Origin: a virus
IMG/VR virus record: IMGVR_UViG_3300032241_002567
Location: 79,837 to 143,836 of that record
DNA: 64,000 nt
Reading direction: 5' to 3' (one strand)
Below the pieces are notes generated by a model. It did no database searches. It was not told the origin of the DNA and saw nothing but the letters and a program-made list of their open reading frames with translations. Shown in pieces: positions 1 to 64,000 of the stretch. Made by a program: the position numbers and the translations under genes. The stretch's first letter is position 1, and each line of letters starts with the position of its first letter.

Positions 1-173
1 CTAACACAATTACATCTAATGATACATCAGTTATTGCATCTGATATAACTGGGAAAATATATACTTTTGATGATTATAATGATTTATATGAAGAATATTT
101 AAAAAAAGGTGGCAAACCACTCAAAGATGGATTTATAAAATCTAATTTGGAAATTATTTTAACTAAACTATAA
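1..173 (+). CDS. C-terminal end of an unidentified protein (5' truncated by window)
   Basis: An open frame entering from the left edge encodes about 56 residues and stops with TAA at 171-173. The visible part contains a tyrosine/aspartate-rich stretch (YTFDDYNDLYEEYLKKGGK) and no motif I recognise. It converges on the tail sheath gene and shares a strong hairpin with it. The family cannot be named from this fragment. Confidence 0.6.
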   Translation, partial: NTITSNDTSVIASDITGKIYTFDDYNDLYEEYLKKGGKPLKDGFIKSNLEIILTKL

Positions 174-189
174 AACCATCAAAATAAAT

Positions 190-246
190 AAACATCAAAA
201 TAAAAAAAAGCTTCCAATTTGGAAGCTTTTTTTTATTTTGATGTTT
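190..246. terminator. Bidirectional terminator between convergent genes
   Basis: Perfect 26-nt inverted repeat (190-215 and 221-246) with a 5-nt loop. The core AGCTTCC/GGAAGCT is flanked by A and T tracts, so it can terminate in both directions. It sits between the left-edge gene and the stop codon of the sheath gene at 247. Confidence 0.85.
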
Positions 247-3200
247 TTATAGCGATTGAAATCCTCCCGCTTGAATTGCTCCTGTTTTAAGTACTGTAAT
301 ATTATTTACAATAACTGACATTCCCTTAATCGGTTCTATATATGTGTCTAATACACCTATTTGATTATCAATTAATGTAGTTGTATTATTCTCTGAATCA
401 CACTTGTTGAAGTAATTATATAAACCATTTTTATTAACAAATCCTGCACAAATAACATCAGCTCTTAATTTAATTTCAGCTCTAGTATCTTGTGTGTTAA
501 ATTGCCATTGATAATTTAATAACATATCAACTAAGGCATTTTCTAATTCAATAAGAACTTCTCTAACATGTAAAAAAGATAATGCTGATTTATAAAGTGT
601 TAATGCTGTATTTTCTGTATCAATTATCCAACCTCTATTCTTTTTATAAATAATTGGATTCATTTGAGCACCGTTTAAATTATTTATATCAGTTGGTGAA
701 AAATCCATTTCAACACCTGCAATTCCTTGTATTAATCCATTTTGCACGCCAGCCGCAATAGTCCAAGGAACAATTGAAGTTACATTTGTAGTAAATTTCC
801 TCATATAAGTTGAAGCTACAAACATTGCTGGCGGAACACTTATCGGATTACCATTATCATTTACAGTTAAATATGGAGTAAAATAACCTACACAAGTTGT
901 ACCTGCACCTTCACCAAAAGAATATAAGAAAGCTGGATTGTTATTTATATCTCCACCTTGTGCTATTAATGCTGTATCTAAAACCTTAGTTCCATTTGAT
1001 AGTGTGTTTGTAAAACTTGGTGAAGATGAATTTTTAAATTGTTTTAATGAAGGCATATTAATGAAACCTAAACAATTTAATCTACCACCACATATATCAA
1101 CTAATTGTTGTTTTGAAAATTCTGTTAAACCAAGACCAAAAGAATCAACTAAATATCTAAAATCAATTGCATCTTTATTGATAAGAGCATTATATAAAGG
1201 TGTTCCTTTAGCAACTAAATTTAAAATATTATTTTGTGTTGCTTCTGTACCATCTGGAAGAGAAGCTTGACGAATTCTAAATCCTTGAAGTGGTATAGCT
1301 TTATAAGTAGTCACATAATTATCAAGAGATGAATATCTCATTGTTTGATAAGTAGTTGATGTAGGGCTTCCAACTGGGAATTTAAATATTGCCGCATCAC
1401 ATGTTATTAAGGATAATGTTGTATCTGCGCTATAAACTTTTTTAGAAATAATTCTTGTTAAATTTTTAGCTTGTTGTCCTACTTGTAAATCAGCAGAAGA
1501 ATTATCTTGAAGTAAGAAATCTCCTACAGCTAAATTAGAATATCTACTAGAATTTATAAGTATTTGATTAGAAACTTGTGTATAACCACTAGGTACAACT
1601 ATCTCAATTGTTTCTTGATAATTAGATTCATACGAATTAATATTAAATGTCCCATTAATTCCCCAATTATTAAATAATGAAGTATGATTACCTTGATAAG
1701 TATAAAGATCATTTCCAGTTATTTTAATTGTTAAATTATTATTTGAATTTATATTCATTGCTAAATAATATTTAGTATCAGTGCTCCATATTCTATTAAT
1801 ATTATATAAAGTTTCAGATGTAACCGAATCAGAAACTAAATAAGTATAAGTATTTGATGTTGTAATACCTAAAATAGTAGTATAATTATACCCTATAGGA
1901 TGTGAACCATATGGATCTGTTTCAATTGTTAAGACTCCATTATTTAATACTGAATCTGGAACCATTAGATTGAAATATGATACTCCTAAATTATTATTAA
2001 ATGGATTACCACTTTGTGCACCCTGTATTGAGATAAAGTTTAAACCATTATAAACAGCTGATGAACCAGTCAATCCAGATGTATTTATAAAATGTATTGT
2101 TGAGGCTGTATATGTTGCTGTTCCATTTGTTGAAAGAACATTTGCATAAAAATAATCACCTGTATTAATTTCACCATTATAATAATCTTGATAAATAGTT
2201 GAATATTGTCCTGCTACACCATATGCACTTGCTCCAATTAGTGAATTGCTTGCTGGTAATGAACTAGTAATAATTTCATTATCAGAAAGTATTAATTCAT
2301 TATCACTTGCATAAATTAAAAATCCATTAGCACTATTAAATGTAGGTAAAACATAATTATAAAATTGGGTACTTGTAAAGCCCATATTCGAAATAGTTAT
2401 TGATTTGTTTAATGTATTATCAGTAACTGCACTTATAGACATATTAGCCATACTAAACTTTTGATAAACACCTGTACTGTCAATAACAGTCATAATTGCT
2501 GCCTTTTCGATTTCAACGGATTCTAATAAAGTTCTTAAAGCATTGAATCTTTTAATTCTTCTATATTGTGTATAGTTTGATGTATCCGGAAATGCTGCTG
2601 AATTAGTAAAAGTTAATGTAATAGAATTTAATCCACTTGATGTAATAACATAATCTGTATTATATTGCAAATCATTATAAGCAAAACTACCATTACTAGC
2701 TGAATTTGTACCAATTGTAATATTACTGTAACTTAGACCGACTATATTTCCACTATTTAAATTTAATTGCATATAACCTAAAACTATATCAGTAGTGGCT
2801 ACTGTAGGATTTACACCAGGTGTTGTTGAAGTCACATTGGTAATTGCGCCGGTTGTATCTAATTTAATAGTGCTTATATAGGAATAAGTTCCTGAAGCTG
2901 ATGCAAAATTTGTTGCTGGAACAGAAAACGTATAAACACCGCTATAAATATTCACTAAATTACCACCAATAATTGCGTATGCTGATTGATTATTATAAAC
3001 GTTATTTCCAGAGGCAACTGTGTAACTTACAGCAGCTGTAAGTGAACTAAAAGTTGAAGTATTAAAATAAACACCACTAACTCTTTCTTCTGCAAAAGTA
3101 TTAGTTCTAATAGAACCACCATATCCATTATAAAAATCATAACTTGGTCCAGGATCTATTGAATAAACATTACCTACTGTATCTAAATAAGTATTAGTAT

Positions 3201-4227
3201 AACTATTTATAGTTACTAACTGTTGATTATAAGATAAAAAATCTATTGATTGCTGGTTTGAATCTAATAAACTATCGCTATTTATTAAGTTATTACCAAG
3301 TAAATCAATTGCTCCTGTTGGAAAATCTTGTTCTAATAAATCAGAATTAAAAGCGCAGAATAAACCAGTAACTTGTGTGTCTTGATTTATAACATTTTCA
3401 ATAAAAATATTTTGATTATTTTGATCTCTAAAATATGGAATAAAACTTAAACCTTGATAATATTTAAGTAAAGTAACATTTCTATCATTAATAAAATTTT
3501 GAACTTGTCCTTTTAATAAACCAGTTGAATCAAAATATTTAGACCAATTAGTATCAACTGATAGAGATTGATAATTTGACCAATCACCTGCTACTACTAC
3601 TACATCTACCATGTAATCTGATACATAATCAGTTGGATAAACATATGACGGGATATTTGTAACTGAACCATACCATTGAGTCATAGTAACATCAAATCCA
3701 GTTGCGGTTGTTTTGAAAACAAATGCTGTTATATAAGATCCAGATACATTAGTAAAATTAAGAAGTCTTTTAGAATAATTTTCATTATTTGAAACTAATG
3801 ATAAGAAAGAATCTGTGCTTAATTTCCAAAAACCAGTTGTGTCATAAAAAGCACTTAATGATCCAGTTTTAATAACATCATTAGAATTGTTAGTAGATGT
3901 TGATAAAGGTTCATATTGTATTTGATCTAAAATAGGATCTGTTTCTAGAAGGTTTAAAGCATATACTGGTGAAGATTGAATCATCTGAGCAATTGTTCTT
4001 TGAAAAAAAGAACCTTTTCTTTCTAATGTTCTATCAATACCACCGAAATAGTTTGTTAAATCTTGTGTTGTTTGAATAAGCACAGGAGTATTTATAGGAC
4101 CAGTCTTAGAAACACCTATAACTAAATTTGTAATACCTTGAACTGTGTTACTAGATAATACGCTATTGTCATATTCGTTTATAAAAATTCCTGGTCTTTT
4201 ATAATTACTTATTATTACTGCTGGCAT
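247..4227 (-). CDS. Contractile tail sheath protein (gp18-like), enlarged
   Basis: This polymerises around the tail tube and contracts at infection. The N-terminus (PAVIISNYKRPGIFINEYDNS and following) and the last ~300 residues match tail sheath proteins: an FGEGAGTTCVGYFTPYL segment, the PWTIAAGVQNGLI stretch, and a terminal domain with KNRGWIIDTENTAL and FLHVREVLIELENAL. At 1326 residues it is about twice the length of T4 gp18. The extra ~600 residues lie in the middle and are rich in Ser, Thr, Asn and Tyr, consistent with surface-exposed insertion domains on the sheath. The start is preceded by an A-rich leader and an AATATATAAC late-type box. No tube (gp19) gene adjoins it here. Confidence 0.93.
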   Translation of the reverse strand: MPAVIISNYKRPGIFINEYDNSVLSSNTVQGITNLVIGVSKTGPINTPVLIQTTQDLTNYFGGIDRTLERKGSFFQRTIAQMIQSSPVYALNLLETDPILDQIQYEPLSTSTNNSNDVIKTGSLSAFYDTTGFWKLSTDSFLSLVSNNENYSKRLLNFTNVSGSYITAFVFKTTATGFDVTMTQWYGSVTNIPSYVYPTDYVSDYMVDVVVVAGDWSNYQSLSVDTNWSKYFDSTGLLKGQVQNFINDRNVTLLKYYQGLSFIPYFRDQNNQNIFIENVINQDTQVTGLFCAFNSDLLEQDFPTGAIDLLGNNLINSDSLLDSNQQSIDFLSYNQQLVTINSYTNTYLDTVGNVYSIDPGPSYDFYNGYGGSIRTNTFAEERVSGVYFNTSTFSSLTAAVSYTVASGNNVYNNQSAYAIIGGNLVNIYSGVYTFSVPATNFASASGTYSYISTIKLDTTGAITNVTSTTPGVNPTVATTDIVLGYMQLNLNSGNIVGLSYSNITIGTNSASNGSFAYNDLQYNTDYVITSSGLNSITLTFTNSAAFPDTSNYTQYRRIKRFNALRTLLESVEIEKAAIMTVIDSTGVYQKFSMANMSISAVTDNTLNKSITISNMGFTSTQFYNYVLPTFNSANGFLIYASDNELILSDNEIITSSLPASNSLIGASAYGVAGQYSTIYQDYYNGEINTGDYFYANVLSTNGTATYTASTIHFINTSGLTGSSAVYNGLNFISIQGAQSGNPFNNNLGVSYFNLMVPDSVLNNGVLTIETDPYGSHPIGYNYTTILGITTSNTYTYLVSDSVTSETLYNINRIWSTDTKYYLAMNINSNNNLTIKITGNDLYTYQGNHTSLFNNWGINGTFNINSYESNYQETIEIVVPSGYTQVSNQILINSSRYSNLAVGDFLLQDNSSADLQVGQQAKNLTRIISKKVYSADTTLSLITCDAAIFKFPVGSPTSTTYQTMRYSSLDNYVTTYKAIPLQGFRIRQASLPDGTEATQNNILNLVAKGTPLYNALINKDAIDFRYLVDSFGLGLTEFSKQQLVDICGGRLNCLGFINMPSLKQFKNSSSPSFTNTLSNGTKVLDTALIAQGGDINNNPAFLYSFGEGAGTTCVGYFTPYLTVNDNGNPISVPPAMFVASTYMRKFTTNVTSIVPWTIAAGVQNGLIQGIAGVEMDFSPTDINNLNGAQMNPIIYKKNRGWIIDTENTALTLYKSALSFLHVREVLIELENALVDMLLNYQWQFNTQDTRAEIKLRADVICAGFVNKNGLYNYFNKCDSENNTTTLIDNQIGVLDTYIEPIKGMSVIVNNITVLKTGAIQAGGFQSL

Positions 4228-4304
4228 AATTGTATATTATTTTTATATTTATGTTATATATTAATATCTAAAATCATTTTTTGTCGATTTTAATTTCCAT
4301 TAGA

Positions 4305-4925
4305 TTATTGTTTTAGATTTTGAATCCTCTTCTTAGCCTCTTCTAATTCTTTTTTCTTTAAATCTAATTCTTTTTTAGCTTGTATCTTAAGATTAGCGGC
4401 ATTAGAATTTGCATCTTTCATTTTATTTTCTTGATCTTTTATATCATTTTGTGCTGTTTGAATATCATTTCTAGTAACTTGACTATCTCCTTGATTTTGT
4501 TGTAAATCTTTTTGTTTTTCTTCTAAATCTTTTTGTTTTTGTTGTAAAGTTTCCTCAGATTTTTTAACATTTCTTTCTTGTTCTAATTCTTCGGCATATT
4601 TAGCAAAAAGAGGATTAGATGGAGTATTAGGATCATCTTTTTGATCTGGATTTTTCCAAAGTATTTGTCCTTTAGTTTTAGAAGTTGGGTGTTTAAGAAA
4701 CTTTGCTGCTAATAATTTATTATATAAATCTTGTGCTATACCTGTTTCAGATGGTTTTTCATCATCGATATAAGTATCGTATATTTGTTTTAATTTAGCT
4801 TTATATTTATCAAATTGCTTTTTATTCATTTCAGATTGATTAAAAAGAGTCATGTCTGCCTTTATATCTAAAGGTACTTGCTCTTTATCTAAATCAAAAT
4901 TTTCGTATGTTTTTAAATATTTCAT
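4305..4925 (-). CDS. Tagged coiled-coil protein, probable virion component
   Basis: A 206-residue protein of unknown family. It opens with MKYLKTYENF, the N-terminal signature shared by about ten unrelated proteins in this window. The second half is a long, highly charged coiled coil (residues ~110-206, dominated by K, E and Q). Its ATG overlaps the stop of the upstream 867-residue gene in an ATGA arrangement, so the two are translationally coupled and probably act together. Position next to the sheath gene and the shared tag suggest a packaged or structural protein; that is inference. Confidence 0.8.
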   Translation of the reverse strand: MKYLKTYENFDLDKEQVPLDIKADMTLFNQSEMNKKQFDKYKAKLKQIYDTYIDDEKPSETGIAQDLYNKLLAAKFLKHPTSKTKGQILWKNPDQKDDPNTPSNPLFAKYAEELEQERNVKKSEETLQQKQKDLEEKQKDLQQNQGDSQVTRNDIQTAQNDIKDQENKMKDANSNAANLKIQAKKELDLKKKELEEAKKRIQNLKQ

Positions 4926-7525
4926 TTTCCTGCTAATAAATTATAATATGTTTCATATGAAATACCTTCAAAATCTTTTTTAAGTCTTGTAGGATCACTG
5001 AGTGTTTTACCAACAACAGATTCATCGCCAAATTCAGAACCTTTCATCAATTTAGCTAATGGTGCTCTAAGTTGTGTTTTTCTACCAATCCCTTTATCAG
5101 CACCAATAATAGTTGGCATAATGATTTCTTCTTCTATTTGGTCTGATAAATTTTTTTGATTCGTTGCTTTTTTTATACTTTTGAATTTAAATTTATTACC
5201 GTCTGATATAGGTTTTTCCATTTTAATTAATCCCATAAAGACATCACAATTAGCTTTGATTGGCTCATTGAAATAACTTTTTTCTAGTTGTGATCCACCA
5301 TAGTAAGCCCATATAAGACTTTCATTAAGCTTAGTGTATTTTACTAGTATATTGTTTTCTTGTTTTTCTATTACTTCACAAACTAATGTTGGATGTTTTG
5401 TTTTGATTATTTTTTTACCACTATTATCTTCTACTTCTTTTGAAGAAGTATATGTTATAGCAAAAAAGTTTCCTTTATCTAATTGATTATATGATAAACT
5501 TTTAGTTTCTTGCCAAAACAATTTATCACTAGTTTTAGTTTCATTTTCTAAATCTTTTTTATCATCAGAATATTTAGTTTCAATATCTTTCATATCTAGT
5601 CCAAAATATTTACTTATTAAAGTTGCTCTATTTTTTTCGTAAGATTTTAAAGTATTTTCATTAATCATATCTCTAATAAATTGCCCTAATGGATTGCCTG
5701 TAACAATTTTTTTACCCAATGTTGTTTTCATTTGCCCCCCACTTAATAACTTTTGATATCTAGGATTTTCTAATAAAGCAGAAATTTGATCAGTAAATTT
5801 ATCATATATTTTAATATTTACCCAAGGGCCATATCCAGGGCCAGCATTTTCACTAGGCACCGGCGCACTTTCTCTACTAGAACCAATATATTTATATTCA
5901 CTATAAGTTTGCATAGAAATTTTTCCATTAGGTCTATTTGAAGGTATAGTATTATGTTTATATAAACGATAGGCTTGACCAAATAAATTAGCAATAGAAA
6001 TTATACTTTCTCTTGCATCTTTATTTTGTTTCATTTCTTCTTTCATTTTATTGGTATTTGCTGGCATTTCAACACTATTTTCAACTTTTTCTGCAATTTC
6101 ATTTGCTTTTTTTAGTTCAACTTTCCATTTATTTTCTTCACCTTCAGAAAAATATTTTTCCCAAATTGTTTTAACGTTTTTTTCTTCACTTTCTTCGGTT
6201 TCATTTTCTTCTATCGATTCAACTTCTTCTTTTGATATATTTTCTTCTTCTGGTGATGGGGGAAGTGTAGCAATTTCCTCAAAAATTAAAGATTCTTTTT
6301 TAAGTGAGGAAATATTATATTCTTTTAACATAGATTCATATAAATTTATTATATTATCTATGTTAAGATATTTTTTATCTTTTAATGAATAAAATATTTG
6401 TAACATTGAAGCTATATCTTTTGAAATTTTATCAATATTTAAAGATTCGGTTACTGAAAAGCCTTTTATTTCATTAAAATTTTCTATAATAGAATAACCT
6501 AATTTTTTCAACTCATCTGAATTCTGATTATTTACCAATGTTCTTATTTCATTTAAATTTGATTTTAAATTTAAGTTAAAGACTCTTAATAGATTTTCAT
6601 ATGTTTTATCAGTTTGAATATGTACTGGTAAATTACTTTCTTTTATAAAATTAAAATATTTTAATTGTAAAAAATTTTCTTGTAATAAGCCATTTTTAAC
6701 AATTAAAACTTTTTTTGTCTTTGGATCAGTATAATCAATATTTATAACTGGTTCTAATTTTACATTTTTTGGATCAATAGTAAATATTGTTTTTGGGTAT
6801 GTTATATATTGCAATTTTAAACCATTTGTATCTATATCTAAAATTTTAACAAATCCAATTTTATTGTCCTTTGATGTATATTTATAAATTTTTCCCTTTT
6901 CAAATTTAGATTCTTCTTGTTTTTTTGGTTCATTTTGTATTTCATTGCCAAATATTAATAATTCTTTCAAAAATGATAAAACAGAATCATCAAAATTATC
7001 TTCTATTTGTTCTTCTTGTTTTGGAATTTTCATTTTTTCAAGTTCTTCTTTGAATTTTTCTAATTTATCAATTAAATCTTGTTTATTTCCTCCTTCGAAA
7101 CTATCATCAGGAAGTTTATTTATGAAATCTATGCAACCTGATATTAAACCATTTTCACCATTTTCTTTATCTAAAAGAAATTTAATTTTTTCTTCATCTG
7201 TTCGCTCACCAGCTACTATATTATAAATTTCTCTTAAAATTTCTTTGACTAATAAATCATTAGCAGCATTTTTTTCATCTGAAAAAGCAACTGCTATATT
7301 TTCTAATTCTTTTTCAATTGATTTAACTACTCCATCAATTTTAGTTAAATTATACCCAATTTTTAATTTTCTAATAGCTGAATTAATAAATCTACCTAAT
7401 AAAGATCCACCAAAAGTAATATTATTTGTTAATGAAGATTCATTTATTTTAAATTCTTCTTTTGTTTCAACTTTTATATCGTTAATTGTGGATAAAAATC
7501 CATTCCTATTGTATAAATATTTCAT
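4922..7525 (-). CDS. Large tagged protein of unknown function, probable virion/injected protein
   Basis: An 867-residue hydrophilic protein with no family I recognise. The N-terminus MKYLYNRNGF is a divergent form of the recurrent tag. Residues 27-29 read I-N-E followed by Ser, matching the (I/L)-x-E cleavage pattern of T4-type prohead proteases. Residues ~205-260 look like a small beta domain (KGKIYKYTSKDNKIGFVKIL). Around residues 420-460 is a strongly acidic Glu-rich linker. Upstream is a TATATACT box (reverse strand). It forms an operon with the following coiled-coil gene. Large proteins of this kind in T4-like heads or tails can be ejected with DNA, but that is not shown here. Confidence 0.8.
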   Translation of the reverse strand: MKYLYNRNGFLSTINDIKVETKEEFKINESSLTNNITFGGSLLGRFINSAIRKLKIGYNLTKIDGVVKSIEKELENIAVAFSDEKNAANDLLVKEILREIYNIVAGERTDEEKIKFLLDKENGENGLISGCIDFINKLPDDSFEGGNKQDLIDKLEKFKEELEKMKIPKQEEQIEDNFDDSVLSFLKELLIFGNEIQNEPKKQEESKFEKGKIYKYTSKDNKIGFVKILDIDTNGLKLQYITYPKTIFTIDPKNVKLEPVINIDYTDPKTKKVLIVKNGLLQENFLQLKYFNFIKESNLPVHIQTDKTYENLLRVFNLNLKSNLNEIRTLVNNQNSDELKKLGYSIIENFNEIKGFSVTESLNIDKISKDIASMLQIFYSLKDKKYLNIDNIINLYESMLKEYNISSLKKESLIFEEIATLPPSPEEENISKEEVESIEENETEESEEKNVKTIWEKYFSEGEENKWKVELKKANEIAEKVENSVEMPANTNKMKEEMKQNKDARESIISIANLFGQAYRLYKHNTIPSNRPNGKISMQTYSEYKYIGSSRESAPVPSENAGPGYGPWVNIKIYDKFTDQISALLENPRYQKLLSGGQMKTTLGKKIVTGNPLGQFIRDMINENTLKSYEKNRATLISKYFGLDMKDIETKYSDDKKDLENETKTSDKLFWQETKSLSYNQLDKGNFFAITYTSSKEVEDNSGKKIIKTKHPTLVCEVIEKQENNILVKYTKLNESLIWAYYGGSQLEKSYFNEPIKANCDVFMGLIKMEKPISDGNKFKFKSIKKATNQKNLSDQIEEEIIMPTIIGADKGIGRKTQLRAPLAKLMKGSEFGDESVVGKTLSDPTRLKKDFEGISYETYYNLLAGK

Positions 7526-7660
7526 GAAAAAATATAATATTTTTAAGTATATATTAAACCTCTAAATCCTATTATAAAAAATTATAAAAAAACCTAATTT
7601 GAGGCATAAAATCTAATTTTTTTTGAAATATATAATGTATTAATTTAATAAATTAATTTT

Positions 7661-7945
7661 ATGAGATTCAAGGAATTAAAGGTAGGTGAAAAGATTTTAA
7701 CAAATTCTATGAATATAGAAGAAGAACTTACCAAACACAATATGCAGTGGTTAATTAACTCTGAAATAGAGAATGCTGTAGTGGAAATCAAAAACAATAC
7801 ATTAATCTGGAAAAATGGGACTTTTTTTGCTGGCAATTGGTATTATGGTATATGGCAAGATGGCAATTTTCACGGAACATGGGAAAATGGTATATGGGAA
7901 AATGGTCACTTTGACGGTAAATGGAAGTCTGGGATTAAAAACTAA
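7661..7945 (+). CDS. Small protein with WxNG/MORN-like repeats
   Basis: A 94-residue protein. Its C-terminal ~45 residues are a tandem of Trp/Gly repeats of the form W-x-x-G-x-W/F (IWKNGTFFAGNW, GIWQDGNF, GTWENGIWENG), reminiscent of MORN-type beta-hairpin repeats. MORN repeats generally mediate membrane or protein contacts; the role here is unknown. It is preceded by an AT-rich leader with an ATATATAAT box. A second gene begins 7 nt after its stop in another frame. Confidence 0.75.
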   Translation: MRFKELKVGEKILTNSMNIEEELTKHNMQWLINSEIENAVVEIKNNTLIWKNGTFFAGNWYYGIWQDGNFHGTWENGIWENGHFDGKWKSGIKN

Positions 7946-7952
7946 TCCAGAA

Positions 7953-8438
7953 ATGGATATAAAAAATAAATTTTCTTTTATGAAAAAGAAAAGGGTTTTA
8001 ACGAAAGTAAAAGAAATAACTGAAGTTATTTATGCATCAAGTAGAGTTAGAGTAAGTAAAGAATTAAACGGCGAATTATTTTTTGAAATTGAAAATGAAA
8101 TTACATCAGATTTATCAGAGGCAATAGCAATAGCATTACATAAGGGAATTATAGATAAAGAATTTTGGAAAATAACATTTAATATTGATATAAATAATAT
8201 ATCTCCTGATAAAGCTTTATACTGGCTTTCAGGCGGTGACATAGAATGGATTTCTAAAAACCATTATAACTTTAATTGGTCAGAAGTTTATTTAGCTTAC
8301 CAGGAAGAATTTGGACTAAGTATCATAGATATTATATCTAATTCATATAATTTTGAAGAAATTAAAAAAGAATTTTTAAATAAATTAAATCTTTCTATCT
8401 TATATGAATTCGCACTTGAAAATAATTTTGTTAAATAA
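7953..8438 (+). CDS. Hypothetical protein
   Basis: About 161 residues, starting MDIKNKFSF. A longer frame opens at 7815, but its first 46 codons lie within the repeat gene in a shifted frame and read as a shadow, so I place the start at 7953 (7980 is also possible). The protein is acidic and helical, with an internal ALYWLSGGDIEWI segment. I do not recognise a family. A terminator hairpin follows its stop. Confidence 0.65.
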   Translation: MDIKNKFSFMKKKRVLTKVKEITEVIYASSRVRVSKELNGELFFEIENEITSDLSEAIAIALHKGIIDKEFWKITFNIDINNISPDKALYWLSGGDIEWISKNHYNFNWSEVYLAYQEEFGLSIIDIISNSYNFEEIKKEFLNKLNLSILYEFALENNFVK

Positions 8439-8475
8439 TTAAAAAGGAAGGCATATTAATGCCTTCCTTTTTAAT
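8438..8475. terminator. Intrinsic terminator
   Basis: Perfect 17-nt inverted repeat (8438-8454 / 8459-8475) with a GGAAGGCAT stem, a 4-nt loop and a T tract. It separates the gene ending at 8438 from the one starting at 8485. Confidence 0.85.
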
Positions 8476-8484
8476 ATATACACT

Positions 8485-8754
8485 ATGGAAAATAAATCAA
8501 TTTGCTCAAATCCATGGTGTAAAGCACCTTATTCATATGAAGGAGATATTGCTCCTGGTCAATGTCCTAAATGTATAAGTTTTGATAAAGACTTATCAGG
8601 TGGAGTTACTTGGGTTACGAAAAATTATACAGAACCAAGAGACGATGGTAGAGTACACGAAATTATGATAAATATGGATGGAATGAGTAAATCAAATTAT
8701 AGTGGAAATGGAAGACCTTTATTGGGTTTAATTAAAAAATTTTTAGGAAAATGA
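8485..8754 (+). CDS. Small zinc-ribbon protein
   Basis: An 89-residue protein with two cysteine pairs near the N-terminus (C-x4-C around residues 7-12 and C-x2-C around 27-30, CSNPWC and CPKC), a likely zinc ribbon. The rest is short and polar and ends in a basic amphipathic helix. Its stop overlaps the next start (ATGATA), so it is coupled to the HAD-like gene. The function is not known. Confidence 0.75.
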   Translation: MENKSICSNPWCKAPYSYEGDIAPGQCPKCISFDKDLSGGVTWVTKNYTEPRDDGRVHEIMINMDGMSKSNYSGNGRPLLGLIKKFLGK

Positions 8755-9593
8755 TAGGACACATTTTTGATATTGATACATTAATTAGTGTTGATTCACA
8801 TCCTTGGATTGTTGATAAAAATAATCCAAATAATCCGTTAATGAAAATTTCTAAAACAGATTATAATTTATTTAAAAATGGAGTTTATAAAAAGCAAGGA
8901 AATAAAATCGAATATAATGGAAAAACATATTGGCTTCCAAGTGATGTGTTTGAAAAATTAAAAGTTATTGCTAAAAAAAATAAAATTGGATTGAATGACT
9001 TTGCTATATCTTTAAAAGAATTTTTAAATGAAGATATGGCTGATGAATTAAATTTTGAAATAAATTGGGAATCTATTAAACATTTAAAAAATAAAAACGA
9101 AGATATTTATATAGTTTGCTCTAATAATACTGAAAAATATTATGGAAAAATTTTAAAGAAATTAATGGAAAAATTAAAATGGGAAGGAATAGATGTTAAG
9201 AAATTTTATTATATTAATGAAACATTTTACAATATTAATACCGATGAAATAATTTTTAAAAAGGCATTAATTAATTTACAACATTTAATAGGATATGAAA
9301 TTCAAAAAGAAAAGTTTATAGATAAAGAAGTTACAAAATATTCAAAATTAAATTTTTATGATAATGACTTTGACACATTAAAAATGATAGATGAAATTAA
9401 TTCATATTTAAGGTTTATATTATCTAAATCAGATGTTGGAATCAAACAAGTTGTAAAAGAAGGAATTGACTATGATAAACCAGAATTTGTAGTAAATAAA
9501 ATAACAGGAAATAAATATAATAATATTATAACAAAATCAGTTAAAATTAATAATTCTTATCTAATGAAATTTGAAAATTTTAAATGGAAATAA
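8751..9593 (+). CDS. HAD-like phosphatase-fold protein
   Basis: A 280-residue protein. Near the N-terminus FDIDTLI matches HAD motif I (DxD) and near residue 205 FYDNDFDTLK matches the acidic motif IV; a middle segment IYIVCSNN fits motif II with Ser. The region after motif I (IVDKNNPNNPLMKISK) is a recognition insert. This suggests a HAD-superfamily hydrolase acting on a nucleotide or polynucleotide end, but the substrate is unknown and the match is by motif only. Translationally coupled to the zinc-ribbon gene; a terminator follows. Confidence 0.6.
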   Translation: MIGHIFDIDTLISVDSHPWIVDKNNPNNPLMKISKTDYNLFKNGVYKKQGNKIEYNGKTYWLPSDVFEKLKVIAKKNKIGLNDFAISLKEFLNEDMADELNFEINWESIKHLKNKNEDIYIVCSNNTEKYYGKILKKLMEKLKWEGIDVKKFYYINETFYNINTDEIIFKKALINLQHLIGYEIQKEKFIDKEVTKYSKLNFYDNDFDTLKMIDEINSYLRFILSKSDVGIKQVVKEGIDYDKPEFVVNKITGNKYNNIITKSVKINNSYLMKFENFKWK

Positions 9594-9624
9594 AAAAAGC
9601 GGTTTTAAACCGCTTTTTTTATTT
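9588..9624. terminator. Bidirectional terminator
   Basis: An 18-bp perfect palindromic stem centred on GCGGTTT/AAACCGC with A and T tracts on both sides. It overlaps the end of the HAD-like gene and the stop region of the convergent gene ending at 9619. Confidence 0.85.
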
Positions 9625-9984
9625 CTTTTTCTTCCTTGCTTTAGCTTTTTTTGCCTGTGCCCATAATTTAGCATCCGCCTTTCTTGCTCCGCCAGCACCA
9701 GTTATAAACGAATTGACTCTTCCGGTTGCCCAAGCTTCCTGAGGTGTACCAGGACGATGTCCGGAATTCCAAGCGGCTCTTCCTTTTTTATATACTTTTT
9801 TTAGAATAGAAGAAGGTATACCACTTGCCTTTGATTTATTTGCTATCATTTTTGCGGCTTTTGAATTTGGATTATCAACCGAACCTGATTCTGAGCCTTC
9901 TAAAATAATATCTTCTATTAAATAGAAATAATCTTTAAAATCAATATCTTCGCAAAAATTTTCAAAAGTTTTAATATTTACCAT
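9619..9984 (-). CDS. Tagged small basic protein with GHRPG motif (DUF5824-like)
   Basis: A 121-residue protein. Residues 1-10 are MVNIKTFENF, the shared N-terminal tag, and residues 27-29 (I-L-E before G30) fit a prohead-protease site. The mature part contains AAWNSGHRPGTPQEAW and RVNSFITGAGGARKADAKLW, a pattern I know from a small phage family (I believe DUF5824). It ends in a Lys-rich tail. A cleaved, very basic mature form would suit a DNA-associated internal head protein. A reverse-strand AAATATATAAGT late-type box lies upstream. Confidence 0.8.
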   Translation of the reverse strand: MVNIKTFENFCEDIDFKDYFYLIEDIILEGSESGSVDNPNSKAAKMIANKSKASGIPSSILKKVYKKGRAAWNSGHRPGTPQEAWATGRVNSFITGAGGARKADAKLWAQAKKAKARKKKK

Positions 9985-10058
9985 AAATAAGTTATTTACT
10001 TATATATTTTGAATAAAATCATAACACCAGGAACGTGCCCACTATTAATATATAATAT

Positions 10059-11102
10059 ATGAAACATAAACATCATATTATACCAAAACACATGGGAGGT
10101 TCGAATGAAAACGAAAATTTAATTGAATTGACGATTGAAGAACATGCTGAGGCGCATAAAATTTTATATGAAAAATATGGCAAATTAGAAGACTTTTTAG
10201 CTTGGCGAGGTCTATTAGGTCAGATAAGTAAAGAAGAAATAATTTCAGAAATTTCAAAACAGAATGGCAAAATTAATGGTAAATTTTGTTTTGAAAATAA
10301 ATTAGGTATATTTTCTTTAACAGACAAAGAGAAAAAACTAAAAAATTATAAAGGCGGAAAAATAAGTGGTCTAAAAAATGCCAAATCAGGGCATTGTGCT
10401 AAAATTGCCAATTTGGGTGGTAAAGCATCTTCTGGTATGAAATTTTGGTTTAATCCAAAAACTAATAAAGAAACCAGGTCTTTTGAATGTCCGGGAAAAG
10501 AATGGATACCTGGTATTAAAATGGAACGAATAAATATAGAAAATTTAAAAAAACACTCTAATAATGTTAAAGGAAAATTTTGGATTCACAATCCAGATAC
10601 AAATGAGTCTAAAATGATATCATCAATAGATGAAATGCCTGAAGAGTTTATTTATGGTAGAAAAATTGAAATTAAAAATACCATTGAATTAATAAATGTT
10701 GGTTTTAATTTTAAATCAGAATTACCAAAAATAAAGTCAGAATTTAAAGATATTAGATTTGATAATTCATACAAAAGATGGATATTTGAATTTGAATTAA
10801 ATAATAAAAAACATAAAATTACACACATAGATTATTATGGACTTTTATGGAGTAGAGATTGTATTATTAATTATTATAAATTAGATAAGATAAAATCAAA
10901 AAAAATAGAAGATTCATTATCTAAAGAAGAAATTTCAGAATTGCTTAAAGATTTTAAAGAATATTTAAAAATTAAAAATATTTTGGCAAAAAAACTAAAA
11001 AAATCAAAAAAAGATGCATATTTTAAAAAATTATTAGAATATGAAAAAAATTATGATATTGTATTAGAAAAAATTCAAATTTATGATAAAAAAGAGGATT
11101 AA
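10059..11102 (+). CDS. HNH homing endonuclease
   Basis: A 347-residue free-standing endonuclease. The first ~45 residues form an HNH motif (KHHIIPKHMGGSNENENLIEL, then EEHAEAHKILYEKYG), typical of phage mobile endonucleases. The middle has short Gly/Lys-rich repeats (YKGGKISGLKNAKSG, IANLGGKASSG) like the DNA-binding repeats of such enzymes. The C-terminus is a Lys-rich helical segment. It sits alone between two short virion-like genes and ends in a shared terminator, as expected for a selfish insertion between late genes. Confidence 0.85.
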   Translation: MKHKHHIIPKHMGGSNENENLIELTIEEHAEAHKILYEKYGKLEDFLAWRGLLGQISKEEIISEISKQNGKINGKFCFENKLGIFSLTDKEKKLKNYKGGKISGLKNAKSGHCAKIANLGGKASSGMKFWFNPKTNKETRSFECPGKEWIPGIKMERINIENLKKHSNNVKGKFWIHNPDTNESKMISSIDEMPEEFIYGRKIEIKNTIELINVGFNFKSELPKIKSEFKDIRFDNSYKRWIFEFELNNKKHKITHIDYYGLLWSRDCIINYYKLDKIKSKKIEDSLSKEEISELLKDFKEYLKIKNILAKKLKKSKKDAYFKKLLEYEKNYDIVLEKIQIYDKKED

Positions 11103-11121
11103 ATTAATCCTCTTTTTTATC
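11085..11121. terminator. Bidirectional terminator spanning both stop codons
   Basis: Perfect 18-nt inverted repeat (11085-11102 / 11104-11121) with an AGAGGATTAA/TTAATCCTCT core. It contains the last codons of both convergent genes. Confidence 0.85.
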
Positions 11122-11373
11122 AAACATTCTTTGATAAGCTTTGGTTGCTGCGGATTTTTTAGTTTTTACTCTTTTGCCTTTACCACCTTTTCCAGAAGTA
11201 TAATCAGCATCCCAGTCTTTTTTATATTCTTTTTTACCACGAAATCTATCAATTTCTTTTTTCATAGCACCAGGATTTTTTGTCAAATATTTACCTGGTA
11301 TTTTATGACCTTTATAATATTCAGATTTCTTTTTTTCAAGTAAAAATTCTTCAAAAGTAAAAATATTTTCCAT
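11104..11373 (-). CDS. Tagged small basic phage protein
   Basis: An 89-residue, Lys/Arg-rich protein. It begins MENIFTFEEF followed by L-L-E (11-13), so tag and candidate protease site are fused. The remainder (HKIPGKYLTKNPGAMKKEI, FRGKKEYKKDWDADY, then a KTKKSAATKAYQRMF tail) looks like a compact conserved phage family that I cannot name. Basic charge and tag suggest an internal head protein. The late-type box AATATATAG lies just upstream. Confidence 0.75.
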   Translation of the reverse strand: MENIFTFEEFLLEKKKSEYYKGHKIPGKYLTKNPGAMKKEIDRFRGKKEYKKDWDADYTSGKGGKGKRVKTKKSAATKAYQRMFDKKED

Positions 11374-11383
11374 TAACTATATA

Positions 11384-11995
11384 TTATGGTTTATTTTTCA
11401 AATATTTTGATATTGCATCATTAAGATTTCTAGAATCCATTACTATATTATCTTTTGTTTCTTCGTCTTCAAATTCTTCTTCAACCATTTGATTTTGAAC
11501 TTCATTTAATCCAAAATCTTTTCTCATTTCTTTCCAGAATTTTTCTAAATCTGTTTTAACTGATGTATTAAATTTAATATTATCTCTCATCTGTGCCATA
11601 GTTTGATTTACAACTTCATGCATCCTTGCATTATTTTCACCATTATCAACTTGTCTTAATTGTGATATTAATGTTTTTCTTGTCATCTTAATTAAGAATA
11701 AAGTTTCGGCATAGTTTTGAGCGTCTTCTTCTATTTTATTTTTGATATACTGGTGTTCTTTCATCTTGGGCGCATCACCTAAATAAAGATCTAATAAGGA
11801 ATTTAATACATTATCTGCACGATTTTTTGACTCTGATAAATCATTTTCGTAATTATAAATTTCAATCTCACCTAATTCTGGCAAATCATCTAATTTAGCG
11901 AGATACATATTAACATCTAAATCTTTATTTTCTTCTTGAATTTTGTTAAATTCTTCTTGAAGATTATTTATTTTTTCATTTTTCTTATCCGCCAT
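11384..11995 (-). CDS. Helical acidic protein next to terminase; possible small terminase or head protein
   Basis: A 203-residue, mostly helical protein with an acidic tail (EEEFEDEETKDN) and no motif I can name. It is divergent from the large terminase gene with 45 bp between the starts. By position it could be the small terminase subunit (gp16), whose helical oligomers are poorly conserved, but the sequence alone does not prove it. Upstream (reverse strand) is a TAATATATATAATA box that may serve both genes. Confidence 0.7.
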   Translation of the reverse strand: MADKKNEKINNLQEEFNKIQEENKDLDVNMYLAKLDDLPELGEIEIYNYENDLSESKNRADNVLNSLLDLYLGDAPKMKEHQYIKNKIEEDAQNYAETLFLIKMTRKTLISQLRQVDNGENNARMHEVVNQTMAQMRDNIKFNTSVKTDLEKFWKEMRKDFGLNEVQNQMVEEEFEDEETKDNIVMDSRNLNDAISKYLKNKP

Positions 11996-12040
11996 AGGAA
12001 TTCAATTTTTTATTATATATATTAAAAAATTACATTTCTT

Positions 12041-15000
12041 ATGACAATAGCCAAAAAGCAACAACAACAAGAAGAAAACAAGAAATTTATATTTACAACC
12101 AAAAATGTATCAGAAATTTCTGAACAAATGAGCGATGGTGTTATTATTAAAAGATACATGAATCCATGGTTTAAAGGTGAAGTTGGAGTTCGAAGATCTG
12201 GTATATCTTTTGGTATAACTCAAGATGAAGTGCAAGAATATATTAGATGTATGGATGACGTACAATATTTTGCAGAAAAATATTGTCAAATCAAAAGAGA
12301 AGATGGTTCTATTGGACCAATTAAATTAAGAGATTATCAAAAAGGTATATTAGATCTTTATAAAAATCCAAGAGTTATATTATGCGCCAGTCGTCAAAGT
12401 GGTAAGGCATTACGTGACAATTCCTATGTGTGGACCATTTATGGTAAGAAATTTATTTCTGATTTAAAAGTGGGAGAAAAAATATTTGGGGATGATGGTA
12501 AATTAACTACAGTCACCGGAGTATTTCCACAGGGCAAAAAACAGCTTTATAAAATAACATTCTCGGATAATACATCAGTTGAATGTTGTGGTGAACATCT
12601 TTGGGGATTATATAACCATGAAAGAATTTATAAAGTTATGCAATTAAATGATTTTAAAGATAACTATTTAACTAAAAGAGGGGATAGTAAATTTTACACA
12701 AAAGTAGCACCTTGTGTTGAATATGAAACGAAAGAGTTGAAAATAGATCCTTATTTTTTAGGGTTATTAATTGGTGATGGTGGTATTTCAAATAAAGGAA
12801 ATTATATAACATCAATAGATGAATCAATTATAAATTATTGTAGAGAAGAGGTAAAAAATTATAATTGTGAATTAGTTTTATCAGATAGATGTACATATAG
12901 AATAACCACTTTAACTAAAGGTAAAAACAATATATTAACTGGGTTATTAGATGAATTTAATTTAAAAGTTAAATCATACGAAAAACATATTCCAAATATT
13001 TATTTAACTTCGGATAAATCACAAAGAATTCAATTATTACAAGGTTTAATGGATACTGATGGTTGCGTTGATTCAAAAAAAGGTGGTGTTGAATTTTGCA
13101 CCACTTCCAAACAATTATCTATTGATTTTGTTGAATTATGCAATTCTCTTGGTATAAAAACATCAGCAACTACAAGACAAACTTCATTTACCTATAAAGG
13201 TGAAAAAAAATTAGGTAGATTGTCATATCTTATAAAAATGTATGTTAATAACACCGATTTTAATATCTTTAAATTAGAGAGAAAAAATGTCAATGTTAGA
13301 AAAGATAAAAAATTTAATTTGGCAACATATAGAGGTATTGAAAAAATTGAAAAAATTGAAATTGATAATTGTACATGCATTTCAGTGGACAATAAAAGTA
13401 AATTATTTTTAACAAATAATTTTATACCAACACATAATACAATCAATGCGGCAATCTCAATTTTGCATTTTATTACTTTTAATAATGATAAAAATGTCAT
13501 GATTGTGGCAAATCTTCGTGATACTACTATCGAAATTGTAGATAAGATAAAATCTATTTATGTTAATTTACCTTTCTTTTTAAAAGTAGGTATTAAAAAC
13601 TGGAATCAAAAATCTATGGTTTGCGAAAATGGATGTAAAATTAGAACAGCTGCGAGAAGTAAAGCTCCTGCGATTGGTTTTACAATTGACTTCCTTTATT
13701 TGGACGAATTTGCGCATATTCCATCGAATATTATTGAGCCTTATTATACAGCAGTTTATCCTATCGTATCAGCGGTTAATAATTCTAAGATAGTTATAAC
13801 ATCAACCCCAAAGGGTATGAATTTATTTTATAAATTATTAATAGATTCAGAAAGAGATGAATTAGATCCTTTAAAAACTAATTTTAAATCAAAAAGAATA
13901 TATTGGTATGAAGTAGAAGGAAGATTTGTCACATATTTTCGTTTATTTGATAATAAATTATTTGAATATGGTTTAACAAAAGAAGATGTTTTTGAACAGG
14001 TTAAAGCAGCATTTCCACAAACTAAAGTTGAAATGAAATGGATAGCTGATTTAGAAAAACATGTAATTCATATTTATAATAAACATGAAGGTATCATTAC
14101 ACCGTCAGAAGATGTCAAAAAATTCATGGTTGAAAAAGACGATAAACAAATATTTATTCAACAACTTGCATATGTAACTACTTGGCAAGAAGAAACAATA
14201 AAAGAAATTGGTGGCGAAGATGCCTTTAACCAAGAATATGGATTGAGATTTGTTGATGGCTCGCGTTCGTTGTTGAGCGAGGCATTAATCGATGATTTAT
14301 TAAAAAATAAAAAACCTTATATACATTATCCTTCTTATGAATTTGATAGAAAATTGAAGTTTAATTATGAAGATTTAAAGTTTGTTGATGATACTTCAAT
14401 ATTTTCTCCACTTGATAGGAAAAAAATGAAAATTATTTTATCAGTAGATATATCAGAAGGATTAGGACAAGATTATTCAGTAATTAATATGTTTAGAATT
14501 ACACCAAAACCAATCGAAACAATTGAAAATTATAAAAGGGAATATAAATATTTATCTGACTTTTTTCATTTACAACAATTTGGTATATATAGATCAAACC
14601 TTGTATCTGTAAGACAATTGGCGGAATTGTTTTATGTATTATCTTTTGAGTATTTTGATCCAGAAAATGTTAAAGCAGTAGTAGAATATAATACTTATGG
14701 AGGACAATTTTTAGCGGAAATGCCACATCTATTTGATGGTAATAATAATTACGGTTCTGGAATATTTTTCCGTTATAAACATAGAATAGACTCAGAAGAA
14801 GAAAAAATAGGTTTAAGAATTACTAGTAATAAAGAATTTTTAGTTAAGGATTATCAGGAACATATGAATAAAAGAAATTTTGAAATTAATAATGCAACAA
14901 ATATAAATGAAATAACCACATTTATAAAACATGTATTGCCTTCTGGAAATATAAGATATGCGGCTGATACTGGTAATGATGATACAGTAATGACTATTGT

Positions 15001-15235
15001 AAATGCATCAAGTGTTTTTTCAAAATTTATATTTAGAGAAATGGTAGAATCCGCAGCAGTCGAATTAGTTGATGCTAATACAATTAAATATTTTAATGAT
15101 ATTTTAAAAAATCAAGAGTATCCTGATTATGATAAGGCGGATTATTCTGCTCTAAATAATATAACTAGACAAAGAAAATTTGTAAATCAATACGGTAATA
15201 AAAATACTTATGGTGGACAAAATAATTGGTTTTAA
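12041..15235 (+). CDS. Terminase large subunit (gp17-like) with an intein in Walker A
   Basis: ATP-driven DNA packaging motor and headful nuclease. Of 1064 residues, 344 are an intein, leaving an extein of ~720. The ATPase half has Walker A C-A-S-R-Q-S-G-K(122) joined after splicing to T467, Walker B FLYLDEFAHIP (D555, E556) and the coupling motif TSTPKG. The nuclease half has the RNase H-like acidic residues D803 (SVDISEG), E882 (VVEYNTYGG) and D980/D981 (ADTGNDD). Splicing is obligatory because the intein splits the P-loop Lys-Thr pair. The ATG lies downstream of an ATATATAT box shared with the divergent gene. Confidence 0.95.
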   Translation: MTIAKKQQQQEENKKFIFTTKNVSEISEQMSDGVIIKRYMNPWFKGEVGVRRSGISFGITQDEVQEYIRCMDDVQYFAEKYCQIKREDGSIGPIKLRDYQKGILDLYKNPRVILCASRQSGKALRDNSYVWTIYGKKFISDLKVGEKIFGDDGKLTTVTGVFPQGKKQLYKITFSDNTSVECCGEHLWGLYNHERIYKVMQLNDFKDNYLTKRGDSKFYTKVAPCVEYETKELKIDPYFLGLLIGDGGISNKGNYITSIDESIINYCREEVKNYNCELVLSDRCTYRITTLTKGKNNILTGLLDEFNLKVKSYEKHIPNIYLTSDKSQRIQLLQGLMDTDGCVDSKKGGVEFCTTSKQLSIDFVELCNSLGIKTSATTRQTSFTYKGEKKLGRLSYLIKMYVNNTDFNIFKLERKNVNVRKDKKFNLATYRGIEKIEKIEIDNCTCISVDNKSKLFLTNNFIPTHNTINAAISILHFITFNNDKNVMIVANLRDTTIEIVDKIKSIYVNLPFFLKVGIKNWNQKSMVCENGCKIRTAARSKAPAIGFTIDFLYLDEFAHIPSNIIEPYYTAVYPIVSAVNNSKIVITSTPKGMNLFYKLLIDSERDELDPLKTNFKSKRIYWYEVEGRFVTYFRLFDNKLFEYGLTKEDVFEQVKAAFPQTKVEMKWIADLEKHVIHIYNKHEGIITPSEDVKKFMVEKDDKQIFIQQLAYVTTWQEETIKEIGGEDAFNQEYGLRFVDGSRSLLSEALIDDLLKNKKPYIHYPSYEFDRKLKFNYEDLKFVDDTSIFSPLDRKKMKIILSVDISEGLGQDYSVINMFRITPKPIETIENYKREYKYLSDFFHLQQFGIYRSNLVSVRQLAELFYVLSFEYFDPENVKAVVEYNTYGGQFLAEMPHLFDGNNNYGSGIFFRYKHRIDSEEEKIGLRITSNKEFLVKDYQEHMNKRNFEINNATNINEITTFIKHVLPSGNIRYAADTGNDDTVMTIVNASSVFSKFIFREMVESAAVELVDANTIKYFNDILKNQEYPDYDKADYSALNNITRQRKFVNQYGNKNTYGGQNNWF
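12407..13438 (+). mobile_element. Class 3-type intein with LAGLIDADG endonuclease (within terminase)
   Basis: In-frame intein, residues 123-466 of the terminase. Its first residue is Ala (ALRDNSYV), not Cys or Ser. It ends T-H-N before extein Thr467. Block B reads C-G-E-H-L-W (H186, W188), block F reads C-T-C-I-S-V with Cys446 at the position normally Asp, and block G has Thr464 before His465-Asn466. W188, C446 and T464 correspond to the WCT triad that defines class 3 inteins, in which an internal Cys replaces the first-residue nucleophile. Two LAGLIDADG motifs (FLGLLIGDGG at 239-248 and LLQGLMDTDG at 332-341) mark a homing endonuclease. Confidence 0.93.
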
Positions 15236-15514
15236 TTATAATTCTTCTAAAGTCGTAGTTAAACCACAAGCGGATAATTTTTCATTTATTACATACATTT
15301 TATCTTTTGAGCCTCTTTTAACATCACATTTACCTTTAAAGTGTATTAAAAAAGTGCATTGTTCCGCTTGCTGTAATTCATGTCCAGCGTATTTCATAAG
15401 ACAATCTATTACATAGTCAAAACTATGCACGTCATCATTCCAAACAATGACGGCGTAAACACCACCTATTATTTCATCTAATTCTGAGGTTTCTAATTCT
15501 TTAGTTTGAGGCAT
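15236..15514 (-). CDS. clpS: ClpS-like protease adaptor
   Basis: A 92-residue homologue of ClpS, the adaptor that hands N-degron substrates to ClpAP/ClpCP. The N-degron pocket residues are visible: N26-D27-D28 (VIVWNDDVHSFDYV) and H58 in FLIHFKGKCDV. The gatekeeper position held by Met40 in E. coli ClpS appears to be Phe32 here. The length is close to bacterial ClpS. It converges on the terminase gene with no gap, and its start overlaps the upstream UVR-motif gene by 14 nt, so the two are co-translated. The phage protein may redirect or block host N-end-rule degradation; the direction of the effect cannot be read from sequence. Confidence 0.85.
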   Translation of the reverse strand: MPQTKELETSELDEIIGGVYAVIVWNDDVHSFDYVIDCLMKYAGHELQQAEQCTFLIHFKGKCDVKRGSKDKMYVINEKLSACGLTTTLEEL

Positions 15515-15926
15515 TTTCTAATTTTTTAATTTCTTCGTTTAATAAATTAGCAAGTTCGTAATTTTCTTTATTAATAGCATTTTGCATTTCTTTTTCTAAA
15601 TCTTTTTTGGATTTATTTTTATTTTTGATTTTATGTTCATTTTTTATATTTAATAAAATAAAATCACGAAATATTTCAGATTCGTAAGATTTTACAAAAC
15701 TAATTTGATTACCTTCAACATTTTGATAAAACCATATTTTTTTAGATATAGGGTCATTATTAAAAATTGTAATGGTTATTACTTGATCTTTATATTTTTC
15801 TCCTCCTATACTAGTATAGAATCCATTAGGTGTATAAATATTAATTTTATCACCACTATAAAGTTTTTTCAAATTTTTAGTCTTTCTTATTTCTTTCAAA
15901 GAAAAAATTTTTTTTAAAAATTTCAT
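15501..15926 (-). CDS. Small protein with a C-terminal UVR motif
   Basis: A 141-residue protein. The N-terminus is basic (MKFLKKIFSLKEIRKTK), the middle is beta-rich, and residues ~105-138 (DLEKEMQNAINKENYELA, NLLNEEIKKLE) match the UVR motif found in UvrB/UvrC and in Clp-associated proteins such as McsA and ClpC. Because it overlaps the clpS start by 14 nt, a Clp-related role is the more attractive reading. No UvrC nuclease or UvrB helicase domain is present. Confidence 0.7.
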   Translation of the reverse strand: MKFLKKIFSLKEIRKTKNLKKLYSGDKINIYTPNGFYTSIGGEKYKDQVITITIFNNDPISKKIWFYQNVEGNQISFVKSYESEIFRDFILLNIKNEHKIKNKNKSKKDLEKEMQNAINKENYELANLLNEEIKKLENASN

Positions 15927-15927
15927 A

Positions 15928-16455
15928 TTAGTAAATTTGAATTTTATTAATTACATCAATAATTGAAATCTTTGTATTTATATTTTTTTCAACTAAGGAT
16001 GCCCATTCTGTAAATTTAACCAAATGTTCTTGTCTATCATCGTAAATGATTAAATCTGTGGCATTTAAATTTTTACGAATAATTTGTTCAAATAATCTAG
16101 TTTTGAACTTGAATGTTTCACCACCCCAGTTACAAAAAACATCATGGAATCTTAAATCATGAAAATCCAAAATTGCTTGCACTTCTTTTTTCAATTTATC
16201 CATACGTCCAGTGGCGATAAATACATAGTTTTCTTCATCAGAAATTGCTTCTAAATATTTATTGTATGTCCATATATTAATGGCAGGGTAAAAAATGCTA
16301 GTATCAAGTGATTCTTTTTTAGACCACCATCCAGTTGGATGTGGAAAGATTTCACCTTTTTCTTTTAGCCATATCTTTCTGCCTTCTTCTGGCTCCATTG
16401 TATGAATTAATGTTTTATCAAAATCAAAACATATTAATTTTTTATATACTGACAT
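15928..16455 (-). CDS. HAD-superfamily phosphatase, RNA-repair (Swiss Army Knife) type
   Basis: A 175-residue phosphatase-fold protein. Motif I is CFDFDKTLIHT (D11, D13), motif II is FIATGR, a Lys follows in the FKFKTRLFEQ segment, and motif IV is IIYDDRQEHL. The stretch after motif I (TMEPEEGRKIW) and the GGETFKFKT segment resemble the HAD domains found in polynucleotide/RNA repair proteins, so it probably trims phosphates from nucleic acid ends or nucleotides. The gene lies immediately upstream of the UVR-motif/clpS pair. Confidence 0.75.
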   Translation of the reverse strand: MSVYKKLICFDFDKTLIHTMEPEEGRKIWLKEKGEIFPHPTGWWSKKESLDTSIFYPAINIWTYNKYLEAISDEENYVFIATGRMDKLKKEVQAILDFHDLRFHDVFCNWGGETFKFKTRLFEQIIRKNLNATDLIIYDDRQEHLVKFTEWASLVEKNINTKISIIDVINKIQIY

Positions 16456-16548
16456 TTTAAGATTATTTTTACAAAATTACAAAAAAATAAGTAAATAAAA
16501 AAATATTTTTACAAAGAAATCATTTTAGAATATATAAAAATAAAAATT

Positions 16549-16968
16549 ATGGCAATAAAAATTAAATTAATATTAATTACAATATTACTTTGTTTAAGTG
16601 GTTATTTAATTATGAATTATATCTCCGCGGAGAAAAATAGGCAAAATTTTTTAATCGAAAATAAACAATTAAATAATAGAATTGATTCTTTTCAGAAGGA
16701 AAATTTTCAATTAGCAACAAAAATTAATGATTTACAAATTAGATATAATCTATTAGAAAAAAAATCTATTACAGATTCATTAATTGCAGATAGTTTATCT
16801 GGTGAATATAATAATCTTTCTATAATAGCTGAAAATTCAAATAAAAAAGCTAATTATTATATGCGTAAATTTATTAATATAGAAAATAAAATTAATTTGT
16901 TGGAAACCAATAAAGTCTACAAAAAAAATGATAGCCTTTTAATATCATTATCAAAAAAAATAAATTAA
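16549..16968 (+). CDS. Membrane-anchored coiled-coil protein, possible inner-membrane spanin
   Basis: A 139-residue protein with one N-terminal transmembrane helix (IKLILITILLCLSGYLIM) followed by a periplasmic coiled coil rich in Asn, Lys and Leu. This is the topology of Rz-type i-spanins that fuse inner and outer membranes at lysis. It lies 2 nt before a second secreted coiled-coil gene, again like Rz/Rz1. No homology is evident and no holin or endolysin adjoins, so the assignment rests on topology only. A GAATATATAAAAATA box precedes the start. Confidence 0.55.
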   Translation: MAIKIKLILITILLCLSGYLIMNYISAEKNRQNFLIENKQLNNRIDSFQKENFQLATKINDLQIRYNLLEKKSITDSLIADSLSGEYNNLSIIAENSNKKANYYMRKFINIENKINLLETNKVYKKNDSLLISLSKKIN

Positions 16969-16970
16969 AT

Positions 16971-17501
16971 ATGAAAAAAATAATAATAACACTATTACTA
17001 TCCATTTTATCTTTGGTAGCGTTTTCGCAAAACTTGTCCACATATTCAATAGATTCTAGTTCGTTAATACCTAAATATTTATTGTCCGGTAAAGATACAG
17101 TAGGTATTGTTATAACTATGAAACAGGCTCAAAAAATCGATATTGATTATGACCTTCTATATTTATATAGAAGTATAAATACTGATTGTGATTCAACTAT
17201 AGCCACTTTAAATCAGAGTATTATAGATTATAGAAATCTAGATAGCATTTCAAATCTTAGATTTAAAGATTATGATACTTTGATAAATATTAAGGATCAA
17301 CAAATATCAGATTTAACAAATCAAATTAATCTTAAAAATTCACAATTGATAATTAAGGATAGTATTATTTCTGAAAAAGATAATTTAATTAATTTAAATA
17401 AAAATGAGGTTAATAAATTTAAAAAACAAAGGAATAGGGCAATTGGTATTTTATGCGGAATAAGTGCCATACTTTTATCTATTTTAGCAGGACACATTTG
17501 A
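16971..17501 (+). CDS. Secreted coiled-coil protein with C-terminal membrane anchor, spanin-like
   Basis: A 176-residue protein with a signal peptide (MKKIIITLLLSILSLVAFSQ), a long heptad-rich central region (~residues 75-150) and a C-terminal hydrophobic segment (AIGILCGISAILLSILAG). The signal lacks an obvious lipobox cysteine, which argues against a classical Rz1 or u-spanin lipoprotein. The two-gene arrangement with the preceding membrane protein still suggests an envelope-spanning complex, possibly for lysis. Confidence 0.55.
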   Translation: MKKIIITLLLSILSLVAFSQNLSTYSIDSSSLIPKYLLSGKDTVGIVITMKQAQKIDIDYDLLYLYRSINTDCDSTIATLNQSIIDYRNLDSISNLRFKDYDTLINIKDQQISDLTNQINLKNSQLIIKDSIISEKDNLINLNKNEVNKFKKQRNRAIGILCGISAILLSILAGHI

Positions 17502-17553
17502 TAAAATCCGCTTTTAATTTATAATATATAATATACAAAAATATATTCTTATA

Positions 17554-18069
17554 ATGAAACATATTAGAAAATTTGAAGGTTTTAGAAACAATAAACCAGA
17601 AGCTCAAGAAACAGTAAATGAAACTGTATTCCAGGTTGAAAATACTTATAGAGTAAATATAATTGCTGACGTAGAAGCAAAACTTTTATCCGCTTATGCA
17701 AAAAAAGTTAAGCAAAACATGAATAAAGAAATTACCGATTTAATGGGCAATGCTATGTTAGCAGAAGAACTTGTTAAATGGGTTTTAATAAACGGTTTAG
17801 ATGTGGAAAAAATACCAGCTTCAGCAATTATAGGCGGAGCACAGGGTCAAGGTCAGTCACAAGGTCAGTCACAAGGTCAGTCACAAGGTCAAGCACAAGT
17901 TCAGTCTCAATCACAAGATCAAGCACAAAGTCAACCCCAAGCTCAAGTTCAATCTCAACCTCAAGTTCAAGTTCAATCTCAACCTCAGGGTCAAGTGCAA
18001 ACACAGAGTCAATCACAAGATATGGAAGAAGTACAATCTCAAAAAGGTAACGAAGAATTACCAGTTTAA
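17554..18069 (+). CDS. Tagged protein with a Gln/Ser-rich repetitive tail
   Basis: A 171-residue protein. It begins MKHIRKFEGF (the tag), and residues 21-23 (V-N-E before T24) fit a prohead-protease site. Residues 24-88 are a helical domain (VENTYRVNIIADVEAKLL). From residue ~92 the protein is almost entirely Q with G, S, A, V and P in alternating positions, encoded by tandem GGTCAGTCACAA-like units. Low-complexity Gln tails can be adhesive or phase-separating; the function here is unknown. A late-type ATATATAATATAC box lies upstream. The final codons are buried in the terminator repeat. Confidence 0.8.
   Translation: MKHIRKFEGFRNNKPEAQETVNETVFQVENTYRVNIIADVEAKLLSAYAKKVKQNMNKEITDLMGNAMLAEELVKWVLINGLDVEKIPASAIIGGAQGQGQSQGQSQGQSQGQAQVQSQSQDQAQSQPQAQVQSQPQVQVQSQPQGQVQTQSQSQDMEEVQSQKGNEELPV
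17851..18010 (+). repeat. Tandem CAA/TCA-rich coding repeat
   Basis: Three exact 12-nt GGTCAGTCACAA units at 17851-17886 followed by degenerate 6- and 12-nt units (GTTCAA, TCTCAA, CCTCAA), all in frame. Consistent with slippage-driven expansion of a Gln-rich tail. Confidence 0.85.
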
Positions 18070-18140
18070 TATTTGAATTTTAAATAAAAAAGTCGCTTAA
18101 TTGAGCGACTTTTTTATTTAAAATTCAAATATTAAACTGG
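18061..18140. terminator. Bidirectional terminator with very long arms spanning both stop codons
   Basis: Perfect inverted repeat with arms of about 37 nt (18061-18097 / 18104-18140) and a GTCGCT/AGCGAC core. The arms include the last codons and stops of both convergent genes, so both proteins end in Pro-Val encoded by mirror-image sequence. Confidence 0.9.
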
Positions 18141-19259
18141 TACATTTACTGGTACTAAAATAGTTTGTATAATTCTATCAATAATTTCATATGGATCACC
18201 ATTAGAAGCAGGACGTCTATCTTCTAAATAACCTGGTGTTATAACATCTTCAATTGAAGAAGGTATTCTAATAGACGCAGTTCTATCACCTATACCATAT
18301 CTATATTCATTAATAGAACAAGTTTCATTAGCACCAGTTAAACGATGTTCATTATTTATGCCATAAACTGCGATATGTTCGGTGATTTTAGTTCCTAATT
18401 TTTCACAAGCTTCTATAACTAACGACTTTTTATTTTTTAAATCGGTTCTCATAGTTTTAGTTGAGAAATTGACATGCATACCTGAACCATTCCAATCATT
18501 TCCTTTAATAGGCTTTGGATCTAACACTATATAATAGTTATACTTTTCAGATAATCTTTCTAATATATATCTCGAAACCCATAACTGGTCAGCACCTTCT
18601 TTAGCTGGCACTGGTCCAATTTGGTATTCCCATTGACCCAAAGCTACTTCAGCATTTATACCAGAAATTTTTAATTCAGCATATTCACATAATTCAGCAT
18701 GTTCTTCAACAAATGCTCTACCTGCAACATTTCTGCCACCAACTGCACAATAATATGGTCCTTGTGGTCTTGCTGGTGTGGTAATTTTTTCACTGTATGG
18801 ATTGTTTACTGGCCATCCTAATGGTTTATTTGTATTACAATCATAAATAAAATATTCCTGTTCCAATCCATACATAGTTTCATCATCATATTTATCTAAT
18901 GTTTCAACCATTTTTGCTCTTTTATTTGTTGAGTGAGGTGTCATGTCGGTATTATATACTTCCGACATAACGATGAAGCCATTTTCTTTAAATGGATTTT
19001 TGAATATATTAACTGGTTTAAGTAATAATTCTGATTTAGAAGTTTCTGCTTGATCTGTTGAAGAGCCATCAAAGTTCCATAAAGGAAGTGTTTCTGGATT
19101 TTTTTTCCAATCTTGAAATAATGATTTTAATGAAATTGCATCTATTTTTAGTGTATTAATATCCAATTTTTTTTCGATAATTTTTGTTTTTGAACGGATT
19201 TGTTGTGGATATGAACCATCAAGCCAAATATATTCTAAATAAATGTTTTTGTTTACCAT
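18132..19259 (-). CDS. glnII: Type II glutamine synthetase
   Basis: ATP-dependent ligation of ammonia to glutamate. The 375-residue length fits GSII, the family of eukaryotes and some bacteria, not the ~450-residue GSI. Visible landmarks: LEYIWLDG near the N-terminus, LPLWNFDGSSTDQA, GLEQEYFIYD (metal-binding glutamates), VEEHAELCEYAELKISGINAE, GQWEYQIGP, WNGSGMHVNFSTKTMR, RLTGANET, DRTASIRIP and YLEDRRPAS. All catalytic blocks are present, so the enzyme should be active. It is divergent from an RHH gene, with a 16-bp inverted repeat between the two starts that is a candidate operator. A phage-borne GS would supply glutamine for nucleotide synthesis or disturb host nitrogen sensing. Confidence 0.96.
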   Translation of the reverse strand: MVNKNIYLEYIWLDGSYPQQIRSKTKIIEKKLDINTLKIDAISLKSLFQDWKKNPETLPLWNFDGSSTDQAETSKSELLLKPVNIFKNPFKENGFIVMSEVYNTDMTPHSTNKRAKMVETLDKYDDETMYGLEQEYFIYDCNTNKPLGWPVNNPYSEKITTPARPQGPYYCAVGGRNVAGRAFVEEHAELCEYAELKISGINAEVALGQWEYQIGPVPAKEGADQLWVSRYILERLSEKYNYYIVLDPKPIKGNDWNGSGMHVNFSTKTMRTDLKNKKSLVIEACEKLGTKITEHIAVYGINNEHRLTGANETCSINEYRYGIGDRTASIRIPSSIEDVITPGYLEDRRPASNGDPYEIIDRIIQTILVPVNVPV

Positions 19260-19313
19260 AATGTAATTTTTTTATTTTTATTTTATATATCCAAAATAAA
19301 AAATGTTGTTTTG

Positions 19314-19352
19314 ATGTAAAATAATTACACAACAAATGTAATTATTTTACAT
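19314..19352. promoter_or_regulatory. Candidate operator: 16-bp inverted repeat between divergent genes
   Basis: Perfect inverted repeat ATGTAAAATAATTACA (19314-19329) and its complement (19337-19352) around a 7-nt spacer. It lies between the divergent starts of glutamine synthetase (19259) and the RHH protein (19376). It has no T tract and both flanking genes point away from it, so a terminator is unlikely. RHH proteins bind such palindromes as dimers of dimers. Confidence 0.65.
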
Positions 19353-19375
19353 ATAAAATAAAAATAAATAGAAAT

Positions 19376-19660
19376 ATGAAAACAATAAATATAAGTGATG
19401 AATTACATACAAGATTAAAAGATGCTGCTGAATTTTGCGGTGTATCTATACAAACTTTAGTGACAGAAATGTTAGAAAGAGATTTTAAAAATGCAATAAC
19501 AGTTAAAGAAATTACCATTGATGATACTGGTGATTTAAAATCATATCATGATCAAATACAAAGCTATCTTAAAATTAAAAATTTAAATGAAGGAGATTTT
19601 AAACTAACATTAACTAGTGAATTATTTAAAAAACCTAAAATAAAAATATATCATAGATAA
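19376..19660 (+). CDS. Ribbon-helix-helix (CopG/Arc-type) DNA-binding protein
   Basis: A 94-residue protein. The first ~45 residues (MKTINISDELHTRLKDAAEF, then GVSIQTLVTEMLERD) have the beta-strand/helix/helix pattern of RHH repressors. The C-terminal half is a short acidic-to-basic extension. It is divergent from glutamine synthetase across a perfect 16-bp inverted repeat 24 bp upstream of its start, so it may autoregulate and control the synthetase. Direct evidence of regulation is lacking. Confidence 0.75.
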   Translation: MKTINISDELHTRLKDAAEFCGVSIQTLVTEMLERDFKNAITVKEITIDDTGDLKSYHDQIQSYLKIKNLNEGDFKLTLTSELFKKPKIKIYHR

Positions 19661-19693
19661 AAAAAATTGCCCTATTTTATAGGGCAATTTTTT
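19661..19693. terminator. Bidirectional terminator
   Basis: Perfect 15-nt inverted repeat (AAAAAATTGCCCTAT and its complement) between the RHH gene and the convergent cysteine-hydrolase gene; the right arm covers the latter's last codons. Confidence 0.8.
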
Positions 19694-20283
19694 GCTGAAT
19701 AAATAAACTTTTCATTTTTTAATATTTTTAATCCAAGTGCTTTAGCTGTTGTCATGACATCTAATATACATTCATTTTCTGCTCCACCAACTATTACAAT
19801 TTCTTCTCCTTTTATAGATTTAAATAAATCATATAATTTAATAGGAGAATGAAACCATTTATGATTATTGCCTATATAAACTATTATAGTTCCTTCAGTT
19901 GTTTTAAAATATTCGCCTCTTTGTATATTAGAACCTTTAGATTTTATTTCGTTATAAGTTTTTTCGGATAAGATATTTTTATAAAAATCGACATCAACAT
20001 CATAATTATATCTTTTTTCGATTAAATCAACTTGATTTTTAAACCTATATAAATCATTTTTATTTTCTATGTCCGGTTGTTCATCATACAAAAAATCTTT
20101 ATCAGGATTTTTTCCTTCGTGGTGATTATCAAATATTTGATAAACTTTATCAAAATCGTTACAATATTCATTAAGTTGTGCCAAATAATTATCATTAAAA
20201 TATTTTTTAAATGACTTTTGCACATCAACAATAATTAAAATTCTATCTTTAGAAAAATTCTCAAATAATTTAATATATTTCAT
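19672..20283 (-). CDS. Tagged isochorismatase/nicotinamidase-like cysteine hydrolase
   Basis: A 203-residue protein. Residues 1-10 are MKYIKLFENF, the recurrent tag, and the enzyme fold starts immediately after. ILIIVDVQKSF carries the catalytic Asp20, and EIVIVGGAENECILDVMTTA carries the nucleophile position Cys172 with the usual downstream helix. The family hydrolyses amides such as nicotinamide or vinyl ethers such as isochorismate; the substrate here is not predictable. The tag implies that the enzyme may travel in the phage head and act at the start of infection, for example on NAD precursors. No (I/L)xE site follows the tag. Confidence 0.75.
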   Translation of the reverse strand: MKYIKLFENFSKDRILIIVDVQKSFKKYFNDNYLAQLNEYCNDFDKVYQIFDNHHEGKNPDKDFLYDEQPDIENKNDLYRFKNQVDLIEKRYNYDVDVDFYKNILSEKTYNEIKSKGSNIQRGEYFKTTEGTIIVYIGNNHKWFHSPIKLYDLFKSIKGEEIVIVGGAENECILDVMTTAKALGLKILKNEKFIYSAKNCPIK

Positions 20284-20300
20284 TATTTATATATTAAATA

Positions 20301-20329
20301 AAAATCCATTACTTTAAGTAATGGATTTT
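20301..20329 (-). terminator. Intrinsic terminator after gp25-like gene
   Basis: A 14-bp stem (AAAATCCATTACTT / AAGTAATGGATTTT) almost without a loop, overlapping the last codons of the gp25-like gene and ending just before the next start on the same strand. Confidence 0.7.
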
Positions 20330-20697
20330 CCAAATTGAGCATATACCTCATAATCACTCAGTTTGAAATAAATAAACATCATATCATAAAAATTAACATT
20401 ATCTTGTGTGAAAACTACATTTAGTGTATAATTCATATTACTTAATTCTGGTATATATAATCCTATCTGGTTATTAAGTTGCGTCTCAACATACGAAGAA
20501 GAAACTGCTGTCTGATTTACTAACAATTCCAAATCTCCCCCAAAAGAAGGATCAGCCATTACATCTCCCTTATTAGTAAATAATATCATTTTATATTTTT
20601 GTAAAATAACTCTAATAACGTCATCTTCGATGACCTGATTGGCAGTATATGAAGGATCAGTTTGGTCTATTATATAGAAATCTGTGAAATTAAACAT
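20314..20697 (-). CDS. Baseplate wedge protein, gp25-like (GPW/gp25 family)
   Basis: A 127-residue protein with the gp25 fold signature: VIRVILQKYKMILFTNKGDV then MADPSFGGDLELLVNQTAV, followed by an amphipathic helix and a beta strand (NYTLNVVFTQDN). gp25 nucleates sheath assembly on the baseplate and is one of the most conserved contractile-tail proteins. A reverse-strand TTAATATATAATC box sits just upstream, matching late expression. Confidence 0.85.
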   Translation of the reverse strand: MFNFTDFYIIDQTDPSYTANQVIEDDVIRVILQKYKMILFTNKGDVMADPSFGGDLELLVNQTAVSSSYVETQLNNQIGLYIPELSNMNYTLNVVFTQDNVNFYDMMFIYFKLSDYEVYAQFGKSIT

Positions 20698-20857
20698 AGA
20701 TTATATATTAAATAAAAACTTCTGCTTTATAAATTAATAATTTATTATTACATAACTGGAACAAACCTATTTTGTAGTTTGCTTAAGACAAACAATTTTA
20801 ATTTTTTCACAGGTTATAATTTCCATAATTTATATTATATTAAATATATAAACTCTA

Positions 20858-21835
20858 CTACATAAAAACTTCTCTTATTCTCGATAATATCGTTATACCT
20901 AATATAATTGGATCTGTATTTGTTTCTAATAATCTAGTGTGATCGGTTATGATAGCACTAATTTTAAAAAGTTTTTCAATTAAATTAGGTTGATTTTCAA
21001 TTATGTAATCTATAAAAGGTCTGCCCAATAAAACAATCATTTCATCAACTCCTTCCGCTGTAAATGTTTCTATTATGTAATGATAAATTTCATCAAAAGT
21101 CTTATTATTACCTAACGCTATTTTATATAATTCTTCTTTTTTCTTAATATCTATATTTGGTGATGTTAAAATTTCTCCATTTCTTCTAAAATGATCTAAC
21201 GCAATAAGAGTTTGTCTGAAATCTGGAAAATTTTTATTTATGATTTTTGCCAGATCTTCTTTTGAAATTTGAAACTCTTCTGCTGGTGCAATAACTTCTT
21301 GTATTCTTATATAAAACAAAGTCTTTAATAATTTTTCTTCTATATTATCTTGGCAATCAAAATTAACTAATGAAAATCTTGATAAAATTCCTTTAGAAAC
21401 TTTATTTATATGATTTGTTACTAGAATGAATCTTACATTTTTAGCAGAATATTCTTCAATATAAGCCTTTAAAGCATCTTGATATTGTTTAGAAGTTCTT
21501 TCAAATTCGTCTAAAAAAACATATTTAATTGTGTCAGATTTAATATCAATAGACATATCTAACCCCATATATACCTTAGAACAAAAGTCGTCAATTTTAG
21601 TTCTAAGATCATCTATTGATGTATAGAATGATGAATTTAATTCTAATTTTGGTGAATTTTTTGTATATTTACCAATAAGTATTCTTGCTAATGTTGTTTT
21701 GCCTGTGCCAAAATGTCCATATAAAATAACATTATCATTTAATCCTTTTTCAAATATTTTTTTTATTCTTGGCAAAAGAACCATATCTTCTATTGTTTTA
21801 GGTCTCCATTTTTCAGATAGTAGTAGTTGTTTCAT
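20858..21835 (-). CDS. Sliding clamp loader large subunit (gp44-like AAA+ ATPase)
   Basis: A 325-residue protein that loads the DNA polymerase clamp. The N-terminus KWRPKTIEDMVL is typical of clamp loaders. Walker A is LYGHFGTGKTTLA (G40-T47) and Walker B is YVFLDEFERTS. Sensor 1 is ILVTNHINKV, and the arginine-finger motif is KGILSRFSLVNF (the SRF variant of SRC). The collar domain follows. The length matches T4 gp44. No gp62 partner is adjacent in this window. Confidence 0.9.
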   Translation of the reverse strand: MKQLLLSEKWRPKTIEDMVLLPRIKKIFEKGLNDNVILYGHFGTGKTTLARILIGKYTKNSPKLELNSSFYTSIDDLRTKIDDFCSKVYMGLDMSIDIKSDTIKYVFLDEFERTSKQYQDALKAYIEEYSAKNVRFILVTNHINKVSKGILSRFSLVNFDCQDNIEEKLLKTLFYIRIQEVIAPAEEFQISKEDLAKIINKNFPDFRQTLIALDHFRRNGEILTSPNIDIKKKEELYKIALGNNKTFDEIYHYIIETFTAEGVDEMIVLLGRPFIDYIIENQPNLIEKLFKISAIITDHTRLLETNTDPIILGITILSRIREVFM

Positions 21836-21890
21836 AGAAAATTTATATTTAAATCAGAAGAAGTTTAAAAAATATTATATATAATAGTAT

Positions 21891-22712
21891 ATGATTGGTG
21901 ATAAAAAAAATTATGACGATGTATTTTTAAGAAACTTAACAATAGCAGTTTTAGATACATTAGAAGGAGAAGTTTATTGGTATTATGAATTTTCAAGCGG
22001 TACGAAACAAGTTACAGTTCCATTTTATTATTCACTTACTGGTGATGAAAAATTTGTAATTGATACATTTGTTGATGATGTTGTTTCTGATAATAGACTA
22101 ACCGAATTAAATACAGATAAAATACCGAGAGGTGTTTTGACAATGACAGGCTTTGATATATTAACTGATCAAATGGATAATCCAAATGTTTGGATTAATA
22201 CTAAATTTGAAGACACAGACGAAATAAAAACTATACAAGCAAGAATACGACCTTTTCCAATTTCTGCTAAGTATGAATTAGTTATTTTTTTAAATAGCGA
22301 AAATGATTATTTTAAATGTGCTGCTTCTTTAATGGATACTATAGGTATATATCGATATATGACATTTGAATTTAATGAGTTTATAATAAATGCTGTAATA
22401 CAATTACCCGAAACTAATCAATTTGAAAATACAAGAGATAAAAGTTTCACCACAAAGAATGAAATCAAATTAACATGTACATTTGATGTTTATACATTTT
22501 ATCCAGCTTATAGGCAACCACAAAGAACAGGTATAAGAGCAATTGAAACACAAAATACTTGGTCAAACGCATATACATATGATAAATTTATAGATAATAC
22601 ACAAAATATTATTTCTCCAAAAAGGACAAAATGGTATTCAAATATTGATAGATCATCGGGAAACCCTGGTACAAGCACTAGTATAGATAGCACAAACCCA
22701 AATAGTTTATAA
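21891..22712 (+). CDS. Tail sheath stabiliser/completion protein (gp15-like)
   Basis: A 273-residue protein whose block order follows T4 gp15: an N-terminal strand pair ending TKQVTVPFYYSLTGDEKF, an IPRGVLTMTGFDI block, the central PFPISAKYELVIFLNSENDY, a MTFEFNEFIINAVI segment and IKLTCTFDVYTFYPAYRQP near the C-terminus. T4 gp15 caps the tail and joins it to the head. The tail after residue ~235 is a Ser/Asn/Pro-rich extension. It is divergent from the clamp loader. The call rests on remembered gp15 patterns, not an alignment. Confidence 0.75.
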   Translation: MIGDKKNYDDVFLRNLTIAVLDTLEGEVYWYYEFSSGTKQVTVPFYYSLTGDEKFVIDTFVDDVVSDNRLTELNTDKIPRGVLTMTGFDILTDQMDNPNVWINTKFEDTDEIKTIQARIRPFPISAKYELVIFLNSENDYFKCAASLMDTIGIYRYMTFEFNEFIINAVIQLPETNQFENTRDKSFTTKNEIKLTCTFDVYTFYPAYRQPQRTGIRAIETQNTWSNAYTYDKFIDNTQNIISPKRTKWYSNIDRSSGNPGTSTSIDSTNPNSL

Positions 22713-22745
22713 AAAAAACTGCAAAAACAGACTTTTGAAACGTAA

Positions 22746-22753
22746 TATATACT
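22746..22753 (+). promoter_or_regulatory. Late-type TATATACT box
   Basis: TATATACT 26 nt upstream of the ATG at 22780, one of several exact copies of this octamer ahead of putative late genes (see also 25212, 37900, 40213). There is no host-type -33 element at the right spacing. Confidence 0.5.
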
Positions 22754-22779
22754 TTAAACTATAAAAAATATTTTTAATT

Positions 22780-24060
22780 ATGAAGGATCTCAAATTAGAG
22801 CTTTTTAACTTTAAGAAAAACTTATCATATGATCAGAATGATGTTTTTAACATTGTGGAAAGTCACTTAAATGCTTGCAATGTGGCTTCCGAGAAGCAAA
22901 TAATTTTATCTTTGAATGAAAAGCTTAAAACATATACTTATGATTCTGATGTTAAAGGACTTTTAGAATCATTAAATAATGATATGGAGCAATATCAATT
23001 ATTATATGAATTGAAAAATTTATATAATGTTTTAAATTCTAAAAATCAAGGAGAAATGTATAGACAACCTATTAATGTTGTTTTACAAACTATAAATTTA
23101 GATTCTGATCAAGATAGAATGTCAAAAGTTCTTAATGAGCTAGCAATTTATGATTGGGTTCCTGAAATAAAATTATTTGTTCATAATTTAACTAAATCAC
23201 CAGAGCAAAAAACAAACTTATTATCTGGTGGTAAATCTGAATCAGTTTATACTCTAGTTGATAGAGTTGAAGAAGGTTATATTTGTTTAGTTAAAGACTC
23301 ATGGTTTTTACTTTCTGAAAACAATATAGAAAAAACATTATTAGAAACTCATGTTACTGATAATGATCATTTAAAGGTTTTAAGAAATTTACAAGCAGCT
23401 ATGAATTATGCAAGAGTTTGTGAAGATAGAATTAATTTTAGAATTTCTGAAAATTTAACAATAGGTTTATCAGTTGCTAAAAAAGGTGTTATATACATAA
23501 ATGATGATGAAATGAAAGAGACTACATTAGAATCTCTATTCTCATCTCCAATTATACCAATAGTAAATAAGAATTTTTATACACTTTTAGTTGAAACAGC
23601 TAATAATTTAAATAAATTTGTTGAATTAGATGTTGTTAAAAGAGTAAATAATTTAATTAATCCTTATTTAGAATGTTTTGCTTTTAATTATAAAAATGCT
23701 ACATATTTATATAGATGTGATGAAAGATATGGTAATTCATTTTTTAAATATGAATCGGCTCTTGAATTAGTAAATGAAGTAAAAAATGAATTAAATTATG
23801 ATTTAACTTTCTTTTATGAAAATAAATTAGATAAGGAAATGATTGTTAAAAGGAAACTGGAAGATAAAGAAAGAGAAATTTCTATTAAATTAGAAGATAT
23901 AGATTTTAATATTTCTAAATTAGAAGCTTCAATAAAATATATTGGCGAATCAGAAGTTTTATCAACAGCTATGAATAATTTAACTGCAAGAAAAGAAGTA
24001 TTGAATAGTGAACTTCTAGCAATTAAGGAACTACAATATAAAGAAAGAATAAAACTATAA
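22780..24060 (+). CDS. Unknown protein, probably structural or assembly
   Basis: A 426-residue acidic protein, mostly helical, with a C-terminal coiled coil (residues ~365-415: DKEREISIKLEDIDFNISKL). Residues 150-180 include a beta-rich LVDRVEEGYICLVKDSWFLL segment. I recognise no family. It lies between gp15-like and tagged head-type genes and carries an exact TATATACT box upstream, so late expression and a virion or assembly role are likely. Confidence 0.75.
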   Translation: MKDLKLELFNFKKNLSYDQNDVFNIVESHLNACNVASEKQIILSLNEKLKTYTYDSDVKGLLESLNNDMEQYQLLYELKNLYNVLNSKNQGEMYRQPINVVLQTINLDSDQDRMSKVLNELAIYDWVPEIKLFVHNLTKSPEQKTNLLSGGKSESVYTLVDRVEEGYICLVKDSWFLLSENNIEKTLLETHVTDNDHLKVLRNLQAAMNYARVCEDRINFRISENLTIGLSVAKKGVIYINDDEMKETTLESLFSSPIIPIVNKNFYTLLVETANNLNKFVELDVVKRVNNLINPYLECFAFNYKNATYLYRCDERYGNSFFKYESALELVNEVKNELNYDLTFFYENKLDKEMIVKRKLEDKEREISIKLEDIDFNISKLEASIKYIGESEVLSTAMNNLTARKEVLNSELLAIKELQYKERIKL

Positions 24061-24074
24061 ATTTAGTTTGATAA

Positions 24075-24120
24075 TATTAAAATAAAAGCTCCATATTTTG
24101 GGGCTTTTATTTTTAATATA
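24075..24120. terminator. Intrinsic terminator
   Basis: Near-perfect hairpin (TAAAATAAAAGCTCC with GGGGCTTTTATTTTTA) followed by a T-rich run, between the genes ending at 24060 and starting at 24135. Confidence 0.75.
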
Positions 24121-24134
24121 TAAAATAAAAAATT

Positions 24135-24731
24135 ATGATACATCTTAAAGATTTTAATTCTTATGAAAATATAAGTGAAAATCTAAAATATCATATAGAT
24201 AATGATTTATCTATTCTGGAAAATGTTTTTAGACCTGGTTCTGATTCATTTTTTTCTTTACTAAAAGAAGCAAGAGATTTATATGAAAATGGTTATGTTT
24301 CTTTTTCTGATTTAGATAAAGAATTATTTGAAACAACAGATATTGGTAAATTTGCTGAATTTGAAGGCAAATTAGTAGCGCTTGATTTCCCTTTCGAAAA
24401 TGATGCCATTAAGGAAGAAGTTGAAGGAATTAATGAAAAGGCTAAATCTAAAAAAAGTCATCCACAATTAAATCACCCAACTAGAAGTTCAGGTCCAAAA
24501 AAATACCAAGTCTATGTTAAAAATCCTAAAACTGGTAATATTAAGAAAATTAATTTTGGTGATTTAAAGGGTGGATTAACAACTAAAATTAATAATCCTG
24601 CTGCAAGAAAATCATTTGTAGCTAGACATAAATGTAGCACTAAAAAGGATAAAATGACGGCGGGGTTTTGGAGCTGTAGGATCCCGCGGTATAAAAATTT
24701 ATATTCAGGCTCTTACAGCGGGTTTTGGTAG
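24135..24731 (+). CDS. Tagged conserved phage protein with RKSFVARHKC..TAGFWSC motif
   Basis: A 198-residue protein. The start MIHLKDFNSYEN is a variant tag. I99-N100-E101 precedes a Lys/Pro-rich linker and would release a ~97-residue basic C-terminal domain. That domain (KKYQVYVKNPKTGNIKKINFG, ARKSFVARHKC, TAGFWSCRIPRY) is a pattern I know as widespread in T4-like and marine myophages, usually next to or fused with head proteins. The cysteine/histidine residues may bind metal. The final residues are Gly/Ser/Tyr-rich. Probable internal or decorating head protein; the function is unresolved. Confidence 0.8.
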   Translation: MIHLKDFNSYENISENLKYHIDNDLSILENVFRPGSDSFFSLLKEARDLYENGYVSFSDLDKELFETTDIGKFAEFEGKLVALDFPFENDAIKEEVEGINEKAKSKKSHPQLNHPTRSSGPKKYQVYVKNPKTGNIKKINFGDLKGGLTTKINNPAARKSFVARHKCSTKKDKMTAGFWSCRIPRYKNLYSGSYSGFW

Positions 24732-24754
24732 AGAAGGGAGGGTAAAACATTTAA

Positions 24755-25204
24755 TATTTTGAGATAATAAAAGATTATACATTTCAAAAAGTATATAAAT
24801 TTGAGTTAGATGATATTGATTATATCAGTATATTTGAGGGCAAAGATGATATTTGGTTTTTTGAATATAAATTATATAACGGCTCATATATGGAAGTAAA
24901 TAAAAATCCATATAAAATATTATCTTCTGTAGTAAATATTGTTAAAGACTTTATTAATAAAAACAATCCTAATGTTATTATAATGAAACCTAAACTGGCA
25001 TCAGGTGAAATTTTTATTGAAGGTGAATTAAATAAAAGAGGTAGAACATTTCTACAACTTTATAAACATTTTACAGATTTAAAATATTGCATTTTACAAA
25101 GTTCGGAATTACGACAAACCGTATTGTTTTTATATAAAAGCGATTTTAATATAAATGATTTAATAAAGTCGAATTTCGAATCCTTTTCGAGATTAAAATA
25201 TTAA
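24755..25204 (+). CDS. Hypothetical protein with non-canonical or damaged 5' end
   Basis: The first ATG in this frame is at 24890 and gives 104 residues. The frame is open back to 24755, and the extra codons read like a normal protein (IIKDYTFQKVYKFELDDIDY, then FEGKDDIWFFEYKLYNGSY). No ATG, GTG or TTG exists in that stretch, only ATA/ATT codons. Either an ATA/ATT start is used or the true start has been lost. The body has no recognised domain. It follows the tagged gene with a purine-rich GAGAAGGGAGGG just after that gene's stop. Confidence 0.55.
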   Translation, partial: YFEIIKDYTFQKVYKFELDDIDYISIFEGKDDIWFFEYKLYNGSYMEVNKNPYKILSSVVNIVKDFINKNNPNVIIMKPKLASGEIFIEGELNKRGRTFLQLYKHFTDLKYCILQSSELRQTVLFLYKSDFNINDLIKSNFESFSRLKY

Positions 25205-25211
25205 AATTTAA

Positions 25212-25219
25212 TATATACT
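25212..25219 (+). promoter_or_regulatory. Late-type TATATACT box
   Basis: Exact TATATACT 17 nt before the start of the tagged acidic gene at 25237. Confidence 0.5.
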
Positions 25220-25236
25220 AAAAATAATTTATAAAA

Positions 25237-25626
25237 ATGAAATTAAAAAATTTTTTACAATTTAACGAAAACATGGATATGGATCATGAGATGCATCGTA
25301 ATGACGAAAATACTCATTACATGTTTTTTGAAAATCTCAGAACTATCAAAAGATTAGTTGATGAGCTATTAACCTTAGACGAAACAGAAGTAGATGAAAT
25401 ATTAGAAAGCGGACATGACTGGGCTGCTGATCATATTGCAGTTGCTAAGGTAGATATAGAACAAGTTTTTGACTTCTTAGTAAATAACACAGAAGAAGAC
25501 ATGGATTTTGAACATGAAGAAGATATGGATAATATGATGCATGAAACACCAGAAGAAACTGATATGGAAGACATGGAGGATTATTCATCAGATGGAGAAG
25601 AATACGGAGAAGATGAAGAAGAATAA
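25237..25626 (+). CDS. Tagged small acidic protein
   Basis: A 129-residue protein. The N-terminus MKLKNFLQFNEN merges the tag with an F-N-E (9-11) site. A conserved-looking helical core follows (FFENLRTIKRLVDELLTLDE, then HDWAADHIAVAKVDIEQVFD). The C-terminal ~40 residues are almost entirely Asp, Glu and Met. I recall the HDWAxDHI core from other Bacteroidota phages but no function. Possible internal head protein or charge-balancing partner. Confidence 0.8.
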   Translation: MKLKNFLQFNENMDMDHEMHRNDENTHYMFFENLRTIKRLVDELLTLDETEVDEILESGHDWAADHIAVAKVDIEQVFDFLVNNTEEDMDFEHEEDMDNMMHETPEETDMEDMEDYSSDGEEYGEDEEE

Positions 25627-25891
25627 TTATAAATTTCCATTTGAAGAAAAAATTGAAGAAGGATTTTATATTCGCAAATTTGATTCCGAAACTGATAAAG
25701 AAAATTTTGTATGGCATCGTGATAAAGAAGATAGAATTATAAAATGCACACATGAAACTAATTGGATGTTTCAAATAGATAATGAACTACCAATAAAATT
25801 TGATAAAACTATTTTTATAGAAAAAATGGTTTGGCATCGAGTGATCAAGGGAGATGGAGATTTACAACTTAAAATAAAAAAGCTAATTTAA
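25613..25891 (+). CDS. Small conserved phage protein, cupin-like
   Basis: A 92-residue protein starting MKKNNYKFPF. A longer frame opens at 25541, but it lies inside the preceding gene, so I use the ATG at 25613, which overlaps that gene's end by 14 nt. The order of short strands with WHRDKEDRIIKCTHETNWMF, DNELPIKFDKTIFI and MVWHRVIKGDGDL recalls a small cupin-type barrel, with two His positions; metal binding is speculative. A terminator follows. Confidence 0.65.
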   Translation: MKKNNYKFPFEEKIEEGFYIRKFDSETDKENFVWHRDKEDRIIKCTHETNWMFQIDNELPIKFDKTIFIEKMVWHRVIKGDGDLQLKIKKLI

Positions 25892-25910
25892 TAAATTGGC
25901 TTTTTTATTT
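25872..25910. terminator. Intrinsic terminator
   Basis: Hairpin AAATAAAAAAGCTAATTT / AAATTGGCTTTTTTATTT (one GU pair) immediately around the stop at 25891. Confidence 0.75.
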
Positions 25911-25959
25911 AAACCTCAATATAATAATTTTATATAAACCAAAAAATAATTTAGTAATA

Positions 25960-26331
25960 ATGAATTATCTCCACAACAAAGACTTATATATTGAAATTGT
26001 AGTAAGCAAAGCACAAGGAAAACTTACAAAAAATGCTAAATTAATGTTAGAGTTATTAGCCAAAAAAACTATTAAAAAAATGCGTTATTGGTCTAATGAC
26101 GACAAAATGGATTGTTATCAAGGCGGACTTTTAGATATGTTTGCTAATTGGTATAACTTCAATGAAGAAAAATCCGATGGCAACGCATTCGCATATTTCA
26201 CAGAAATATTCAAGAGAGGTCTTGCTAAATCTTTCAATGAATTATACAAAAAGAAAGGTGACCCAACACACTCAGTTAAATTGATTAGTTTAGAAGGGTC
26301 CAATGACGGACAAGGATTACACTCAATATAA
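25960..26331 (+). CDS. Late-transcription sigma factor (gp55-like)
   Basis: A 123-residue, mostly helical protein. The order YLHNKDLYIEIVVSKAQGKL, then AKKTIKKMRYWSNDDKMDCY, FNEEKSDGNAFAYFTEIFKR and GLAKSFNELYKKKG follows the sigma-2-like core of T4 gp55 (membership helix, basic segment, the N/A-AYxT motif). It would direct host RNA polymerase to the short late box (here TATATACT-like). It is shorter than T4 gp55 (185 residues), mainly at the C-terminus, where the clamp-binding tail normally lies. Confidence 0.72.
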   Translation: MNYLHNKDLYIEIVVSKAQGKLTKNAKLMLELLAKKTIKKMRYWSNDDKMDCYQGGLLDMFANWYNFNEEKSDGNAFAYFTEIFKRGLAKSFNELYKKKGDPTHSVKLISLEGSNDGQGLHSI

Positions 26332-26380
26332 GATTAATTTTATTGCTAAAACTCTTTTTAATTTTTTCTATATATAGTAT

Positions 26381-28234
26381 ATGATAAAAGAATTAGAAGT
26401 AGTTATTAATGGACATAGGACTAATTATGACTATTATAAAAAATTGGGGTATGACATCAATTATAGAAAGCCCTGTTTAATTAAGGTAAAAGATTTATTA
26501 CCTGGAAGTGTAATAAAAATTACATGCATTTGTGATAACTGCGGCGCAGAAAACAAAAATGTTTTCAAAGATTATTATCTTTATACTGAAGGATTAACAA
26601 AAGAATATCTTTGTAATAAATGTAATAAACAAAAGGCAAAAGAAACATGTATAAAAAAATATGGTGTTGAAAATCCTATGAAATCGACTTTAATTAAAGA
26701 TAAATTGAAACAATCTTTAATTGATAAATATGGAGTAGATCATTATTCGAAAACCGAAGAATATAAATTAAAATTTAAAGAAACAAATTTAAAGAAATTT
26801 GGAACTGAAACTCCTTTACAAAATTCAGAAATAAAAGAAAAAATAAAGCAAACTAATTTAGATAGATATGGAGTGGAATATCCACAACAATCAGAAGAGA
26901 TAAGAAAAAAATCTGATGAAACTAATTTAGAAAAGTGGGGATTCAAAAAATATTCTCAAACACAGGAGTGTAAAAATAAAATTATCAAAAATCAATTTCA
27001 AAAATGGGGCACTTACTATTCCAATACTGATGAATACAAACAAAAACTCAAACAAACAAACTTAGAAAAATGGGGATTTGAATATTATTCACAAACTTCG
27101 GAATATAAGGAAAAAAATAAAAAAACTAGCTTAGAAAGGTGGGGAGTTGAGCATTACTCAAAAACCGATGAATTTAAAGATTTTGTTAAAATTAAAAGAG
27201 AATCTTTAACTAAATTAAGATATGAAAATTTGATTGGTAATGAATATAGTATAATCTCTTATGAGAATAGATTATTTTCACTTTTTCATAAAAAGTGCGA
27301 AAGAGAATCTCAAATAAACCGCGATGCTTTATATGCAAGATTAAATTTAGAAATTTGTCTATGCACGGAGTGTTATCCTATTGATATTCAACAATCTTTT
27401 ATGGAAATTGAAATGCAAGACTTTTTAAATAATTTAAATTTAACTTATGAAGTTAAAAATAAAAAAATTTTAAATGGTTTGGAATTAGATATTTATTTTC
27501 CTGAATATAATTTGGCCATTGAAATGAATGGAACCTATTGGCATTCGGAAATTTATGTTGATTCAGAGTATCATTTAAATAAAACTTTGCTTTGCAAAGA
27601 GAAGGGAATACAACTTTTGCATATCTGGGAAGATGATTGGAAATATAAAAGAAGCATAATCAAATCAATCATATTAAATAAATTAGGTTTAATTAAATCC
27701 AAAATTTTCGCAAGAAAATGCCAAATTAAACTTGTCGAATCTAAACAAGCAAGAGAGTTTTTAGACATTAACCATATTCAAGGATTTTCACCCTCACAAA
27801 TAAAATTAGGTTTATTCTATGAGAATAAACTGGTAAGTTTAATGACATTTGGTTGGCGATATACTAATGGTAAAAAAGAATATGAGTTAATAAGATTTTG
27901 TAATAAATTAAATTTAAATGTTATTGGTGCTGCTTCTAAATTATTTTCGTATTTTCTGAAGAATAATCAAATAAATGAAATTATATCTTATGCCGATATT
28001 TCATTATTTAATGGTGCTATATATAAAAAGTTAGGTTTTGAAAAGATACACTTATCAGAACCGAATTATTTTTGGGTAATAAGTGGTGTTAGAAAACACA
28101 GATTTAACTATAATAAGAAAAGATTAATAAAAGAAGGTTTTGATTCAAATAAAACTGAAGTTGAGATAATGCATGAGCGTGGTTATTATCGTGTTTTTTC
28201 TTGTGGTCAAGAAAAATGGATATATAAAATCTAA
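26381..28234 (+). CDS. Hef-like homing endonuclease with repeat DNA-binding domain
   Basis: A 617-residue mobile enzyme. Residues ~1-90 form a zinc-binding module (CICDNCGAEN, CNKCNKQ). Residues ~90-275 hold about eight ~25-residue repeats of the form K-x-G-V/F-E-x-x-S/Q-K/Q-T-x-E-x-K (KYGVDHYSKTEEYK, KWGFEYYSQTSEYK), probable DNA-reading units. Residues ~340-430 carry a Vsr/EDxHD-type nuclease (LELDIYFPEYNLAIEMNGTY, WHSE, LLHIWEDDW). A GNAT-like C-terminal domain follows (ADISLFNGAIYKKLGFEK, then PNYFWV). This layout is known from Hef-like endonucleases of T-even phages. It sits directly after gp55, as an intercistronic selfish insertion. Confidence 0.82.
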   Translation: MIKELEVVINGHRTNYDYYKKLGYDINYRKPCLIKVKDLLPGSVIKITCICDNCGAENKNVFKDYYLYTEGLTKEYLCNKCNKQKAKETCIKKYGVENPMKSTLIKDKLKQSLIDKYGVDHYSKTEEYKLKFKETNLKKFGTETPLQNSEIKEKIKQTNLDRYGVEYPQQSEEIRKKSDETNLEKWGFKKYSQTQECKNKIIKNQFQKWGTYYSNTDEYKQKLKQTNLEKWGFEYYSQTSEYKEKNKKTSLERWGVEHYSKTDEFKDFVKIKRESLTKLRYENLIGNEYSIISYENRLFSLFHKKCERESQINRDALYARLNLEICLCTECYPIDIQQSFMEIEMQDFLNNLNLTYEVKNKKILNGLELDIYFPEYNLAIEMNGTYWHSEIYVDSEYHLNKTLLCKEKGIQLLHIWEDDWKYKRSIIKSIILNKLGLIKSKIFARKCQIKLVESKQAREFLDINHIQGFSPSQIKLGLFYENKLVSLMTFGWRYTNGKKEYELIRFCNKLNLNVIGAASKLFSYFLKNNQINEIISYADISLFNGAIYKKLGFEKIHLSEPNYFWVISGVRKHRFNYNKKRLIKEGFDSNKTEVEIMHERGYYRVFSCGQEKWIYKI

Positions 28235-28245
28235 ATATAGTAAAT

Positions 28246-28704
28246 ATGAAAACTTGGGAATTGATAAGAGATTTTGATATTAAAGACTTCAAATATGAGA
28301 AATCTGATGATAAAATTTTAATTTATCCTGGTGAAAAATATATTGAATTAATTAATAAATTTAATAATGAAGAAAATTTAAATATATCTATTGATTTTTT
28401 TACTATTTTTGTAAAGGATAATATTTTATGTGATTTTGAAAAAGGAATACATTTTATATTAAAACGATTCTTAACATATAAGTTATATAAATTGGTTATA
28501 GAAAATGAAAAATATTTGATTATAAATCAAAATATTTTTTCTTATCCTACTATGCGGGAATTACATTCTCATTATGAATGCTCTGAAAGCGAAGATATTA
28601 AAAGCATTTATACTCAAAATTTTGTATTATATTACATAGATTTAGGTGATAATCAAATAGAAATTCTTAAAAATCAATTAAATTTATTGGAAATTAATAT
28701 ATAA
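28246..28704 (+). CDS. Hypothetical protein, paralogue of the next gene
   Basis: A 152-residue protein of unknown family. The middle segment (CDFEKGIHFILKRF, then YKLYKLVIENEKYLI) parallels FDFEYGIPKPIRKL and YKLYKLVLFHEKWIL in the adjacent gene at 28709, so the two are diverged duplicates. The tag is absent here. It starts 12 nt after the endonuclease stop. Confidence 0.7.
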   Translation: MKTWELIRDFDIKDFKYEKSDDKILIYPGEKYIELINKFNNEENLNISIDFFTIFVKDNILCDFEKGIHFILKRFLTYKLYKLVIENEKYLIINQNIFSYPTMRELHSHYECSESEDIKSIYTQNFVLYYIDLGDNQIEILKNQLNLLEINI

Positions 28705-28708
28705 TTAT

Positions 28709-29383
28709 ATGAGATTTTTAAAATTATTTGAAGAATTCGCTATTAAAGAATTGCATACACTTATAGATAATAATCTATCATATATTAAAATACCTGATGC
28801 TAATAAACCAATTTCAACTTCGAATAAAAAATATAATGAAATAATTAATTTAATCAAAAATTATAATATATCTAATTTTGATTACTATAAACATGAATTT
28901 GAAGATATTGAAATAACTCCTGATAATAATTTTAAAAAATTATTATCTAATTTAAATAAATATTTATCAACGGAGGATATAATTGATGTTAATCAGAAAT
29001 TTCAATGTAGCATTACTAGTATTTTTAATAATCAATTTGACTTTGAATATGGAATTCCAAAACCTATAAGGAAATTAGGTTTAGGATACAAGTTATATAA
29101 ATTAGTATTATTTCATGAAAAATGGATTTTATCAGACTTTCGGGTAAGTAAACCTGCAAAAAAAATTTGGTATCATCTTATGCTAGATAAAGATTTATTG
29201 TGTTTTACATCAAATTATTACTCAGGTGTCATACTTAAAACTATTGATAATTCGTTAATAAAATCTATTTTAGATAAACTTAAACCTAAATATCAGGATC
29301 ATAATATAGAATATATTTTTGATGATTATTTGAAAGATAAAATCATGGAAATATATGGTGATTTATATTTTTATAAAAGATAA
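28709..29383 (+). CDS. Tagged hypothetical protein, paralogue of the previous gene
   Basis: A 224-residue protein. MRFLKLFEEF is a clear copy of the shared tag. The body is hydrophilic with a central GLGYKLYKLVLFHEKWI block shared with the untagged neighbour upstream. No (I/L)xE site follows the tag closely. Duplication of the body with gain or loss of the tag suggests the tag is a separable targeting element. Its last 41 nt are overlapped by a small antisense gene. Confidence 0.75.
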   Translation: MRFLKLFEEFAIKELHTLIDNNLSYIKIPDANKPISTSNKKYNEIINLIKNYNISNFDYYKHEFEDIEITPDNNFKKLLSNLNKYLSTEDIIDVNQKFQCSITSIFNNQFDFEYGIPKPIRKLGLGYKLYKLVLFHEKWILSDFRVSKPAKKIWYHLMLDKDLLCFTSNYYSGVILKTIDNSLIKSILDKLKPKYQDHNIEYIFDDYLKDKIMEIYGDLYFYKR

Positions 29384-29489
29384 ATTCTAACTTTTTTAAT
29401 AATTCCTGATTTTTTGCTATAAGTTTTAATCTTTTAACTTGATTAGAACGGTTAGTTTTATAAGGTTTAGATTTTCTTGCTTTTGCCAT
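29343..29489 (-). CDS. Very small basic protein
   Basis: A 48-residue frame beginning MAKARKSKPYKTNRSNQVKR and continuing as a Lys/Leu helix. It is strongly basic and probably binds nucleic acid. Upstream on this strand is AAATATATAAAATTAAT, the same late-type box seen before other genes, with an A-rich leader. It overlaps the 3' end of the convergent gene by 41 nt. It fills an otherwise empty gap. Confidence 0.55.
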   Translation of the reverse strand: MAKARKSKPYKTNRSNQVKRLKLIAKNQELLKKLEFIFYKNINHHIFP

Positions 29490-29558
29490 ATTAATTTTAT
29501 ATATTTTTTAAAAATTTGTTAATTTTAAAATTTCTTCTTATTTTTATGAAAAAAATTT

Positions 29559-29852
29559 ATGAAAAAAGTTTTTTTACAATATTGGGAAGAGTCCGAAAGA
29601 GGATGGGGTGTTAGACCTGACGGATGTTCTATACATCTATCTTTAGAAGAACATAAAAAATATGTAAATTCTATTTATAATGAAAGGAAAACACACACGC
29701 AGGTTCCATATGAATATGATAGACCAGTTGGTGAGCCATTATTAATTATGATAAAGGATGACTTATATGAAAATATAAAAAATGGTTCACTAAGATTGAT
29801 GGAATACGAAATGAATAATTTAATAAAATTAGAAGAAATAATTATATTATGA
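29559..29852 (+). CDS. Hypothetical protein
   Basis: A 97-residue protein (MKKVFLQYWEESERGWGVRP start) with a His/Ser patch (CSIHLSLEEHKKYV). I do not recognise a function. Its stop overlaps the next start in ATGA fashion, so it is coupled to a small membrane protein. Confidence 0.7.
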   Translation: MKKVFLQYWEESERGWGVRPDGCSIHLSLEEHKKYVNSIYNERKTHTQVPYEYDRPVGEPLLIMIKDDLYENIKNGSLRLMEYEMNNLIKLEEIIIL

Positions 29853-30154
29853 GATTTTTAGCACCACTTTTTATATGGATGAAATATTACCATATAACAA
29901 AAAATAGAGATATTTATAAAGGAGATATTTTCAATTTACCAAAATTATCTACTTTATTTTATATTACCAGATTATTATATCCTATTTGGTTAATAATTGG
30001 TTTATTCACAGGAAAAATAATATTTATTTTATTAGCTATATTAGGTTTAATAAAATATTTTATTTATCCTGTGATAAAAGGTAAACCATATAGAATATAT
30101 GAATTAATAGAATCGGTTATTTGTTGCACTTTATATATAATATTATTATTTTAA
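29849..30154 (+). CDS. Small integral membrane protein
   Basis: A 101-residue protein with at least three hydrophobic segments (LFYITRLLYPIWLIIGLF, KIIFILLAILGLIKYFIY and SVICCTLYIILLF). No homology recognised. A holin-like role is possible from size and topology but unsupported by context. Confidence 0.65.
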   Translation: MRFLAPLFIWMKYYHITKNRDIYKGDIFNLPKLSTLFYITRLLYPIWLIIGLFTGKIIFILLAILGLIKYFIYPVIKGKPYRIYELIESVICCTLYIILLF

Positions 30155-30155
30155 T

Positions 30156-30410
30156 ATGTCTTTACCAAATTATAGTAAATGCTGTCAAAAGGTACAAGTT
30201 GTTTGCATAAATAACGATAATAAACCTTCCATTTTAACTGTTGGTAAAATATATGATGCAATTGATATGGAAACACAAACACATGTTACTAAATCAAAGG
30301 AATATAATTTAACTTCAGATGACGGATTCAGAGATAATCATTCAAAACATTTGTTTATAACATTATCTGAATTTAGAGAAGAAAGAATAAATAAAATTTT
30401 AGAAGATTAA
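30156..30410 (+). CDS. Small protein with FREERINxILED C-terminal tail
   Basis: An 84-residue protein with a small beta domain (KVQVVCINNDNKPSILTVGK, IYDAI). It ends LSEFREERINKILED, nearly the same ending (LAKFRENRINQILED) as the otherwise longer protein at 49742-50215. The fold resembles short SH3-like phage proteins, with function unknown. It converges on the gp4-like gene with a 4-nt overlap. Confidence 0.7.
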   Translation: MSLPNYSKCCQKVQVVCINNDNKPSILTVGKIYDAIDMETQTHVTKSKEYNLTSDDGFRDNHSKHLFITLSEFREERINKILED

Positions 30411-30928
30411 CTTTTCTTCTTCCCAGGATTTAAATATCTATCAGTTATTATGGTAAATTCAAATCCTTTCTTTTTACACCATTCAATGCAATATTTCCAC
30501 TTATCTAAATTTTTCGAATATTCTTTTAGAGAATATTCGAAATTTTTTAATTGTTTTGCAGTTGGATTTGCTTGTAATTTTGGTGGTTGAGTTTCATGTT
30601 CTGGTTTTATTTCAGCTACAACTTTTGCGATTGAGCCATCAGCTTTTTTTATTTCATAATAAAAATCCGGAAAGTAAGTATGCTCTGTTAAAGTCATTTC
30701 TAATAACTTATTATTCCAAGCATTTTTAGTATATGGTATTTTTATAAGTTCAGTATTCCAATAAATAATATTTTCATTATTATCTAAATAAATCATAAAT
30801 TTTTGTTCAAGACTTGAACGATAAAATAATCCACCCTGATTATTTAATTTAATACATTTATTTTTATTTTTAGGAATAAATAACCCTTGCTTATATTTAC
30901 TAGATTTGTTTGGGGCTGAATTTAACAT
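30407..30928 (-). CDS. Head completion protein, gp4-like
   Basis: A 173-residue protein matching T4 gp4 (gp50/gp4): YRSSLEQKFMIYLDNNENII, YWNTE, then the PD-(D/E)xK-like pair HTYFPDFYYEI and VVAEIKPEHETQPPK, followed by LDKWKYCIEWCKKKGFEF and IITD. gp4 acts on filled heads before tail joining. The start is preceded on this strand by a short A-rich leader. Confidence 0.87.
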   Translation of the reverse strand: MLNSAPNKSSKYKQGLFIPKNKNKCIKLNNQGGLFYRSSLEQKFMIYLDNNENIIYWNTELIKIPYTKNAWNNKLLEMTLTEHTYFPDFYYEIKKADGSIAKVVAEIKPEHETQPPKLQANPTAKQLKNFEYSLKEYSKNLDKWKYCIEWCKKKGFEFTIITDRYLNPGKKKS

Positions 30929-30970
30929 ATTATAAAATTAATTTCCGATATATATTAAATATATAATACT

Positions 30971-31651
30971 ATGGGAGATTTAATCAAAATAGTTAAGCAT
31001 GAATATCCTAATTTAGCAGAGAGCTATAAAGAAAATACTATGTTTTTTTATGATGCTTATCAAAAAAATTCTGCAGATGTAACTAATATAAATGTTGGTA
31101 AAATGCAATTAGGAGCATTTTATTTCCTTCAATATCAAGATGATTCAAATTGGATGCAATACTCACCAATTTTTACAGTAGATTTTAGAAAATTTGGTGA
31201 TATGATTATAATTCTCGCTGTCAATTTAAATTTTATACCTTTACAAGTCAGAGTTACAATTTTTGATAAATATATCACCGAAAAAGATTTAGAATCTAAT
31301 ACTTTATTTGATACGAATTATGAAAGTGTTTATAAATCATTTTTACAATATGGTTACGAATATGCAATAGTTGAATATAATATGAAACAAATTAAATTCG
31401 TACATAAAATTAAAAATTCTTTAATTCCAAAATTTTTATATTCTGGATTTCCAAAGAACAAATATGACCCAATAAAACTATATAGCATTTGGAAAACAAA
31501 ACTCAAAACCAGAGATAAAAGACATCAAGAAATGATGAACGCAGATATAAAAGATTTTTATGATACAGAGAATGAAATATTAAACGATTATAAAGCGCTG
31601 GAAAGCCATATTGATAGAATAAGAAAAAGTTATGGAAAATATGGAAAATAA
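30971..31651 (+). CDS. Conserved phage protein, probable structural
   Basis: A 226-residue protein. The N-terminal half is beta-rich with KMQLGAFYFLQYQDD, YSPIFTVDFRKFG and LAVNLNFIPLQVRV. The arrangement (short aromatic strand, proline-rich turn, 'hNhxFIP' block) is like a conserved virion-associated family of T4-like phages whose exact role I cannot recall. The C-terminus is a helical tail. Divergent from gp4 and preceded by an ATATATTAAATATATAA box. Confidence 0.6.
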   Translation: MGDLIKIVKHEYPNLAESYKENTMFFYDAYQKNSADVTNINVGKMQLGAFYFLQYQDDSNWMQYSPIFTVDFRKFGDMIIILAVNLNFIPLQVRVTIFDKYITEKDLESNTLFDTNYESVYKSFLQYGYEYAIVEYNMKQIKFVHKIKNSLIPKFLYSGFPKNKYDPIKLYSIWKTKLKTRDKRHQEMMNADIKDFYDTENEILNDYKALESHIDRIRKSYGKYGK

Positions 31652-32582
31652 TATTTTTGGATTAAATACTAATTTAGATGATTCAGAATTAGTTTTAATA
31701 TCAGTGCCTTGGGAAACAACAGTTTCTTACAGAAAAGGCACATCTAATGGGCCTAAATTTATTCTACAAGCTTCACCACAAGTAGACATGTTTGATCCAG
31801 ATTTTCACAATTCTAATAATAGTTTTTATATGCTTCCTATAAATGAAGATATGAGATTATTTTCGTTGGAATTACAAAATTTTACAGAGACAAATAAAAA
31901 TATAGTAAATGAAGGTTGTCAAAAAATGGTTAATTGGGTGTATGAAGAAACAAAAAAATATTTACCACTAAAAAAAATTGGATTAATAGGTGGTGAACAC
32001 AGTATATCTTTGGGTTATATAAAGGCTCTGTCAGAATTACATAATTTTGGCATATTACAGATAGATTCTCATTGTGATTTAAGAAATTCTTATAATGGTT
32101 TAATATACTCTCACGCTTCTATTATGCATAATGTTTTAAAAATTAAAGAGGTTACTAAATTAGTTCAAGTTGGTATAAGAGATTATTCTAAATCTGAATT
32201 TGAAACGATTCAAAATTCCGATGGAAGAATTATTACTTTTTTTGATAATGATATAAAAGATACTATTTATAAAGGGGCAAATTGGCATTCAATATGTCAA
32301 GAAATAATAGATTGCCTTCCTTATAAAGTTTATATAAGTTTTGATATAGATGGTTTAGATCCAAAATTATGCCCTGATACCGGAACACCAGTTCCTGGTG
32401 GATTTGACATGTATCAAATTTTTTATTTATTAAAATTATTAAAAGAATCGGGTAAAAGAATTATTGGATTTGATTTAAATGAAGTTAGCAATGGAAATTA
32501 TTCGGATGATACGATCAATTCAATAACTGGTGCTCGTGTTTTATATAAATTATGCAATTTATTATGCAATTCAGACAAATAA
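31632..32582 (+). CDS. Agmatinase/arginase-family ureohydrolase
   Basis: A 316-residue manganese enzyme of the arginase/agmatinase fold, which releases urea from agmatine, arginine or similar guanidino compounds. Metal ligands are visible: H123 in GGEHSIS, D145/H147/D149 in IDSHCDL (the usual DAHxD with Ala changed to Ser), and D238/D240 in SFDIDGLDP. The substrate-loop PDTGTPVPGG is of the agmatinase type. It starts within the preceding gene (20-nt overlap) and is followed by an overlapping GNAT gene. Putrescine from agmatine could neutralise phage DNA, but the substrate is inferred. Confidence 0.9.
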   Translation: MENMENNIFGLNTNLDDSELVLISVPWETTVSYRKGTSNGPKFILQASPQVDMFDPDFHNSNNSFYMLPINEDMRLFSLELQNFTETNKNIVNEGCQKMVNWVYEETKKYLPLKKIGLIGGEHSISLGYIKALSELHNFGILQIDSHCDLRNSYNGLIYSHASIMHNVLKIKEVTKLVQVGIRDYSKSEFETIQNSDGRIITFFDNDIKDTIYKGANWHSICQEIIDCLPYKVYISFDIDGLDPKLCPDTGTPVPGGFDMYQIFYLLKLLKESGKRIIGFDLNEVSNGNYSDDTINSITGARVLYKLCNLLCNSDK

Positions 32583-32974
32583 AATTAGAAGATATAGATT
32601 ATATAATTGAAATTTTTAAACAAAAATCTTTACTTTGTGCAGATGGAAAATATGTTAGTAAAGATTGGATAGAATGTTTTATTAACAACGGATTTGCATT
32701 TTGTTTAGAAGAACAAAATGAGATAAAATCTGCTCTAATTGCAGAAACTATTTTAATGAATGGTGTTTTATTATGGATGATTGCTGTTAAAGAAGAATTG
32801 AAGGGACAAGGTTATGGGCAAAAACTTTTAACTTTTTTTGAATGTCAAATGAAAGAATCAGGAAAAAAATGGATTTTTCTTAATTCTACTCCTGATTCTA
32901 AATCATTTTACAGAAAAAATGGCTTCTCCACTACTGATTTTAGTTTAGTATTTGAACATATTAAAGAATTGTAG
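32552..32974 (+). CDS. GNAT-family N-acetyltransferase
   Basis: A 140-residue protein (ATG at 32564 is an alternative). The acetyl-CoA binding signature is LKGQGYGQKLLTFFE (QxxGxG/A), followed by KKWIFLNSTPDSKSFYRKNGF, the usual motif B. It overlaps the end of the ureohydrolase gene by 31 nt, so the two are co-translated. A polyamine or guanidino acceptor would fit the neighbour, but nothing in the sequence fixes the substrate. Confidence 0.85.
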   Translation: MQFIMQFRQIKLEDIDYIIEIFKQKSLLCADGKYVSKDWIECFINNGFAFCLEEQNEIKSALIAETILMNGVLLWMIAVKEELKGQGYGQKLLTFFECQMKESGKKWIFLNSTPDSKSFYRKNGFSTTDFSLVFEHIKEL

Positions 32975-34229
32975 TTTTACTTATCGGTCTTTCGAAAGAT
33001 TTTACACTTATACCATTTTTGATTGCAGTTAAAATTCCAGCAGCTTCAAAATAATTATTGGCTCTAAAAAAATGTCCAAATTTCCAAGGAAGTTTGTCTA
33101 AATCATTTTTCATCATATTTCTATTGTCATTGATAGCAATAACAATTATATCCTGTTCTAACGCCGCTAAAAGCGGTAATCCTATGCATCTATCCGGAGT
33201 AATTAAAACATGTATATCTCTATTAGTAAATATTCCAGGTTCTATAATATAATCAACTATTTTTGGAGCTTTATGCATACCTTTTATAGTGCAAAATAAT
33301 TCAGTTTTAGACATTACTTCCGGAGATTTAACCGGGTCTACAACTTTATTACCTTGAAATTGAAATATATCATTATTATCAAATAACATAGGTGAGTGTG
33401 CTACATTTACTTTTAATAATTTGGAAAGTGAGTGTGTAATTATACTTTCAATTCCACCCCAAGGATTTACATCTATTTTATTTTCAAAATAAGCAACTGT
33501 TATATCATATTCACCATCTATTTTTGTATGTAAAATAAAAGAATCGTATTCTTTAATATATTTCTTCATAACATTAATTAAACGTTCAAAATATTCAATA
33601 GAACCTACTGCTATGCTATTATCATTATAAAATGATTTATATTCTGGTATATCTTCTAATCTCAAAACATCAATCTCACAACCTAATGTAACTCTTGCAG
33701 ATGATGCTGCATTTACTGCTAATGCTTCCACCTCTTTATCATTTTTATCATATAGCATTAAAATTCTATTAGATAAAACAGGTTGTAATCCTATATTTCC
33801 TAATATAAAATCATTTAAAACACTACCTTCTAAATAATAAGTATTAGATGTCATTTCATTTATATCAGCAGCATTTACAACATTAGGATGTGTAAATAAA
33901 TTATCAACTACATTTCCTATTAATCTTGCAGCAACATTTCCATCCCCAGAATCTCCACCAATTTCTGAACCTATCCCAGTAGGAATTATCATCATTGCGT
34001 TAAAATTTAAATTATTTGTTGTTTTTCTTGGATTAAATTTGAATATATTATTAGGAACGATATTGTCTATATTTTGTATCTCGGCATATTCACATTCTAT
34101 ATTTGAATAGTTATTTACTATAGCAAATCTTGTAACGAATTTATTTTCATATAATTCTTTAAGTTTTTGGATATTACCTCTTTTTTGCAGAGTAAAATCA
34201 AAAATTGATTGGTTTTGGATAATGTTCAT
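32961..34229 (-). CDS. DUF3326-like protein
   Basis: A 422-residue protein. MMIIPTGIGSEIGGDSGDGN, VARLIGNVVDNLFTHPNVVN and AADINEMTSNTYYLEGSVL reproduce the conserved N-terminal block that I associate with DUF3326, a family of cyanobacteria and plastids of unknown function. The second half has a nucleotide-binding-like LITPDRCIGLPLLAALEQDI segment and an IIEPGIF block. It converges on the GNAT gene with a 14-nt overlap and is divergent from the decarboxylase-like gene across a symmetric ATATATAT box, forming a compact metabolic insert. Confidence 0.78.
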   Translation of the reverse strand: MNIIQNQSIFDFTLQKRGNIQKLKELYENKFVTRFAIVNNYSNIECEYAEIQNIDNIVPNNIFKFNPRKTTNNLNFNAMMIIPTGIGSEIGGDSGDGNVAARLIGNVVDNLFTHPNVVNAADINEMTSNTYYLEGSVLNDFILGNIGLQPVLSNRILMLYDKNDKEVEALAVNAASSARVTLGCEIDVLRLEDIPEYKSFYNDNSIAVGSIEYFERLINVMKKYIKEYDSFILHTKIDGEYDITVAYFENKIDVNPWGGIESIITHSLSKLLKVNVAHSPMLFDNNDIFQFQGNKVVDPVKSPEVMSKTELFCTIKGMHKAPKIVDYIIEPGIFTNRDIHVLITPDRCIGLPLLAALEQDIIVIAINDNRNMMKNDLDKLPWKFGHFFRANNYFEAAGILTAIKNGISVKSFERPISKTTIL

Positions 34230-34270
34230 TTGTTACGAATTTTTTTAATATATATAAAAAAATTGTTATT

Positions 34271-35131
34271 ATGTTGTTAAATTACGAAGACCATAAAAAT
34301 CTTAAAGATATTGAAAAATTACTCAAAAAACCAGTTAATGGCGGAAAAGATAATGAAAGAAGTATTTTAAATAAATTAAAATCTTTAAGATATAAAGAGT
34401 TAGATAATAAAATAATTACTAAAATATTAAATCATTTTGTCGAATCTGACGAAGATTTTATAAATGATCCAAAATGGGGTCTCAATGCTGAATATACATT
34501 TGATGCAAGTAAATTTTTAATTAATTTAAAAAAATCTAAATTATCTTTTATGGATTTTTTTACAAGGAAATTAAATCAAAAATTGCATATTCAAATCGGT
34601 GAAAATGCTAAAAAATGTAATATGATTATACCTAATGAGTGCTATATAGAATCAATAGGTAATTTTAATAAGGAAGGCAGACCTGAAAATAAAATTTTAA
34701 GATTAAAAAAATCTTCTGGTAAATACGCCACAGAAGATTTGAAAAAACTTAATATTGATGTAGAAGGTTATAATTATATAAATATGAAACTTTTAGTTAC
34801 ATTTTATCATAGAATTCATTGTCCAATATCTGGTAAAATAACTCAAATGATTCCTATTGAAGGTAAAGATGATTTTTTTGGTAAAAATACACTATGGATT
34901 ATTAAATTTGAAACTGAAAAGAGTCCAGTTTATTTAATGCTTGTTGGAGAATCTACTATACAGGATTTTGATTTTCTAAAGGAAAAAGAAGATAATGTAA
35001 ATATTTATGATTATTTAGGATATTTTAATTGGGGTTCACAAACGGTTATATTATATAATCCGAAAGATTTTTCTGAGTTAGAAATAGAAGCTAAGAAAAA
35101 ATACTTTGTGGGAGATTGTATATTTAAATAG
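34271..35131 (+). CDS. Phosphatidylserine decarboxylase-like protein
   Basis: A 286-residue protein. The C-terminal ~115 residues follow the PSD core: FYHRIHCPISGKITQMIPI (H180, H183), IIKFETEKSPVYLMLVGEST, then LGYFNWGSQTVILYNP. In PSD the Ser of the LGST motif is cleaved to form the pyruvoyl cofactor; here it reads W-G-S256-Q. The His and Ser needed for self-processing are present, while the N-terminal ~120 residues are not PSD-like. It may alter host membrane phospholipids, or process another substrate. Two genes before the portal. Confidence 0.68.
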   Translation: MLLNYEDHKNLKDIEKLLKKPVNGGKDNERSILNKLKSLRYKELDNKIITKILNHFVESDEDFINDPKWGLNAEYTFDASKFLINLKKSKLSFMDFFTRKLNQKLHIQIGENAKKCNMIIPNECYIESIGNFNKEGRPENKILRLKKSSGKYATEDLKKLNIDVEGYNYINMKLLVTFYHRIHCPISGKITQMIPIEGKDDFFGKNTLWIIKFETEKSPVYLMLVGESTIQDFDFLKEKEDNVNIYDYLGYFNWGSQTVILYNPKDFSELEIEAKKKYFVGDCIFK

Positions 35132-35185
35132 GAAGATTATAACTTTAGATATATAATTAAAAATAATTAAAAATAATTAAAATTT

Positions 35186-36970
35186 ATGGCTAGTTATAAT
35201 CCAATAAATCAAGGTCAAGGCAATGTTAATATTGCATCTATGGCTGGTGAAAATAAAGGTATATTTAATAGATTACTTAGAAACTTGTCTAACTTTGGAA
35301 TGAAGTATGATGATATGATAATAAGAAACACAGTGGGTATATCAATGAACGAGGACCCATTATCACAGAAAAATAATTCTATGTATGATTTTTTTAGTCA
35401 GAGAGCAATTGCACAAGTTTTAAACAAAAAAGCAATACCATACTTAGATAAATCTTATTCAGATAAAAGAAGAATTCTTAGAGAATATTCTATTAAGGAT
35501 GAAATTAGAGATTATATCTCAATAATATCTGATGAAGCAATCATTTTTAACGGACAAGACTTTTGTTCCCCAGTTCCTCTATCAAATAGTTATTCTAGTG
35601 AAATAAGAAATAAATATCAAGAATTTTTTGAAAAAATCTATAATAGGTATAGTTTTTCTGATACAATTACAGCATGGAATTTAATGAAAGATTTTTTAAT
35701 TGATGGTTTTATAGCTTTCGAAATTGTATGGGACGATAAAAAACAAAATATTATTTCTTTTAACAGATTAAGACCTGATACATTGGTTCCTTCTTATGAG
35801 CCAACTATTGGAAATTTATGGATACAATATCCAGAAGATCCGCAATTAAGAAGAATATTCTTAGATTCTCAATTAATTTTAATTTCTTACACAACACAGA
35901 ATGATTTTTCCGAAACTTCCTATGTCGAAGGTTTAATTAAACCTTATAATCAATTAAAGATAATTGAGCAAACTAGAATAATGTATAATATTATTAATGC
36001 AACAGTTTATCAAAAATTTACAATACCAACTAAAGGTTTATCGAGACAAAAAGCTGAAGAGCAAATTGGACAATTAATAGCTAATTATTCTGAACATGTT
36101 GAATGGGACGATTCATTAGGCACATTATTAATAAATGGTAGTAAACATTTACCTTACAATAAACAACTTTGGTTTCCTGATGGCGATCAAGGAACTCCAC
36201 AATTTGAGTTGGTTTCTCCTACCGGTAATGATTTAAATGAAGAAGGTGTTTTAAAATATTTTGCTAATAATTTAAAAAGAGCCTCAAAGATTCCTATGCC
36301 ACGATTTGATTTTGCAGCAGGTGGTGGAAATATTTTTACTTTAGATGCAGCTGACGTAAATGTAGAAGAAAATAAATTTGCTAATTTTATTAATAGGTTA
36401 AGAGCTAATTTTAAAGAATTAATTACAAAACCTTTAAAATTACAAATGTGTATGGAATTTCCTGAATTAAAAGATGATGAAGTATTTTTAAACAATATAG
36501 ATATAGCTTTTAGTTCAAATCAAACTATAGAAGAATGGAAAAGAATTAAAACTTATACAAAAAAAATAGAAGCAGCAACGAATGTTCAGAATCTTAAAAA
36601 AGAAGATGGAACTTCCTATTTTCATATTGATTTTATTGTTAATAATATTTTAAAATTAACACAACAAGAAATAGAAGAAAATCAAGCTTATTGGATTAAA
36701 TCTAAAAGCACTGGTGTAGCAGTTCCTGGAACACAAGGAGCAGCCCCCGGTAGCGAATTAGGTGGAATTCCTGGTGGTGAATTAGGTGGATCTCCTGGTG
36801 GTGAATTAGGTGGATCTCCTGGTGGCGAATTAGGTGGGACAACTCCGCAAGGTGGACAATCTGGTGCAGAAACCACACCATCTGAAGGTGGCCAATCAGG
36901 AGCACAAACTAAACCACCAGCACAAGGCGGTGCACAAGCGGGAGGAGGAACCCCAGAATTTGAATTCTAA
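35186..36970 (+). CDS. Portal protein (gp20-like) with Gly-rich C-terminal extension
   Basis: A 594-residue dodecameric portal through which DNA is packaged. The order of segments (YLDKSYSDKRRILREYSIKD, WNLMKDFLIDGFIAFEIVWD, FNRLRPDTLVPSYEP, then LPYNKQLWFPDGDQGTPQ with FAGGGNIFTLD-type core) is that of T4 gp20. After residue ~510 comes a low-complexity tail with 8-residue GELGGSPG repeats and Q/G/A-rich stretches ending PEFEF. The extension is not typical of gp20 and may be disordered inside or outside the vertex. Confidence 0.92.
   Translation: MASYNPINQGQGNVNIASMAGENKGIFNRLLRNLSNFGMKYDDMIIRNTVGISMNEDPLSQKNNSMYDFFSQRAIAQVLNKKAIPYLDKSYSDKRRILREYSIKDEIRDYISIISDEAIIFNGQDFCSPVPLSNSYSSEIRNKYQEFFEKIYNRYSFSDTITAWNLMKDFLIDGFIAFEIVWDDKKQNIISFNRLRPDTLVPSYEPTIGNLWIQYPEDPQLRRIFLDSQLILISYTTQNDFSETSYVEGLIKPYNQLKIIEQTRIMYNIINATVYQKFTIPTKGLSRQKAEEQIGQLIANYSEHVEWDDSLGTLLINGSKHLPYNKQLWFPDGDQGTPQFELVSPTGNDLNEEGVLKYFANNLKRASKIPMPRFDFAAGGGNIFTLDAADVNVEENKFANFINRLRANFKELITKPLKLQMCMEFPELKDDEVFLNNIDIAFSSNQTIEEWKRIKTYTKKIEAATNVQNLKKEDGTSYFHIDFIVNNILKLTQQEIEENQAYWIKSKSTGVAVPGTQGAAPGSELGGIPGGELGGSPGGELGGSPGGELGGTTPQGGQSGAETTPSEGGQSGAQTKPPAQGGAQAGGGTPEFEF
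36750..36838 (+). repeat. 24-nt coding repeat in portal tail
   Basis: Three to four copies of a 24-nt unit encoding G-E-L-G-G-S/I-P-G. The copies are nearly identical at the DNA level, indicating recent expansion. Confidence 0.85.
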
Positions 36971-37033
36971 AAGATTGAATAAATTAAAAAACCTTAACTA
37001 AATGTTAAGGTTTTTTAATTTATTCAATCTTTT
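36969..37033. terminator. Bidirectional terminator with 30-nt perfect arms
   Basis: Perfect inverted repeat (36969-36998 / 37004-37033), 5-nt loop, core CCTTAAC/GTTAAGG with A and T tracts. It starts at the portal stop and extends into the last codons of the convergent orphan zinc-module gene. Confidence 0.9.
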
Positions 37034-37403
37034 TCTTTTTCGGATTATCTACACCATATTTTTCAATTAAAGTATTTTGTATTTTATCTTTAATTTCTTG
37101 ATTTTGTATAGGGTAATCAACACCATAATTTTTATTTAATGATCTTCTTCTTTTGTGTTCTGAGCATTTCCTGCAATTATATTCTCCCCAATTATTATCA
37201 TATTTTATATAATTTTTATACATTACTTCTTTTTCTTTACCACAAAAATCACATTTACACAAAATTTTATAATGACTTCCAGTAGATAATAAACCTGGTG
37301 GTATAACTATTGTATCACCTATACTAACACTATATCCACATTCTTCATAATGTTCATAATTAGATTCACTTATTTTTACAGTGACTTCTTTTGTAAGTAT
37401 CAT
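37020..37403 (-). CDS. Truncated Hef-like protein: zinc module plus two repeats only
   Basis: A 127-residue protein equivalent to the start of the 617-residue endonuclease at 26381. It has a Cys4 zinc module (CKCDFCGKEKEV, CRKCSEHKRR) followed by two repeats (NYGVDYPIQNQEIKDKIQ, KYGVDNPKKK). It has no nuclease or GNAT domain and stops inside a terminator. It could be a decayed homing endonuclease whose DNA-binding half survives, or a domesticated DNA-binding protein. A late-type box (AATATATAAAAATAAA) precedes it. Confidence 0.7.
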   Translation of the reverse strand: MILTKEVTVKISESNYEHYEECGYSVSIGDTIVIPPGLLSTGSHYKILCKCDFCGKEKEVMYKNYIKYDNNWGEYNCRKCSEHKRRRSLNKNYGVDYPIQNQEIKDKIQNTLIEKYGVDNPKKKKIE

Positions 37404-37425
37404 TTTAAATATTTATTTTTATATA

Positions 37426-37770
37426 TTATAATACCACACCTCGACTTATATTATTTATAGGATAAATATTTAAACCTAAATTATTTCCATCAATAAAAAA
37501 TTCTTTTAGATAGGAACTATTCTCACCTAAACTATTTATTATACTTTTCATATGATTACCTATTTTTGTATCAACAAACTCAATTATTGCCCACATTTCT
37601 TCATTAATAATGATTAATTCTTTTACTTTATGAGATACATCATTTAAACGATTAAATCTGTAGTTATGAATTTCATCTTGACAACCAGTTAATTTATCAT
37701 CTTTTATTTTTTCTAAAAAATATTTGAGATGTTCATCTTCTATTATTGGAAAAATTTTAATTTTATACAT
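37426..37770 (-). CDS. Possible inactive relative of the prohead protease
   Basis: A 114-residue protein. DVSHKVKELIIINEEMWAII followed by EFVDTKIGNHMKSIINS resembles the 'SHxV...v.G.i.ildT..Gk..k.L' part of gp21-type proteases, and C-Q-D-E-I-H stands where GEFDHP is expected. The serine block (VSSR) is missing. It is divergent from the real protease gene, separated by 157 bp. It may be a non-catalytic regulator or an unrelated protein with convergent look; the match is short. Confidence 0.5.
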   Translation of the reverse strand: MYKIKIFPIIEDEHLKYFLEKIKDDKLTGCQDEIHNYRFNRLNDVSHKVKELIIINEEMWAIIEFVDTKIGNHMKSIINSLGENSSYLKEFFIDGNNLGLNIYPINNISRGVVL

Positions 37771-37899
37771 ATAAATTTTATATTGAATATTTAAATAAGT
37801 TTATAAAAAATCCACATAATTTCATTATTTATTGATATTTGCAATAATGGCGACTATAAACAATCCGTCGTTTTTAAATTAGATATAAACCAAGTGATA

Positions 37900-37907
37900 T
37901 ATATACT
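37900..37907 (+). promoter_or_regulatory. Late-type TATATACT box before the protease-scaffold gene
   Basis: TATATACT embedded in GATATATATACTATAA, 20 nt upstream of the ATG at 37928. The rest of the 157-bp intergenic stretch has no other feature I can support. Confidence 0.55.
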
Positions 37908-37927
37908 ATAAAAATAAATTATAACAA

Positions 37928-40069
37928 ATGAAACCAGTAATGATTATTGAAAACAATAATAATCCATTAAGTTTAAACGAAGATGTTTTTAATTCTGGTG
38001 GTAAAAAGTCTTATTTACTTGGTGGTATATTCACGGAATTCGATATTAAAAATCGCAATGAAAGAGTTTATACTGCTCCTAAATTTTTACCATGTCTAGA
38101 AGAATTAAATAATAGAATCTCTAATATGGGTGTATATGGAGAATTTGACCATCCAGATGTATTTGATACTTCTTTACAAAGAGCTTCACATATAGTTAAA
38201 GAAGCTACTTTTAATAGAGAGGCGAATAGAGTTGAAGGTAAAATTCAACTGTTATCGACATTCTGGGGAAAGGAAGCAAGAGCATTGGTAGAAGATCAAT
38301 GCCCTATTTTCGTTTCTTCAAGAGCCGCTGGTGTAACCGAAAATGATGGAACTGTTACACTTAAAAAATTATTCACTTATGATATAGTCGCTGATCCTGG
38401 ATTTGGCTCAGCTAAAATGAATTCTATAAATGAATCTTTAAAATTACCAACAAATACTAACTATAGGATATACGAAATGTCCGATGAGTCAAAAATTAAC
38501 GATATATTCAATATGAACAACAATGATTTTGTTACAAGAGAACAACTATCAAGCTATTCAGATTTCTTAATCAAAGAGATTAATAAAACTAAGAAATCAG
38601 TAAATGAAGCTTTAAAGAAAGGTAATATAGAACCTAAAAAATTAGAACAACTTATGGAATACCAAGAAGTTTTAAATCAAACTAATGCTCAAATGGTTAA
38701 GTACTTAGATTATTTAGCTGAAACAGTTCAAGTAGTAGTTAATGAAAATAAAAGTTTAAAAGAAACTGCGGATAAACTTATCGCACATAATGATTATTTA
38801 ACTGAAAATCTTGAAAAAAATATAAACTATGTTGAATATTTAGCTGAGAATGTTGATAAATCAATTGGATATCAAGAATATTTAGCTGAGAATTTAGACA
38901 AAGCTATTGGATATCAAGAATATTTAGCTGAAAATTTGGATAAATCAATTGGTTATCAAGAGTATATTGCTGAAAATTTGGATAAAGCAATTGCTTATGG
39001 TGAATATATTGCTGAAAATTTAGACAAATCTATTGCTTATGGCGAATATATTGCTGAAAATGTTGATAATGCTATTGCGTATTCTGAATATTTAGCGGAA
39101 CATGTTGAAGGAAATATTGCATATTCTGAATATATAGCAGAACATTTAGATGATAATATCGCATATGGTGAATATATTGCTGAGAATCTTGATAAAGCTA
39201 TTTCATATTCAGGTATGATTTCTGAAAAATTAAATGGTAATAAAGTTAATGAATCTACAACAATTATACCAACTCTTGAGGAATGGGGATTTGAAAATGA
39301 AATCACAGAAGAAGAACCTATTGCAGCCGAAATTGAAGAAGTAATAGAAGAAATACCATCAGAAGAAACATCATCAGAAGAAATTACTTCGGATGAAATT
39401 GAAACTAATATAGTTTCAGAAGTTCCTAGTGAAGAAATTATTACTGAAATACCTTCAGAAGAAGATACTGTAGTTTTTGAAATTCCATCTTCTGAATTTA
39501 CAAGTGAAATTCCAAGTGAAATATCAATAGAAACTCCTACATTTACTGGCGAATCTGATACTGAATTATCTTTGCAGATAGATAATTTAATTGCTGAAGC
39601 TAAGAAAAGAAAAGTAGTTGAATCAAATGATTTACATTTCTTGAAATTTTTAAATAAAGCGCAAATTGATAGTTATTACAGTTTAACTAATGAGGAACAA
39701 GAAGTTGTTAAATTACACATTAACGGTAAATCTTATTTTAATAATACCGATGTTTTAAAATTAGTACAAGAAGCTTTATCTGTAAAAGCAGAGACTATGG
39801 AAGAAAAAATTGTAAGATTAATTCCAGAATCATTAAAAAATTCTTGGGAAACTTTGAATGAAAGTGCAAAGAAATCTATTTTATCACAAGCTAAATTAGG
39901 TTATGATTTAACTACGGAATCATCAATTGAACACTTCTGGTATACTAGAAATTTAAAGAAAAATGAATCTACCAAGACATTGGTAAATCATGATTCTTTA
40001 ATTCAAGAAGATAAACTTTCTGAGAAAGATGTAAATGCAATTTTAGAAAGAATTAAAAGTTTGAAATAA
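37928..40069 (+). CDS. Prohead protease fused to scaffold (gp21-gp22 type)
   Basis: A 713-residue protein that shapes the prohead and then cleaves head proteins. L16-N17-E18 before D19 may be a self-processing site. The protease domain (~25-185) has FTEFDIKNRNERVYTA, GEFDHP (catalytic His75), RASHIVKEA, FVSSRAAGV (catalytic Ser130/131) and YDIVADPGFGSA. Residues ~290-430 form a coiled scaffold of about ten 14-residue repeats (YLAENLDKSIGYQE). An acidic Glu/Ser-rich linker follows, then a conserved-looking C-terminal domain ending IEHFWYTRNL. In T4 the protease and core protein are separate genes. Confidence 0.9.
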   Translation: MKPVMIIENNNNPLSLNEDVFNSGGKKSYLLGGIFTEFDIKNRNERVYTAPKFLPCLEELNNRISNMGVYGEFDHPDVFDTSLQRASHIVKEATFNREANRVEGKIQLLSTFWGKEARALVEDQCPIFVSSRAAGVTENDGTVTLKKLFTYDIVADPGFGSAKMNSINESLKLPTNTNYRIYEMSDESKINDIFNMNNNDFVTREQLSSYSDFLIKEINKTKKSVNEALKKGNIEPKKLEQLMEYQEVLNQTNAQMVKYLDYLAETVQVVVNENKSLKETADKLIAHNDYLTENLEKNINYVEYLAENVDKSIGYQEYLAENLDKAIGYQEYLAENLDKSIGYQEYIAENLDKAIAYGEYIAENLDKSIAYGEYIAENVDNAIAYSEYLAEHVEGNIAYSEYIAEHLDDNIAYGEYIAENLDKAISYSGMISEKLNGNKVNESTTIIPTLEEWGFENEITEEEPIAAEIEEVIEEIPSEETSSEEITSDEIETNIVSEVPSEEIITEIPSEEDTVVFEIPSSEFTSEIPSEISIETPTFTGESDTELSLQIDNLIAEAKKRKVVESNDLHFLKFLNKAQIDSYYSLTNEEQEVVKLHINGKSYFNNTDVLKLVQEALSVKAETMEEKIVRLIPESLKNSWETLNESAKKSILSQAKLGYDLTTESSIEHFWYTRNLKKNESTKTLVNHDSLIQEDKLSEKDVNAILERIKSLK
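38787..39215 (+). repeat. 42-nt (14-residue) tandem coding repeats in scaffold
   Basis: About ten units encoding Y-h-A/T-E-N/H-h-D/E-x-x-I-x-Y-x-E. Central copies (38840-39060) are nearly identical at DNA level. The 14-residue period equals four helical turns (two heptads), so repeat number may set scaffold rod length. Confidence 0.88.
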
Positions 40070-40086
40070 TTAATAATTAAATCTAT

Positions 40087-40119
40087 AAATAATCCTCCCT
40101 TTTTAAGGGAGGATTATTT
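40087..40119. terminator. Intrinsic terminator after protease-scaffold gene
   Basis: Perfect 14-bp stem AAATAATCCTCCCT / AGGGAGGATTATTT with a TTTTA loop. Confidence 0.85.
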
Positions 40120-40212
40120 GTTTTATATATATTATTAACACAGCAATGTGTATATAATAAAGTAAAAACGATAAAAAATCCAACCTTGAAAAAATAAGGG
40201 TTTTGAGAGTTA

Positions 40213-40220
40213 TATATACT
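40213..40220 (+). promoter_or_regulatory. Late-type TATATACT box before the major capsid gene
   Basis: Exact TATATACT 25 nt before the capsid ATG, followed by an A-rich leader. It is the clearest instance, given that this gene must be strongly expressed late. Confidence 0.6.
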
Positions 40221-40245
40221 TTATAAAAAAAAAAATAAAAATATT

Positions 40246-42018
40246 ATGAATCACATTCGTATAGACAAACAAAAAGCTATTAACAAATGGGCTCCTGTAT
40301 TGGAGAACATGGGTGTTAAAGATGCTGATAGAATTGATTGGATGGCGGAATATGCTGAGTATCATGCTATAAACGAAAATGCGTATGCAAACGTTTCTAA
40401 CGTAGCTGGTTTAGGTACTATCACTGCACCACAAGCATCATTATTACCAGGTACTACAATCGGTACTAACTGGTCAGCAAATAGCGGTACAAATGGTTCT
40501 GGTGATTTAGGTCAAAACTTATTACCAGTTGCTATGAAAATTGCTGCTCAAACAATAGGTTTAGATCTAGTTGCTGTAAAACCAACTCCAGGTCCTAAAA
40601 TGGATTTACTTTATATTGATTTTCAATATGATGATACAAATACAGGTAATTCTGATGAAAGACCAACTGTATTTAAATTAGATTTCTCTATTTCAGGAGC
40701 TGCTGGTTTATCTACTTTACAAGGTACTATTTCAACTGACTTAACAGCTACATCAATAATTCAATCTGTTGGTGGATTAACTAAAACTGATGGTACACCA
40801 GCTAGAATCTTTACCAAGATTAATAATAATCCTGGCACATTCTCTAATGGTTTATTTTACACTACAACAGACCCTAATACTGCTGGTGCAAATCTTTCTG
40901 GTATAGTTGAATTTTTAGGATATTCAAGAATTGATGGATATCCAATGTTCAGAGCATTTAAACAATCAAACACTGCTCAAACATTATCATATCCTTATGT
41001 TAATACTAACACATCTGCTGGTACAGTATGGGGCTTCGATCCAACAAGAAATACTTTTGGACCAACAAACTCTATGATTTCACAAATTTCACAAGTATTT
41101 GGAGTATCTGGTATGACATTTGGTATATCTCTAATCTCAGCATTAGAAGATCATATTCCAGGTTATGTATCTAACTTTAATGCTGGTGGTAGATATCCAA
41201 TGGATCGTGCACAAGAAGAAAACATCTACGCTGGTCAAATCGGTCCAAAGATTTCTTCCAAATCAATCGCTGTTGGTACAATTGAAGTTTCTTCTGCTTT
41301 AAGAAGAACAGAAATTGAAGATATTAAAGCTAATACAGGCATGGATATCGTCCAAAAAATGGAATCAATACTTGTTAATGAATTATCTCAAACAATTTCT
41401 AAACAAATCGTAGGTAAAATATTTGAAATGGGTGGTATTAATAGACAATCAGCTCCTCTTTATGCTGGTAATACTTCTTATAACTCAATTTCAGGTGCTA
41501 CAATATTTGACTTAGATACAGCATATGTTCAAGCTGGTCCAGGTGGTGAAACTACTCACGCTGTTCAGCGTAAATTAATCACTAAAATGGTTCACGCTTC
41601 TAACTATATCGCAACAGAAGGACGTGTTGGTCCTGCTCAATTTGCAGTAACAAATGGTGCTCTTGCAGCTTCTTTAATGGATATTGCTGGTTATACAATC
41701 AATCCTCTTAAATCTAAATTAAATAGCTCAGGACAACTTTACCCAGTAGGACAAATCGGTGATATTCAAGTATATGTTGATCCATATATGAAATACAATG
41801 ATAACAGAATTGTTATTGGTAGAAAGAATAATCCAGATCAACCAGGTATTATATTTGTTCCTTACTTAATGGCACAATCAATTAGCATCATCTCTGAAGC
41901 AACATTTGCTCCAAGAATGCTTTTAAGAAGCCGTTATGCAGTAGCAGAAGTGGGTTGGTATCCACAAAAACAATTTATGACTATAATAGTTAATGATGCT
42001 TCACAATATCTTAACTAA
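40246..42018 (+). CDS. Major capsid protein (gp23-like)
   Basis: A 590-residue HK97-fold shell protein of the T4 type. The N-terminal ~44 residues are a scaffold-interacting segment ending A-I42-N43-E44 before NAYANVSN, matching the T4 prohead-protease consensus and close to where gp23 is cut. Downstream landmarks: LLPVAMKIAAQTIGLDLVAV, KPTPGPKMDLLYIDFQYDD, GGRYPMDRAQEENIYAGQIG, the EVSSALRRTEIEDIKA stretch, and PYLMAQSISIISEATFAPRM near the end. Codon choice is visibly less AT-biased (for example GGTACTAAC, CGTGTT) than in neighbours, fitting high expression. Confidence 0.95.
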   Translation: MNHIRIDKQKAINKWAPVLENMGVKDADRIDWMAEYAEYHAINENAYANVSNVAGLGTITAPQASLLPGTTIGTNWSANSGTNGSGDLGQNLLPVAMKIAAQTIGLDLVAVKPTPGPKMDLLYIDFQYDDTNTGNSDERPTVFKLDFSISGAAGLSTLQGTISTDLTATSIIQSVGGLTKTDGTPARIFTKINNNPGTFSNGLFYTTTDPNTAGANLSGIVEFLGYSRIDGYPMFRAFKQSNTAQTLSYPYVNTNTSAGTVWGFDPTRNTFGPTNSMISQISQVFGVSGMTFGISLISALEDHIPGYVSNFNAGGRYPMDRAQEENIYAGQIGPKISSKSIAVGTIEVSSALRRTEIEDIKANTGMDIVQKMESILVNELSQTISKQIVGKIFEMGGINRQSAPLYAGNTSYNSISGATIFDLDTAYVQAGPGGETTHAVQRKLITKMVHASNYIATEGRVGPAQFAVTNGALAASLMDIAGYTINPLKSKLNSSGQLYPVGQIGDIQVYVDPYMKYNDNRIVIGRKNNPDQPGIIFVPYLMAQSISIISEATFAPRMLLRSRYAVAEVGWYPQKQFMTIIVNDASQYLN

Positions 42019-42030
42019 TAACCATAATTT

Positions 42031-42066
42031 AATAAAAAAAGTCCTCTTTAGAGGACTTTTTTTATT
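42031..42066. terminator. Intrinsic terminator after major capsid gene
   Basis: Perfect 17-bp stem AATAAAAAAAGTCCTCT / AGAGGACTTTTTTTATT. Confidence 0.87.
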
Positions 42067-42101
42067 TCTTTATTTTAATATATAAAATAAACTATTTTAT
42101 T

Positions 42102-42515
42102 ATGTCAATACCTCTTTATTTGATAAATTCAATGACGTATTCAGGCGGAACAGTTTCTATAAATGCAAACTGGTCTAATTTTCTTGTTGGTGTAACTACA
42201 AGTAATGTACCTTTAATAAGTATAAGTGGATTTTGGACTGGTGCAACATTATCATATACAAGCTCATTTGGATTAAATATGACTTATTCGTTTTCTCTAA
42301 GTTTATCAGCCTCTACTACTTATAATTTAACATTTTCGTATCTAAAATCTCCTTATTTGAATTATCCATTAGATAATCCACAATATATAGCCGTAACAGG
42401 TGGTTCAATAAACAATGGTGGAATTCCTTATAATACTGGAATATATAATCCAGGTGGTTTGCAAACACTTTATCAAGTTAATAGGGTTATATCAAATTAC
42501 AGATTAAATACTTAA
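42102..42515 (+). CDS. Small beta-rich protein, possible head decoration
   Basis: A 137-residue Ser/Thr/Asn-rich protein predicted to be all beta (SIPLYLINSMTYSGGTVSI; WTGATLSYTSSFGLNMTY). It lies directly after the capsid gene with its own AATATATAAAATAAA box. Its N-terminus parallels the next gene (YFNIDNLTYAGPTLSLS), so the two are related. Position and composition fit capsid decoration or fibre proteins; no family recognised. Confidence 0.7.
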   Translation: MSIPLYLINSMTYSGGTVSINANWSNFLVGVTTSNVPLISISGFWTGATLSYTSSFGLNMTYSFSLSLSASTTYNLTFSYLKSPYLNYPLDNPQYIAVTGGSINNGGIPYNTGIYNPGGLQTLYQVNRVISNYRLNT

Positions 42516-42573
42516 ATAATAAAAAATGATTTTTAGAATATAATATATAATATAACAAAATAACAAAATAACT

Positions 42574-43272
42574 ATGTCAAGACCATATTTTAATATTGAT
42601 AATTTAACCTACGCTGGACCTACATTAAGTCTATCATTAACTTATTTTAAGTTAAGAAACTCTGCTGTTGCTGGTGCAACATTTTCAATAGATGGATTTT
42701 CCAATTCTATTGTTGTAACAATTACAAATAGTAACGCTTATCAAGGATTATATGATTCAAATGGAGTGTTACATGCAGATTCTGCACCTTTTGATACTTT
42801 CAATTTAACAGTAGGTTCATTAGGCACTTCTTCAACCACATCTTATACACAACCTACATTAATCTATAATTATAGTGGAACAGTTTCAGCAACAACTAAT
42901 TTTACAGTTCAATTACAAGGTGTGACAGTCATAAATGCAACTTCATCAGCATCTTTAGCACCAACTGCATCAAATTTTCTAGCTGCAATAATTGGAAGTA
43001 GTAGTGCCACTAATTTTACAGGAGCAGCCGCTAATTTTACAGTAGCAGCAAATGGTAATTCTCTTATATTTACAGCTCCTTTAAATACTGGAAATATTTA
43101 TAATGGTTTAACTATAAGCAACAATATTACACAAGGTGGATCTTCATTCGCAACCGCATCAGCAAATGGTATAACATTTTCAGGTGGTTTCAATAACTAT
43201 AAAGTTGTTTTGAATTATTTACCTCTTGGACCAATTAATGGTTCTAACGAAACTTATTCATTTAGTAATTAA
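42574..43272 (+). CDS. Beta-rich protein related to the previous gene, possible head decoration
   Basis: A 232-residue Ser/Thr/Ala/Asn-rich all-beta protein. The first ~90 residues resemble the previous protein. Residues ~100-200 add a domain (TVQLQGVTVINATSSASLAP, NGLTISNNITQGGSS) of the kind seen in phage surface proteins. A late-type ATAATATATAATATAAC box precedes it and a terminator follows. Hoc-like or structural role by position only. Confidence 0.7.
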   Translation: MSRPYFNIDNLTYAGPTLSLSLTYFKLRNSAVAGATFSIDGFSNSIVVTITNSNAYQGLYDSNGVLHADSAPFDTFNLTVGSLGTSSTTSYTQPTLIYNYSGTVSATTNFTVQLQGVTVINATSSASLAPTASNFLAAIIGSSSATNFTGAAANFTVAANGNSLIFTAPLNTGNIYNGLTISNNITQGGSSFATASANGITFSGGFNNYKVVLNYLPLGPINGSNETYSFSN

Positions 43273-43282
43273 TTTAAAAATA

Positions 43283-43325
43283 ATAATAAAAAATGGAAGC
43301 AGTTATTGCTTCCATTTTTTATTAT
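43283..43325. terminator. Bidirectional terminator
   Basis: Perfect 19-bp stem with TGGAAGCA/TGCTTCCA core flanked by A/T tracts, between the beta-rich gene and the convergent glycosylase gene whose last codons it covers. Confidence 0.87.
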
Positions 43326-44070
43326 ACCAAAATGTTCTGTTATTCGAATCTTTTAATGATTCTCCTTTTTGATAAAAAACCCAATCTTCAAATTCTTTTG
43401 AGTCAGTAATGAATGGATTTTTCCAATCTTTTAATTGACCGCCATTTAAATTATAAGCTTTTAATGGTATTTCTTTACATAAATCTAAAATATCTGGACT
43501 TTGGTTTATAACAGTTTTAGCATCTAAAAAAGGATTTTCATCAAGATAATAAAGTATTGTTGAACGTAAATAATTACCAATCCCATTAAAATATTCTTGC
43601 TCTAACAAAGCTTCATAGATAGGTTTTTTAAAAATTGCTTTATCTAAATTATTTAAAATATTTTGTTTAAATAATTCATGTTCTTTTACAACATCTGGGC
43701 CTCTTTTTATCCCTTTAAATGGTTTACCAACAGAATATTTTGGTCCTAAAAATCCACCATATAAAGATAGTGACATACCAGTATTATCATCAAATTTCAA
43801 TCTTGTAAATTTTACATCATTCCATTTATTAGTTTGAATATATTTTAAACTACCACTCATACCCATAAAAATATGTATGGGTATTTTATCATCTAATTTT
43901 ATTATAAGTTCCTTACCGTTTGTATCAGCATTAATAGTAAAATTAGAATAATTTGTATCTAATTGTGGTTTATTTCCTTTTTCAACATGGAAAAGTTTTT
44001 CAAAAATTTTTTCTTGTGAATTAGCATTGATATAATCAGCACTAATTTTAACTTCGGCCCATTCTGGCAT
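43303..44070 (-). CDS. Fpg/Nei-family DNA glycosylase with zincless finger
   Basis: A 255-residue base-excision repair enzyme. The N-terminus MPEWAEVKIS gives the catalytic Pro2 and Glu3 exposed after Met removal. The H2TH helix region is QEYFNGIGNYLRSTILYYLD (the GIGN signature). The C-terminal zinc finger lacks all cysteines; instead GESLKDSNNRTFWYNKKW resembles the 'zincless finger' of NEIL1-type enzymes, which keeps the essential Arg. It is the last gene of a reverse-strand operon driven by a host-type promoter at ~45033-45063, so repair probably acts early. Confidence 0.83.
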   Translation of the reverse strand: MPEWAEVKISADYINANSQEKIFEKLFHVEKGNKPQLDTNYSNFTINADTNGKELIIKLDDKIPIHIFMGMSGSLKYIQTNKWNDVKFTRLKFDDNTGMSLSLYGGFLGPKYSVGKPFKGIKRGPDVVKEHELFKQNILNNLDKAIFKKPIYEALLEQEYFNGIGNYLRSTILYYLDENPFLDAKTVINQSPDILDLCKEIPLKAYNLNGGQLKDWKNPFITDSKEFEDWVFYQKGESLKDSNNRTFWYNKKWKQ

Positions 44071-44071
44071 A

Positions 44072-44377
44072 TTATTTTAATATTTCTTTTATTTTTAAAT
44101 CACGAATAAATGTTTTAGCAATAACCGATAAAATCTCGTGCATTTCTTTTGTATCTGTATAAAATATTATATTATTATTAGTATTAAAAAGATAAACTTG
44201 CTGTCTACCAGTGCCCATTAGTCTATCATTATGGAAATACTTATCATAGATTTTTTCATATGAATAATAACGAATTACATATTTGAAACGAGGTTTGAGA
44301 CTTTCAAATTCAATCTTTTTAATTTTTCTAACAATTATTTTACCGTTATTTTCTATTATATTAATCTTTAATATCAT
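44072..44377 (-). CDS. Hypothetical protein
   Basis: A 101-residue basic, beta-rich protein (VIRYYSYEKIYDKYFHNDRL; QVYLFNTNNNIIFYTDTKEM). No family recognised. It overlaps the upstream 2H phosphoesterase gene by 4 nt and ends 1 nt before the glycosylase start, so it belongs to that operon. Confidence 0.7.
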   Translation of the reverse strand: MILKINIIENNGKIIVRKIKKIEFESLKPRFKYVIRYYSYEKIYDKYFHNDRLMGTGRQQVYLFNTNNNIIFYTDTKEMHEILSVIAKTFIRDLKIKEILK

Positions 44378-45000
44378 TTTGTAATTTTATTTTTGACATC
44401 GGTATAATGTCCTTCTTTATAGAAGACTTTTTTACCATTAAATTCAAATTCATCAGGTGATGTAAAATAATTTACTTTAATATCATTATATTTGATAATA
44501 TCATGCTCTTCTAATGGTTTTCTTGATTCGGAACTTAATAAGTTAAAAGTTTTAATTATTTTAAAGATATATTCTGAATGATTTAAATTTAAATCATTCA
44601 GATATCCAATAGTTAAATGAAATCCAAAATATGGTTCTTTACTTAATCCCATTTCTTCTCTTATGCTTTCAGCTTGTGGACTATGCACTCTTAACCACCA
44701 ATGTTTAATGTTGGTTCTTGGTTCTATTTCGTAGAAAAAAGTTATTTCTTTACCATTATATTTACGAGCAATTTTATCAAATTTTTCTTGACTAATTTTA
44801 TCAGAAATTATAGTCACATGAGTTCCCCTTAGAGTTTTCACAAACTTTAAATTAAATCTTTGAGAAAGAAACCATGCATAATACTTATCTAAGTCACAGT
44901 TAAGCATAATCATAGCAACTTTTTTCCAATTTTGTTTTTCATGTTTTTTTGTTTTATTTTCTGGCTGAAAAACTAATTTACCTTTACACTCTATGACCAT
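44374..45000 (-). CDS. 2H phosphoesterase, possible Acb1-type anti-CBASS enzyme
   Basis: A 208-residue protein with the two HxTx motifs of the 2H fold: GTHVTIISD (H61, T63) and FGFHLTIGYL (H128, T130), 67 residues apart. The family includes 2'-5' RNA ligase-like enzymes and T4 57B/Acb1, which cleaves cyclic oligonucleotide signals of CBASS defence. The spacing and surroundings (IKHWWLRV between the motifs, early expression) resemble 57B-like proteins as I remember them. It is first in its operon, with a perfect host-type promoter about 33 nt upstream. The anti-CBASS role is inferred. Confidence 0.72.
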   Translation of the reverse strand: MVIECKGKLVFQPENKTKKHEKQNWKKVAMIMLNCDLDKYYAWFLSQRFNLKFVKTLRGTHVTIISDKISQEKFDKIARKYNGKEITFFYEIEPRTNIKHWWLRVHSPQAESIREEMGLSKEPYFGFHLTIGYLNDLNLNHSEYIFKIIKTFNLLSSESRKPLEEHDIIKYNDIKVNYFTSPDEFEFNGKKVFYKEGHYTDVKNKITK

Positions 45001-45032
45001 TTTGGATACAATTTTCGTTAAACAAAGTTAAA

Positions 45033-45063
45033 CAAAGTTAATCAGAAAAACAAAAAAATCAAA
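45033..45063 (-). promoter_or_regulatory. Host-type (Bacteroidota) promoter
   Basis: Read on the reverse strand: TTTG (45063-45060), 19-nt spacer, TAACTTTG (45040-45033), an exact fit to TTTG-N19-TAnnTTTG. A second copy of TTAACTTTGTTT lies 10 nt downstream as a direct repeat. It faces the 2H phosphoesterase operon. Confidence 0.8.
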
Positions 45064-45100
45064 TATATAAAAATAATATATAAGAAAAATAAGTTATTTT

Positions 45101-45289
45101 ATGGGAAACGAATTTTTAATCAAAAATACTAATAACCTTTCAAAAGATGATTTGACTATGTTAAGAGAGAAATTTATCTCTGAATATTCAAGAAAGAAAG
45201 GATGGGATAAAAACCATTTGACACCAGAGCAATTATTAGAAATCGTGCAACAAAAAGCATACTCAAATCCTGGAATTATTAAAAGTTAA
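45101..45289 (+). CDS. Small hypothetical protein
   Basis: A 62-residue, charged helical protein (MGNEFLIKNTNNLSKDDLTM; RKKGWDKNHLTPEQLLEIV). The end resembles an acyl-carrier- or helix-bundle-like motif but no family is recognised. It has a late-type ATATATAAGA leader and a terminator. Confidence 0.65.
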   Translation: MGNEFLIKNTNNLSKDDLTMLREKFISEYSRKKGWDKNHLTPEQLLEIVQQKAYSNPGIIKS

Positions 45290-45290
45290 A

Positions 45291-45318
45291 TAAAACCCAT
45301 CATAAGGTGGGTTTTTTA
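45291..45318. terminator. Intrinsic terminator
   Basis: AAACCCATC / GGTGGGTTT hairpin (GU pair) followed by a T run, between genes ending at 45289 and starting at 45359. Confidence 0.75.
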
Positions 45319-45358
45319 AAACCTTTTAATTTTTATTAATATAAAAAATAAAAATTAA

Positions 45359-46126
45359 ATGGAATTACAAAATATACCAAAAATTACTTATGTAATTGCT
45401 TATCAACATAAACCAGATAGGCTTATGAATCTTCGTAGAGTTTTAGAATGGTTGGCTCCTTTTGGTGGAATGAATGTTATTATAGTTGAGCAAGATAAAA
45501 AATCTAAAATTTCTGATCTTAATTTAAGGGCAAAACATATTTTTATTAAATCAGATCTACCTTTTAACAAAGCATGGGCATTTAATGTTTCTTTAAAGTA
45601 TTGTACTACACCAATTATTATTTATGGTGATTCAGATTTAATTATGAATCCACAGTCATTCCTACAAGCTGTGCAAACATTAGAAAATTATGATTTTGTA
45701 AATCCTTATAATTCGGTAATTGACCTATCACCACAAGAATCTATGATGGATTTAAATTCTATCTTACAAATAAACAGAATAGGACGAGGTGAAGCAGAAG
45801 ATGATATACAAAAAGTTCCTATCTGTGGTGGTATAATTATGTTTAAAAAGGATAAGTTATATGAAATTGGTGGATGGAACGAAAGTTTTTATGGATGGGG
45901 AGCAGAGGACGACTTTGAATCTTTAAAGGTTAAAACTTTTTTAAAATGGATTACATTGCCAAATAAATGCTATCACTTTTATCACGAAAAGTCAAAAATA
46001 GATATGAAATTATATCAAAGAAATTTAGAAATTTTAAACCATTTTAATAAATGCACAAAAGAACAAATGCAGAATCATATTAACATGACAATTAATAAAA
46101 TCGGGCAAGTTAATCTACATAGTTAA
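45359..46126 (+). CDS. Glycosyltransferase, GT-A fold (GT2/galactosyltransferase type)
   Basis: A 255-residue sugar transferase. The N-terminal strand is KITYVIAYQHKPDRLMNLRR, the metal-binding DxD is IIIYGDSDLIM (D91-S92-D93), and the acceptor-side motif is IGGWNESFYGWGAEDDFES, typical of GT7/GT2 C-terminal domains. A lone phage GT commonly glycosylates modified DNA bases or host surface sugars; no hydroxymethylase is visible here, so the target is open. The C-terminus is a helical tail. Confidence 0.85.
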   Translation: MELQNIPKITYVIAYQHKPDRLMNLRRVLEWLAPFGGMNVIIVEQDKKSKISDLNLRAKHIFIKSDLPFNKAWAFNVSLKYCTTPIIIYGDSDLIMNPQSFLQAVQTLENYDFVNPYNSVIDLSPQESMMDLNSILQINRIGRGEAEDDIQKVPICGGIIMFKKDKLYEIGGWNESFYGWGAEDDFESLKVKTFLKWITLPNKCYHFYHEKSKIDMKLYQRNLEILNHFNKCTKEQMQNHINMTINKIGQVNLHS

Positions 46127-46400
46127 TTCCTTATTTAACAAAATATCGATTTCTTTTATTTTAAAATATGGTATCCTTATTAAACGAATATTGTTTTTTT
46201 GACAATATTCGTTTTTTATTTTATCGTTATTTTGTCTATATTCAAAGCCAATAATTCCACCAAAATATTCAACTGGTTCAAAGTGTTGAATGCCATCAAA
46301 TTCAATAATGGTGTTTATATCCTCTATATAAAAATCGAATGGTAATTTTTCTTTATTTCTACAATCATCAAATGTATCAGCTTTAAAAAATTCTAAATTA
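46115..46400 (-). pseudogene. Relic of a Vsr/EDxHD-like endonuclease domain
   Basis: Read on the reverse strand, an open frame without any start codon encodes DTFDDCRNKEKLPFDFYIED, then NTIIEFDGIQHFEPVEYFGG, YCQKNNIRLIRIPYFKIK and a stop at 46115-46117. It is the same nuclease domain as the fragment at 49085-49393, in the form normally found at the C-terminus of phage zinc-repeat endonucleases. Everything upstream of the domain is gone, and it abuts the terminase relic in antisense near 46380. It also overlaps the last codons of the glycosyltransferase by 12 nt. Confidence 0.7.
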
Positions 46401-46734
46401 GTAATTTCTTCAACTCCAAATGGTGAAGGTAATTTATTTCATAAATTATATTTAGATTCTAAAAGAGAAGAAGGTGATAAAGAAAAAAAATTCATTTAAA
46501 TTAATTGAAACACCATATTCAGTTATACCAAATAGAGATGAAAAATGGATTGAAGAAATTATAAAAAGTTGGGGTGGTAATAGAGATATATTTGAGCAGG
46601 AATATAATTTGAAATTTTTAACTAAAAATAATTTAGAAAAAGATATAGAAAAAGTAAAAATTGATAATAATAAAATTATGACTAAATTAAACGATATAGA
46701 AAAATTATTATTACAAATACTCAATAAATAAAAA
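46374..46734 (+). pseudogene. Relic of a second large terminase (gp17-like) fragment, frameshifted
   Basis: Translation from ~46374 gives VSALKNSKLVISSTPNGEGN, LFHKLYLDSKREEGDKEKK, then a stop. This parallels VSAVNNSKIVITSTPKGMNL and FYKLLIDSERDE of the intact terminase at 12041. One base removed from the A8 run at ~46482-46489 restores the frame into FKLIETPYSVIPNRDEKW and IKSWGGNRDIFEQEYNLKF, matching the part of gp17 after the coupling motif (compare GGEDAFNQEYGLRF). It ends in a short coiled coil. Walker motifs and nuclease are absent. A GTG at 46474 could start an 85-residue product of the second half. Confidence 0.75.
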
Positions 46735-46756
46735 AGCACCTTAAAGGTGCTTTTTT
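46730..46756. terminator. Bidirectional terminator
   Basis: AAAAAAGCACCTT / AAGGTGCTTTTTT perfect hairpin at the end of the terminase relic and of the convergent gene at 46755. Confidence 0.8.
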
Positions 46757-47204
46757 AATCAATTTTAAATTTTAAATCATATAAATATTTTAATAAACCA
46801 TCAAAATCTTCACATAAATTTGAACGGCTACTATTCATAACATAAAGTGTTGCCCCCCATTTACCATCATTAAAAGAGAATATATCTAGATAATTATTTA
46901 CTAAAACTCTTCCTTCATCAATAACTTTATAAATCTCAACTTTGATATAATCCGCATAAGTTTCGGGTTCTTCAATTAATTTTTTTTCGTTATGATCTAA
47001 CCTATATTGCTTGCTCTGTGTCATTATTTTTTGAATAGAAGATTCTTTATTATTGTTGATAAAAATATTTCTTAATAAGAGTATCTTATCTTCTGTTGGA
47101 TTAATTACATCCTTTTCAGTATATTCATAACTACCCATTATACGATAAGGTAAAATAGGCATATTATAATCATTTAATCCATAATTCTTATTGACAAATT
47201 GCAT
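46755..47204 (-). CDS. Hypothetical protein
   Basis: A 149-residue protein (MQFVNKNYGLNDYNMPILPY start) with an ATLYVMNSSRSNLCEDFDGL segment. No family recognised. Its start shares one base with the previous stop (TAATG), so it is coupled to the gene at 47204-47773. Confidence 0.65.
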   Translation of the reverse strand: MQFVNKNYGLNDYNMPILPYRIMGSYEYTEKDVINPTEDKILLLRNIFINNNKESSIQKIMTQSKQYRLDHNEKKLIEEPETYADYIKVEIYKVIDEGRVLVNNYLDIFSFNDGKWGATLYVMNSSRSNLCEDFDGLLKYLYDLKFKID

Positions 47205-47773
47205 TAGTAATTAACTCTTAATTTTTCATATTTCATTAATAATTTATACATTTTTTCATATTCAGAATCTAAATCAGTAATTATTCTTTGACTCCACATA
47301 TTATTATTGAAATATTCAACAACCATTCCTTCTTTTAAATGTTCCTTTTTCTTTGGAAAATAGTATCTTTTTTGTTCAGTTAAAGTAAATGTTATTCCTT
47401 CATGTATGAAGACTCTTTTATCCATACTATTATCATAGTATTTAACTTCCATAGGAAATTTTTCTCCATTCCATAACATTCTTGTTAGGATTTTATCTCC
47501 TTTATATTTTAAAATAATTTCATTAAAACGAAATTGATTAATTAATAAATTAGCTTCTTTTTCTAAGACTTGATTATTTTCTGGTGTAAAAGCTATATAA
47601 TATTTCTCATAAACCGCATTTTGCAATCCCCATATAGGCACAATTGTATAATTCATAGAATATAATAGATTTAAAAACATATTATTTCTATGACTATTTT
47701 CCTTTTCGGATAGTCCATCAATTTCAGGTGTGGCAATTATATATGATAAATTAGAATCATTTAAATTAATCAT
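47204..47773 (-). CDS. Hypothetical protein, DUF3293-like N-terminal half
   Basis: A 189-residue protein. ENSHRNNMFLNLLYSMNYTI, VPIWGLQ, KYYIAFTPENNQVLEKEANL and INQFRFNEIILKYKGD follow the pattern of small DUF3293-type proteins common in phages (conserved N..R...L...L, a Gly/Glu block, then an FxQ-x-hhh strand). No catalytic activity is known to me. A late-type AATATATAGTAT box lies directly upstream. Confidence 0.62.
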   Translation of the reverse strand: MINLNDSNLSYIIATPEIDGLSEKENSHRNNMFLNLLYSMNYTIVPIWGLQNAVYEKYYIAFTPENNQVLEKEANLLINQFRFNEIILKYKGDKILTRMLWNGEKFPMEVKYYDNSMDKRVFIHEGITFTLTEQKRYYFPKKKEHLKEGMVVEYFNNNMWSQRIITDLDSEYEKMYKLLMKYEKLRVNY

Positions 47774-47801
47774 ATACTATATATTAAAAATAATTATTTA
47801 A

Positions 47802-49010
47802 CTAAAAATTATATTCTCTATCTATAAAATTAAATTCCTCCAAAAGCATAGAATCCATAAGATATTGCACTTGTTGTTTATATTGGTCTTGAACTATGAT
47901 ACTATCATGAATTGTTACAATATTAATATCTGGATTGATTAACAAAATAGTTTTAATTACTTTATTAAAGATAAAATTTGATTCTAGATTTTGTAATTTA
48001 TGTGAAATTATACGGTAATCATCATATATTTTTTTATATTCAACAATAAAATTATATATTTTTGGGAATAATTTTGCGAATGGATTTTCTTTTTTACTAT
48101 TATTTCTACCAAATAATGTAATATAAACTAATTCTTTACATTCTTTTTTATTTTTAATATTTGAATTATCCATTAAAAATTGATAAAATTTGCCATGTAT
48201 AACTAAATAACTAAACACTTTAAATTCGTGTGTTTTCTGTATATTTATACCCTCTTCATTTATAATTTTTGTTAAAAACAACGGTTGTGAATTAGAAATA
48301 TCTATTTCACATGTTGGTTTATTTTTTATAAGAAGGCAATTTTTGCGAATAAATGATTTCAAAATAGTAAAATTTGTATGCACTCTTCCAAAAGAGTCAA
48401 AATGATAAAAGATATGTTTATCATAGATTGATTCAACTGAATATTTATTTTTATTATAAGAATCTTTATCTTGAATTGTATTATTTAAATAAAATAAAGC
48501 TTTATCTATTTCTATCGAAGCTGTAAATAAATCAGATACTATTTTTTGTTTAATTTCTGGTCTAATAGAATTTATTAAAATGTCGTTATTATCAATAGCA
48601 CTTACTGCATTTTTATATTTTTTTAATAATGTTATATTTGAATTTTTATAGCGTAAAATATCATCAGTTATAATTGATTCATCTAATTTATAAATTCTAG
48701 TATTTTTACCTTGTTTATATTCTTTGATAATATGTAATATTTTTTCACTAACAAGATATTCCATGTGAAAATTATATAAATAACCATATTTCTCTTTAAG
48801 AATTACGGCTGATAAATGAAATATATTTTCTTTACGAAAATAATACCTTAAAAGTAGGTTATGTATTATATCAATAATATATTCCGGTTTTAGTTTTTTT
48901 CCTCTATACAAGATATATTTTTGTTCCGCTATATCCTTTATAGATTTTGGTAAAAATTGTAATGAGTATTTTTTGGTTTGTAATTTAGATTTTATTGTAG
49001 TTTGCAGCAT
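47802..49010 (-). CDS. Putative family A-type polymerase palm protein
   Basis: A 402-residue protein. The C-terminal ~230 residues hold an ordered set resembling a polymerase palm: FYHFDSFGRVHTNFTILKSF, then CEIDISNSQPLFLTKII (motif A-like D-x-S), YITLFGRNNSKKENPFAKLF (motif B-like basic helix), LESNFIFNKVI and NIVTIHDSIIV (motif C-like H-D-S, as the VHD of Pol I). There is no exonuclease or recognisable thumb. It could be a small polymerase, a primase-like enzyme or a degenerate relative; this reading needs structural comparison. The N-terminal half is helical and basic. Confidence 0.6.
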   Translation of the reverse strand: MLQTTIKSKLQTKKYSLQFLPKSIKDIAEQKYILYRGKKLKPEYIIDIIHNLLLRYYFRKENIFHLSAVILKEKYGYLYNFHMEYLVSEKILHIIKEYKQGKNTRIYKLDESIITDDILRYKNSNITLLKKYKNAVSAIDNNDILINSIRPEIKQKIVSDLFTASIEIDKALFYLNNTIQDKDSYNKNKYSVESIYDKHIFYHFDSFGRVHTNFTILKSFIRKNCLLIKNKPTCEIDISNSQPLFLTKIINEEGINIQKTHEFKVFSYLVIHGKFYQFLMDNSNIKNKKECKELVYITLFGRNNSKKENPFAKLFPKIYNFIVEYKKIYDDYRIISHKLQNLESNFIFNKVIKTILLINPDINIVTIHDSIIVQDQYKQQVQYLMDSMLLEEFNFIDREYNF

Positions 49011-49084
49011 TAAAAAATCTGTATTTTAATATTAAATATATATTTATACAAAAGTTTAATTCTAAATGTATATTCTTTTTATAA

Positions 49085-49393
49085 AATATTATTTTTAATA
49101 TATTTTTTTTAAATAATATTAAATTTGATAGAGAAAAAACTTTTAATGATTGTAAAAACGAAAGACTATTGCCGTTTGATTTTTATATTGAAAATTATAA
49201 TTTAATTATTGAATTTGACGGAAAACAACATTTTGAACCAATAAGTAGATTTGGAGGAGAAGAAGGCTTTAATAAAATAAAAATAAATGATGCCATCAAA
49301 AATAATTATTGTAAATTACATAAAATAAATTTGATCAGGATAAATTATCGACAAAATATATCTAATATATTAGATAATTTTTTTAATATATAA
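49085..49393 (+). pseudogene. Second relic of a Vsr/EDxHD-like endonuclease domain
   Basis: An open frame from 49085 to the stop at 49391-49393 with no ATG; only a TTG at 49169 inside the domain could start it. It encodes NNIKFDREKTFNDCKNERLL, PFDFYIENYNLIIEFDGKQH, FEPISRFGGEEGF and HKINLIRINYR. The first block is normally preceded by zinc-repeat modules, all missing here. It is homologous to the relic at 46115, suggesting repeated invasion and loss. Confidence 0.7.
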
Positions 49394-49396
49394 ATT

Positions 49397-49753
49397 ATGG
49401 AAAAATTTTCTAATTTAAATAATTATAAGATTAATATAGGTTGTCATAAATTAAATAGTGAAATTTTGTATATAACCGAAAATAATAAACAAGTCGGTAG
49501 TTTAATCCTTTGTTTTTCACCAGATGGCAAAGCATCTGTTTTTTCTGTTTCTATTTTAGAAAAATGGAGAGGTAAAGGTTATAGTAAAAAACTTATGAAA
49601 TCTGCAATAGATAGGTCAAGACAAAAAGGTTGTAAAATACTGGAATTAAACACCGAAACTACAAATACTGTTGCTAATAATTTATACAAAAGTTTAGGTT
49701 TTGAATTAAAAGGTTTATTAGATGATTATAATAATTATCAATTAGTCCTCTAA
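49397..49753 (+). CDS. GNAT-family N-acetyltransferase
   Basis: A 118-residue protein with VSILEKWRGKGYSKKLMKSA (R/QxxGxG/A acetyl-CoA site), KILELNTETTNTVANNLYKS and LGFELKG, the motif B pattern with terminal strand. The substrate is unknown. It is the second GNAT in the window. It converges on the gene ending at 49742 with a 12-nt overlap. Confidence 0.83.
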   Translation: MEKFSNLNNYKINIGCHKLNSEILYITENNKQVGSLILCFSPDGKASVFSVSILEKWRGKGYSKKLMKSAIDRSRQKGCKILELNTETTNTVANNLYKSLGFELKGLLDDYNNYQLVL

Positions 49754-50215
49754 TATTTGATTAATTCTATTTTCTCTGAATTTGGCCAATTCAACTAAAA
49801 CGCCAGAAGAAATCATATCATAAATAAACTGTTTATGAATTTCTTTATCAGTAGATATATACATTATATCATTTAATTTTATTTTAACTGGCTTTAATGT
49901 GAACCTATCGAAATAAACATCATAAACATCTCCTTGTATAAAATTTTCTTTTGTAGGACCAGTATAAAGATGTTTAATTATAATTGGTTTCCACTTTATT
50001 TCTGGGTTAATAATTAAATTAATTGTATCTTTATCTCTACAATAGACTTCAACTTTACCATAAGATTCAATTATAGAGTCCTTTTCTTCCATCAAAGAAT
50101 CTAAAAAATTCTCCACTTCATATTTGATATTACTTCTAACATAATCAGAATTTTGTTTTCCAATCCATTTATTAATAATAATTTTTATATCTTGTTGTAT
50201 TGTTTCTCTATCCAT
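49742..50215 (-). CDS. Protein with FRENRINQILED C-terminal tail, primase/structural domain unknown
   Basis: A 157-residue protein. The N-terminus is helical (IKIIINKWIGKQNSDYVRSN), the middle is beta-rich (KVEVYCRDKDTINLIINPEI) and the C-terminus LAKFRENRINQILED matches the tail of the 84-residue protein at 30156. The first ~100 residues resemble small phage tail-tube-initiator-like proteins only vaguely; I give no function. Coupled to the upstream zinc-ribbon gene by a TAATG junction. Confidence 0.65.
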   Translation of the reverse strand: MDRETIQQDIKIIINKWIGKQNSDYVRSNIKYEVENFLDSLMEEKDSIIESYGKVEVYCRDKDTINLIINPEIKWKPIIIKHLYTGPTKENFIQGDVYDVYFDRFTLKPVKIKLNDIMYISTDKEIHKQFIYDMISSGVLVELAKFRENRINQILED

Positions 50216-50451
50216 TATAAATCCTTTAAGAATTCATCTAAATCAATATCTTCTATTTCAGATATAGTTTTGTTATTAGTTTCTAAATATTTCTTTTTGT
50301 ATTCTTCTCTTATTTCCGTAACGTGCGGGCAGTTATTACAATATTTGTTTGTTTTTTTAAACTCATCAATTGACTTTTTCTCACCACAACCTTCACAAAC
50401 TTTATATAAAGCATTTTCTCTGGCTTTTTCAAATAATTTTCCCTTAACCAT
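50215..50451 (-). CDS. Small zinc-ribbon protein
   Basis: A 78-residue protein with two CxxC pairs (VCEGCGEKKSIDEF; KYCNNCPHV), a likely Zn site of the recombination endonuclease VII/HNH-associated type but without the HNH residues. The acidic C-terminus ends DLDEFLKDL. Function unknown. Confidence 0.7.
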   Translation of the reverse strand: MVKGKLFEKARENALYKVCEGCGEKKSIDEFKKTNKYCNNCPHVTEIREEYKKKYLETNNKTISEIEDIDLDEFLKDL

Positions 50452-50496
50452 ATAAATTTATTTTTAATTTATATGGTTTGCTCCATGATTTGTTTT

Positions 50497-51450
50497 TTAA
50501 CTTTTAATACTTGTTGAAGTTAAAATTTCAGCAGCATCTTGACCTCTTGAAGAATTATCAGCACTAATTAAATTTTTTCTATAAACCGTTTCTATTTTAT
50601 ATTTTTCTTTATTAAAAAAATCTTGAAATAAATCTAAATCATGATTACTATAAATTATATAGTCTAAATTATCTACATAAGTTAAAAGTTTTAACTGCTC
50701 TTCTTTTCCGAATGCATCTTTATTATAAGAATTCTCTTTTATATCTTTATTCATATATGGTGGATCAAAATAAAAAATAGATTCTTTAGATAAATGTTTA
50801 AAATTTTCAATAAATTCATCATAGGGTAAATTGTAAAAAGAAACATTTACCTCATTAAAAAATTTATTATATTCTTTAATAGTATTATATCTATTTTCTA
50901 AATTAATCTTTTTATTAGTCCAACCATAAGGTGAATTATTCATTCCTGATTTATTTTCTCTATATAATCCATTAAAAGCTCTATACATTATAAATAAAAA
51001 ATAAGCAGCTGAATTAACATCACCTATGTTATTTTTAACTCTATTAAATTGTTTGCGTATATCTAAATAATAATTATTAGCATTTAACATTAATGTTTTT
51101 AAGGCTTCTTTATCTTTTGTTTTGTTTAAAACAAATGACTCTTCTGGAATTAAAGAAGTATGTTTAATTTCTATTTCTGATAATTTTTGGAATAATTCTT
51201 CATGGTTTGTTTTAACCATTAAATAAACATTTATTAAACTCTTATTAATATCATTAAGAATTAATTTTTCAATTTTAAATTTTTTAAATGTTTCAATAGA
51301 GCCGATTACCGAACCTAAACTACCACAAAATGGTTCAATATAATATTTTATTTTATTATTATATTCTAAAATATTTTTAATTTCTGTATTTATTTTTGAT
51401 GAAAGCCATTTTTTGCCTCCTATCCAATCGAAAAGTTTTGTATCTATCAT
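50497..51450 (-). CDS. DNA adenine methyltransferase (Dam/D12 class)
   Basis: A 317-residue N6-adenine methyltransferase. Motif X/start is LFDWIGGKKWLSSKI, motif I (SAM) is YIEPFCGSLGSV and motif IV is IFYFDPPYMNK (DPPY). The length and order fit the alpha-class D12 family, as in T4 Dam, which often targets GATC. It overlaps the upstream methyltransferase gene by 4 nt (ATGA), so two modification enzymes are co-translated. Confidence 0.92.
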   Translation of the reverse strand: MIDTKLFDWIGGKKWLSSKINTEIKNILEYNNKIKYYIEPFCGSLGSVIGSIETFKKFKIEKLILNDINKSLINVYLMVKTNHEELFQKLSEIEIKHTSLIPEESFVLNKTKDKEALKTLMLNANNYYLDIRKQFNRVKNNIGDVNSAAYFLFIMYRAFNGLYRENKSGMNNSPYGWTNKKINLENRYNTIKEYNKFFNEVNVSFYNLPYDEFIENFKHLSKESIFYFDPPYMNKDIKENSYNKDAFGKEEQLKLLTYVDNLDYIIYSNHDLDLFQDFFNKEKYKIETVYRKNLISADNSSRGQDAAEILTSTSIKS

Positions 51451-52388
51451 TTATTTATAATATTTTGTAATGAAAATTTACCTCTTCCAAACTCATGAGT
51501 TAAAGTTTCTATTGTTGCTTTTTTTGTTTTATAAATTTTTATCAATTCTTCATATCTTGATTTTATATTTTCAATTTCCTTATCTGTTAGAGGCTTTCCT
51601 TGATTAAAATATGGATTTTGTGTATCCTTTTTTATTATATCATAACCAAAATTAATTTCATCTAATTTAGGTAGAAAATAATTATAAGATTCTTTGTTTA
51701 ATTCAAATCCTTTTACTTTTCTTCCTAATCTTAGAGCACAGTCGGCTGTCGTAAAATTACCCATAAAGAAGTCACATACAATATCACCTTCATTTGAAGA
51801 ATATTGTATCATTTTTTCTACTAATTTATTTGGCAACTTATTTACATTTTTAATTTCACCAGGTCTATATTCTTTGTTTATAACCCAAACATCTTCTAAA
51901 TCATTATAAAGAGCAGATTTTCCATCAATCTTGTCTAATTGAGTAAACCGACAATTAGTATTGAATACTCTTTTATTTGAGCTTTTACACAAATAAAAAA
52001 TATGATAATGTGATGAAACATATTTTTTAGTAGTATTTACGCCAAAATTATATTTCCAAATAATATGGTTTATTTCTATTAACTCTAATTTTTCTATTGC
52101 TTTATAAAAAGATAATAAATTAGTCCAACCAGAAATTATATACATAGAACCAGAGTCTTTTAATATTCTAGTAGCTTCAGTCATCCAATCTAAAGTAAAT
52201 TTATCATAGTCAGTTGGTGCTTCAACATATCCTTCTAAAATATTTGAATTATTTCGATTATAATGTTTATCAAACTTTTTTTCTTCGATTCCAAATGGAC
52301 TATCACATATTATAAGATCGATAGATTTATCTTTTATGTATTTTTTGGAACCTACAACACAATCTTCGTTCCATATTTCATAATTCAT
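51447..52388 (-). CDS. DNA methyltransferase, N6/N4 beta-class
   Basis: A 313-residue methyltransferase in beta-class order. Motif IV comes first (LIICDSPFGIEEKKFDK, D-S-P-F variant), a target-recognition region follows, and the SAM site is near the end (GDIVCDFFMGNFTTADCALR with KGFELN). Residues after ~255 form a short HTH-like helical tail. With the downstream Dam gene it forms an operon. No cognate nuclease adjoins these two. Confidence 0.88.
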   Translation of the reverse strand: MNYEIWNEDCVVGSKKYIKDKSIDLIICDSPFGIEEKKFDKHYNRNNSNILEGYVEAPTDYDKFTLDWMTEATRILKDSGSMYIISGWTNLLSFYKAIEKLELIEINHIIWKYNFGVNTTKKYVSSHYHIFYLCKSSNKRVFNTNCRFTQLDKIDGKSALYNDLEDVWVINKEYRPGEIKNVNKLPNKLVEKMIQYSSNEGDIVCDFFMGNFTTADCALRLGRKVKGFELNKESYNYFLPKLDEINFGYDIIKKDTQNPYFNQGKPLTDKEIENIKSRYEELIKIYKTKKATIETLTHEFGRGKFSLQNIINK

Positions 52389-52462
52389 AAAATAGATTTT
52401 ATTTATTCTATATGTAATTATTAAAATGTTTCAACATATTAATTTATAAAAATATAAATTAA

Positions 52463-53815
52463 ATGACGGTAAATGATATTTTAAACAAAAGTTGTGTATT
52501 TAACGATAAAGATAAAGAATTAATTAAAAAAGAAGGCGTAGTTTTTACGAATAAAGAAATCTGTTTTCAAATTATAGAAAAATTAAAACCTACTATTGTT
52601 GATAAAATATGCGAACCAAGTGTTGGTAAAGGTATTTTTGTTTTTTGTTTGTTAGAATATTTTAGAAATAATGGAGAAACATTAGAAAATATTATTTGGT
52701 TTGTAGAAAATAATTTATGGTGTTATGATATAAATAAAGATTTTATTGAAGAATTTAAATTTTTATTAAATCAATATTTCTCTTTATTTGGTATAACTAA
52801 TTTAAATTTTAAAAATATTTATACAGAAGATTTCTTATTACAAAATAATAAATGGGATATAATTTTTGGAAATCCACCTTATGTTAGAATTCAAAATTTA
52901 GATAAAGAATATTTAAATGAGTTAAAAATAAATTTAGATTCTGTTAAACTTGGAAATATTGATTTATATTATGCGTTTATTGAAAAATCATTAAAATCCG
53001 CGGAAAAAGTTGGATTCATTATTCCTAATTCTTGGATAAAATCTAAATCAGGAGAATTTTTAAGAGAATTATTAAAAGACAAAATAATTTATTTACATGA
53101 TTTCGGTTTAGAAAAGATTTGGAAAACTATATCTACTTATACTTGCATTTTAATTTGTGGAAAAACTGATAATAACTATAATTTTAATAATACTAAAATA
53201 GATTTATCTAATTATATAAATTATTGCAGTGTTGGAATTGCTACGTTGAAAGATAATGTTTATAAAATAGATTCTTTTGACGATAATTTCTGTTTTAAGG
53301 GCGGTTTTAAGATAGAGAAGGAAATGTGTAAGAAAATAATTAAAGCCACCAAATCAAAAAGTATTGACGATTACACATACATAATTTATCCTTATGTTGG
53401 TAATAAAATTATGCAGGAAGAATTCATAAAATTAAATTATCCTAATGCTTATAAATATTTTTTATCCATAAAAGAAGAATTAAAAACTAGAGATGCTGGT
53501 AAAACGGATAAGTATGAAGACTGGTATGCTTATGGTAGAAAACAAGGCTTATTAAAAGAATCAAATGGTAAAAGAATTTTATTACCATTAACTTTTAGAA
53601 AATCAAATGGCATTCATTATATCGAATTAACTGATGATATATTAAATTTATCCGGAATTTTAGTAGATGTAAAAAAAGAAAAGTTTGATGAATTTATTAA
53701 GATAATAAAATCAAACCAATTTTTAGATTATTTGGAAAAAAATAATAAAGTTTTAACAGATAAAAAAGGATCTGATGATATGTTTTTAACTTTAACAAGT
53801 AAGAATTTTAAATAA
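52463..53815 (+). CDS. N6-adenine DNA methyltransferase (gamma-class, Eco57I/TaqI-like)
   Basis: A 450-residue methyltransferase. An N-terminal helical segment (KEGVVFTNKEICFQIIEKL) precedes motif I (ICEPSVGKGIFVFCLLEYF) and motif IV (DIIFGNPPYVRIQNLDKEY). A C-terminal target-recognition domain follows from ~265. The length and NPPY motif are those of stand-alone M.TaqI/Eco57I-type enzymes. It is divergent from the two other methyltransferases. No nuclease domain is fused. Confidence 0.9.
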   Translation: MTVNDILNKSCVFNDKDKELIKKEGVVFTNKEICFQIIEKLKPTIVDKICEPSVGKGIFVFCLLEYFRNNGETLENIIWFVENNLWCYDINKDFIEEFKFLLNQYFSLFGITNLNFKNIYTEDFLLQNNKWDIIFGNPPYVRIQNLDKEYLNELKINLDSVKLGNIDLYYAFIEKSLKSAEKVGFIIPNSWIKSKSGEFLRELLKDKIIYLHDFGLEKIWKTISTYTCILICGKTDNNYNFNNTKIDLSNYINYCSVGIATLKDNVYKIDSFDDNFCFKGGFKIEKEMCKKIIKATKSKSIDDYTYIIYPYVGNKIMQEEFIKLNYPNAYKYFLSIKEELKTRDAGKTDKYEDWYAYGRKQGLLKESNGKRILLPLTFRKSNGIHYIELTDDILNLSGILVDVKKEKFDEFIKIIKSNQFLDYLEKNNKVLTDKKGSDDMFLTLTSKNFK

Positions 53816-53845
53816 AAAAGAGGAAGTTTAAACTTCCTCTTTTTT
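53814..53845. terminator. Bidirectional terminator
   Basis: Perfect 16-bp palindromic stem AAAAAAGAGGAAGTTT / AAACTTCCTCTTTTTT between convergent genes. Confidence 0.85.
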
Positions 53846-54299
53846 AATAGATTTCTGATACTATTTCCCTTAATTTTTCAATTTGTGCTTTATCCAATTT
53901 AGATAAATTTGTATTTATACAATCTATCAATTGATTACTATTTAAAATATTTACTAATGGATTTACTACTTTAGTAATATTTTGTTGTATTACAACTTTA
54001 GGTTTTATATTTTGGTTATAATAATCTAATCCTTTTTGATTTAATTTCCATCTTTTATATTGTTGAGTTTCATCACAATCGAAAAAATCTTTTTTATTTG
54101 AAAAAACGGCAGTTAATTCCGCACTTAATTGGTGTTTTAATTCTGTATCTGTTTTTGTAATATTCTTCTTTATGTAAGAATCTTTTTTTCGTTTAACTTC
54201 ATGATTATGATTTTTGTATAATTCCTTTAATAGTGTTGGACCATCTACCCAATTTAACGACATTTCAATTACAAAATTAGTTTTATTAAATTTACTCAT
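53844..54299 (-). CDS. Hypothetical protein with winged-helix-like segment
   Basis: About 151 residues from MSKFNKTNF. The frame extends to 54347, but the first 16 codons read as a poly-Phe/Lys run through A/T tracts, so I prefer 54299. LKHQLSAELTAVFSNKKDFF and QYKRWKLNQKGLDYYN look like a helix-wing element. It follows the methyltransferase/nuclease pair on the same strand and might recognise DNA or act as a controller; unproven. Confidence 0.55.
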   Translation of the reverse strand: MSKFNKTNFVIEMSLNWVDGPTLLKELYKNHNHEVKRKKDSYIKKNITKTDTELKHQLSAELTAVFSNKKDFFDCDETQQYKRWKLNQKGLDYYNQNIKPKVVIQQNITKVVNPLVNILNSNQLIDCINTNLSKLDKAQIEKLREIVSEIY

Positions 54300-54361
54300 T
54301 TTTTTTTTATTTTTATAAAAAAAAAAATTAAAAAGTTTAAAAAACAAGTTGTTTTCCCTTA

Positions 54362-55147
54362 TTAAATAAATTCATATGATTTTTCTAATTTTTCTATTAA
54401 TTCTCCTTTGCCTATACTTCTTGGACCAGCTGTGTTATTATGCTCCCATTCCAAATTTTTTATCATTTCTTTTATTTGATTATCAGATTTAATAAAATAA
54501 TGCGATTGTTCCGATTTATCTTCTATATCATCATATATTTTACCTGCATAAAATCCCACTCTTCTAAAAGCATAATCAGGACTTTCATTTTTTTTAACAA
54601 AAGAAAATAAATTTGTTGTTGTTTTTGATTTTTTTATTACTCTTTTTTCCAGTTTTCTTTCCCAGATTTGAAAAACACAAGGAACTATATAGGTTTTACC
54701 CAATAAAGTAAATGAATTATCTTCTAAATCAATCTCATTTTCTAAATGATAGAAAATAGGTATTTTTCTTTTAAAAGAATCTTTTTTGAAAGATTTAGGC
54801 AATATGAAAGCAATTGTGTTTATACCTAATTCATCACATTTTTTAATAAAATTAAAAGCAAGTGATCCTTGATTGCCAAATGGAGGATTACCTACGACTA
54901 GTATATTTTTATAATTTCCTTTTATTTTGAAATCAAACCAATTTTGTTTGATAATTACATCGCTTTCTGGCTCAATATCTATACCAATTTTATTTTGATG
55001 ATCAATAATATTGTAAAAAGAGCCATTACCAGCAGAAGGTTCAATTATATAATCATATTCGTCTAAATTTAGAGTTTCTAATAATTTTTTTGATACTTCT
55101 TGCTTTGTGTAAAATTTATCATTATCATGTTTTTTATTTTTTGCCAT
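54362..55147 (-). CDS. N6-adenine methyltransferase-like protein
   Basis: A 261-residue protein. The opening KFYTKQEVSKKLLETLNLDE is typical of the family, the SAM motif is YIIEPSAGNGSFYNII and motif IV is LVVGNPPFGNQGSLAF. A short C-terminal domain includes YAFRRVGFYAGKI. It is smaller than most modification enzymes and resembles the stand-alone SAM-dependent methyltransferases found beside phage nucleases. It lies 9 nt downstream of a nuclease-like gene on the same strand, so the two may form a modification/restriction pair. Confidence 0.82.
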   Translation of the reverse strand: MAKNKKHDNDKFYTKQEVSKKLLETLNLDEYDYIIEPSAGNGSFYNIIDHQNKIGIDIEPESDVIIKQNWFDFKIKGNYKNILVVGNPPFGNQGSLAFNFIKKCDELGINTIAFILPKSFKKDSFKRKIPIFYHLENEIDLEDNSFTLLGKTYIVPCVFQIWERKLEKRVIKKSKTTTNLFSFVKKNESPDYAFRRVGFYAGKIYDDIEDKSEQSHYFIKSDNQIKEMIKNLEWEHNNTAGPRSIGKGELIEKLEKSYEFI

Positions 55148-55156
55148 ATTTATTTT

Positions 55157-55690
55157 TTATTTTTCTAATAAAGAATTTTCTTTTAATATAACATTTAAGA
55201 AGTTTTTCTTTGTTATACCGCATTGAATTCTTTTTTGTTTTTTATGATCTCTTTTAAATCTTAAAGAAATAATAGATTCGCCATATAATTTTGAATATTT
55301 TTCTCTATATTCTTTCCACTTTTTATCATCTGACTTATCATTTGATATATCTTTCATTTCATTTAACATATCAACAATTATAGTTTTATCACCAAAATAC
55401 TTTTGCCAATTTTCTTTTTTAATCAAAACTTTATATTCTTCATTAATATTTTCTTTATTACCTTCCCAAAATCCTAAATATAGTATAAAATCAGTTTCGA
55501 CTTCTGTTTGTCGCCTAAAATCACCAAAATCAATACTACCTTTTTTTGATATACATTTTATAGATGTCGGTAAATTATATTCTTTGTTAAATCCATCCCA
55601 TTTGCCAGTATAATTTTCATTTTCTATCAATTTATTTTCATTTATTATTCTTTCTTGATATAAAAACCCGTGTTGTTGTCTTTCAGCCAT
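55157..55690 (-). CDS. Restriction-endonuclease-like protein
   Basis: A 177-residue protein. GFLYQERIINENKL, then YTGKWDGFNKEYNLPTSIKC and GSIDFGDFRRQTEVETDFIL with YLGFW form the pattern of a type II-like PD-(D/E)xK nuclease: Glu in the first helix, Asp in KWDG, and the S-I-K strand. The C-terminus is strongly basic (SLRFKRDHKKQKRIQ). It directly precedes a methyltransferase gene on the same strand, with an ATATATACT box at its start. Activity is not proven. Confidence 0.62.
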   Translation of the reverse strand: MAERQQHGFLYQERIINENKLIENENYTGKWDGFNKEYNLPTSIKCISKKGSIDFGDFRRQTEVETDFILYLGFWEGNKENINEEYKVLIKKENWQKYFGDKTIIVDMLNEMKDISNDKSDDKKWKEYREKYSKLYGESIISLRFKRDHKKQKRIQCGITKKNFLNVILKENSLLEK

Positions 55691-55791
55691 AGTATATATG
55701 ATTATTTTTATGTATAATATACACTTATATTACATCAAAGATTAATTTTTACAAAAAAGACCTTATTTGCTTGAAGATACTTTATCAAACA

Positions 55792-55998
55792 TCATAAAAT
55801 TATATCATTTGTTTCTATACCATTTTTGGTTAAAAAATCTAAAAGTATTAATTCAATTAATCTGCTTTTATTGGTTGTTAATTTTTCAATTTTTTCTAAA
55901 ACTTGATTATTTATACATAATCCTATTTTCTTTTTCTTTTTTATAACCTTTAATTTATTTTCTACAGTATATATAAATAAAATTATGCTCCCTACCAT
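55792..55998 (-). CDS. Small ribbon-helix-helix-like protein
   Basis: A 68-residue protein. After a hydrophobic N-terminal stretch (MVGSIILFIYTVENK) and a basic KKKKK patch comes KIGLCINNQVLEKIEKLTTN, then KSRLIELILLDFLTKNG, an RHH pattern. The hydrophobic start is odd for a DNA-binding protein and the true start may be a non-ATG codon further in. Upstream is a divergent AT-rich region shared with the gene at 56037. Confidence 0.55.
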   Translation of the reverse strand: MVGSIILFIYTVENKLKVIKKKKKIGLCINNQVLEKIEKLTTNKSRLIELILLDFLTKNGIETNDIIL

Positions 55999-56036
55999 AA
56001 TTTTTCAACTTTTTTTTAAATTAATATATACTTTTT

Positions 56037-56324
56037 ATGAAAAATTTTTACTATTTAATCGAAAAGGACAAAACACCTTCAGATGAAACTGATTTTGATA
56101 TACTCATGTGTATAAAAGACGACACAAGCGCCAATCATTTCAAAATTGATGGAAAATTATATGAAAAATATGATTGCACTGGTAAAGTTACTTGGTCTCA
56201 TGATTATAATGAAATCATCATCTACTCGGAAAATAAACAGAACGGAATTATAGCAATTTTTAATAAAAAATGTGACTACGAAAAATTTACAATTTGGGAA
56301 AATGGGAAGAAAAAAACTAAATAA
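56037..56324 (+). CDS. Hypothetical protein
   Basis: A 95-residue acidic protein (MKNFYYLIEKDKTPSDETDF start) with a small beta domain. Not recognised. An exact TATATACT box ends only 4 nt before its ATG, implying a nearly leaderless transcript. The next gene overlaps its end by 23 nt. Confidence 0.65.
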   Translation: MKNFYYLIEKDKTPSDETDFDILMCIKDDTSANHFKIDGKLYEKYDCTGKVTWSHDYNEIIIYSENKQNGIIAIFNKKCDYEKFTIWENGKKKTK

Positions 56325-56478
56325 AGAGAATAAAAAACCTATATTAACGGTTAATATAAATGAAAATCTACTTACTAAAGTAGATAAACTTTTAGAAGAA
56401 AAAGGAGAATTGCGTTCAAGATTAGTTGAGCAGTTATTAGAAGAGTATATTGAAAAAAATAAAGATAAATTAATTTAA
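56302..56478 (+). CDS. Ribbon-helix-helix DNA-binding protein
   Basis: A 58-residue protein from MGRKKLNKENKK. The frame opens earlier (56272), but the earlier ATG lies deep in the preceding gene; the GRKK start is the usual one for this family. ILTVNINENLLTKVDKLLEE and LRSRLVEQLLEEYIEKN give the beta strand and two helices. Likely a small repressor. It converges on the gene ending at 56475 with a 4-nt overlap. Confidence 0.68.
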   Translation: MGRKKLNKENKKPILTVNINENLLTKVDKLLEEKGELRSRLVEQLLEEYIEKNKDKLI

Positions 56479-57143
56479 TTTAAATTATAAATATAATAAA
56501 TATTTCCAAAATTATCCTTTTCTATTGATTCTTTTATATTTTTAAAGGAATCTTTTATTATATTTCTATATAGGTTTATCTTTACTTTATTATCAGTTTC
56601 TCCTATAGAAAGTGTAAAAATTTTCATCCTATTACAAAAATCAGAAATAATAAATGATATTCTTTTCATCAATGGTAATAATTCTTCATAACCAGTTTCT
56701 TTCTCAATTATATTTTTCAACTGATCATAATTTCTGTTACCATTAGACAATTCTTTTTTATAATCTAAATATTGTTGTTTTGTAGTCATTACTACATTAT
56801 AAGTATCTATTCCATTAACTATATAAAATAAATATAACAAAACATAATCATGATTATTCAAATCAAAATATAATTCATAATCAAATTTATTATTATAAAA
56901 TATATTATTAATTCTCACTGCACGATATTTAGTATATTCCGGTGTTATTTTAATCTCATTAATAAATCCATATTTCTCAAAATATTCAAAAGGCATTATT
57001 TTAGAATAAGAATATTTCTTTTTCGGATGGTGCTTCAAATCTTCTCCAAAATAATTTAATATAAAATCAGTTGATTTTTTTTCTCTTATAAATTGTCTAA
57101 GTAAATCATTTTTTTCCTTAGTCCAAACTTCATTAAAATCCAT
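56475..57143 (-). CDS. Hypothetical protein
   Basis: A 222-residue protein (MDFNEVWTKEKNDLLRQFIR start) with KYGFINEIKITPEYTKYRAV and a helical C-terminal half. No motif recognised. It follows the ligase-like gene by 7 nt in the same direction and is probably co-expressed with it. Confidence 0.65.
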   Translation of the reverse strand: MDFNEVWTKEKNDLLRQFIREKKSTDFILNYFGEDLKHHPKKKYSYSKIMPFEYFEKYGFINEIKITPEYTKYRAVRINNIFYNNKFDYELYFDLNNHDYVLLYLFYIVNGIDTYNVVMTTKQQYLDYKKELSNGNRNYDQLKNIIEKETGYEELLPLMKRISFIISDFCNRMKIFTLSIGETDNKVKINLYRNIIKDSFKNIKESIEKDNFGNIYYIYNLN

Positions 57144-57150
57144 ATTAATA

Positions 57151-58458
57151 TTACTTTAATGGACCTTTTGACACAGGTTCTTTTTTCTTTTTCTTCTCTT
57201 CTCCACCTTTTCGAATCTCGTCTAGAATCGTCGGATAGACATTTCCTTCCCCATCTTTATCAATTTTAGTATCGAGGTCAAACCAATCACCAAAATTTAC
57301 TAAACCCTTTTTACCTAATTCAAATTCAGATTTTTTATTAAAATATGTATCAATATATAATCCTATGTCATCAATAAATTTATTAAATATATTTAATAAA
57401 TTACCTGTTATAATACCAATAGGTTCTTTTAATTTGTATTTAAAGGAAAAGAAAATGCATTTAAAAATATATTCGAACTTTGGTTCTAGTAAATGCTCTT
57501 TGGTTATTTTATTTAAAATTATTTCTTTATTAATTCTAAATTTATCTTTATTAAAAAATTCAGGAACTATAATATCCCAATTTAAAATATCTTTACCAAC
57601 TTCTGAAATATACATATTAAATAATCTACTTATTAAATAACTATATACGTCATCTCTTTTTTCACCTTTTAATTTGATTTCCTTTAAACTAACACTCTGG
57701 CAAAAATTTAAGAAATTTATTAATATAAGGCAATATTCATCTAAATAAGTTGTTAAATTTCTTTTACTTATTTTACTATAAAGAGGATTTAAAATAGCAA
57801 AATTTAATTGAGCATTTTCTGATCTTAATATAATTTTTTCAACATTATCATTAAATTCATTATCCATTAAAAAGGAATGAGATAATTGCGGATTTAATAA
57901 TTTATAAAAAAAGAAAGAAAATGATTTTTCACCAAATACATATTCCAAATCTTCTTCCGAAGTATTTAAAAAATACTTAATTGCTTCAATCATCCTATCA
58001 GTTAATTTACCTTTAAAGATAAAAGGTAATGGCTCTACATCAAAAAGTCTAGAATATTCTTCTATTTCTTCAACATTAAAATCTTCTTTACCTTTTTTAA
58101 TAATAGCAGAAAGTATTAAATTATGTTTTGGTTTTCTATTATAATCAACCAAATCAGTCGGAAAATATCTAAAGCAAAACCACCATTTCTTATTTATTAA
58201 AGACTTTATACGATTATCTAAATTAGTTAAATAAGAATAACATTTACCATAATAAGTTTCATTAGATTCATCAATAAAATTAATAGGATCAGCATTTAAA
58301 TCAGGCTTAATTATAAAATCTTCACCATCCCATTTTACATAAATAGAAGTTCCTTTAACATCTTCAAAGACTATTAATTCTTCTTTGAAAATATCATCCA
58401 ATATTTTATCATTATTTATATCATTTATAATTATCATCAAACCAAATAATTTTAACAA
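57151..58458 (-). CDS. Possible nucleotidyltransferase/RNA-ligase-like protein
   Basis: A 435-residue protein. FEDVKGTSIYVKWDGEDFII, then TYYGKCYSYLTNLDNRIKSL, WWFCFRYFPTDL and PKHNLILSAIIKKG are in an order that recalls covalent nucleotidyltransferases (KxDG-like block, then a YF/LR block and an internal strand). The KWDG block is a weak match because the Lys sits in a V-K-W-D-G context rather than E-K-x-D-G. The C-terminus is Lys/Glu-rich. An AATATATACT box lies upstream on this strand. Treat as hypothesis. Confidence 0.55.
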   Translation of the reverse strand: MLKLFGLMIIINDINNDKILDDIFKEELIVFEDVKGTSIYVKWDGEDFIIKPDLNADPINFIDESNETYYGKCYSYLTNLDNRIKSLINKKWWFCFRYFPTDLVDYNRKPKHNLILSAIIKKGKEDFNVEEIEEYSRLFDVEPLPFIFKGKLTDRMIEAIKYFLNTSEEDLEYVFGEKSFSFFFYKLLNPQLSHSFLMDNEFNDNVEKIILRSENAQLNFAILNPLYSKISKRNLTTYLDEYCLILINFLNFCQSVSLKEIKLKGEKRDDVYSYLISRLFNMYISEVGKDILNWDIIVPEFFNKDKFRINKEIILNKITKEHLLEPKFEYIFKCIFFSFKYKLKEPIGIITGNLLNIFNKFIDDIGLYIDTYFNKKSEFELGKKGLVNFGDWFDLDTKIDKDGEGNVYPTILDEIRKGGEEKKKKKEPVSKGPLK

Positions 58459-58571
58459 AAACTAATAGTATATATTAATATTATATATTAGTAGTATATA
58501 TTATATCATGATGTTGCCGATCTTTTAATTTTTTGCGTCAAGATATTTGATAAAAAAAAGTTACGAAAGAT

Positions 58572-58602
58572 TTTGATTTTAAATAATTTTTCTGTATTTT
58601 TG
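58572..58602 (+). promoter_or_regulatory. Host-type (Bacteroidota) promoter
   Basis: TTTG (58572-58575), 19-nt spacer, TATTTTTG (58595-58602): exact TTTG-N19-TAnnTTTG. It ends 25 nt before the start of the peptidase gene at 58628. Confidence 0.82.
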
Positions 58603-58627
58603 TAAAAATGACAATTAATTAATTATA

Positions 58628-59992
58628 ATGAGTCGCAAAAGAAAAAATAAGAATAAAACAATTTTTACATATACTAATCGTTTAGAAGGCATTCTAATGG
58701 ATATTTCAGATAATATATCTTATGCTATACTTGGTTCTTATATGTGTGAAACTGATAGTGGTATAAAGCTAATAGATTTTGATTCAAAAGATCATTTTAA
58801 AATTTATAAAGATAGAACCAAATCTTCTGAAAAAATACATGTTAAAAAATTTCTAAATGAATTTTTTGGTGAAGGTAAATTTTCTGGATATGAAATTAGA
58901 TCATTTTTATTTGATTTTAACCAAAAAATTAAAACAGTAGATATAGATTATAAAGATGTCAATATGACACCTTTTGAAAATAAATTTGGTTATAATCCAA
59001 AAGATATTGCTTATACATTTAAATCACTTTGTTATCAAACATATCCTTTTGGAACTGAATCACAAATTTTAAAATTCATTGATTTACCATTACAACAAGA
59101 TGATTTTGGTAATTACTTTATTAAAATTGGGAAAAGTAATACAATGTTTACTTCACATTTTGATTCAGCATGTAAATCACAAGATAAGGTTAAAATTCTC
59201 ACCTTCCAAAAAGAAGATTATAATTTCTTTTGTAGCGATGGCTCGACAATTTTGAGTGCAGATGATAAGGCGGGTGTTACCATAATGCTTTACATGATAG
59301 CACATAATATACCTGGTTTATATTATTTCTTTATTGGTGAAGAAGTTGGCGGAATTGGTTCGGGATTATTATCTAAGAATTATGATAAATATGATTATCT
59401 AAAAGATATTAAAAAATGTATTTCTTTTGATAGGAGAAATTATCATTCAATTATAACACATCAAAGTTTGACTAGAACTTGCTCTGATGATTTTGCAGAA
59501 AGTTTATGTCAAGAATTAATTAAACAAGGTCTTCATTACGAATTAGATAATACTGGTGCTTTTACAGACTCTGCTAATTTTATTAATGTTATAAACGAAT
59601 GCACTAATGTATCTGTTGGTTATTTTAAAGAGCATACCACAGATGAATACGTTAATATAACGTTCTTGGAGCAATTGTGTAAAGCTTGTGTTAATATAGA
59701 TTGGAAAAATCTTACAATAAGTAGAAAGATTGGATATAATCATGAAATTATAGATCGAAATTATGATATGCTTACTGAATTTAAGTCTATGACTTTTTAT
59801 AATGATATTAAACTAAAATCTTTTAATGATAGAATTTTCATGCAATTAAAATCAGTTGAATCGCCTTTTATGGAAAATTATGAGGACATTTCAACTTTAA
59901 ATAATTTATTTAAAAAATTTAATATAAATCCTTATATTTATTTAACTGATGATTCTTCTGGAAATATATTAATGAATATAGAAATTGAATAA
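58628..59992 (+). CDS. M20/M42-type zinc peptidase-like protein
   Basis: A 454-residue protein with a metallopeptidase core in residues ~170-360. FTSHFDSACK gives the His/Asp metal ligands, LSADDKAGVTIMLYMI gives the bridging Asp (ADD.AG), FFIGEEVGGIGSG gives the general-base Glu pair, and AFTDSANFINVI with KEHTTDEYVN provide the remaining ligands. N-terminal ~150 and C-terminal ~80 residues are extra. Such enzymes trim amino acids or dipeptides from small peptides. A host-type promoter lies directly upstream, so it is probably expressed early. Confidence 0.8.
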   Translation: MSRKRKNKNKTIFTYTNRLEGILMDISDNISYAILGSYMCETDSGIKLIDFDSKDHFKIYKDRTKSSEKIHVKKFLNEFFGEGKFSGYEIRSFLFDFNQKIKTVDIDYKDVNMTPFENKFGYNPKDIAYTFKSLCYQTYPFGTESQILKFIDLPLQQDDFGNYFIKIGKSNTMFTSHFDSACKSQDKVKILTFQKEDYNFFCSDGSTILSADDKAGVTIMLYMIAHNIPGLYYFFIGEEVGGIGSGLLSKNYDKYDYLKDIKKCISFDRRNYHSIITHQSLTRTCSDDFAESLCQELIKQGLHYELDNTGAFTDSANFINVINECTNVSVGYFKEHTTDEYVNITFLEQLCKACVNIDWKNLTISRKIGYNHEIIDRNYDMLTEFKSMTFYNDIKLKSFNDRIFMQLKSVESPFMENYEDISTLNNLFKKFNINPYIYLTDDSSGNILMNIEIE

Positions 59993-59993
59993 T

Positions 59994-60278
59994 ATGGAAT
60001 TACAAATACAAGAAATAGATGAATTAAAAGAAATTGCTAATTGGATTCGAAAAAATGAATCTGATAAAATATGTATTTTTGTTGATAAACAAAACCGAAT
60101 AGTAATTGAAAGAGAATTAGAAAAATGTGAAACTATGTTTTCAATTATGAACATAATGGAAGAATTGAAAAATATTCAATTAAATTATATGCCTGATTTT
60201 AGTTGCATATTTGAAATGTGGATGTTTAGACAAAAACCAAAAATTTACTGCACTTATGAAAGAAATAATATTAACTAA
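59994..60278 (+). CDS. Small hypothetical protein
   Basis: A 94-residue protein beginning MELQIQEIDELKEIANWIRK. I choose the ATG at 59994, 1 nt after the peptidase stop, over a TTG at 59985. Acidic and helical, ending in CIFEMWMFRQKPKIYCTYE. Not recognised; in an operon with the peptidase. Confidence 0.62.
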   Translation: MELQIQEIDELKEIANWIRKNESDKICIFVDKQNRIVIERELEKCETMFSIMNIMEELKNIQLNYMPDFSCIFEMWMFRQKPKIYCTYERNNIN

Positions 60279-60495
60279 ACCGAGGGCTAGACATACTATA
60301 TATTTTCGCCCTGATAAAGACGATGATTGGTTTATCTTTATATATCATACAGATAAAAATGGTAAATCAAGAAAAAGAATGATTATACAAAAAGATATGG
60401 ATATGTTTCTCAATGATTATATAAATGATGGTTGGATTATATCTTCCGGAGAAGAAACAATAAAAAACCCAGCAAAATCTAATAAAAAGAAGTAA
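60256..60495 (+). CDS. Small hypothetical protein
   Basis: A 79-residue protein starting MKEIILTKPRARHTIYF. A longer frame from 60211 lies inside the preceding gene and is ignored. It contains FRPDKDDDWFIFIYHTDKNG and ends with a Lys-rich tail. It overlaps the preceding gene by 23 nt. Not recognised. Confidence 0.62.
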   Translation: MKEIILTKPRARHTIYFRPDKDDDWFIFIYHTDKNGKSRKRMIIQKDMDMFLNDYINDGWIISSGEETIKNPAKSNKKK

Positions 60496-60528
60496 TTTCA
60501 ATATATAATATAAATATGTGAAGAAAAT

Positions 60529-60559
60529 TTTGTTATTTCAAAACTTCTTTGTATATTTG
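60529..60559 (+). promoter_or_regulatory. Host-type (Bacteroidota) promoter of the tmRNA gene
   Basis: TTTG (60529-60532), 19-nt spacer, TATATTTG (60552-60559): exact TTTG-N19-TAnnTTTG, 16 nt before the tmRNA 5' end. Confidence 0.85.
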
Positions 60560-60575
60560 TTATAAAATAACACTT

Positions 60576-60927
60576 GGGGCTGATTTGATTAGACTGATAG
60601 TTCTGAAGTAAGTTATGATGCAAGCATCGGTGGTTGTATCCGATTAATAAGAAGCAATAAACAATAAATGCAAACGAAATTGCAACTAGCGAAGATTTAT
60701 CTTTCGCTTTAACGAACAACTTGATCAACGAAGTGGCTTTCGCCTAACTGTGAAACAGGTGACTCTGTTTTAAAAAAGTCAAAGAGTGGTTACTTAATAA
60801 CTTGCTAATTTTCTGATTTTTAGCATAAAATAAATTGGATATTTTGACTATTTAGAAAAATATTCTAAGCTTGTGAAAGAATAGTTTAAGTCAGCTAGCA
60901 ACACCCGGTTCGAAACCGGCAGCTCCA
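60576..60927 (+). ncRNA. ssrA: Transfer-messenger RNA (tmRNA)
   Basis: A 352-nt tmRNA. The 5' GGGGCUG pairs with CAGCUCC before the discriminator A at 60927, giving a 7-bp acceptor stem with the G3-U70 wobble that specifies alanine. CCGGTTCGAAACCGG near the 3' end is the T arm. The 3' CCA is not encoded. The best tag frame resumes at GCA (60670) as A-N-E-I-A-T-S-E-D-L and runs about 25 codons, ending N-E-V-A-F-A before TAA. That is longer than the usual ~9-15-residue tag and ends in AFA, as in mycoplasma tags. No SmpB gene is seen in the window, so host SmpB is probably used. Confidence 0.93.
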
Positions 60928-60928
60928 C

Positions 60929-60960
60929 AAAAAGACACTCAAAATTGAGTGTCTTTTTTT
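60929..60960 (+). terminator. Intrinsic terminator of the tmRNA gene
   Basis: AAAAGACACTCAA / TTGAGTGTCTTTTTTTT hairpin directly after the tmRNA 3' end. Confidence 0.87.
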
Positions 60961-60973
60961 TATATATACTATT

Positions 60974-61726
60974 ATGAGGTATATAAAATTTTTTGAAGAT
61001 TTTAATTATATTGTTGATGATGATTCAGAAGCAACTTTAAAGAGAGCTTTTGCTCGCCCAAAAGATGTCAATATAGATTTTGATTTAGAATATATTAAGT
61101 ATGCTAAAAGATTAGCAAAAGTAAAAAAATCTGATCCAAAATATACACTACAGGTTAAAGCAAAAGATGTAATGTCAGAAGGAATTATATCTATTCCAAA
61201 GGGAATATTTATAGTTTTAAATGATTTTAAATTTGGAAAATCTCTTTTTAAGAAAGATTCTATTATTGAATCAGATGGATTTGGTAATCTTACTATCACA
61301 AATACAGATGGAACTAGTGAAACAAAAAAAGCAAAAGGACCCAAGAGAGGATTTGAAAGATTTTATTTAAATTTTTATGCAAATACTAAAAGAAAAGAAG
61401 ATAAAATCAGTCCATTTACACGAAAAGAAAAAGATTTAATTAATTTTATTTATTCAAATAAAAATAAAGCTTCAAAAGAAGAAATAACAAATTTTTTACA
61501 GGGGTTCGCCACAACCGCAGAAACCGAATTAGAACCAAGAAAATTGAAAATATATCGTGATGCTTTTATTTATGAAATAAATAAAAAGTTTAGAGAATCT
61601 GGATTAGGAACAGATAATTTGATTTTATTACCAACAGGAATGAAAGGCACTTCAAAAGGACAGGCTAAAGAATTTGATTATAAAATAAATCCTGATTATC
61701 TTAATATTATTAAGACCTTAATATAA
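60974..61726 (+). CDS. Tagged hypothetical protein, possible packaged protein
   Basis: A 250-residue basic protein. MRYIKFFEDF is a clear copy of the shared tag, and no close (I/L)xE site follows. The body contains DVMSEGIISIPKGIFIVLND and a KRGFERFYLNFYANTKRKED segment, with no family recognised. An exact TATATACT box ends 3 nt before the ATG, so the message would be leaderless if that box is used. Confidence 0.75.
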   Translation: MRYIKFFEDFNYIVDDDSEATLKRAFARPKDVNIDFDLEYIKYAKRLAKVKKSDPKYTLQVKAKDVMSEGIISIPKGIFIVLNDFKFGKSLFKKDSIIESDGFGNLTITNTDGTSETKKAKGPKRGFERFYLNFYANTKRKEDKISPFTRKEKDLINFIYSNKNKASKEEITNFLQGFATTAETELEPRKLKIYRDAFIYEINKKFRESGLGTDNLILLPTGMKGTSKGQAKEFDYKINPDYLNIIKTLI

Positions 61727-61736
61727 GATTAATTTG

Positions 61737-62261
61737 TTATAATATGTTATTTAAAATGAAATCAACTCTTTTATTTGTATCAATTTTTGGAACAATTATA
61801 GGATTATAACCATAATTGGTATAAGCCTTATGTAAGAATTCACCTACTATTTGGGCTTCTTCTGCGGTTTCGTGTCTTATATCATCATTTTTATAAATTT
61901 CTTTCCAGAATGGAAAAATGAAAACTGCGTCATAACGATAGTTTTTAGCTGCAAAATTTAATTCATTATTAATTTCAATATTATAACGATTTCTATAACC
62001 AATTTCATCTAAAATGGATCTATCAAAAAAACCAGTTTTATTATCAAACCAATCTTTAATAGTTATATTTTCTATAGCTTTTTGAAAGAGTAATCTATTT
62101 TCTTTTGATAATTTTGGATGTAAATGAGGAGAATTTTTTTGATAATCTTCTATTAAGGTTCTGGCTGGCTCAGGAATAATATTAAATCCCTTTTCAGCAA
62201 GAAGATTAATAACAGAAGTTTTTCCAGCACCAGGCCCGCCTGTTAAGACTATTCTTTTCAT
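61737..62261 (-). CDS. P-loop kinase-like ATPase (AAA_28/NadR type)
   Basis: A 174-residue protein. RIVLTGGPGAGKTSVINLLA is the Walker A. FFDRSILDEIGYRNRY and YDAVFIFPFWKEI follow as in NadR-type ribosylnicotinamide kinases and AAA_28 phage ATPases, and HETAEEAQIVGEFLHKAYTN is the lid-like region. The family phosphorylates nucleosides or NAD precursors; the substrate is not fixed. A perfect host-type promoter (62277-62307) drives it, overlapping the end of the next small gene. Confidence 0.83.
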   Translation of the reverse strand: MKRIVLTGGPGAGKTSVINLLAEKGFNIIPEPARTLIEDYQKNSPHLHPKLSKENRLLFQKAIENITIKDWFDNKTGFFDRSILDEIGYRNRYNIEINNELNFAAKNYRYDAVFIFPFWKEIYKNDDIRHETAEEAQIVGEFLHKAYTNYGYNPIIVPKIDTNKRVDFILNNIL

Positions 62262-62276
62262 TTGATTTATTTAAAG

Positions 62277-62307
62277 CAAATATACGATAAATTATTAACT
62301 TTTCAAA
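62277..62307 (-). promoter_or_regulatory. Host-type (Bacteroidota) promoter
   Basis: Reverse strand: TTTG (62307-62304), 19-nt spacer, TATATTTG (62284-62277): exact TTTG-N19-TAnnTTTG, 15 nt before the kinase start at 62261. Confidence 0.82.
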
Positions 62308-62459
62308 TTTTCAACAATAATATTTTCGATGAATTTTTTTATAGATAAATTATTTAATTTACAATAATCTTTTAATTTTTGATGTAATTCTTTATCAATT
62401 TGTATAAATGTATTATTCGAATTATATCTTTTTTTTGTTTCAGAATAATTTTTTTCCAT
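62295..62459 (-). CDS. Very small ribbon-helix-helix protein
   Basis: A 54-residue frame starting MEKNYSETKKRYNSNNTFIQ and continuing IDKELHQKLKDYCKLNNLSI, KKFIENIIVENLKS. The strand-helix-helix pattern with the usual I-D-K-E-L-H start is typical of small RHH repressors or antitoxins. A divergent AT-rich region with AATATATATTTTATATAA lies upstream. No toxin adjoins. Confidence 0.72.
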   Translation of the reverse strand: MEKNYSETKKRYNSNNTFIQIDKELHQKLKDYCKLNNLSIKKFIENIIVENLKS

Positions 62460-62514
62460 AAGGAAGAGTTATTTTTTAATATATATTTTATATAAAAATA
62501 AAAATAAATGGTTT

Positions 62515-63042
62515 ATGATAATTAAACAAAAAACAAGAAGAGGAGATAATTAAAAGAAAAAATGGAGAAACTTTAGAAAATATAAAAATTCAATATAATA
62601 TTAAGAGCATAAAAACCATTTATGATGTTATAGAAAGAAATGGAAGAGAAAAAATAGTGCCGAATAAAAATATTTTGTTAATCAAGATTATTTTGAAGGA
62701 TGCTTAAATAATAAAACTTATAAAATAAAATTTCCCTCTTTAAAAGAGGATTTATTTAGACATTTTATTAGAGGCTATTTTGATGGTGATGGGTGTATTT
62801 ATATACATAAAAATAAAAATAAAGCAGAGTGTATTATTACGTCAAATTATCATTTCATAAATGATATTGTGAATTTTTTAAAATATGGTAAAATTATTAA
62901 AAATGGAAATGTTTATAACTTTACTATTTATAAAAAAACAGAAATTTTAAATTTTTATAATTTAATTTACTCTGATGCAAATATTTTCTTAGAAAGAAAA
63001 AAATTGATTTTTCAAAAACATTTAGATAATTTAATTATTTAA
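62515..63042 (+). pseudogene. Decayed LAGLIDADG homing endonuclease
   Basis: Three reading frames must be joined. From the ATG at 62515 the frame breaks at an A6 run (~62526), then reads QEEEIIKRKNGETLENIKIQ and IYDVIERNGREKIVPNK, breaks again at an A5 run (~62661), then continues VNQDYFEGCLNNKTYKIKFP and LFRHFIRGYFDGDGCIYIHK to the stop at 63040-63042. HFIRGYFDGDGC is a LAGLIDADG motif. Both breaks are single-base changes in homopolymers. An N-terminal HTH-like part precedes the single visible motif. Confidence 0.78.
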
Positions 63043-63061
63043 TTAAAAAACAATTTATATT

Positions 63062-64000
63062 ATGTCGATTCATAGTTATTTTGGTGGTAAGTCTAGCAAG
63101 GTTTTCCACGAATTAATAAATACAAAAATACCTAAAACTGGTATAAAAACATATGTTGAACCATTTTCTGGTTCGATGGGTACTTATATGGATGATATTT
63201 CGTTAAATTACGAAAACATCATTTATAATGATAAAAATAGACATCAAGTTAATTTATTTAAATGTTGTTCTGAACCTGAAAAATTTATTCCAATTTTGGA
63301 AAAATTTATGCAAACAAAATTGCATACTGATTTAATTGACCCTATAGAAAAATGGGAATTTTATAAAGCAATTTATAAGGAATATACTAAAAATGATTTT
63401 TTAGATAATATGAATTTTGAAATAGGTGACTTTAAAAGAGCTTCTATGTATGCATTTTTATTAACATCTGCACACAATGCCTGCTTTCCACGTGGGGCAG
63501 GTTTTAATGGTTATAAAAAGGATAAAGACAAATTAAAATTAGAAACTTTAATTTCTAAATTGAAGAAAAATACATATACAAACAAATTACAATCAATTAC
63601 AGGTTTTCATAATGACGATTTTGAAGAAATAATTAGAAAATACGATTCTTACGATTCATATTTTTATATCGATGCTCCATATTTTAGACCCGATGAAAAT
63701 GGCGAAGATGATGCTAAAAGACTATTTTGGTATGGCGCCGATAAAGAAGGTATGTTTGGACCTGCTTCACATAGAAGATTATTAGAATTAATAAAAAATA
63801 TAGAAGCAAGATGGTCTTTATCATATTATTATTTTCCTCTTTTAGAAGAATTACTTCCAAAAGATAAATATATGTGGTTCCAAAAAGAAGTTTTTAGAAG
63901 TTCGGCACATGGTGGAAATAATAGTTCCAACAAAGGCGAGCAAGCAAAAGGAGTTGAATTGTTAATTTTAAATTACAACCCAGAAACAGGAGAAAAATTA
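63062..64000 (+). CDS. DNA adenine methyltransferase (D12 class), 3' truncated by window
   Basis: 313 codons are present with no stop before the edge. MSIHSYFGGKSSKVFHELIN is the start, TYVEPFSGSMGTYMDD the SAM motif I, and YFYIDAPYFRPDENG the catalytic motif IV (D-A-P-Y instead of D-P-P-Y). C-terminal landmarks include WSLSYYYFPLLEELLP. It differs from the Dam-like gene at 50497 in the catalytic motif and in its longer insertions, so it probably has another specificity. It begins 19 nt after the endonuclease relic. Confidence 0.88.
   Translation, partial: MSIHSYFGGKSSKVFHELINTKIPKTGIKTYVEPFSGSMGTYMDDISLNYENIIYNDKNRHQVNLFKCCSEPEKFIPILEKFMQTKLHTDLIDPIEKWEFYKAIYKEYTKNDFLDNMNFEIGDFKRASMYAFLLTSAHNACFPRGAGFNGYKKDKDKLKLETLISKLKKNTYTNKLQSITGFHNDDFEEIIRKYDSYDSYFYIDAPYFRPDENGEDDAKRLFWYGADKEGMFGPASHRRLLELIKNIEARWSLSYYYFPLLEELLPKDKYMWFQKEVFRSSAHGGNNSSNKGEQAKGVELLILNYNPETGEKL

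Follow-up and report, generated by a model that had tools for sequence, protein, structure and literature searches.

In this study, we found that a huge-phage contig carries a one-piece tmRNA (ssrA) gene with a long tag, and that, judging from related phages, this long tag is a family trait selected at the protein level. The stretch analyzed here (the window, 64,000 nt) is the final part of a 143,836-bp IMG/VR contig, which is itself a fragment. The presence of the tmRNA gene at positions 60576–60930 was confirmed. We consider the chances about even that it serves trans-translation with a phage-specific degron that would be read by phage Clp proteins; the activity of the tmRNA, the tagging, and the identity of the tag-reading protease are all predictions from sequence.

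In a permissive search of 60300–61100, RF00023 matched positions 60576–60930 of the plus strand through model positions 1–374, which is a full-length match, with an E value of 6.5e-15 and a score of 41.2 bits, below the gathering score of 47 bits. In the whole-contig search, the E value of the tmRNA was 2.8e-16. Neither Rfam at the gathering threshold nor ARAGORN reported a tmRNA in the 64-kb window. The RF00023 cut-off was exceeded by the homologous tmRNAs of two relatives, the 465-kb phage G033 and LR756504. The parts of the gene are as follows.

60552–60559, plus strand: TATATTTG, a -7 promoter element (TAnnTTTG), 24 nt upstream of the tmRNA
60576–60930, plus strand: one-piece tmRNA (ssrA), RF00023 full-length, with the 3' CCA incompletely encoded (..CTCC-A-CA)
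60576–60582, plus strand: 5' strand of the acceptor stem, GGGGCTG, with its partner CAGCTCC at 60920–60926, read directly
60626–60658, plus strand: pseudoknot 1, two stems read by hand, whose homologous helices covary in relatives
60670–60747, plus strand: tag reading frame ANEIATSEDLSFALTNNLINEVAFA, 25 codons from the resume codon GCA, with the stop codon TAA at 60745–60747
60840–60876, plus strand: motif of the pseudoknot 4 region, TATTTTG..GAAAAA..TAAG.TTGTG, which served to find the family
60905–60929, plus strand: T arm with loop TTCGAAA (60909–60915), the acceptor 3' strand (60920–60926) and discriminator A (60927), read directly
60931–60962, plus strand: intrinsic terminator, hairpin GACACTCAA/TTGAGTGTC and then a T run, read directly

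The earlier note on this DNA had described a complete ssrA gene with G3-U70, T arm, promoter and terminator, and both the full-length match and our direct reading agree with that description. The acceptor stem has 7 bp including the alanine identity pair G3-U70 (60578–60924), and the stem of the T arm has 4 bp (CCGG/CCGG) and one outer mismatch, so that the T arm is slightly degenerate. In pseudoknot 1, which precedes the resume codon, stem 1 is formed by ATCGG (60626–60630) and CCGAT (60640–60644), and stem 2 by GTTGT (60633–60637) and GCAAT (60654–60658), the latter being GTTGC/GCAAC in the relative L108. Among 14 relatives, this pseudoknot showed 15 double-change cells with compensatory changes, compared with 3.7 ± 1.8 in shuffles (0/500), and its positions were 92% paired, compared with 21–51% when the helices were slid. 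The folding z-score of the whole RNA was weak (-1.67) and was therefore left out as evidence. The sequence TAnnTTTG, which we take to be a Bacteroidota-type -7 element fitting a Bacteroidota sigma factor, lies upstream of the tmRNA in 15 of the 25 distinct relatives, whereas 0.9 was expected by shuffling. The score under the Rfam cut-off, the ARAGORN miss and the T-stem mismatch could all be read as signs of a decaying or inactive remnant. We consider such a remnant very improbable, because the pseudoknot covaries, the frame is open and conserved, promoter and terminator are in place, and all six full-size phage genomes examined have a tmRNA. The covariation of pseudoknot 1 and the conserved tag frame show that structure and frame are not due to chance, and the RNA is very probably functional.

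The covariance model aligned UGCaAACgA to ..AUGCAAACGA.. and placed the resume codon GCA at 60670. It could have set this codon elsewhere and yielded a short tag; the placement gave exactly the tag of about 25 codons that had been deduced before. Bacteroidota ssrA tags are about 10 amino acids long and end in LAA or MAA. The contig's tag has 25 amino acids and ends in AFA, so the lack of an LAA end was read correctly, and so was the unusual length, the measured factor being about 2.5.

RF00023 also found tmRNAs in LR756500 (W05), LR756504 (W03), LR756501 (W04, 735 kb), Lak-B5 (W06) and four contigs, and those of LR756502 (W01) and LR745206 (W02) were added by motif and BLAST. A direct DNA search of phage records with the window tmRNA as query gave no useful near relatives, and relatives were reached instead through relatives of the major capsid protein and the motif. 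In viral sequence, the scan with the pseudoknot 4 motif gave at least 118 matching stretches. Related tmRNAs are present in no fewer than 117 viral contigs, which is a lower bound on the size of the family, and a recognizable family tag was present in 108 of the 117 motif matches analyzed. A search of 257 Gb of genome sequence from 84,980 bacterial and archaeal species with the same motif gave five matches, none of them a tmRNA, and the family is therefore confined to phages as far as the motif can tell.

The tags of the family mostly have 23–33 amino acids; their starts were set by a rule from the resume-codon context, which over-extended a few of them but had no effect on the selection tests, since these used trimmed cores. 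Group A (31 unique tags) has the consensus G-K/N-T-N-E-V-G/A-T/S-R/K-E-D-L-V-A-A-L-Q-N-N followed by a tail ending in E-L/V-x-x-A/V, and group B (23 unique tags) has ..T-F-T-F-E-D-A-M-S/A-F-V-G-A-D-Y-A-V-A-A. There are smaller groups too, and some phages have short tags (GNNAEMRMAA, DDEIEFRMAA and ANEADYGLALAA). In the NEV..EDLVAAL group, conservation lies in the interior and the C-termini vary: AFA ends 3 of the 31 group-A tags, and the others end in AVV, SLV, ELV, ATV, ETA, QFA and so on. An AA end occurs in 1/31 group-A tags compared with 22/23 group-B tags, and in 39 of the 75 unique family tags overall. An acidic-hydrophobic interior motif, E-D-x-x-[AS]-[AF], is common to otherwise different tags.

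The pooled pN/pS was 0.59 in frame versus 0.90 and 1.00 in the shifted frames for group A, and 0.32 versus 2.17 and 1.88 for group B; within group A, it was 0.50 in the interior versus 0.70 in the tail, so the interior is more constrained, and all of these ratios serve as description and not as tests of significance, because related sequence pairs are not independent. The third codon positions of the tag frame vary most. The tag sits within a structured RNA, and the frame might be long through RNA constraints alone, with the peptide sequence irrelevant. We give this idea hardly any weight, because in both groups the in-frame ratios lie well under those of the shifted frames and the third positions are the most variable.

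ARAGORN independently gave tags of 24–25 amino acids for the relatives L126, L158 and L180, and it missed the group-A relatives tried as well as the contig's tmRNA. The misses among the sister tmRNAs are probably due in part to non-canonical T loops: those of L107, L108, L109 and L110 (e.g., AGCAGTA and GTCAGTG) lack TTCRA, whereas the window has TTCGAAA, and charging or SmpB binding may consequently differ in these relatives. Since standard tools miss many phage tmRNAs, phage trans-translation is under-counted. Two annotated SsrA genes, L261 of crAssphage cr114_1 (NC_055897, 19180–19622) and L262 of Vibrio phage D51, are permuted-type ARAGORN calls lying over tRNA genes and were set aside as probable artefacts.

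The major capsid protein of the contig shares 67% identity with its counterpart in the 642-kb phage LR756502 and 29–65% with those of other huge phages, Lak included, and the contig comes from a Mahaphage-like huge phage. According to the accessible text of Al-Shayeb et al. 2020 (PMC7162821), the largest huge phages, namely the five that exceed 634 kb, belong to the Mahaphage clade together with the Lak phages, and Bacteroidetes are the predicted hosts of all of these. Some other genes of the window were also recorded. At 12041–15235 (plus strand), a T4-type terminase large subunit is split by an insert that resembles an intein and contains LAGLIDADG homing-endonuclease domains (PF14528, PF05204); the insert apparently lies in the Walker A region (..SRQSGK/ALRDNSYVW..IPTHN/TINAA..), and its first residue is Ala, not Cys or Ser. 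A phage-encoded glutamine synthetase (18132–19259, minus strand; PF00120, E 1.1e-15) and an arginase-family enzyme (31632–32582, plus strand; PF00491, E 8.2e-50) on one phage contig suggest a possible reprogramming of nitrogen metabolism.

We searched 16 records for the proteins that could act with the tag. SmpB is encoded by seven of them (W01, W02, W03, W04, W06, G033 and G044), including five of the six full-size genomes. ClpP is encoded by 12 (the present contig and 11 others), and its catalytic triad motifs are intact in all eight copies checked. Lon is encoded by none of the 16 phage records searched, and both ClpP and Lon were found in a Bacteroides control genome. On the present contig, a 143.8-kb fragment, the search turned up no SmpB and no unfoldase. 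The window encodes two candidate adaptor proteins.

15236–15514, minus strand: ClpS adaptor protein (Pfam PF02617, E 1.4e-16)
15501–15926, minus strand: UVR-motif protein (Pfam PF02151, E 6.5e-5), the motif being common to McsA/ClpC-type proteins

The two genes are adjacent and overlap (15236–15926, minus strand), and they are possibly a Clp adaptor pair; the UVR-motif protein is a possible part of the system. ClpS was found in the contig, W01, W02, W03 and G033, and was not found in W04 or in the short-tag phages W05 and W06.

ClpC-like double-AAA unfoldases are encoded by W01, W02 and G033, that of W01 carrying a UVR motif (Pfam). W03 encodes a double-AAA protein and ClpX, W06 encodes ClpX, and W04 encodes a Clp_N double-AAA protein. 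The ClpP-docking tripeptide [VIL]GF is present in all of these unfoldases except that of W04, with the form [VI]GF in W01, W02, W03 and G033. The G033 unfoldase was read in part only, owing to an intein-like insert; at L256 (G033 contig, 121230–121709 region), an intein-like C-terminal segment stands before the ClpC-like unfoldase (..YYTNGLLSHN/TQLAKVLAEHLF) in the Walker A region. SmpB, ClpP and a ClpP-docking unfoldase occur together with a long tag in W01, W02, W03 and G033, the exception being W04, which is the sole full-size genome without ClpP. In a sample of seven mutually related genomes, the long-tag phages other than W04 thus have ClpP, a docking-competent unfoldase and ClpS, and the short-tag W05 and W06 have no ClpS. 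W06 prompted the idea of a one-to-one link between the AA end and a ClpX-type unfoldase, which was dropped because two group-B contigs with tags ending in AVAA also encode double-AAA Clp proteins.

Studies have shown that tmRNA and SmpB free stalled ribosomes, that the tag directs proteolysis, and that E. coli ClpX recognizes the carboxylate and the last two alanines at the C-terminus (PMC7652416). We propose that the contig's tmRNA is a working member of the phage-confined family and would be charged with alanine during infection. SmpB of the phage or of the host would bring it to ribosomes stalled on broken mRNA, where it would append the long phage-specific peptide. This peptide may act as an extended degron whose interior is conserved (NEV..[RKS]EDLV.AL.NN) and whose C-terminus varies (E-[LV]-x-x-[AV] instead of the bacterial LAA), and it would most likely be read by phage Clp, that is, ClpP with a ClpC-like unfoldase and perhaps ClpS. 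Phage-tagged fragments would then be cleared independently of the host tag system. A private phage-Clp degron seems to us the simplest reading, because group A does without the AA end and its phages themselves supply ClpP together with ClpS and a ClpC-like unfoldase. The earlier suggestion that products might be routed to a different protease is consistent with phages that encode SmpB, ClpP, ClpS and ClpC- or ClpX-type unfoldases and with a tag without LAA. Against a phage-Clp reading, the fragmentary contig itself yielded no SmpB or unfoldase, W04 has a long tag without ClpP or ClpS, the AVAA ends of group-B tags might have host ClpX as reader, and phage ClpP or ClpS may have other roles.

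Host proteases (ClpXP, Lon or FtsH) could also degrade the long tag of a functional phage tmRNA, with phage Clp doing other jobs; the earlier Lon idea falls under this explanation. The 39 tags ending in AA, the ClpP and Lon of the Bacteroides control and the ability of the long AFA-ending tag of Mesoplasma florum to act as a Lon degron (PMC9097571, PMC3985003) speak for it. We nevertheless hold it to be unlikely, because group-A C-termini vary freely and lack the terminal Ala-Ala preferred by E. coli ClpX (PMC7652416), the M. florum tag resembles these tags about as closely as shuffled sequences do, and the conserved 16-residue interior would have no obvious reason. The non-canonical C-termini (AVV, SLV, ETV and ELV) and the interior motif kept across otherwise different tags could instead indicate a non-degradative or stabilizing tag, by which ribosomes are rescued and the products are protected or sequestered, or which serves other binding. 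This appears rather improbable to us, since keeping truncated proteins brings no evident benefit, the tag co-occurs with ClpP, ClpC and ClpS, and the C-termini are still small and hydrophobic.

Coming back to the degron read by phage Clp, the proteolytic machinery of the complete relatives suggests a private viral disposal route for failed proteins. We tentatively extend this, at somewhat less than an even chance, to an autonomous protein quality control of huge phages, in which their own tmRNA would write a private, extended degron, with a conserved interior and a drifting C-terminus, for phage ClpC-ClpP-ClpS and not for host ClpXP. Degron and protease would then form a viral pair that diverges from that of the host. 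If phage Clp proteases read the tags, some phages replace host quality control, and the natural tag-protease pairs would be useful for orthogonal protein degradation.

tmRNA and SmpB were already listed among huge-phage genes, in the same Mahaphage clade as the present contig, and the assignment of those tmRNAs relied on ARAGORN, a program that misses the contig's tmRNA and the group-A relatives tried here; the accessible text of that report (PMC7162821) contains no mention that we found of long tags, tag conservation or a Clp link. We found no description of the long-tag tmRNA family in the searchable literature, and the family and its Clp link appear to be new. Other phage-borne ssrA genes, namely the tmRNAs of mycobacteriophages (Bxz1-type, Wildcat) and Bacillus phage G and the TLD-only form of DS6A, belong to other phage lineages (PMC4131195). 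The current tmRNA database holds 79 phage sequences from RefSeq viruses, and its commonest tag length is 10 amino acids (PMC11915505).

The Mycoplasma/Mesoplasma tmRNA has a 27-residue AFA tag that is read by Lon (PMC3985003, PMC9097571), and this tag and that of the contig are both long, AFA-ending and non-LAA. In contrast, the phage family does not conserve the AFA end, and the phages encode no Lon in the records searched. The similarity of group-A tags to the M. florum tag gave uncorrected shuffle p values of 0.04–0.48, and for these three reasons we regard the resemblance as most likely coincidental. The mycoplasma/Lon kinship proposed earlier was therefore abandoned, and the rest of that interpretation (a phage tmRNA, a long tag without LAA and possibly another protease) was retained.

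Like the standard bacterial one-piece tmRNA (RF00023), the contig's tmRNA has the tRNA-like domain, G3-U70, pseudoknot 1, a resume codon and a tag frame; it differs in its tag of 25 instead of about 10 amino acids and in the missing LAA end. The phage family further differs in the T loops of the relatives, which deviate from TTCRA, and in the phage-specific motif of the pseudoknot 4 region. In bacteria, the LAA end of the tag is almost invariant, whereas one group of this large phage family drops LAA and conserves the interior.
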